From a virus, in the IMG/VR virus record IMGVR_UViG_3300017748_002087, positions 1 through 25,256 of that record: DNA of 25,256 bases, one strand, 5' to 3'. Both the position numbers and the translations under genes were made by a program. Below, piece after piece: positions 1-25,256 of this stretch. The notes below the pieces were generated by a model. It was not told where the DNA came from. It saw only the letters and a list, made by a program, of their open reading frames with translations, and did no database searches. Position 1 is the stretch's first letter; each line of letters begins with the position of its first letter.

Positions 1-702
1 AGTTGTTATGATGAATATCATTATGGTTCTGTAAATAGAATTAGTCCTGAAGCTCCTGTTCCTATATTTGATTTACATGACACCGTTTCAAAAAAAGGAA
101 TGGCGTACAACGTACACAATAATCTTGTAAATCTAAAACTTAAAGTAGATATTATAACAGAATACTCTGAACGTAAGCATAGGTATGTTGATATTAAGAC
201 AGGTCAACAACTTATAAGAATAGACGAAAAGATAAAGAAACAATTCTTTGATAACGCAGAACAAATCTTAGATAACTATGCAGCAATAATAGTTTCAGAC
301 TACAATAAAGGATTTGTTGCTGATAAAGAAATAGAAGATCTTATAAAAAAGTATAAAGGCCCTATCTTTGTAGACACTAAGAAAAAGGATCTAGCCCAAT
401 TTGACGGTTGCTTTGTAAAAATAAACCAGTACGAATACGAAGCACGAGAGTCAGATACCGAAGAACTTATAGTTACATACGGCTCAAAGAAAGTCGAATA
501 TAAAAACAGAACCTACATTCCTCCGAAAGTAGAAACTCATGATGTGTGTGGTGCAGGTGACACCTTTCTAGCTGCCCTTGTCTATAAGTATTTAGAAAAA
601 CAAAGTATAGACGAGGCTATAAGGTTTGCAATGAATGCAGCAGCAGTTACGGTGCAACATATAGGTGTCTATGCTCCAACACTAGAGGAAATTACTAGAT
701 GA
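1..702 (+). CDS. rfaE1: PfkB-family heptose-7-phosphate kinase (RfaE domain I), 5' partial
   Basis: The reading frame is open from base 1, so the gene begins upstream; the first in-window ATG is only at 100. The first visible residues hold the signature RISPEAPVPI, characteristic of the kinase domain of HldE/RfaE, which phosphorylates D-glycero-D-manno-heptose 7-phosphate at C1 in ADP-heptose synthesis. Near the C-terminus is the PfkB motif CGAGDTFLAAL, with the catalytic Asp in GAGD. The protein stops shortly after this motif, so the nucleotidyltransferase domain II of bifunctional HldE is absent; another gene would have to supply it. The TGA stop overlaps the next ATG (ATGA). Cupin and HldD genes follow directly, supporting a heptose pathway for LPS or glycan modification. 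Family assignment is firm; the exact sugar is inferred. Confidence 0.88.
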   Translation, partial: SCYDEYHYGSVNRISPEAPVPIFDLHDTVSKKGMAYNVHNNLVNLKLKVDIITEYSERKHRYVDIKTGQQLIRIDEKIKKQFFDNAEQILDNYAAIIVSDYNKGFVADKEIEDLIKKYKGPIFVDTKKKDLAQFDGCFVKINQYEYEARESDTEELIVTYGSKKVEYKNRTYIPPKVETHDVCGAGDTFLAALVYKYLEKQSIDEAIRFAMNAAAVTVQHIGVYAPTLEEITR

Positions 703-1055
703 GGCTTGAAGGATTTGTAGAAAAAGGTTGGGGGTCTGAGTTTATATGGGCAACTAACGACAAATATTGTGGTAAATTTTTAAAGTTTAACAAAGGTGCA
801 AAGTTTTCAATGCACTTCCACAAAGAAAAAGATGAGACTTGGTTTGTTATATCAGGTAAATTTAAAGTCGTATGGATTGACACAGAAAACGCAGAACATA
901 AAGAAGTTTCTTTGTTAGAAGGAGATGTTTGGCACAATCCACCACTAGTTCCTCATCAAGTAATTTGCTTAGAAGAGGGGAGTCTAATGGAAGTCTCTAC
1001 TCCTGATTCTGTAGAAGACAATTACAGAGTTGGTAAGGGCGACAGCCAAGAATGA
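699..1055 (+). CDS. Single-domain cupin protein of the heptose cassette
   Basis: A 118-residue single cupin domain. Residues 33-53 match cupin motif 1 exactly in spacing, G-x5-H-x-H-x4-E-x6-G, with candidate metal ligands H39, H41 and E46. Motif 2 appears as GDVWHNPPLVPHQV. The N-terminal KGWGSEFIW resembles small sugar-phosphate isomerase or epimerase cupins. It is coupled to both neighbours by 4-nt overlaps (699-702 and 1052-1055), so it is part of the same sugar operon. Such cupins often sit beside heptose genes in marine phages, but the reaction is not established. A sugar-phosphate isomerase or a sugar-binding role are both possible. Confidence 0.8.
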   Translation: MRLEGFVEKGWGSEFIWATNDKYCGKFLKFNKGAKFSMHFHKEKDETWFVISGKFKVVWIDTENAEHKEVSLLEGDVWHNPPLVPHQVICLEEGSLMEVSTPDSVEDNYRVGKGDSQE

Positions 1056-1837
1056 AAATACTAGTTACTGGTCACAAAGGGTTCATTGGTCAGAACATGG
1101 TCAATGCCCTACAAGATAAACATCAAATTTCTACGTATGAGTGGGGAAATCAGTACCCAATACTAGATGGTCTTGATTGGGTAATACACTTAGGAGCAGT
1201 AAGCTCTACCACAGAGAAAGACATACGTAAGATAACAGTACAGAATATTGAGTCCTCTATATACTTGTATGAAGACTGTATAGAAAGAGAAATAAACTTT
1301 CAGTTTGCTAGTTCTGCTTCAGTCTATGGTTTAGATCCTTGTGGTTTTAAAGAGACTGCAGTCTTAAATCCCCTCAATCATTATGCTAGAAGTAAAGCTC
1401 TTTTTGAGAACTACATCAAATACAGAGATGCTCCTATTATAACTCAAGTATTTAGATACTTTAACGTATACGGTGATCACGAAGATCATAAAGGAGAACA
1501 GGCGAGTCCTTATACTAAGTTTAGAAAGCAAGCAAAAGAAACTGGAAAGATAAAACTATTCAAGAACTCAGAATATTTTTACAGGGATTTTATTCACGTA
1601 GACAAGATTATAGAGTATCATCAAAAGTTTTTCTCTATAGAAAAGTCAGGTGTCTGGAACGTAGGTACAGGTTTTGAAAGAAGTTTTTACGAGGTTGCTT
1701 TAGAAATATGTAAAGAAACAGGAGCAACTATCGAGTGGGTAGAGATGCCAGAAAATTTAAAGAATAGTTATCAAGACTTTACTAGGGCAGATATGGTTAA
1801 ACTATGGCAGACGTTAGACTTACCACAGAAGAATTAG
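1052..1837 (+). CDS. hldD: ADP-L-glycero-D-manno-heptose 6-epimerase (HldD), C-terminally short
   Basis: Extended SDR-family epimerase that interconverts ADP-D,D- and ADP-L,D-heptose. The Rossmann motif GHKGFIG lies at residues 7-13. SSTTE (about 51-55) matches the HEGACSSTTE region of HldD. The active-site pair is Y111/K115 (YARSK). FRYFNVYG and later YRDFIHV are typical of HldD, as is the ending YQDFTRADM, which resembles the YQAFTQADL of E. coli HldD. The protein is 261 residues against about 310 for E. coli. Much of the difference is a missing C-terminal helix, and the next gene already starts inside this one at 1804. It probably completes a heptose cassette with the kinase and cupin. Its substrate is inferred from these motifs. 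Confidence 0.87.
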   Translation: MKILVTGHKGFIGQNMVNALQDKHQISTYEWGNQYPILDGLDWVIHLGAVSSTTEKDIRKITVQNIESSIYLYEDCIEREINFQFASSASVYGLDPCGFKETAVLNPLNHYARSKALFENYIKYRDAPIITQVFRYFNVYGDHEDHKGEQASPYTKFRKQAKETGKIKLFKNSEYFYRDFIHVDKIIEYHQKFFSIEKSGVWNVGTGFERSFYEVALEICKETGATIEWVEMPENLKNSYQDFTRADMVKLWQTLDLPQKN

Positions 1838-2058
1838 AAGACATGATGGATCGTGCAGCTAGGCGTGGTGCTAAAGAAGCATTGCGTTCTATTGGTTTGC
1901 TTGATGATGATGCTATAAAAGATATTATAGAAATGAGAAGTTTACTAGAGGCATGGCGTGACACACGTAAGTCTGTCTGGTCAACAATAGTTAAAGTAAC
2001 CACTGTCGCACTGCTGACGTTTATTGCAGGTGCGGTGTGGATGACAATGGGTAAATAG
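1804..2058 (+). CDS. Small membrane protein, DUF6127-like (holin candidate)
   Basis: An 84-residue protein. The N-terminal half is soluble and helical, including RRGAKEALRSIGLLDDD and LLEAWRDTRKS. One hydrophobic segment at about residues 60-80 (VTTVALLTFIAGAVWM) ends in a short tail. The pattern of conserved ARRGAKEALRSIGL plus a single C-terminal membrane helix fits the DUF6127 family known from alphaproteobacterial genomes and prophages. It starts 34 nt inside the end of the hldD frame and lies 10 nt before the large virion gene. A holin or pinholin role is plausible because a transglycosylase is encoded nearby, but no sequence feature proves it. Confidence 0.75.
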   Translation: MADVRLTTEELEDMMDRAARRGAKEALRSIGLLDDDAIKDIIEMRSLLEAWRDTRKSVWSTIVKVTTVALLTFIAGAVWMTMGK

Positions 2059-2068
2059 GGAATAAGAT

Positions 2069-5000
2069 ATGAAGAAACCTGAACCAAGACCAAGTGTTGT
2101 ACTAAATCAAGGAACTGCAGGTTCTTCTGGTATGCCTGTAAGAGATGGAAATAATAATCTAGTTCAAGGTAGATCATCAACAAGTAATTCTCGATCTAAC
2201 TCTGCTTTAGATAACCTTACCTCATCTTCTAAAAGACGTAAGAAGAAACGTAGGAAAAGGAGAGAGGCAGCAGCCGCAGCAGCCGCAGCCGCAGCAGAGG
2301 CAGCAAAGCTTAAAGAGCAACAGGAAGCAGAAGAAGTAACAGAAGTAGATGAAGTAAAAGAAACTGTTACTGATGATTCAGATAAGCTTGATAAAATAAT
2401 TGAGAGTTACAATCACTATGTAGAGACAGGTGAAGACGATGGAGGAGGATTTGTAGACGCAGCTACAGGTCTACCACCAGGCGTAGACAACGAGCAAGAG
2501 GCTTTCTTACTACGTACTGGTAACTTTAAAATGAACATGGCTGATATGAAAAGTATTATCAGCAATGCCAGTGATGATTTAAGAAAAGAGTTAGTATCTA
2601 CCTACGGTGCCGGGGATGGAGAAGATGCAGCACTCAATAAGGCAGCATCAAGTCTGCTCTATGGTGCTGTAGGATCTAATGCTGATTCAAGAGATTTTGG
2701 TAAACTTTTAGCTGTATCTAGATTAGGTTCAGATGCTTTTATTCAAGCTGTGAGTGTAGCTAATACACAGCTTATGACTGAAGGTGTTGTGCAAAGAGAT
2801 GCTAATGGAAATCCAATTGGGTATGCTCCTGAAACTAAGTTAACTTTTAGTGTTATGAACGGAGAGCCAATTTATAGAGGGGCAGGAGGATTTTTTGGCG
2901 GTTTAAATGCAGCAAAGATGCGTTCAAATTGGTTTAATCCTGAAGATATTCAAGGTATTGTAGACGGTGACGTTTATAATAACTACAAAGCCTACTATGA
3001 TGGTTATAGAAAACAGTTTGAGTTTTTAAACGATTACGACTTTTTAAATATGAAACAGTTTAAAGGAATAACAGCCCCAATCACAGGTGGAGGTGGCGGT
3101 GATAACGCATCAAACACAGGGGGAGGAACAGGAGATTCTACTAAAGATACTTCAACTGAAAAAAAGATAGCTAATACTGCTACTACGTATACTCCTGTTA
3201 CTACAGATACAACAAACATAAATACTACTGATCCTTCTTTAGGTTCTGCAGCAACAGGTACATACCCACAAACTAACGTAACAGGAACTTTTAATACTGC
3301 TTCTCAAACTGCAAACTTGTCAGCAGTACCTTCTAGTGTAACAGTTAACTCAACACCTACAGGCACTACTATGGCAAACCTAACTAGCCAATCTCAAGGT
3401 GGCACTGGTGGTTTGAAAACGTATACAAATTCTTTTGGTCAATCTGTTCAAGTAACTGAGGACGCACAAGGTAATGCTATAACTTTTGTTCCCCCCGGTT
3501 TTACTTCTGCTGCTCAAGGTGGATTAATGGGTTTTTCCAACGGTGGTGATGTAGCAATGGCTAGGAAGTTCTTAGGTTTTGAAGGACCTGACTCACAACT
3601 CCCTAACTTTTTACAATCAAATGCACAAGCTGCTGCACGTATGGGTAAATACAGACAGGCTATGGTTGGAATGTCTAACCCTAGAATGGGAGCTAACACA
3701 GGTATGTTTGTTCCTACTCAAGAGCAGTTTAAGCAACTGCAAGGTAATCTTGTGGGTCAAACGATGCAGCCTCGACAGGCTAACGTTCAACAGTTACAAC
3801 CACAAGAAGCAGACTTTATAGGACAGACTGCAGGACAATCATATGCAGTTTCTCCTTTTGCTCAAGTAGCTACGATACCTACTACATCTCAGGCAGGTAT
3901 GCCTATGACTAAGGACAGTGTTGATTTCAATCCGTTCACAGCTTATAATAAAGTACAAACAGAAACAGGTAAACTGCAACCTGCTCAAGGAACTATAGTT
4001 CCTGGATCAACAATAGATCCTGAACAAGGCACTACTTCTTTAGATATAAAAGCTGCACAAGGTAACGAAATAAAGATAGCAGGACCTGATCCTCGTAAAC
4101 TGCAGACCGATCCTGTTAGTGGTGAGAGTGAGATAATCTCTGGCGTAGCAAATGCACAGACTGCTAAAAACTTTACTGAAGCAATAGAAGCTGCAGAAGC
4201 CACACCGACTAAACAAGCTACGGTACAGGGTCAGCTAGAAAGTTTGATGCAGCAGTTTGAGGGTGGTAACACACCTGCTTGGGCTGCAGGTTCTATGAGA
4301 AATGCTACAGCTACTATGGCTGCTAGAGGTCTAGGTGCATCTAGCTTGGCAGGTCAAGCTATTATACAAGCCGCAATGGAAGCTGCATTACCTATAGCTC
4401 AGATGGATGCACAGGTTGTTGCACAGTTTGAAGCACAGAACTTATCTAACAAACAACAAAAAGCTATACTATCTGCACAGCAACGTGCTCAGTTTTTAGG
4501 TATGGAGTTTGACCAAGCATTCCAAGCTCGTGTTCAAAACTCAGTTCGTATTGGTGAGATAGCTAACATGAACTTTACGGCTGAACAGCAGATAGCTCTT
4601 GAAGATGCTCGTGCTGCCAACACTGTAAACTTAAACAATCTATCTAACAGACAGGCAGGTGTCATGGCAGAAGCTGCTGCTCTTGCTCAGTTAGATATGG
4701 CTAACTTATCCAATCGACAACAAGCTGCAGTACAGAATGCTCAGAACTTTTTGCAGATGGATATGACAAATCTGAGTAATGAACAGCAAACAACTATGTT
4801 CACATCACAGCAGAATGTACAAGCTTTGTTTACAGATCAGGCTGCACAGAATGCTGCAGCACAATTCAATGCAGCAAACGAGAATCAAACCAATCAGTTC
4901 TTTGCTTCTCTTACTTCTCAGGTTTCACAGTTCAATGCGTCACAACAGAATGCAATAGATCAGTTCAACGCAGGGCAAGCTAACTCATTAAGAGAGTTTA

Positions 5001-5359
5001 ATTCTAACTTGCAACAACAAAGAGATTTGTTTAATGCTCAGAATGGATTAGTTGTAGCACAAGCCAATGCACAATGGAGACAGAATCTAGCTACGTTGAA
5101 CACTGCAGCAGTTAATGAGAGCAACATGAACTTTGCTCAGACCATGAATGCTTTGACATCTACGAATTTAGATGCAACATGGCAGAAAGAAAGAGATCTT
5201 ATGAGCTATGCTTTCTCAGCAGAACAAACTGCAGGAGACAGAGCTTTGCAGATTGTGTTGGCTGATAAAGAACTAGAAGCAGTAAGAGAGAAAATTGCTA
5301 ATGATGAGAAGACGGCAAAGGGTGCTCTTTGGACTAAGCTTCTCTTTAATGTATTTTAG
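2069..5359 (+). CDS. Large repeat-containing virion protein (1096 aa)
   Basis: Start is ATG with AGGGA seven bases upstream. Regions in order: a Ser/Asn-rich N-terminus; a very basic patch at about residues 55-65 (RRKKKRRKRR); ten alanines (67-76) and an acidic stretch; a mixed globular part to about 340; a Thr/Asn/Gly-rich linker (about 340-460); a Gln-rich part; then a Gln/Asn/Ala-rich repeat domain at 791-1054 in register every 22 residues. I recall similar long Gln/Asn-rich proteins with NLSN-x-QQ repeats being annotated as structural proteins in marine phages, so a virion role is likely. No enzymatic motif or signal peptide is visible. The repeat suggests a long helical rod such as a tail-tube, fibre or internal core element. 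Confidence 0.72.
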   Translation: MKKPEPRPSVVLNQGTAGSSGMPVRDGNNNLVQGRSSTSNSRSNSALDNLTSSSKRRKKKRRKRREAAAAAAAAAAEAAKLKEQQEAEEVTEVDEVKETVTDDSDKLDKIIESYNHYVETGEDDGGGFVDAATGLPPGVDNEQEAFLLRTGNFKMNMADMKSIISNASDDLRKELVSTYGAGDGEDAALNKAASSLLYGAVGSNADSRDFGKLLAVSRLGSDAFIQAVSVANTQLMTEGVVQRDANGNPIGYAPETKLTFSVMNGEPIYRGAGGFFGGLNAAKMRSNWFNPEDIQGIVDGDVYNNYKAYYDGYRKQFEFLNDYDFLNMKQFKGITAPITGGGGGDNASNTGGGTGDSTKDTSTEKKIANTATTYTPVTTDTTNINTTDPSLGSAATGTYPQTNVTGTFNTASQTANLSAVPSSVTVNSTPTGTTMANLTSQSQGGTGGLKTYTNSFGQSVQVTEDAQGNAITFVPPGFTSAAQGGLMGFSNGGDVAMARKFLGFEGPDSQLPNFLQSNAQAAARMGKYRQAMVGMSNPRMGANTGMFVPTQEQFKQLQGNLVGQTMQPRQANVQQLQPQEADFIGQTAGQSYAVSPFAQVATIPTTSQAGMPMTKDSVDFNPFTAYNKVQTETGKLQPAQGTIVPGSTIDPEQGTTSLDIKAAQGNEIKIAGPDPRKLQTDPVSGESEIISGVANAQTAKNFTEAIEAAEATPTKQATVQGQLESLMQQFEGGNTPAWAAGSMRNATATMAARGLGASSLAGQAIIQAAMEAALPIAQMDAQVVAQFEAQNLSNKQQKAILSAQQRAQFLGMEFDQAFQARVQNSVRIGEIANMNFTAEQQIALEDARAANTVNLNNLSNRQAGVMAEAAALAQLDMANLSNRQQAAVQNAQNFLQMDMTNLSNEQQTTMFTSQQNVQALFTDQAAQNAAAQFNAANENQTNQFFASLTSQVSQFNASQQNAIDQFNAGQANSLREFNSNLQQQRDLFNAQNGLVVAQANAQWRQNLATLNTAAVNESNMNFAQTMNALTSTNLDATWQKERDLMSYAFSAEQTAGDRALQIVLADKELEAVREKIANDEKTAKGALWTKLLFNVF
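2267..2296 (+). repeat. GCA/GCC trinucleotide run coding for ten alanines
   Basis: Ten consecutive alanine codons, only GCA and GCC, between a Lys/Arg-rich patch and a Glu-rich segment of the large virion protein. Such a run can change length by replication slippage, so copy number may differ between relatives. It probably forms a short helix or linker. Confidence 0.85.
4439..5230 (+). repeat. Twelve in-register 22-residue (2 x 11) repeats in the virion protein
   Basis: Residues 791-1054 divide into twelve consecutive blocks of exactly 22 residues without a gap. NLSN-[KRE]-Q starts at residues 791, 857, 879 and 901. In later blocks an 11-residue sub-repeat is clear: QFNAANENQTN, QFFASLTSQVS, QFNASQQNAID, QFNAGQANSLR, EFNSNLQQQRD. 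A hendecad period favours a right-handed or straight helical bundle. The repeat is at protein level; codons have diverged. Confidence 0.85.
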
Positions 5360-5372
5360 TGAGGTTTATCTG

Positions 5373-6155
5373 ATGAGTTCTAAAGAAAGTTATTTAAACG
5401 CAATCCACATGGCTGAAAGGATTCAAGAAGATCCTTCTATTGTTAGCAAAGATACTTCTTCTCCTGAAGGATTAGGTGGGCTGCGTAAAGTTAGAAATGA
5501 GATAGTGGACGATAACTCTGTCTTGAATCAAGTTTTAAAAGATGCTTCAAGTATGAATCTTTTAAAAGAAGAAATGAAAAACTTCAAAGAAGAGACAGTT
5601 AGTGCTGACACTTCTGCTTTAGTTATACCTGAAAATTTGTATGGTAAGAAGGGTTCTGAGAAAGGAGAGGTAGCTTCTAACTCTTACTACAACAAACCAG
5701 TTCCAAAAGGATTTACACGTAATGCAGGTGGTGCTCCTAAAGAAGCACAAGAAGCTGCAATCAAAGAGATAATAAGAGTTGGAAGAAGTCTTGAAGCAAC
5801 ACCTGAACAGATAGCTTATGCCCTTGCGACAGCAAGGTACGAGTCAGGATTTAATATTTATGCTGCTGCTAAATCAACTAGTGCTCTCAGTCTTGGTCAG
5901 TTTATAGACGATACAGGTGGAGCTTACGGTTTAAATAGCAGCAACAGAGAAGACCTAGGTATGCAAGCCCAAGCTTTAATTGAACATACGATGGACAATT
6001 TTGATATGGCTGAAAAGAAAGGGTATGATAAATCTTATGTCTATGCTTTACACCACGATGGTCCTAAATTAAACAAGGGTGGTTTAGCTATATCTAAGAA
6101 ACATATTATGCCCTTAGTTTCACAATACCAAAAATTACTGGAGACATATAGATGA
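5373..6155 (+). CDS. Lytic transglycosylase (SLT-type) virion protein
   Basis: The chosen start is ATG at 5373, preceded by GTGAGG; the frame stays open further upstream, but only inside the previous gene. The first ~120 residues are hydrophilic and unrecognised. Residues ~125-260 match an SLT/lysozyme-like fold. ATARYESGFN carries the presumed catalytic Glu157, followed by STSALSLGQF and TGGAYGL, the usual G-QF and YG landmarks of goose-type or SLT transglycosylases. The expected role is cutting the peptidoglycan glycan strand during DNA entry, since it is encoded among virion genes rather than beside a dedicated lysis cassette. A lysis function is the alternative. The stop overlaps the next ATG (ATGA at 6152). 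Confidence 0.82.
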   Translation: MSSKESYLNAIHMAERIQEDPSIVSKDTSSPEGLGGLRKVRNEIVDDNSVLNQVLKDASSMNLLKEEMKNFKEETVSADTSALVIPENLYGKKGSEKGEVASNSYYNKPVPKGFTRNAGGAPKEAQEAAIKEIIRVGRSLEATPEQIAYALATARYESGFNIYAAAKSTSALSLGQFIDDTGGAYGLNSSNREDLGMQAQALIEHTMDNFDMAEKKGYDKSYVYALHHDGPKLNKGGLAISKKHIMPLVSQYQKLLETYR

Positions 6156-6679
6156 TTTTTAATTCACCTATTCCAGGGCAGAGTTTAACTACTCCCCCAA
6201 GGAATGCACCTTACGAAAGACCTCCTGAGATAACAGATCCAGACGAGGCTCTAGCAGTACACTTAAAACGATTAAGTGATCCAGATGCTATTGAAGATGC
6301 AATGTATGTTCTAGAGATTGGTATTGATGTACAAACTCTAGTAGAAGGAATTACTCGTAGTGCTGTCATGGCAGGTATACACTCAATAGATGTAAGCTTG
6401 ATAATCCAACCAGTGTTGCACGAGTTTATAAAACAAACTGCTGATGCACTTGATGTTGATTACAGTACTGGCTTTGAAGAAGAAGATAGAGATGAATTAC
6501 GTAAGACAAGAGCTTCAGCTTTAGCTGACAAGAAGCTAGACGAAATGGGAATAGACGTACAGAAAAACGTCAAGGACGTTGACCTATCTTCTAATGAAGG
6601 TAGAGAACAAGAGATGGAAGAAGTGGTTGAAGAGATCACTACAGTAGAAAAGCCCAAGGGCTTGATGGCAAAGGACTAA
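6152..6679 (+). CDS. Unrecognised conserved phage protein, probable virion component
   Basis: A 175-residue soluble protein. It opens with MIFNSPIPGQSLTTPPRN, a proline-rich start, followed by PYERPPEITDPDEAL. A mostly helical core (about 35-110) contains VMAGIHSIDVSLIIQP and LHEFIK, and the C-terminal third is strongly acidic. The same opening (MIFN-x-PIPGQSLT) is familiar to me from structural regions of marine phages, so it is probably a conserved family, but I know of no assigned function. It is translationally coupled to the transglycosylase and lies 3 nt before the next gene, so it should be made with the entry proteins. Confidence 0.7.
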   Translation: MIFNSPIPGQSLTTPPRNAPYERPPEITDPDEALAVHLKRLSDPDAIEDAMYVLEIGIDVQTLVEGITRSAVMAGIHSIDVSLIIQPVLHEFIKQTADALDVDYSTGFEEEDRDELRKTRASALADKKLDEMGIDVQKNVKDVDLSSNEGREQEMEEVVEEITTVEKPKGLMAKD

Positions 6680-6682
6680 GAG

Positions 6683-7750
6683 ATGGGTTATGCACAGGGT
6701 ATTCTTCTAGCCGTTCAGGACATGGAAGATCTAAGACGTTACGAGAAAGAGTCTGAGTTTGAAAGAGAGAAGTTTGAAAAAAATCTAACTGCTCGATATA
6801 GGTCAGACATACTGCCCTTTGCTCTTGAGGCTTTGAAGAAACAAAAAGCTCTTACCATTAAAGAAGCAGATTTAAAACGTGTTGCTCTTGAAAAAGGTTT
6901 CACTCGTAGAGTATCAAATGCTTTATATGATAGAGGTCAGCTAGAAGAAATGGTAGCTCTAGCTCAAGATAAAAATGTAGATCCTAAATTTGTTACTATT
7001 CTAAACTCTAGTCTTGAAAAACAATTAGATAAACGAATTAAAGATAACCCTACAGAAGCTGCTGATAAAATGGTTCAAGGTGTTCAAGCAGGTCTTTCTG
7101 TAGACGGTAATATAGACACACCTGAGAAAGAGTTAGAGTCAATAACAATGGCTAAACTTTTTGCTGCAGATGTTAGTCCAGAAGATCTTTTAGACATGAC
7201 TGCACAACTGCAAGTACAAGCTCAAAGAACATACGAAGATGATCCTCTTGATATAAGAACAGAGGCTGCTGCAGAGCTAACTAGTACTGAAGCAAATAGG
7301 CTTAAGAAAGTAGCTATGGATACACTAGGTCCTCAGATGGGAGAATACTTTGACGTATCATCAGATGCTTACGGAAACAATATATATGTTTACAAACCCT
7401 CTGCTCCTGCACAAGTAAAACTTTTATTTAATAATATAGCTACCACAGTTAAAGAATTAAATAGAAGTCAGGATGTCGGAGATGTAAATGCACAAGATAT
7501 AAATAATTTTGTAATAACCCAAGTTTCTGATCTGTTGAGGATGTCTCCTCCTGAACAAAGAAATAATACTATAGCTTATCTATCTGAACAGTTACCAAAC
7601 TTAGTGAGTCTAGATCCTATAGCACCTCCTGCTTTTGAAAAAGTAGTTAAAAAAGAGGGAAGTGGAGAACCATTAGATGCTACAGGTGTTCAAATGAATA
7701 TATCAGGGGCAGGAACTTTTGGTGAAAAAGTTAATGCTGCAACAGAATGA
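6683..7750 (+). CDS. Helical internal/structural protein, function unknown
   Basis: A 355-residue, almost entirely helical, charged protein. The N-terminus MGYAQGILLAVQDMEDLRRYE leads into an EFEREKFEKN stretch that could form a coiled coil. No enzymatic motif, signal peptide or membrane segment is visible. Position is the best evidence: it lies between the transglycosylase gene pair and the 1167-aa protein, like a middle ejection protein (compare T7 gp14-gp15-gp16 order). That comparison is by context only; I see no sequence similarity to T7 gp15. GAG in the preceding spacer (AAGGACTAAGAG) can serve as the ribosome site. Confidence 0.65.
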   Translation: MGYAQGILLAVQDMEDLRRYEKESEFEREKFEKNLTARYRSDILPFALEALKKQKALTIKEADLKRVALEKGFTRRVSNALYDRGQLEEMVALAQDKNVDPKFVTILNSSLEKQLDKRIKDNPTEAADKMVQGVQAGLSVDGNIDTPEKELESITMAKLFAADVSPEDLLDMTAQLQVQAQRTYEDDPLDIRTEAAAELTSTEANRLKKVAMDTLGPQMGEYFDVSSDAYGNNIYVYKPSAPAQVKLLFNNIATTVKELNRSQDVGDVNAQDINNFVITQVSDLLRMSPPEQRNNTIAYLSEQLPNLVSLDPIAPPAFEKVVKKEGSGEPLDATGVQMNISGAGTFGEKVNAATE

Positions 7751-7757
7751 GTATTAA

Positions 7758-10700
7758 ATGTCTAACTATTTAGAAAAAGTAAAAGACAAAGAGTTTATAT
7801 CTTTAAAAGACGATTCAGATTTTCAAGACGATCTGATTCGTTTTTTTACTGGTGATAGGTATAACTACTCTAGAGAAGAGTTACTTGAAAAGGGTGCTGA
7901 AGGTTTAACAGAAGACTTCATAACTCACATGAGATATCAAGCTGCAAACGAAGTGACTGCTCTAAAAGATTTACAGTATGTTCAGGACAGAGAGAATGTA
8001 TCTGATCAAGAGCTAGAATCTTTTGGTAACTTGATGAATGCGTTTGATCATTCAGGTGAAGTAGGAACAGGTGTGCTTGATGGAGCTAAAGATTTTATAG
8101 GTGCTATTGCTTCTTCTCCTTCTACTGCAGCTACTGTTGCAACAGGAGGTTGGGGTGTAGGTAGTAAACTTGCAGCTCGAGGTGCAACTAAAGCAGCTCA
8201 ACTAGCTATACGATCACAGATAGATGATCTTATAAAGAAAGGTCTAGGAAAAAAAGCTGTTAAAGAAGCAGTACAGAAGAGTGTTCTTACAGAGGGAGCA
8301 TACGGTGCAGCTAGGAGTGCTGCATTTGAAGGTGCTATAGGTACAGCCATAGGATATTCTAGGGGAGAAACCAGAGAAGAAGTAATTGAAGGATATGAGT
8401 ATGATACAACAGACTTAGCACTTGACGCAGCTTTAAGTGCAACAATTGGTTCTGTAGTAGGAGGCGCAACTTCAGCCTTTGGTCAAAGAGCTAAGAACAA
8501 AGCCGCAGATGCTCTAAGTAATGTAGCTTTTAAAGAAAAGTCTGCAAAGACTAGAGCAAAGAATGCTGCAGAAAAAACAATAAAACAAAAAAGACGAAGC
8601 CCAAACTTAAAGAAAGCAACGGATCAATCCTTAGAGCTATTTAAAAATTTAGCAGTCAGAGAACAAACAGAATTATTACAAAAAACAAAACCAAAATTAA
8701 ATCCTTTAGATGTAGATCTAGTTAAAAGAGGACAGACTCTTAGAAGTCAATTACTTCAAACAGGAGTAGAGGACACAGAAGTAACTCCCGGTCTATCTCT
8801 TAATACACTAAAAGGTATAACTGCTGCAACTATGGATCTTATAGACAAAGTAAAACCTAGTAAAGGTGAGAGAATAACTAGTGCTGTAGCTAGATTTATG
8901 TCTACAAATAAAAATATAAAAGAGATAGAAAAGATAAAGAAAAAGTACGGTCTTTCTTCAGAAGATTTCTCTTTAATATACCTTGCTGATTTATCAGAAG
9001 CAGGTAAAAAATTAAATGAAGCAAGTCAGATAAGTAAGAAGTTAAAGTCTGCTACACCTATGACTAAAGCACAACAACAAATTGATGATATACTTTTAAA
9101 TATTAAAAAGCTTAATGACTCTCGACTCACTACTTTTAATGATAACTTTGCACAGTCAATAATAAGCAATGCTATCAAGAACAAAGGTGGTAAGGTAGGT
9201 ACAGTTTTAAATATGGCTAAAGAGTTAGACTCTGCTCGTATTGCTTTTATGACATCTCAGGTTGGTACTACTGCAGCTAACGCATTTACTTCTGGGTTCA
9301 ACACATTCCTTGACATATCTGATCAGTTTTGGAAAGGGTTGCTAACTGGTGAAGCAGTTCAAAGAGGGTGGACAAAAGGTGTCTTTGCTAACCTAAGAGG
9401 TATGACACTCAGTAAGGATGAAGCAATCATTCTTAAAGAGATGATGTTAAAAGAACAACCAATTGCTTACCGAAATCTTTTTCATGATGTCCAGAGAGCA
9501 GAGACAACCATTGAAAGTAACAGTATTCTTTCTCAAGCAGGTAGGTTTGTTAACACACTTAACTCAGGTGTTGATGCTATCTTTAAACAGTCAATGCTGT
9601 ACGCAGGTGTTGATAGAAGACTGAGACAACAAGGTAGAACCTTTGCAGAGTTTATTGAATCTGGTCAAACTATAGAGAAAGGTTTACCACCTGGTCTCCT
9701 ACAAGATGCTATAGAAGATGCACAAAGATTTACGTTCCAACAAACGTATGCAGGAGATAAGTCTGCTTATGGTAGGCTCGTTAAAGGTGTAGTTAAAGCC
9801 CACAGAGAAGCTCCGTTTATTATTTCAGGAGCACTAGGTATTCCTTTTCCTCGATACATAGCAAACCATTTAGAATACATAAACGATTACACACCTATTG
9901 GTTTAGTTACTGGTGGTCTATCAGGTTTAGAAAGCCAACTCTATAAAGGAACTAAGTACAAGACTTGGCAAGATAAAACAGCAAGACAAATTAGTGGTGC
10001 TGCAATGCTTATGGGTGGTGTATATCTTGCTGCTCAAAAACAAGGTGAGTTAGACTACGGAAGTGTTGAAACTATATCAGGTGGGACAGTGGAGACAGGA
10101 CGTGTGGCAGGTCCTTTCGCAGCTCACCTTCTTTTGGGTGATTTAATATACAGATTCTTCAATGGATTGCCTATAAAAAATATGGGGGAAGATTCTTTAG
10201 AAGTTGCTCTTGGTATGGGAGATCTTGGTTTTGATTTTTCTCTTGTTAAAGATATAAAAGACTCAGTTAGAACAGGAGAGTTTACTGTAGGTTTTGAAAA
10301 GAGAGCAGGTAATATTGTATCTACTTTTACTTACCCTGCTACTATTGCAAGAGATATAAAAGCACAGCTTGATATAGAGGCAGCAGGTTCTCCTTTTACA
10401 AGACCTATTATACCAGGGGATGAAGGTAAGGTCAGTGACTTTGGGGAAAGAAACTTCCTGATGGACATTCTTCAATCAGAGTATATTGCTGCACAGTCTG
10501 CTAGATTTTTACCTGACACTGATTTTTTTCAGTATGCTGATTCGTTTAACGGTAAGAACGACATAAAGATTTACGGAGGATTTAACGAAAGAGCAACAGG
10601 TTCTATCAATCCTTTGACAAAACAAATAGGATTCAGAGAAGATCCTCCTCTAAACAAACTTCAAAAAGAAATGAATATTTTGAAGGTTGAAGAGTACGAA

Positions 10701-11261
10701 CTAGTAAACAGTAGGACTGTTAAGAATCCGACAGTATACCACGCAGTTACTTTACGTCTATCCAAGAAAATGCCACAGCTTTTTGAGGCTTGGTCAGAGC
10801 AAGTTGTTCTTGGAACAGGAGAAGCAGGTGAGGGTAAAGGGGCAATAGTATACGGTAGCAGAACCTATGATGAACTAGGTAACGACTACAAACTAAAAGA
10901 GGTAGCTCTAAGAAAGTTTGTTCAAGAAGCTGTAGCAAATGAAGTTGCTATCGTAGAAAAAGCTTTTGAAGATTTGCTTACCAAGTCACCTCAAGCTGCT
11001 GTTGGTTTTATTAGGAATCAATATGCTTTTACTGAGCAAGAAATGATTGATAAAACTAAAATGAAAAACATCTATGATTACTCTGCACAACAACTAGCTA
11101 AAGAAGACGGATCATTCTATGCAAACGCAGGTGAGTATATAACTGATACAAGTAACGTAGCTGTAGAAGTAATTAGAAGACAAGAGATAATGTCCATTGC
11201 TAGAGCTATAGCAGATGGATCATCCAAAGCTGTTCTCTCTGAGATACGAAAAAACCCCTAG
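7758..11261 (+). CDS. Very large internal virion / DNA-ejection protein candidate (1167 aa)
   Basis: It has an acidic helical N-terminus (residues 1-100). Two Gly/Ala-rich hydrophobic stretches follow: about 112-135 (IGAIASSPSTAATVATGGWG) and about 185-242, ending in ATIGSVVGGATSAFG. These could insert in membranes. A long basic helical region (~245-450), a central part with AANAFTSGFNTFLDISDQFW, and a hydrophobic 'GAAMLMGGVYLAAQ' segment (~745) follow. Size, amphipathic Gly/Ala segments and position as last gene of the virion block fit the large ejection protein of podoviruses (T7 gp16-like role). The transglycosylase domain that T7 gp16 carries is here on a separate gene at 5373. Function is inference. 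The TAG stop lies inside the terminator hairpin. Confidence 0.72.
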   Translation: MSNYLEKVKDKEFISLKDDSDFQDDLIRFFTGDRYNYSREELLEKGAEGLTEDFITHMRYQAANEVTALKDLQYVQDRENVSDQELESFGNLMNAFDHSGEVGTGVLDGAKDFIGAIASSPSTAATVATGGWGVGSKLAARGATKAAQLAIRSQIDDLIKKGLGKKAVKEAVQKSVLTEGAYGAARSAAFEGAIGTAIGYSRGETREEVIEGYEYDTTDLALDAALSATIGSVVGGATSAFGQRAKNKAADALSNVAFKEKSAKTRAKNAAEKTIKQKRRSPNLKKATDQSLELFKNLAVREQTELLQKTKPKLNPLDVDLVKRGQTLRSQLLQTGVEDTEVTPGLSLNTLKGITAATMDLIDKVKPSKGERITSAVARFMSTNKNIKEIEKIKKKYGLSSEDFSLIYLADLSEAGKKLNEASQISKKLKSATPMTKAQQQIDDILLNIKKLNDSRLTTFNDNFAQSIISNAIKNKGGKVGTVLNMAKELDSARIAFMTSQVGTTAANAFTSGFNTFLDISDQFWKGLLTGEAVQRGWTKGVFANLRGMTLSKDEAIILKEMMLKEQPIAYRNLFHDVQRAETTIESNSILSQAGRFVNTLNSGVDAIFKQSMLYAGVDRRLRQQGRTFAEFIESGQTIEKGLPPGLLQDAIEDAQRFTFQQTYAGDKSAYGRLVKGVVKAHREAPFIISGALGIPFPRYIANHLEYINDYTPIGLVTGGLSGLESQLYKGTKYKTWQDKTARQISGAAMLMGGVYLAAQKQGELDYGSVETISGGTVETGRVAGPFAAHLLLGDLIYRFFNGLPIKNMGEDSLEVALGMGDLGFDFSLVKDIKDSVRTGEFTVGFEKRAGNIVSTFTYPATIARDIKAQLDIEAAGSPFTRPIIPGDEGKVSDFGERNFLMDILQSEYIAAQSARFLPDTDFFQYADSFNGKNDIKIYGGFNERATGSINPLTKQIGFREDPPLNKLQKEMNILKVEEYELVNSRTVKNPTVYHAVTLRLSKKMPQLFEAWSEQVVLGTGEAGEGKGAIVYGSRTYDELGNDYKLKEVALRKFVQEAVANEVAIVEKAFEDLLTKSPQAAVGFIRNQYAFTEQEMIDKTKMKNIYDYSAQQLAKEDGSFYANAGEYITDTSNVAVEVIRRQEIMSIARAIADGSSKAVLSEIRKNP

Positions 11262-11276
11262 CCGAAACTAGGGGTT
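11249..11276. terminator. Shared hairpin terminator at the convergent gene ends
   Basis: Perfect 9-bp inverted repeat AACCCCTAG (11253-11261) and CTAGGGGTT (11268-11276) with a 6-nt loop. On the minus strand it is followed by six Ts (complement of A 11249-11254), a good intrinsic terminator for leftward transcription. On the plus strand there is no adjacent T run, so rightward termination would be weaker or rely on convergence. Each arm contains the TAG stop of the gene arriving on its strand. Confidence 0.88.
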
Positions 11277-11504
11277 AAGTCTAAGACGATTTATCTTTAT
11301 TTTTTTATGATCAAGCATTAGGCAGGAGATACAGAATGCTTGATTAACGATCTCGTCTGACCGCATATACTTTCCAGATGCTAACAAACCCGACAATGCA
11401 GCACCTGCAAAGTAATCCCTACTAGGTACATCACCTGTAGGAATCTCTGATTTAAGAAACTCTTGGGCTTCTTGCTCAAGGGTTTTTTTATTTTGTCTGT
11501 TCAT
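11268..11504 (-). CDS. Small conserved phage protein (DYFAG...GLLAS type), function unknown
   Basis: A 78-residue protein. The core RDYFAGAALSGLLASG followed by a short spacer and a helix (VNQAFCISCLMLDHKK) matches a very widespread small phage family (typically 'REYFA-x-x-ALQGLLA ... A-x-x-YADALL'). I know of no established function. The family occurs near replication and early genes in many tailed phages. The start ATG overlaps the stop of the DUF3310 gene (ATGA at 11501-11504). It is the last gene of the leftward arm, and its stop codon (11270-11268) lies within the terminator stem. Confidence 0.75.
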   Translation of the reverse strand: MNRQNKKTLEQEAQEFLKSEIPTGDVPSRDYFAGAALSGLLASGKYMRSDEIVNQAFCISCLMLDHKKIKINRLRLNP

Positions 11505-11875
11505 TTATGTTTTTCAACCCACTTCTTACGAAGACGGTCTACATACCAACTCATTTTATCAATATCTTCTAAACCATTTTTATTTTCAAATCTAAATAAA
11601 TATCTTATAATATTGGTAACATGAGGAACGTACTCTGCTGAAGTATTCTCAGCCATAGCCTCAATGATTTCAATACATTCTAACTTTGAATTAGTGTAGT
11701 GAATAGGTTTGTTTACTGGGTCAGGTAATGATCCTATTGTTAAAGTATCTAACCCTGTCAGTGTATACTGTTCTTCCATTTCTTTCCTTCCTGCCAAATC
11801 TAAAAGATCTGAAACATCACATTCTCCACAAAGACCACTATCATCTAGATAGCTTCCACATATAGGACATGTCAT
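11501..11875 (-). CDS. Zinc ribbon fused to DUF3310 (T7 gp1.7-like) domain
   Basis: A 124-residue protein. N-terminal CPICG (about residue 3) and CGECD (about 16) form a four-cysteine zinc ribbon. From about residue 50 the sequence follows the DUF3310/SaV pattern: DPVNKPIHYTNSKLECIEIIEAM, then NIIRYLFRFENKNGLEDIDKMSWYVDRL. T7 gp1.7, in this family, is reported to act as a nucleotide (dTMP/dGMP) kinase, so a role in nucleotide metabolism is reasonable but unproven here. It overlaps both neighbours by 4 nt. The zinc ribbon fusion is the unusual part; it may help bind nucleic acid or a partner. Confidence 0.82.
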   Translation of the reverse strand: MTCPICGSYLDDSGLCGECDVSDLLDLAGRKEMEEQYTLTGLDTLTIGSLPDPVNKPIHYTNSKLECIEIIEAMAENTSAEYVPHVTNIIRYLFRFENKNGLEDIDKMSWYVDRLRKKWVEKHK

Positions 11876-12318
11876 AGCTCTACTAGTTCTGCCTCTGTGT
11901 ATGGGATATGAAAGAATGTTTCACCCTTCCATATATTTTTTCCTTTGGCTTCTTTGATTCTATCATCAGTCATGAGAGTATCTTTTATTCGCCAAGCTTT
12001 CTTAAGATTTTTATCAAAGACATAGAAGTTAAGAACACCGTTCTTTTCTTTATACTTTTCTATTAACCTTCTCTTTCGAGAGGGAATCCTAATCTCTTCC
12101 CAGTGAGTAGGCCAGTCACCTGCCCATGCAGTCTTTACTTCTGCCTCATTAAAGTATGTGTACCCATCCTTCTGAGTAACTACGTCTACATTGTAGTCCT
12201 CTACGGTTGAGACAACTTGGTGTCCTTTGTTCTTGAGATGTTCTACTAAAGCTTCTTTAGCTTTTTCATCAAAGATATTATACCAAGTCTTGCTAAACGG
12301 CCTGTTAGTTCTTTTCAT
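11872..12318 (-). CDS. PD-(D/E)XK-like nuclease candidate
   Basis: A 148-residue protein. It contains Asp45 (YNVDVVTQKDG) followed by E60-V-K62 in FNEAEVKTAW, a good fit to the D...ExK core of restriction-endonuclease-like folds. Later parts, including RIPSRKRRLIEKY and LNFYVFDKNLKKAWRI, resemble the strand-helix endings of small Holliday-resolvase or restriction-like nucleases. The start has a strong AAGGAGG site 6 nt upstream and lies 14 nt inside the DUF1289 gene. Possible roles are host DNA degradation or nicking. It is distinct from the endonuclease I and exonuclease genes further upstream. The fold call rests on a short motif, so confidence is moderate. Confidence 0.62.
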   Translation of the reverse strand: MKRTNRPFSKTWYNIFDEKAKEALVEHLKNKGHQVVSTVEDYNVDVVTQKDGYTYFNEAEVKTAWAGDWPTHWEEIRIPSRKRRLIEKYKEKNGVLNFYVFDKNLKKAWRIKDTLMTDDRIKEAKGKNIWKGETFFHIPYTEAELVEL

Positions 12319-12514
12319 TATGCCTCCTTTTTAGTTCGCATAAAAGAAGTTGTTGCTCGTAGTCGGACATTAACATCCAATTCCGTATCTCGTCAACAGT
12401 TCTTTTACATCCCACACAGAAACCATCGTCACCTATATCACAAACTTTAATGCAAGGAGATGGAGTGCTCCCAAATCTAGGAGCAATCCTTCTTCTTACA
12501 TGAGGGATACTCAT
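12305..12514 (-). CDS. DUF1289 zinc-binding small protein
   Basis: A 69-residue protein from ATG 12514. SPCIKVC, CVGC, RTVDEI and W..M match the DUF1289 family, a small four-cysteine (probably Fe or Zn) protein common in proteobacteria and occasionally in phages; its function is unknown. The frame extends to an ATG at 12535. I prefer 12514 because a 32-aa ORF upstream ends one base before it, and the added residues (MKICVCS) overlap that ORF; neither ATG has a clear ribosome site. Presence of a host-type domain in the nucleotide/nuclease block suggests acquisition from a proteobacterial host. Confidence 0.78.
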   Translation of the reverse strand: MSIPHVRRRIAPRFGSTPSPCIKVCDIGDDGFCVGCKRTVDEIRNWMLMSDYEQQLLLCELKRRHNEKN

Positions 12515-12515
12515 A

Positions 12516-12614
12516 CTACATACACAAATCTTCATACAGACTTGTATAAAGTCTATGTTTGCTTTGATCTTTACTAACGTACTTCTTTTTAAACCAAGCT
12601 AGTATGTTATTCAC
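12516..12614 (-). CDS. Possible 32-aa protein between nrdJ and DUF1289
   Basis: A short frame begins with GTG at 12614, overlapping the nrdJ stop by 8 nt, and ends at TAG 12518-12516, one base before the DUF1289 ATG. It reads as a basic, aromatic peptide (ILAWFKKKYVSKDQ ... LYTSLYEDLC) with normal codon use, and it fills what would otherwise be a non-coding gap in a tightly packed operon. The ribosome site (AGGA about 10 nt upstream) is weak. It could be non-coding, so this is a moderate call. Confidence 0.45.
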   Translation of the reverse strand: MNNILAWFKKKYVSKDQSKHRLYTSLYEDLCM

Positions 12615-14364
12615 ACTTACGCAGTCCTGTCGCAACATCATAATAACAAGCACCCCCCTCGTCTACAAAGTCCTGAGTCTCTTCAATGTCATCTTCTTGA
12701 ACTAGTTCCTCAGAAGCAGAAGCATTGAGAATACCATAACGTTTACCTGCTGCCCTGAATGTTGTGCAACCAGAAGCACCGCCATCATAAGCATCCATGT
12801 AGACTTGTTTAAACTCTTCCCATGTAACTTCTTCACCTGTGTTACATGTCTTAGAACAAGCTGAGTCAACAAATCGAGATGCAGCATTCAATACTTTTAC
12901 GTGATCAAACACAGACAATTCATCTGCTGTCTTACCTTTAACTCCAAACACTCTGAATCCGTAGTCTTCTACTCGTTCAACCTTAGGTCCATCAAAGGTT
13001 TGGATAGTTCTGTCGTAGTAATGGGAGAAGACTGGCTCAATACCTGAAGAGATGTTGTCTGCTGAGAGGCTGATAGTTCCTGTTGGTGCAACAGAAAGAA
13101 GATGAGAGTTACGAATACCATGCTCCCTAATGAGATCAAATATGTGAGGAGGTAAAGACCTAGAAAAACCAGACTCAAGGTAAGCTTCAGTAAATAAAGG
13201 AAAGGGTTCTTTCTCAATAGCCAACTCAACAGAAGTTGTGTATGCAACATCCCTAATTACTCCCATTATTTCTTCTAGGGCCTGTAGGAAACGTTCACTA
13301 CCATACTCAAACCCTAATGCTTCTATGCAATTAGCCACGCCTGTTACACCTAAACCCATACGTCTTTTACTTTTAGCTTCCTCTTCCTGTTCTTTAAGAG
13401 GGTACACTGCTCTGTCTACTACGTTGTCCATTGCTCTGACAACATGTGGTATATCATTTCGTAGTTGATCCCTATTAAAAACAAACTTACCACCAATGTT
13501 AACGATATACTTTGTCAGGTTAAAAGAACCTAAAAGACATGCACCGTTAGGAGGAAGAGGTTGCTCACCACAAGGATTCGTAGCTGCGATAGTTTCACAG
13601 TACTGTAAATTATTCTTCTTATTGATACGATCAATGAAGAGGATTCCAGGCTCTGCCCAATCCCATGTGCTGCGTAAGATCTGATCCCATAGTGCAGTAG
13701 CACTTACAGTTTTGTAAACTCTATCCTCAAACTTAAGATCAAAGTCTTTGTCTTCCTTGACTGCTTGCATGAACTCGTCAGTCACACCCACAGAGATATT
13801 GAACTGAGTAAGCCTATCACTATTGTTCTTTGCTGTAATAAATTCTTCAATGTCAGGGTGATCTACACGTAGCACTCCCATCTGTGCTCCACGTCTGTGT
13901 CCTGCAGATGATATAGTATCACAGATAGCATCAAAGATTCCCATGAAAGACAGAGGGCCACTTGACCTACTATCCAAAGAACGTATCAATGCACCACGAG
14001 GACGCAGAGTAGAGAAGTCGTAACCAATACCACCACCTAGTCGCATTGTTTCTGCTGCACGTCTTGCAGCTTCCATGATACCATCCATACTATCTTCAAT
14101 AGTAACAGAGACAAAGCAGTTGTAAGGAGTCACACGTCTTGGTGCTCCCATAGCAGACTGCACCCTACCTGCCGGGAGAAATCGTTGGTTGTATAGTATG
14201 TCTCTGAACTTTGAGAAATGTTCTTCATCATCCTTTAATGCTTCAGCTACACGAGTCATTGCTTCTTTAAATGATTCGCCTTTGCTTCGATACTTCATTG
14301 AGTGTATCTCTTCTGAGATTGGCTGCGTTGGTCCGTACTCTATTTCTGTGTTGGGTATATTCAT
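12607..14364 (-). CDS. nrdJ: Class II adenosylcobalamin-dependent ribonucleotide reductase
   Basis: A 585-residue reductase making deoxyribonucleotides. The active site is in NPCGEQPL (N263, thiyl-radical Cys265, E267). The redox pair is Cys83 (YNCFVS) and Cys276 (NGACLLGS), the latter 11 residues after the radical cysteine as in T. maritima NrdJ. Other landmarks are RLGGGIGYDFS, HRRGAQMG, APTGTIS and a C-terminal pair at GACYYDVATGLRKCE that would relay electrons. There is no N-terminal ATP-cone and no NrdB gene nearby, which supports the class II, B12-dependent type; activity would rely on host or environmental cobalamin. The ATG overlaps the MazG stop (ATGA), so the two are co-translated in a dNTP-supply operon. 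Confidence 0.93.
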   Translation of the reverse strand: MNIPNTEIEYGPTQPISEEIHSMKYRSKGESFKEAMTRVAEALKDDEEHFSKFRDILYNQRFLPAGRVQSAMGAPRRVTPYNCFVSVTIEDSMDGIMEAARRAAETMRLGGGIGYDFSTLRPRGALIRSLDSRSSGPLSFMGIFDAICDTISSAGHRRGAQMGVLRVDHPDIEEFITAKNNSDRLTQFNISVGVTDEFMQAVKEDKDFDLKFEDRVYKTVSATALWDQILRSTWDWAEPGILFIDRINKKNNLQYCETIAATNPCGEQPLPPNGACLLGSFNLTKYIVNIGGKFVFNRDQLRNDIPHVVRAMDNVVDRAVYPLKEQEEEAKSKRRMGLGVTGVANCIEALGFEYGSERFLQALEEIMGVIRDVAYTTSVELAIEKEPFPLFTEAYLESGFSRSLPPHIFDLIREHGIRNSHLLSVAPTGTISLSADNISSGIEPVFSHYYDRTIQTFDGPKVERVEDYGFRVFGVKGKTADELSVFDHVKVLNAASRFVDSACSKTCNTGEEVTWEEFKQVYMDAYDGGASGCTTFRAAGKRYGILNASASEELVQEDDIEETQDFVDEGGACYYDVATGLRKCE

Positions 14365-14738
14365 CTGTAATCTCCTGATCCTTTTATTTTACCACGTTTT
14401 TCTCTGCTATCTAGCTTCTTCATATTCTCTTTTACTACATCATCAAGGTTTATTCCTAAAAGATTCAGGATAGCTATGAAGTAAAAGAACATATCCCCTG
14501 CCTCTAGTGTAACACTATGCTTATCTAAAGGTGTATCATCTCTTTTGTGCTTCTTTAACTTTTCAAAGAACTCTCCTGTTTCTCCTATCAAACCCATTGT
14601 ATTTTCTAGGAATCTTTTATCACCAGAGGTAATCATTTTATTTTCTACCCACTCAGCATAATCTTCTAGCTTAACTGGTTCTAATGTTTGAAAGGCTTCA
14701 AAGTACCCCATATCCTCTAGATCTTTTCCTGTTAACAT
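14361..14738 (-). CDS. mazG: MazG-type nucleotide pyrophosphohydrolase
   Basis: A 125-residue single MazG domain. The EExxE-like helix appears as GLIGETGEFFEKLKK (about 49-63). The second metal-binding helix is LEAGDMFFYFIAILN, with the E-x-x-D pair. The C-terminal LDSREKRGKIKGSGDYR matches the usual R-x-x-RGKI-x-GSGD-x-R ending. Phage MazG proteins hydrolyse (d)NTPs or ppGpp; ppGpp is often proposed, but substrate cannot be told from sequence. Its position directly before nrdJ suggests dNTP-pool control. Its ATG overlaps the stop of a 47-aa ORF (TAATG). Confidence 0.9.
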   Translation of the reverse strand: MLTGKDLEDMGYFEAFQTLEPVKLEDYAEWVENKMITSGDKRFLENTMGLIGETGEFFEKLKKHKRDDTPLDKHSVTLEAGDMFFYFIAILNLLGINLDDVVKENMKKLDSREKRGKIKGSGDYR

Positions 14739-14881
14739 TACTTCTCCTTTACTTCTATCTCTTCTATTTCCATATCATCTATATCATAGATAGTATCCTC
14801 TATGACTTCTTTTAAACCTATCGTTGCACCACTGATATCTGAAGCTATGAAGTTAGCATCAGGGTCTAGCTTAACTAGCAT
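14738..14881 (-). CDS. Acidic 47-aa protein, first gene of the mazG-nrdJ unit
   Basis: ATG at 14881 to TAA at 14740-14738, the TAA sharing one base with the mazG ATG (TAATG). The product is strongly acidic, with the C-terminus DDMEIEEIEVKEK and an N-terminal LVKLDPDANFIASDISG. It is the first frame downstream of a good sigma70-type promoter at 14914-14941. Its end supplies the GGAG ribosome site for mazG, so its translation may be coupled to mazG. I recognise no family. Ribosome site GAAG upstream of the start is weak. Confidence 0.6.
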   Translation of the reverse strand: MLVKLDPDANFIASDISGATIGLKEVIEDTIYDIDDMEIEEIEVKEK

Positions 14882-14913
14882 TGTTACTTCAAACAACAAA
14901 GATGAAACTCCAA

Positions 14914-14941
14914 GTTATAATTAAATTTTTAATACGGTCAA
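14914..14941 (-). promoter_or_regulatory. Sigma70-type promoter for the mazG-nrdJ unit
   Basis: On the minus strand, TTGACC (14941-14936) and TATAAC (14919-14914) are separated by a 16-nt A/T spacer; five of six bases match consensus in each box. It lies in the 63-bp gap after the endonuclease I stop and 33 nt before the 47-aa ORF, the expected distance for a host-polymerase promoter. Judged by eye only. Confidence 0.62.
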
Positions 14942-14944
14942 GAA

Positions 14945-15340
14945 TTATTCTTTAATCCATTCATCAGGAATGTCTTTATCTGCAAACTTGAAACCATATC
15001 TATTACACCAATCTCCATAGGAGGACTTAGCTCCTTTATAAAGTTTGGCTCTACTGTTCTGAAAAACAAAACGAATATCTAGTTCAGGGAATTGTCTAGC
15101 TATCTCTTTGTGCTTACGCCTGTCGGGTGCTACAAATCGTCCTTTAGCTTCAATGATTATTCCGTTGTCCAACACAAAGTCAGGAGTGTAAGTCCTAGTC
15201 TTTATGTCAATCCACTTTATCTTTTCTTTCTCGTAAGTGAACTTAACTTTTTTCTTTTTTAATTCTTTAGCAAGATCATCCTCAAATCCAGAACGGTATC
15301 CTGCTTTGAGGGCTGATGTTCTAAATCTTTTTCTGTTCAC
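14945..15340 (-). CDS. Endonuclease I (T7 gp3-like Holliday-junction resolvase)
   Basis: It resolves branched DNA during packaging and helps digest host DNA. From GTG 15340 (one-base TAGTG overlap with the exonuclease stop) the catalytic residues fall at E20, D54, E64 and K66, almost identical to T7 E20, D55, E65 and K67. Motifs are YRSGFEDD, YTPDFVLDNGIIIEAKG, DRRKHKEIARQFPELDIRFVF, KLYKGAKSSYGDWC and the ending FADKDIPDEWIKE, very close to T7. An in-frame GTG at 15349 is an alternative start; no ribosome site decides between them. Length (131 aa) is a little short of T7 (149), lacking only the basic C-terminal tail. Confidence 0.93.
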   Translation of the reverse strand: MNRKRFRTSALKAGYRSGFEDDLAKELKKKKVKFTYEKEKIKWIDIKTRTYTPDFVLDNGIIIEAKGRFVAPDRRKHKEIARQFPELDIRFVFQNSRAKLYKGAKSSYGDWCNRYGFKFADKDIPDEWIKE

Positions 15341-16125
15341 TACAACCACTCAGGTTTTTGTATCACTGTGTAGTCACCCCAACCTGTGCTGTAATCAGAT
15401 TCTTTCTCTGCCTTTGCGATAGTAGCTAAAGTTTTGTGTAGTTTTTTCATACCCCAATGCATAACATCTTGTCCCATCTCATGTATATGTGAGATGTATG
15501 GAGCAGATTTTTCACAAGCAATAAAAGAAAATTTATCTACTTCATAACCTGCTAACTTACATGTGTATACATAGTGAGCACCCTGCAACAAGTACCCATA
15601 CTTGATACACTCTTTCATAAAACCTTTTGGACTAGCATCCTGTGTTGTCTTTACATCAAAGACTGTATGCTCTGCTTCAATCAATAAGTCTGGGCGAGTT
15701 TTCAAAGTTAAACCTGAGATAGGATCTTCCACAAAAATACTTATCTCGTTTAATCTATCAGGATGATTTAAGTAGGACGAACAAATAGGATTGTTTAGAG
15801 CACCCCTCGTTATACAGTTGGCTACGTTAAACTCTACCTCAGTAAGTAAGATCTGATCTTCACCAAGGTTCTCTTTCATCTCTTTGAACGCAAGACTTGA
15901 TTTAGTCTTAGGACCTTTGACTACTAGGTTACGTTCTCTCTCTAGTAGGTTAGCATGGACAGCACTACCCATAGCAAAAGCAGGGTTGTTTGAGTTACGT
16001 TTCTCACCCTTCCAATGTGCCAATGACTTTTTATATACAGACTTTACAGCACTAGAAGATATACCACCTCTTGAGTGATACTCTTCATTAGACATGTTTG
16101 ATAGTATTTCTATTTTATAGGACAT
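15340..16125 (-). CDS. PD-(D/E)XK exonuclease (DUF3799/RecE-like)
   Basis: A 261-residue nuclease of the RecB/RecE-like superfamily. The family N-terminus MSNEEYHSRGGISSSAVK leads to MGSAVHANLLE (H57). The core is RPDLL (D146), VFDVKTT (D157, K159) and YGYLLQGAHY, the QxxxY motif (Q181, Y185). It probably plays the role of T7 gp6: 5'-3' digestion of host DNA and processing of ends for recombination, with the SSB encoded just before. AAGGA lies 7 nt before the ATG. The stop is shared with the next start. Two hairpins separate it from the SSB gene, suggesting separately tuned expression. Confidence 0.86.
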   Translation of the reverse strand: MSYKIEILSNMSNEEYHSRGGISSSAVKSVYKKSLAHWKGEKRNSNNPAFAMGSAVHANLLERERNLVVKGPKTKSSLAFKEMKENLGEDQILLTEVEFNVANCITRGALNNPICSSYLNHPDRLNEISIFVEDPISGLTLKTRPDLLIEAEHTVFDVKTTQDASPKGFMKECIKYGYLLQGAHYVYTCKLAGYEVDKFSFIACEKSAPYISHIHEMGQDVMHWGMKKLHKTLATIAKAEKESDYSTGWGDYTVIQKPEWL

Positions 16126-16141
16126 TTGTTTTCCTTATGAA

Positions 16142-16178
16142 TAGCCCCACCCAAGGAATAGGAGGAAAGGTGGGGCTA
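16142..16178. other. Intercistronic GC-rich hairpin before the exonuclease gene
   Basis: Perfect 10-bp inverted repeat TAGCCCCACC / GGTGGGGCTA around a 17-nt loop, in an otherwise AT-rich genome. On the minus strand no T run follows; only about 16 nt later comes the exonuclease start. It may block or process the mRNA, or act as a weak terminator; its function is not shown. Confidence 0.7.
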
Positions 16179-16183
16179 CTGTT

Positions 16184-16217
16184 ATTCTAGGTATTAAGAA
16201 AGGGAGAAACCTAGAAT
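16184..16217. other. Hairpin overlapping the SSB stop codon
   Basis: 8-bp perfect inverted repeat ATTCTAGG (16184-16191) / CCTAGAAT (16210-16217) with an 18-nt loop. The TAG stop of the ssDNA-binding protein (16213-16211) lies in one arm. It is in tandem with the stronger hairpin at 16142-16178, only 5 nt away. Confidence 0.6.
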
Positions 16218-16732
16218 GGTATGGAGTCAGCTTCAACTTCTTTGGGAGGTGATTTAGTTGAGGCTTGACCCCCTGAGAGGTCTTCAAACATAGAAGATGA
16301 TTGGGAGGAATTACCTTCTGATTCGTAGACCACATGCTCCGTAATCTGTACACCTTGTAGTCGTGTACCATTACGAGGTTTAGAGTCAAAGACAGCTAAC
16401 TTAACTCTGCCTTTACTTCCGTTACCTATGAGTCCATTACCTTCAAGACTCCAAGGTTTACCAGAAATGTCTGCAACGATAGGAGGACCACCCATCCAAT
16501 CTTCACGTCCTTTGTGTGGGCGTGAGAATGTGATCTGATTTCCACCGTCTACCTTCTTACTTTCTTTTGCACTCCCTGCATCTTTAAGTATCTTAAGGTT
16601 TGCATCGTTCATTGTAACGGTTATCTTATATGCACCGTCAGTTTCCTCATGGAACTGTGCTCGATCTCTGTTCTGTTCAAACAGTTTAGCCCAATCCAAA
16701 GTCCCTTCAATTATAATATCTCTTGTAGCCAT
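16211..16732 (-). CDS. Single-stranded DNA-binding protein (T7 gp2.5-like)
   Basis: A 173-residue soluble protein with a beta-rich OB-like core. HEETDGAYKITVTMNDAN, WMGGPPIVADISG and LIGNGSKGRVKLAVF match the gp2.5/SSB-like family of marine T7-like phages. The C-terminal third is low in structure and ends in EVEADSIPF, an acidic tail with terminal hydrophobics that in SSBs recruits polymerase and helicase. It has a strong ribosome site AGGAGG 6 nt upstream and is flanked by polymerase and exonuclease genes, as expected. A promoter-like TTGACA overlaps the polymerase stop upstream, and the stop lies in a hairpin, so expression could be separately raised. Confidence 0.83.
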   Translation of the reverse strand: MATRDIIIEGTLDWAKLFEQNRDRAQFHEETDGAYKITVTMNDANLKILKDAGSAKESKKVDGGNQITFSRPHKGREDWMGGPPIVADISGKPWSLEGNGLIGNGSKGRVKLAVFDSKPRNGTRLQGVQITEHVVYESEGNSSQSSSMFEDLSGGQASTKSPPKEVEADSIPF

Positions 16733-16759
16733 TACAGCCTCCTTTACTTTGTGTTAATT

Positions 16760-16788
16760 TACTTATTACTAATTACACTGTATGTCAA
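16760..16788 (-). promoter_or_regulatory. Possible promoter for the SSB gene
   Basis: A consensus -35 box TTGACA (16788-16783, overlapping the polymerase stop codon) precedes TAAGTA at 17-nt spacing or TAATAA at 14-nt spacing. The -10 box is poor, so this is tentative. It lies in a 52-bp A/T-rich gap directly before the SSB ribosome site. Confidence 0.38.
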
Positions 16789-18746
16789 TGGGTTTCAGCC
16801 CAATTTTTTCCTACGTCATATGAGCCTGGAGTTGGTATCTTAAATCCTAGTTCTACCCCTGTCTCTAACATACAGTCTGCTTGTATCTTACCAAGTAGTT
16901 CTGCTTCTTCTTTAGTTCCTATCACCTCTACTTGGTACTCGTCATGTATAAAGCCAACCATCTTAAACCTAAGTCCTTCTTTCCTAGCCTTATCATGCCA
17001 CTTGAGTAAGCTATGTTTCATCAGACAGGACTCACCGTTCTGTAGTATACCTGCTAATGTTTTGTGTGCATTGGGTACTGGAACTTTACGTCCATCGTAA
17101 CCCTTGAACCAACCTTCATCAGCAACTTTAGGAACGTAGATGTTCTTTAAGTCTGACAAACCATCAATGCTTTGCTCAAATCTAGAACGTGCATCAACAG
17201 CTTCTTTAGAACTTACGTTAAGTATCTGTGCTGTTTTAGCAACCCCTGCTCCAAGCAGCCAAGCATATATAAAAGTCTTTGCCATATCTCTTGTACCATT
17301 TGGTACGGCTAAAGCTTTCTTATTTAAGTTATGAATATCTGTTTCGTCTTCTTTCTTTCCTTCCATTATAGCTATAGCATACTGTTCAGCATCATACTTT
17401 CTCCAAAGATAGTCAGCTAATACTCTAAGTTGGATACCGTCTGCATCAGTACCAACCAACCATGATCCTGATGGAACTGTCCAACAAGATCTGAGGTGCA
17501 CGTCAAATTGTTTCTTTACTTCTTCAACAGGTGTCTTTGCAGACCCATGAAAAGGTGAGGAAATGTTAGCAGTGTTAGGTTCTTTATGAGAGCACCTACC
17601 TGTCCATGCTCCTATGTTATTAATACTGCCATGAATCCTTGAGTTATCTTTACACTGCCCTATCCACTCCACTAGTGATGAACGCCTACCTTCAAGTGTC
17701 AACCACTGGGCTAAAGCTTTTGCTCCTGTGGGTGCTGTCTCAGGAAGTGTGTTGAGGTTTGCCTCTGATACAGTGTATCCGTAATGATCAAGGTGTTCCT
17801 TCTTATCATTGTAGAATTGCTCGTCCATAAAGGCTACGGACTTACCATATGGATCACCTATCTTCTTACGAGAGAAAGCTAGTGCTGTCTTTGTTCTATC
17901 AACAGGATTCCATTTTGCTTCCCAAAGAACATCTATTCTATCCTTTGAAGATCCAGGATTAAAGGTTGAGTAATCAAAGCAAACAAGATCTTCACCGTCT
18001 ACTGTGGTGAGTGCATACTTTTCTTTTGCTTTTGTTACCGTAGCCATCTCAGCACCGTCTTGTTTGAGTCGGTACTTGATCCTGTTCACCTCTGTTAGTT
18101 TAGGTGGGAAGTCTATCTCAAACTGAGATTCAAGATCAGACATTTTTGTTTTGACTGAGTTGAGTAAGAACTCTGCTTTAGTTTTATCAAAGAAGAAACC
18201 AAAGTATTTTGTCCTTACCAACTCTATTTGTAGATCGTGCTCAACTCTTAAAGATCTACGCCAATCAGCATTCCAAATAGTATCATGGAAATGGTCATAC
18301 AAAGAGCTTGTAACCTCGATATCTTGATACCAGTATTCAACCATGTCATTACTGAACTCATTAAAGTCATAGAAATCTCCTTTATGTTTATTTAATCTTA
18401 TACCCCAAGCCTGTAAACTATGGGGAGACTTAGCCCCTTTTGGTATAGGTACGTCATAGTTTAATAGTCTACTTACTACAAGAGTATCTATTATTTTCTT
18501 TGGATCTATTAGTCTTGGCTTCAAAAGTTTGTTAAGCATTGGTGCATCAAACTGTATGAAGTTGTGTCCAATAATTAAGTCTGTTGATTCGTACCACTTG
18601 ATAGCTTCTGACCGGGCTACTTCATCCTCGTGGCAGTTATCAAACCTATACTCTTCACCTGTGGTTAGGTCACGTCCACCACATATCCAAAGTTTGTTAC
18701 TGTTATCAAGACCGTTTGTTTCAATGTCACTTACAACAATCTTCAT
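16785..18746 (-). CDS. polA: Family A DNA polymerase with 3'-5' exonuclease (T7 gp5-like)
   Basis: A 653-residue replicative polymerase. Exonuclease motifs: Exo I SDIETNGL (D7, E9), Exo II GHNFIQFDAPM (D67) and Exo III YWYQDIE. Polymerase motif A is GTDADGIQLR (catalytic D434), motif B RDMAKTFIYAWLLGAG (R486, K490, Y494) and motif C FIHDEYQ (D602). Tyr494 corresponds to T7 Tyr526, the position-762 residue used to classify viral Pol A; tyrosine is the T7-like state. Gln439 replaces the usual ribose-gate Glu. The ATG overlaps the primase-helicase stop (ATGA), and it should work with that protein and the downstream SSB in the replisome. Length is close to T7 gp5 (704). Confidence 0.94.
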   Translation of the reverse strand: MKIVVSDIETNGLDNSNKLWICGGRDLTTGEEYRFDNCHEDEVARSEAIKWYESTDLIIGHNFIQFDAPMLNKLLKPRLIDPKKIIDTLVVSRLLNYDVPIPKGAKSPHSLQAWGIRLNKHKGDFYDFNEFSNDMVEYWYQDIEVTSSLYDHFHDTIWNADWRRSLRVEHDLQIELVRTKYFGFFFDKTKAEFLLNSVKTKMSDLESQFEIDFPPKLTEVNRIKYRLKQDGAEMATVTKAKEKYALTTVDGEDLVCFDYSTFNPGSSKDRIDVLWEAKWNPVDRTKTALAFSRKKIGDPYGKSVAFMDEQFYNDKKEHLDHYGYTVSEANLNTLPETAPTGAKALAQWLTLEGRRSSLVEWIGQCKDNSRIHGSINNIGAWTGRCSHKEPNTANISSPFHGSAKTPVEEVKKQFDVHLRSCWTVPSGSWLVGTDADGIQLRVLADYLWRKYDAEQYAIAIMEGKKEDETDIHNLNKKALAVPNGTRDMAKTFIYAWLLGAGVAKTAQILNVSSKEAVDARSRFEQSIDGLSDLKNIYVPKVADEGWFKGYDGRKVPVPNAHKTLAGILQNGESCLMKHSLLKWHDKARKEGLRFKMVGFIHDEYQVEVIGTKEEAELLGKIQADCMLETGVELGFKIPTPGSYDVGKNWAETH

Positions 18747-20350
18747 CCTTCAAAGACCACCTCTTCAAGGACAGTTGTCTCTGAATCATAGAAGACTGAC
18801 CCTGCCCTACCAAGTTTGGCAAACGGTCTGTTCTTATCAACATAGAAGTGAGTCGTGTTTCTCTCTGTATCATCCGTTGATTCAGTATCACGAGTCAACT
18901 TCACACAGATGATTGCTTCTTCTTCAAGGGATGCAGCATACTTGGTACGTCCATCATCATTGACCTGTGATATAAATACCACACCTATGTTTAATTCTTT
19001 AGCAAGCTGTGCCATTCTTGATCCAAGAGTAGTCAGTGTACTTGTTGCACCCTCAACTCCTGATTGAGATAGGTAAGCAAGTCTTTGTACGTGGTCAATG
19101 AAAACAAACTCTGCTCCGTATATAGTTGCCGCCATACGTACATAGTCTAGTAGTTGAAGAGGATCATCGTGAGACTGCATCTCAAAGATAACTGTGTTCT
19201 CTCCCCCTGCAATCTTTTGAGCAGCTTGAATGACTTTCTCTTCACTAAATCCTGTAGCTATTGCATCCTCTTTGGTTCGTACATTCCAACCAAGTTCGTG
19301 GGTTGCCATTGCTCTATAGGTAGTGGACTTCATCTCTTCCATATGTAGCAGAGCAATACGAGTATCCTGTCTGAGTAGACCTATCTCAAAGTATCTGACT
19401 AGCTCAGTCTTACCTTGACCTCTAAGTGCTTTGATAAAAGTAAGACCGCCTTTAACAAGACCACGTATCTTATCATCAAGAGCAGCATGACCTGTCGGTA
19501 CGTACTCATAAGGATTCTCAGTAGAGATTGCTTTCTCTACCTCAACATCACCAACAAAGAAGTTGTCAGGGCTGAATCTTTGAGGACGTAAAGCAGACCA
19601 CTTAAGCTTATCTCCTGCACCGTTAGTCAGGAAATCATTAGCATCTTTGTAAGTATTGAGGGGGACATAATAGAACTTCTCAGGAAACATACTATACAGT
19701 TTCTCTGCTGCAGCTTTACCTGCTGAGTCTAACTCACCGCCATAAACTATTTCGTCAAACGAATTGAGGTACTCATGAGTGTTCTTTAAAAACTTCTCAG
19801 ATAGAGAAGAGCTAGGTAAAGACTTAACTGGGTAAGACTTACCTAGTATCTGATACAGTGATGCTGCATCAAACTCACCTTCAGTTATATAAATTCTTTT
19901 AGAAGATCCTGCATTGAAAGAAGGTCCGAACAAATCATTCAGACTTCCCCTATCTTTTAACCAAAACTTTTTCTCGTCATAGCCTCGATACTTTACATTG
20001 TCACTATACTTGAATGCGTATCTGACAGGCACATCATTCTCTCCTAGCTGTAGCTGTATGTTGTACAGCTTTGCTACGTCTGGATCTAAACCCCTGATGT
20101 CTGAGAATGTAGTTCCTTTTACTGTTACTTTCTTTATGTCAGTGTTAAATGGTTTTGTTGGGTAGGTTTCTTTCACCCAATCAAATACTTTTTCTGAGGA
20201 AGGATAGCCTCGTTTACATTTGAAACAATATCCTGTCTTCTCTAGAATGTTATAGGAGAACTCGTCTTTACCACCGCATGATTCAAATGGGCAAGGCTGA
20301 TGGCTTATCTCATTGCTCTCGTTTACCACTCCCTTTACTGATCCTTTCAT
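18743..20350 (-). CDS. Bifunctional primase-helicase (T7 gp4-like)
   Basis: A 535-residue protein. The N-terminal zinc ribbon uses C20, C25, C42 and C45 and recognises the priming site. The TOPRIM primase core has ITEGEFD (E157, E159) and the metal pair in ELDSAG (E206, D208). The RecA-like helicase has Walker A ALRGQGKT (K314), a catalytic-Glu region LLHMEEMKS, Walker B FVFIDHVQRL and a later ISQVNDDGRTK (motif H3/H4 region). Length is near that of T7 gp4 (566). The ATG at 20350 has AAGGGA 8 nt upstream and overlaps the previous small gene by 41 nt. It would unwind and prime for the polymerase encoded next. Confidence 0.92.
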   Translation of the reverse strand: MKGSVKGVVNESNEISHQPCPFESCGGKDEFSYNILEKTGYCFKCKRGYPSSEKVFDWVKETYPTKPFNTDIKKVTVKGTTFSDIRGLDPDVAKLYNIQLQLGENDVPVRYAFKYSDNVKYRGYDEKKFWLKDRGSLNDLFGPSFNAGSSKRIYITEGEFDAASLYQILGKSYPVKSLPSSSLSEKFLKNTHEYLNSFDEIVYGGELDSAGKAAAEKLYSMFPEKFYYVPLNTYKDANDFLTNGAGDKLKWSALRPQRFSPDNFFVGDVEVEKAISTENPYEYVPTGHAALDDKIRGLVKGGLTFIKALRGQGKTELVRYFEIGLLRQDTRIALLHMEEMKSTTYRAMATHELGWNVRTKEDAIATGFSEEKVIQAAQKIAGGENTVIFEMQSHDDPLQLLDYVRMAATIYGAEFVFIDHVQRLAYLSQSGVEGATSTLTTLGSRMAQLAKELNIGVVFISQVNDDGRTKYAASLEEEAIICVKLTRDTESTDDTERNTTHFYVDKNRPFAKLGRAGSVFYDSETTVLEEVVFEG

Positions 20351-20474
20351 TTACCGTATCCCTTTCTTTTGATCTTCTCTTTTCATCATCGTCTAAAGGA
20401 CGTATCTCTTTAGATATTCCTTTGCGTCTGTCAATATACCACTCCTTTGGTTTATTACAATAGTCTTCAGTCAT
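20310..20474 (-). CDS. Small basic protein upstream of primase, unrecognised
   Basis: A 54-residue protein from ATG 20474 (8-nt overlap with the preceding gene), rich in Lys/Arg and Asp/Glu: KEWYIDRRKG, PLDDDEKRRSKERD. An in-frame ATG at 20528 would overlap the preceding gene by more than 60 nt and is less likely. The end overlaps the primase start by 41 nt, so one of the two boundaries may be misjudged. I see no known family; the charged composition would suit nucleic-acid or protein binding. Confidence 0.55.
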   Translation of the reverse strand: MTEDYCNKPKEWYIDRRKGISKEIRPLDDDEKRRSKERDTVNERISKGSGKREQ

Positions 20475-20691
20475 GACTTGTATAAATCTTTCTTGCTTTT
20501 GGTGGAAAGGTTTCTTGATTCCATCCATTTCTTACTTGCTCTGCTGCCCAGGAGTAAGTGATAGACCAATACCTTGAAGCCTCTGCTACACTAATAAAGT
20601 CTTTACCATAGAGTCTGCATTCTTTCTGCTTTTGTTTCTGTGTTGGTTCATACTGAATACGAATGTGTGATGGTTTATCTTTTGGTTGCAT
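20467..20691 (-). CDS. Small protein with HTH-like segment
   Basis: A 74-residue protein from ATG 20691 (TGATG overlap; a GTG at 20694 is also possible). The middle, YGKDFISVAEASRYWSITYSWAAEQVRNGW, resembles a helix-turn-helix with the start common to excisionase-like DNA-binding modules (S-V-x-E-A-x-x-x-W). The N-terminus is Lys/Gln-rich. DNA binding and early regulation are possible; the match is short and by eye. Confidence 0.6.
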   Translation of the reverse strand: MQPKDKPSHIRIQYEPTQKQKQKECRLYGKDFISVAEASRYWSITYSWAAEQVRNGWNQETFPPKARKIYTSHD

Positions 20692-20885
20692 CACTCGTTG
20701 CCTATATTCTTTGGTGCATAGACTTCACCATTGTATTGGCTACCAGTCTCAGTGTCTGCTCCAAAGTTACACCATGCTAAGATAACTAGGATTGCCATGA
20801 TCCAGTAGAATGAAACCTTACACCACTTGATAAACCCTTCAAATGTTTTCTTTGCTTCTATCTCTGCTGCTTGACTTGGTGTCAT
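20691..20885 (-). CDS. Small single-pass membrane protein
   Basis: A 64-residue protein with one strong hydrophobic segment, FYWIMAILVILAW (about 27-39), between a charged N-terminus (EAKKTFEGFIKW) and a polar C-terminus. GGAG lies 9 nt upstream of the ATG. It overlaps its neighbours by 1 and 4 nt. I do not recognise a family; host membrane interference is possible but unproven. Confidence 0.68.
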   Translation of the reverse strand: MTPSQAAEIEAKKTFEGFIKWCKVSFYWIMAILVILAWCNFGADTETGSQYNGEVYAPKNIGNE

Positions 20886-21043
20886 TGTAGTTTCTCCTTT
20901 CTGACTTCCTCTACACCTACTGCATAGTACTGACCTGTCTCAAACATATCTAAGATAATTCTTTTGTCTTTTGCCCTCATGTAAAAACTTACATGACTAT
21001 TGTCATCTCTGTTCTTTTTTATTTTAACTAGGTATCTCTTCAT
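20882..21043 (-). CDS. Small basic protein, unrecognised
   Basis: A 53-residue protein from ATG 21043, chosen because GGAGGT lies 6 nt upstream and the ATG overlaps the previous stop (ATGA). The frame runs up to 21067, which would bury it in the upstream gene. It opens with KRYLVKIKKNRDD, contains SHVSFYMRAKDKR and ends acidic/basic VEEVRKEKLQ. Beta-strand patterning suggests a small folded domain; function unknown. Confidence 0.65.
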   Translation of the reverse strand: MKRYLVKIKKNRDDNSHVSFYMRAKDKRIILDMFETGQYYAVGVEEVRKEKLQ

Positions 21044-21213
21044 TGCTGTACCTCCACCTCTAGACAAGCCACTGTCTCTGACTTGTGTGTTATCATCTTG
21101 GCTGCTTTACTTAATTCAATCTGGCACTCTTCCAATGTGGCATAGTTACCTAACTGGTAGTGCTCCACTGTCTGTGTGCTGAACAACTGCATCCACACTA
21201 ATACAAACATCAT
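21040..21213 (-). CDS. Small membrane-anchored or exported protein (57 aa)
   Basis: From ATG 21213 to TGA 21042-21040, linked by ATGA overlaps on both sides. It has a hydrophobic N-terminus (MMFVLVWMQLF) that could be a membrane anchor or signal, followed by HYQLGNYATLEECQIELSKA and CLEVEVQQ. This layout, a hydrophobic start then F/Y-x-x-LEEC-x-x-EL, recurs in small phage proteins I have seen, without known function. Two cysteines in the mature part could form a disulfide if exported. GGAGAG is upstream. Confidence 0.68.
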   Translation of the reverse strand: MMFVLVWMQLFSTQTVEHYQLGNYATLEECQIELSKAAKMITHKSETVACLEVEVQQ

Positions 21214-21362
21214 TTACTCTCTCCTATTTTATCAAGCTTATCTTGTAAACGTATTAACCTTTTCTCTAGAGTAACAATCCTATTTGCTAATTCTATTTTT
21301 GCTTTTGTGTCATAATAATATTCTACTTTATCTTCGTCACTCCACCAAGGACTATATGCCAT
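21210..21362 (-). CDS. Small 50-aa coiled-coil protein
   Basis: ATG 21362 follows the PP-loop gene stop with GGAG 8 nt upstream; the TGA overlaps the next ATG. The N-terminus has an aromatic patch (YSPWWSDED), then a helix with heptad-like leucines (IELANRIVTLEKRLIRLQDKLDKI), a good dimeric coiled coil. No family recognised. A role as a small scaffolding or inhibitor protein is conjecture. Confidence 0.65.
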   Translation of the reverse strand: MAYSPWWSDEDKVEYYYDTKAKIELANRIVTLEKRLIRLQDKLDKIGESK

Positions 21363-21373
21363 CTCCTGTCTCC

Positions 21374-22162
21374 TTAAAATAATCTCAGTTGAACTGGTGC
21401 TTGATACACCTGCTCAAGTCTTGGATGTAACACTTCACTAAACTCAATGTCACAAAAGTTACCACAGTCAGGCATAATCATTTTCTGATTACGTCCTTCA
21501 TCAGGGTGTAGTTCATCCAAGAAAACATTTCTAATACAACTGTTGCCTACTTCTCTTTCAGCTTCAGCCATCTTTTTAAAAATTTCTGGAAAGTCTTTTC
21601 GTATTTTATTCCAGTAACCTTTACCACCTTTGACACAGCCAATACAGTTATTGTTACCATACCCTAGCTTGTACATCTCAGGACGTTTGATCCCTTGCCT
21701 CTCTAAATAGAACAGACACTCAGGTTTATTCATCTTCTGTTCAATTAAAGGGAACAAAGGTTTCGCAGCAGGATACTGTTCTTGAAAACGTATGGCTCTG
21801 TTTACTTCTTTCTTTGTGTACTCAAAGCCAAACACTTGAGCACTATACTTCTGCTCACGTTCAATCTTTTGACGGACTTTCTTTTTAAGAACAAGAGTAC
21901 ATCTTGCTCCCCCCGGTCCGTTCACATACTTGTCTTTGAGGATAACATCAAACTGATCTTTGTATTTTTCTGGTGCTCTGTCTACAGTAATCTCTTTACC
22001 GTACCACTCTTCACACTCTTCTTTGAACCTGTCATTATCTGGATGTGCACTATCAATAGCAAAGTAGATAGGTTCTACATTCTCTTTACCGAACTCGTCC
22101 ATAGCTAACTTAGTTGCTACTGCACTAGTTACCCCTGCACTCCACCAAGAAATAATTTTCAA
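21374..22162 (-). CDS. PP-loop (PAPS reductase-like) protein
   Basis: A 262-residue adenine-nucleotide alpha-hydrolase family protein. The N-terminus SWWSAGVTSAVATKLA is a PP-loop variant, YFAIDSAHPDNDRF the following strand-helix, and cysteine sites lie at GARCTLVLKKKVR, GNNNCIGCVKGGKGYW and CGNFCDIEF. The C-x2-C could carry a thiol or metal site. The start is TTG at 22162 with AAGGAG 7 nt upstream; a two-codon ORF (ATGACTTGA) overlaps it. Phage members are often labelled PAPS reductase. Sulfur transfer to DNA (DndC-like), RNA or a nucleotide is an alternative to sulfate reduction; the sequence does not decide. Confidence 0.82.
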   Translation of the reverse strand: MKIISWWSAGVTSAVATKLAMDEFGKENVEPIYFAIDSAHPDNDRFKEECEEWYGKEITVDRAPEKYKDQFDVILKDKYVNGPGGARCTLVLKKKVRQKIEREQKYSAQVFGFEYTKKEVNRAIRFQEQYPAAKPLFPLIEQKMNKPECLFYLERQGIKRPEMYKLGYGNNNCIGCVKGGKGYWNKIRKDFPEIFKKMAEAEREVGNSCIRNVFLDELHPDEGRNQKMIMPDCGNFCDIEFSEVLHPRLEQVYQAPVQLRLF

Positions 22163-22173
22163 GTCATGACTCC

Positions 22174-22389
22174 TTAAACATAACTGTAGTTGTATTCAGC
22201 ATCTAGTGAGTGCCATGCTTGTTCGTATTCGTAATCCCAATTAGTACCACCATCTTCCATCTCTCCTTCTGCTATAATCTTAGCCCAATGATCTAGGCTA
22301 GGCTCGTGGTCAAGTGGCAATTCCTCCTGGAAATATACTGATAAATCTTCACTTACAGTACCGTCTGAATTTAAAACATGGGATACCAT
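22174..22389 (-). CDS. Acidic small protein, unrecognised (71 aa)
   Basis: ATG 22389, with GGGGGAAGT immediately upstream, lies inside the previous gene (19-nt overlap). The product is strongly acidic and aromatic: EELPLDHEPSLDHW, EMEDGGTNWDYEYEQAW, LDAEYNYSYV. The composition resembles small anti-host or DNA-mimic proteins, but this is only an impression. No family identified. Confidence 0.62.
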   Translation of the reverse strand: MVSHVLNSDGTVSEDLSVYFQEELPLDHEPSLDHWAKIIAEGEMEDGGTNWDYEYEQAWHSLDAEYNYSYV

Positions 22390-22556
22390 ACTTCCCCCTT
22401 ATCTCTCTGTTGTTTAACATCATCTAGTATTCTCTTGAGGTTGTCTGCTTTTTTGTTTTCTCCATCCCATTCGAGGTCACTGATATCCTTCTGTAGATCT
22501 ATGATATATTGTTGTACAGCAACAACTTTTTCTTCCTCGTATTTTAAATGCCTCAC
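22371..22556 (-). CDS. Small coiled-coil protein (61 aa), GTG start
   Basis: GTG 22556 has GGGAG 8 nt upstream. It is helical and highly charged: KYEEEKVVAVQQYIIDLQKDISDLEWDGE, then KKADNLKRILDDVKQQRD, fitting an antiparallel helical hairpin. Alternative ATG/GTG starts do not exist in this frame until the last residues. The function is unknown. Confidence 0.62.
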   Translation of the reverse strand: MRHLKYEEEKVVAVQQYIIDLQKDISDLEWDGENKKADNLKRILDDVKQQRDKGEVWYPMF

Positions 22557-22597
22557 AATTCATTCTCCCTATCCAGTAAGTAACATCATCATGTGGA

Positions 22598-22816
22598 TCA
22601 TCTATCCAAGTCTTCTCCTTTTCGCATCTCAACAACATAACTCTCCCCATTAAGTTTTGCTATGCCTTGTACTGCACTATCAACTCCCTTCTCAAAACCC
22701 TCGTCAAAAGCATCCGATATGTCTTCGTTATCGTGGTACTTTCTATACAAAAATCCTGCTATAAAAGATAGCACAGCTACAAGTACAGTTATCGGTTCTG
22801 GTAAAAATACAGTCAA
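22598..22816 (-). CDS. Small single-pass membrane protein (72 aa), TTG start
   Basis: TTG 22816 overlaps the previous stop as TTGA, with AAAGGG 7 nt upstream. A membrane helix at about residues 9-24 (ITVLVAVLSFIAGFLY) is followed by an acidic stretch (DNEDISDAFDEGFEKG) and a polar tail. Topology is N-out or N-in undetermined. No family recognised. Early phage membrane proteins of this type often alter host membranes or exclusion systems. Confidence 0.65.
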   Translation of the reverse strand: MTVFLPEPITVLVAVLSFIAGFLYRKYHDNEDISDAFDEGFEKGVDSAVQGIAKLNGESYVVEMRKGEDLDR

Positions 22817-23031
22817 TGATAGACCCTTTCTTTTTTATTTTGTTGCCAAGCTAGGTAGTCTTCTTCTAATAGACCGTGATGTTCCATAAACTCTTGCAAA
22901 TCTAAGACTTGGTACAACAAAGATCTATTACTGTCTACAATCCTGCGTACAGAGGGTTTAGATTTATATAGTTTAAGAACTTCACGCAGCTCAGAATCTG
23001 ATAGAGTCCAGTACTCGTCTTCGTCTTCCAT
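22813..23031 (-). CDS. Small helical protein, first gene after the 23.1-kb regulatory gap
   Basis: A 72-residue protein starting at ATG 23031 with TAGGAAG 5 nt upstream. It is acidic at the start (EDEDEYWTLSDSELREVL) and then helical (SVRRIVDSNRSLLYQVLDLQEFMEHHGLLEEDYLAWQQ). It lies just downstream of an AT-rich regulatory gap, so it is the head of a new leftward unit. No family recognised. Confidence 0.65.
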   Translation of the reverse strand: MEDEDEYWTLSDSELREVLKLYKSKPSVRRIVDSNRSLLYQVLDLQEFMEHHGLLEEDYLAWQQNKKERVYH

Positions 23032-23041
23032 AATCTTCCTA

Positions 23042-23103
23042 ACTTTAAGTTATACTTTAAGTATTCTAATAAAAGAATAGAAATAAAAGAAATAACTTTA
23101 AGT
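23042..23103. repeat. Three ACTTTAAGT 9-mers in the regulatory gap
   Basis: Exact copies at 23042-23050, 23054-23062 and 23095-23103, plus an imperfect ACTCAAAGT at 23134-23142. The 9-mer is itself an odd-centred palindrome. Spacing of the first two is 12 bp, roughly one helical turn. They could be repressor or activator half-sites or iterons. They lie within a leftward transcription start region. Confidence 0.7.
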
Positions 23104-23146
23104 AATACCTATAGTATATACATATAGGTATTGACTCAAAGTTATT
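23091..23146. promoter_or_regulatory. Large AT-rich palindrome (operator/origin candidate)
   Basis: A left arm 23091-23113 and right arm 23123-23146 are reverse complements except for one mismatch and one extra base, with a 9-nt loop. The inner 10 bp AATACCTATA / TATAGGTATT is perfect. In RNA transcribed leftward the mismatch becomes a G-U pair. The region 23032-23168 is very AT-rich; TTGAAA and TATACT elements on the minus strand could be promoter boxes, but spacing is not convincing. An origin or operator is possible. Confidence 0.6.
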
Positions 23147-23168
23147 TCAAGTAGGTCATACTGTCACA

Positions 23169-23234
23169 CTATGACAGAACGATGATCAACCAAATTAAAA
23201 TTGATACACCTACAGCTACAAGATCAGTAGCCAT
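23169..23234 (-). CDS. 21-residue membrane peptide
   Basis: ATG 23234 is preceded by a strong ribosome site (AAGGAG, 7 nt upstream) and runs to TAG 23171-23169. After MATD the peptide is almost wholly hydrophobic (LVAVGVSILIWLIIVL), long enough to span a membrane once. It is flanked by non-coding DNA and followed by a hairpin, CTGTCA-5 nt-TGACAG (23161-23177), whose loop contains the stop. The excellent ribosome site argues for translation. No family can be assigned to so short a sequence. Confidence 0.6.
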   Translation of the reverse strand: MATDLVAVGVSILIWLIIVLS

Positions 23235-23291
23235 GTCTTTCTCCTTCCGAAACTCTACGAGTTGTACTCAAAACGAAACGATAATCAAGAA

Positions 23292-23489
23292 CTAAAAAAC
23301 TTTTTCTTGGATACGGATACTAAGATCGTTATCAATTTTTCTATTAGCTTTGTTAACTAAGTAGTTGATAACAGTGCAGTATATCTCACCCTTATCTATA
23401 CCATAACGAGTCATGAAGTCTGTCTTAGTACTACCCTTTGGGGTTTTATAAGAAACTTTTATCTCGTACATTTTATTTTTATTTTGCAT
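23292..23489 (-). CDS. Small basic protein, unrecognised (65 aa)
   Basis: Start ATG 23489, chosen because CTGGAG lies 7 nt upstream; the frame opens earlier within the neighbouring gene. It contains YEIKVSYKTPKGSTKTDFMTRYGIDKG then TVINYLVNKANRKIDNDLSIRIQEK, a beta-beta-helix-beta-like pattern with net positive charge. Nucleic-acid binding is possible. It is the last gene before the AT-rich gap. Confidence 0.62.
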   Translation of the reverse strand: MQNKNKMYEIKVSYKTPKGSTKTDFMTRYGIDKGEIYCTVINYLVNKANRKIDNDLSIRIQEKVF

Positions 23490-23502
23490 TTTAATCTCCA
23501 GG

Positions 23503-23676
23503 TTAATAAAAATATTCTGCGTCAAGCATATAGTCTTGGACTATACTACTTGTCTTCTCAACAGATTTTCTTTCCATCGATGCTGCTAGTAAGGCTAAAG
23601 ATAAAGATCGCAGCTCTTCATTATCTAATTCTTTATAGAACACACTCTTGAATATTGCTTGGGTTCTAGGGTTCAT
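23503..23676 (-). CDS. Small helical protein (57 aa), unrecognised
   Basis: From ATG 23676 (AAAGGAG 8-9 nt upstream) to TAA 23505-23503. The sequence is helical: AIFKSVFYKELDNEELRSLSLALLAASMER, followed by KTSSIVQDYMLDAEYFY. The downstream gene's ribosome site begins right after its stop. It has normal codon use and operon spacing; the function is unknown. Confidence 0.65.
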   Translation of the reverse strand: MNPRTQAIFKSVFYKELDNEELRSLSLALLAASMERKSVEKTSSIVQDYMLDAEYFY

Positions 23677-23690
23677 GTTCTAATCTCCTT

Positions 23691-23894
23691 TTACCTTCTG
23701 CGTAAGTCATCGTCAGTCACCTCTACTACATCCCTCCAATCGTATATGTCTTCCTTTGTTCCTAACCGGGGTTTGAAGTAACCTACATCACCCACCTGAC
23801 CCAACGCAATCTTTGCTGCATTGGATGCGTCTACTACAGTGTAGTTCAGAAACATAACGGCTTTACCGTTCTTATGATAAGTTAGGGTACGCAC
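23691..23894 (-). CDS. Small protein (67 aa), GTG start
   Basis: GTG 23894 has GGAGG 9 nt upstream, inside the previous gene (23-nt overlap). The product starts RTLTYHKNGKAVMFLNYTVVDASNAAK, then carries VGYFKPRLGTKEDIYDWRDVVEVTDDD. It is probably a small folded domain with beta strands. An internal ATG gives a shorter form, but the GTG start is better supported. Unrecognised. Confidence 0.6.
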   Translation of the reverse strand: MRTLTYHKNGKAVMFLNYTVVDASNAAKIALGQVGDVGYFKPRLGTKEDIYDWRDVVEVTDDDLRRR

Positions 23895-24060
23895 GTATTA
23901 TATCCTCCATTGCTTTGTTAATATATATCAAGCCGTTCAGTGCTTTCTCTTTTTCTTTTCTAGTTTTAAAATTTGATATTGAATCTCGTGTAAGAGCATT
24001 GGCAATGTTCATTACGTCCATTACCTTCACTCTGCTGAAAAGTATATCATTCACTTCCAT
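23872..24060 (-). CDS. Small helical protein (62 aa), unrecognised
   Basis: ATG 24060, with GGAGG 6 nt upstream, overlaps its upstream neighbour by 14 nt. The sequence includes VMDVMNIANALTRDSISNFKTRKEKEKALNG and IYINKAMEDIIRAYP, consistent with a compact three-helix domain with a basic middle. No known family. Confidence 0.62.
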   Translation of the reverse strand: MEVNDILFSRVKVMDVMNIANALTRDSISNFKTRKEKEKALNGLIYINKAMEDIIRAYPNLS

Positions 24061-24253
24061 CTCTATCCTCCAATTCTTTTAACTGTTCTTCCCACGCATC
24101 TTGCCATACGGCTGCGTGAGCAATCTCTGATGATACCCAACCATGTCGCACACCTGTTCCGTAGGTTTTCTCTAGATCCAGGATGCGGTTCTTGTAATGG
24201 TTGACCATCTTCTCTGCTTCTTCTTGGTTTATACTATACATTGCTAATGGCAT
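24047..24253 (-). CDS. Small helical protein (68 aa), unrecognised
   Basis: Starts at 24259, 24253 and 24241 are all ATG in frame; 24253 is preferred because GAGGT sits 7 nt upstream of it. After a short start comes a helix (INQEEAEKMVNHYKNRILDLEKTYG), then GWVSSEIAHAAVWQDAWEEQLKELEDRDG. The last part is rich in Trp and acidic residues. Overlaps both neighbours. Function unknown. Confidence 0.6.
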   Translation of the reverse strand: MPLAMYSINQEEAEKMVNHYKNRILDLEKTYGTGVRHGWVSSEIAHAAVWQDAWEEQLKELEDRDGSE

Positions 24254-24416
24254 TGTCATACCTCATGCTTACATCTATTCTCCAACTAAAACCTGTTAGC
24301 TTATTGGAGTCAGATAAATTTAATTCTTCGATGTACTCTTCTACTATCTTTGCTACAGTGTCTATCTCAGTACAACCAAAGTCTTCGGCTGCTATCACTA
24401 TATTTCTAAACTGCAT
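24234..24416 (-). CDS. Small alpha/beta protein (60 aa), unrecognised
   Basis: ATG 24416 overlaps the previous gene by 11 nt; GGAGG and GGAAG lie upstream. It reads QFRNIVIAAEDFGCTEIDTVAKIVEEYIEELNLSDSN, then GFSWRIDVSMRYD. The strand-helix-strand pattern suggests a small mixed fold. No motif assigns a role. Confidence 0.6.
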   Translation of the reverse strand: MQFRNIVIAAEDFGCTEIDTVAKIVEEYIEELNLSDSNKLTGFSWRIDVSMRYDNAISNV

Positions 24417-24603
24417 CGTCTTCCAGACCTCCCTTGATTATACTTCTTAGTGCGTGATGCAAAGGTAGATCACCTATCATCACATACTTTTGTTTGCTTT
24501 CTGAATACCTTATACGTTGTGCCATCTCTAAGATATCACTAGGTATCCTACGAGTAGAGAGAACATTCTCCATCTCTATTATTTGGTTAAGTGTTATTGT
24601 CAT
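24406..24603 (-). CDS. Small helical protein (65 aa), unrecognised
   Basis: ATG 24603 is preferred (AAGGAG 8 nt upstream), although the frame opens to 24645. It opens TITLNQIIEMENVLSTRRIPSDILEMAQRI and continues with YVMIGDLPLHHALRSIIKGG. It overlaps the previous gene by 17 nt. No family recognised. Confidence 0.6.
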   Translation of the reverse strand: MTITLNQIIEMENVLSTRRIPSDILEMAQRIRYSESKQKYVMIGDLPLHHALRSIIKGGLEDDAV

Positions 24604-24778
24604 TCGGCTTACTCCTTTCTTCCATAATCTCCGAACAAATATCAATTAAGAGTCTCGTTGACTCAGGTGGTATTGTAATCACCTCATTTTGTACATCGTG
24701 AGTGAGTATCAGTCTATCGTTATGTAGTAACTCTGCTACCCAACCACCACCTATATCTCTTTCAAATTTTGTACTCAT
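24587..24778 (-). CDS. Small protein (63 aa), unrecognised
   Basis: ATG 24778 overlaps the previous stop as ATGA. It has a beta-rich first half (GGGWVAELLHNDRLILTHDVQNEVITIP) and a helical end (STRLLIDICSEIMEERSK). Unknown function. Confidence 0.62.
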   Translation of the reverse strand: MSTKFERDIGGGWVAELLHNDRLILTHDVQNEVITIPPESTRLLIDICSEIMEERSKPNDNNT

Positions 24779-24975
24779 GTTTTGTCTTCCTCCGTTACAA
24801 GCTGTGCTTGCTTCATTAAGTTTGCAATTAACTCTACCTTCTCAACATCGTTAGATGTAAAGTTATCTCCGTAAAACCAGTCACCAAAGTCTAGACTGTT
24901 CTTACATTCTTCAACAATCCATTCGGCTTGCCAAAGATTTATCTTTAGTTTGTGTGGTGTCTTACTTGTTATCAT
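24775..24975 (-). CDS. Small protein after the methyltransferase (66 aa)
   Basis: ATG 24975 overlaps the methyltransferase stop by one base (TAATG) and has AAAGGAGG 6 nt upstream, which overrides a longer upstream frame to 25029. The product is acidic and helical: HKLKINLWQAEWIVEECKNSLDFGDWFYG, then NDVEKVELIANLMKQAQ. No family recognised; it may work with, or just share transcription with, the methyltransferase. Confidence 0.65.
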   Translation of the reverse strand: MITSKTPHKLKINLWQAEWIVEECKNSLDFGDWFYGDNFTSNDVEKVELIANLMKQAQLVTEEDKT

Positions 24976-25256
24976 TAGATTACCTCCTTTAATCCTTGGA
25001 ATATATGTTTGATTACTGCAACAGTCCAACCATTGCCTAGCATTTTGTACCGTTGTGTGTTGGATACGCCACAGGTATACCCATCAGGTACAGTTTGTAG
25101 TCTCTCACATTCAGTCACAGTGAGCTTCCTCCATGTCACCCCTTCATCCAAAGTTAGGTGATTGTTGTGTTCCCATGAGCTAGTGCTGATGGTAGGTGTC
25201 TTACCGTCTTGTGCTTTGAGTCCACCTTTGTTGTAGCCTCTAGCTTTCTGTAAGAT
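24975..25256 (-). CDS. DNA (cytosine-C5) methyltransferase, 3' part only
   Basis: The frame is open at the right window edge, so only the last ~93 residues are here. The end contains RGYNKGG (about residue 6 of the visible part), WRKLTVTECERLQTVPDG and NTQRYKMLGNGWTVAVIKHI, the conserved motif IX-X region of m5C methyltransferases (L-T-x-x-E-x-x-R-L-Q-x-x-P, then Y-x-x-x-GN-x-x). The catalytic PC motif would lie upstream of the window. Probable role: modifying phage DNA against host restriction. Stop TAA overlaps the next start. Confidence 0.88.
   Translation of the reverse strand: MLQKARGYNKGGLKAQDGKTPTISTSSWEHNNHLTLDEGVTWRKLTVTECERLQTVPDGYTCGVSNTQRYKMLGNGWTVAVIKHIFQGLKEVI

Follow-up and report, generated by a model that had tools for sequence, protein, structure and literature searches.

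A 140-bp non-coding element at the head of the leftward replication-side operon of the window (the whole 25,256-bp IMG/VR fragment analysed here) consists of short two-fold-symmetric sites arranged in two arrays. On balance, it is probably an array of DNA operators through which a putative trans-acting regulator coordinates this operon and the structural operon. The marine phage from which the window derives is close to Roseobacter phage CRP-9: the ribonucleotide reductase (RNR) gene is 80.7% identical to that of CRP-9 at the DNA level, the primase-helicase is 71.6% identical, and the gene order is the same. Judged by primase-helicase similarity and gene order, the phage belongs to the CRP-9-type roseophages. 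In CRP-9 and CRP-13, structural genes of the HMO-2011 type are joined to a cobavirus-like replication module (PMC8528129), and HMO-2011-type phages have been described as a dominant marine group (PMC9038755). The features of the element and its surroundings are listed in Table 1.

Table 1. Features of the control element and its neighbourhood in the window
Feature	Position	Strand	Basis or remark
Complete control element, from the upstream box through the palindrome (left array) and the spacer to the right array	23032..23171	-	Leader of leftward gene 22813-23031
21-codon membrane-peptide gene MATDLVAVGVSILIWLIIVLS	23172..23234	-	Shine-Dalgarno-like sequence; similar mini-ORFs in relatives
Upstream box GTGTGACAGTATGACC (in relatives GTGTGACAATCTGTCA)	23154..23169	-	By-eye alignment with relatives; activator-like position
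TACTTGAAA box	23145..23153	-	Kept in class-1 relatives; putative promoter role
TTGAAA, candidate -35 inside the TACTTGAAA box	23145-23150	-	Putative
TATATG, weak candidate -10, 18 nt from TTGAAA	23121..23126	-	Putative; sequence reading and comparison with G010
Palindrome (left array of dyad 9-mers)	23089..23148	.	Sequence reading, inverted repeats I2 and I10, fold energies
9-mer ACTCAAAGT (relaxed copy)	23134..23142	.	Motif search
9-mer ACCTATAGT (relaxed copy), 12 nt from next site	23107..23115	.	Motif search
9-mer ACTTTAAGT	23095..23103	.	Motif search
Spacer separating left and right arrays	23063..23088	.	Sequence and relatives
9-mer ACTTTAAGT, right array	23054..23062	.	Motif search
9-mer ACTTTAAGT, right array, 12 nt from the 23054 copy; adjoins Shine-Dalgarno of gene 22813-23031	23042..23050	.	
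Gene next downstream of the element, heading the replication-side operon	22813..23031	-	Orthologs in 49 loci

The initial annotation had placed a 56-bp palindrome at 23091-23146, in what it called the only long leftward gap. The gap is present and shorter than supposed: about half of its 260 bp is occupied by the membrane-peptide gene and its leader, and the non-coding element proper ends at the Shine-Dalgarno sequence of the first operon gene. The palindrome is also real, and extends two bases farther on each side. On direct reading, its arms span 23089-23113 (25 nt) and 23123-23148 (26 nt), previously noted as 23 and 24 nt, with the single mismatch and the single bulged base (23133) that had been described. 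The mismatch becomes a G-U pair in leftward RNA, as had been pointed out, and the minimum free energy was -36.4 for the leftward and -32.0 for the rightward strand. The fold had a z-score of about -5 on either strand, none of 200 shuffled sequences was as stable, and in a motif-free, G+C-corrected fold scan the palindrome was the most extreme position of the whole window (z -5.7). Its ungapped palindrome score of 10 lay within the simulated maxima of 9-11 for 25 kb and was unexceptional at the scale of the window, and the case for the palindrome therefore rests on its gapped structure and its conservation.

In the close relatives L001 and L032, 139 and 138 of the 140 positions of the element were identical, respectively, while the neighbouring coding sequence was only 86-89% identical; the binomial probability of such identity is approximately 7e-8 to 8e-7, assuming 13% divergence. 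The one arm change in L032, at 23142 (A to G in the leftward sense), would give a G-U pair in leftward RNA. Unconstrained substitutions across both arms, which the initial annotation had named as evidence against a function, were not seen in these relatives, whose arms were almost unchanged. The palindrome is thus genuine and under strong constraint. Its occurrence in related phages, which had been proposed as a check, held for the close relatives, where it was nearly identical; the distant ones replace the sequence while keeping the dyad sites and the layout, and in most relatives the arms are shorter and imperfect. A nucleotide search of named phages with this region returned AT-rich chance matches only.

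Comparison of 25 non-redundant elements gave a two-fold-symmetric 9-mer, ACYNNNRGT, as the repeat unit, with the flanking consensus TACTNNNAGTA; this pattern was picked after the data had been seen. The interval between successive 9-mers was 12 nt in 38 of about 70 cases. Mismatches between the arms concentrate at the NNN centres, where 69% of positions were matched against 88% in the core, a contrast that is partly built into the definition of the pattern. The 9-mer reported three times near the palindrome was found in three exact copies, together with two relaxed ones (Table 1). The relatives show that the real unit is the arrays of 9-mers: a left and a right array, separated by a spacer, are placed at a sigma-70-like promoter or immediately downstream of it. 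The long palindrome of the window is a left array whose symmetry is locally almost perfect. In many contigs, elements upstream of the replication operon, as in the window (class 1), run from the stop codon of the mini-ORF through a box near GTGTGACAATCTGTCA, TACTTGAAAT and, frequently, TATAACTA to 9-mers, an AT-rich spacer and further 9-mers; most of these relatives have 124-128 nt between the box and the start codon. Differing hydrophobic mini-ORFs of about 21-27 codons were found at the same position in most scorable relatives.

Elements of class 2 lie upstream of the structural operon, in the divergent region. In many relatives they directly follow consensus sigma-70 promoters (TTGACA-N17-TATAAT in L192 and HMO-2011), and TACTTG-N17-TATAAC is common in class 1. 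The arrays that follow promoters have 16-30% G+C. Regularly spaced short dyad repeats at promoters, the arrangement by which an operator array would be recognised, were found, with the promoters taken from the relatives. A consensus sigma-70 scan gave no site in the element of the window; the weak TTGAAA-N18-TATATG is the most that can be drawn for its own group, and if this is a promoter, the palindrome would cover the promoter itself. In class-2 regions such as those of L192, L200 and L148, the array is followed by a conserved stretch, TTTTNTGTNGTYC, and then by a second promoter, TTGACT-N16-TACAACTA, which has a 9-mer in its spacer and lies very close to the gene's start codon.

Arrays were present at both places in CRP-9, CRP-13, G001-G004 and G006, and in the shorter contigs G007, G008 and G010. 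G005 had class 1 alone, possibly because it is a fragment. Strict clusters, with at least four 9-mers in 150 bp, numbered one to three per genome, and the second site of some genomes was found through a pair of 9-mers spaced by 12 nt; clusters and 12-spaced pairs were close to zero in second-order Markov copies of the genomes, and isolated pairs also occur elsewhere (G001:3469 and G007:122). In the motif-free fold scan, exactly these two loci ranked first in CRP-9 (54961 and 5161) and CRP-13 (54201 and 3401). HMO-2011 has an array at the structural operon at least. In the cobavirus CRP-4, both operons have arrays, which share a word peculiar to this phage, CTTAAAGGATA, and the arrays of HMO-2011 and CRP-1, which follow a strong promoter, are built from related yet different words (ACTTAAGTG and ACTTTAAATGT). 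Across 11 genomes, class-1 and class-2 arrays, which are non-homologous, shared more 7- to 10-mers within one genome than between genomes (p 0.0002-0.006; weaker, p 0.002-0.07, when CRP-4 was left out). Such sharing is what a single trans-acting reader of both sites would predict.

In the operator-array model, each 9-mer would be a two-fold-symmetric site for a protein dimer, and the sites, mostly every 12 bp, form two arrays flanking a spacer of about 25-30 bp. These arrays would overlap the promoter of the leftward replication operon and extend a little beyond it in the downstream direction, and a second set, outside the window, would be found where transcription of the structural operon begins. 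One phage- or host-encoded factor would occupy both sets in a cooperative manner, might bridge the two arrays, and would control or time the transcription of both operons by host RNA polymerase.

The first gene of the structural operon in HMO-2011-type and CRP-9-type phages, here called gR (84 amino acids, HIPRSDVFYVR; 901-1152 in L147 and its orthologs), was found in 427 contigs. It is conserved in HMO-2011, CRP-1, CRP-2, CRP-9, CRP-13 and others and lies directly behind the class-2 array, a position that would suit an autoregulator. Searches with gR gave no family match, no solved relative and no convincing fold match (all-helical AF2 model of moderate quality, pLDDT 62-69), and a sequence search of CRP-4 did not find it. 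For these reasons, gR was set aside as an established regulator and kept as a candidate; a host protein is equally possible as the reader of the arrays. The window gene at 20467-20694, which looked excisionase-like by eye, was rejected: Pfam gave no match, and neither CRP-9 nor CRP-13 has the gene.

P2 Cox, 186 Apl and lambda Xis act at multi-site operators at or beside promoters, which are read cooperatively by these small DNA-binding regulators. The Cox boxes, Apl sites and Xis sites resemble the present arrays in having several short repeats about one helical turn apart next to a promoter. On the other hand, the units described here are dyads in themselves, have a period of 12, form two arrays around a spacer and are duplicated at a second operon. 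No Pfam match to a Cox-, Apl- or Xis-like protein was obtained among the small genes tested. Ribbon-helix-helix operators, such as the MetJ met boxes, the omega heptads and the ParR/parC repeats, place short dyad or repeated boxes in tandem across a promoter or beside it; this arrangement is alike, and the unit length and sequence differ. A Pfam search of the small window genes tested gave no ribbon-helix-helix gene. Operator arrays of phages are of a known kind, and the set in these marine phages appears to be undescribed: neither promoters nor repeat arrays of this group are mentioned in PMC8528129, PMC9038755, PMC6918029 or PMC12753301, and a wider, incomplete literature search was also blank.

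The initial annotation had offered a replication origin, an operator or an attenuator. The operator is the best supported of the three, by the dyad repeats, the constraint, the promoters of both operons and the motif shared within genomes. A transcription-coupled origin, in which a host-RNA-polymerase promoter would fire into the AT-rich dyad array, unwind it and prime a T7-like polymerase, so that the arrays would be two origins, is unlikely. The succession of a promoter and AT-rich arrays, the iteron-like repetition of the sites and the location of one array just upstream of the operon for the primase-helicase and polymerase would all suit it, and the same succession is seen at the T7 primary origin, in a phage that likewise has a T7-like polymerase and primase-helicase. 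However, no RNA polymerase is annotated in CRP-9, in contrast to T7, and the repeated dyads and the two copies at operon starts also differ from the T7 origin. The GC-skew minimum of CRP-9 falls at the class-2 region, but skew extremes coincide with points of divergent and convergent transcription and are therefore unspecific, and none was found at class 1. No initiator gene was recognised, and two copies, each at the start of an operon, suit transcription control better.

A device in the leader RNA, with the hairpin of the leftward transcript serving as an attenuator, a processing site or a put-like antitermination signal, is quite improbable. The hairpin within the leader is strong, the element stands at the start of two long operons, as does the structured put RNA of HK022, and both departures from symmetry in the close group (the native mismatch and L032 23142) become G-U pairs in leftward RNA. 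The outer arms of L098, L107 and CRP-13, moreover, differ in sequence yet stay complementary, with G-U pairs, and an RNA role is possible in this subgroup. However, 25 elements showed no energy bias for the sense strand (mean z difference +0.32, s.e. 0.25), arm mismatches were 29 G-T and 35 A-C on the sense strand, and RNAalifold predicted no pairs for 14 class-1 relatives. A search for a G+C-rich stem with a T run gave no leftward terminator-like site at the palindrome, and there was no Rfam match. The repeats are dyads of the DNA type and, in contrast to put RNA, conservation at the RNA level was not detected. These results disfavour the attenuator, and RNA structure was rejected as the main explanation. 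It is very improbable that the element is a site for cruciform extrusion, recombination or packaging, such as a resolution site or one recognised by terminase, that lies at operon starts by chance: the long inverted repeat and its equally good structure on both strands fit such a site, but the two copies are tied to operon starts, the arms are reduced in most relatives, and a cruciform has no need of self-dyad 9-mers in a direct 12-bp register.

With its consensus and both of its genomic positions defined, this control element is concrete and open to testing, and it offers a way to find the factor that reads it, in HMO-2011-type and CRP-9-type phages, an abundant marine group. Recombination between replication and structural modules has shaped this group, and matched drift of the motif would also show how a chimeric phage puts two modules under one regulator. 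It is conceivable, if rather improbable, that the matched arrays form a two-locus switch tying transcription to replication, in which one factor would sit on both arrays and perhaps hold them together, promoter firing would prime replication, and the arrays would follow as its specificity drifts. If so, specificity and arrays would have drifted together across an abundant marine phage assemblage.

Several other features of the window were observed. The replication-side operon includes a gene with a PAPS-reductase domain (21374-22162, minus strand), which was found in 27 IMG/VR contigs with 69-100% identity. A G+C-rich hairpin, AACCCCTAG...CTAGGGGTT (11252-11276), lies between the convergent structural and replication operons and is probably a bidirectional terminator. 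Adjacent genes for a PfkB-type sugar kinase (truncated at the window end), a cupin and an NAD-dependent epimerase occupy 1-1837 on the plus strand and probably constitute a phage-borne surface-sugar cluster.
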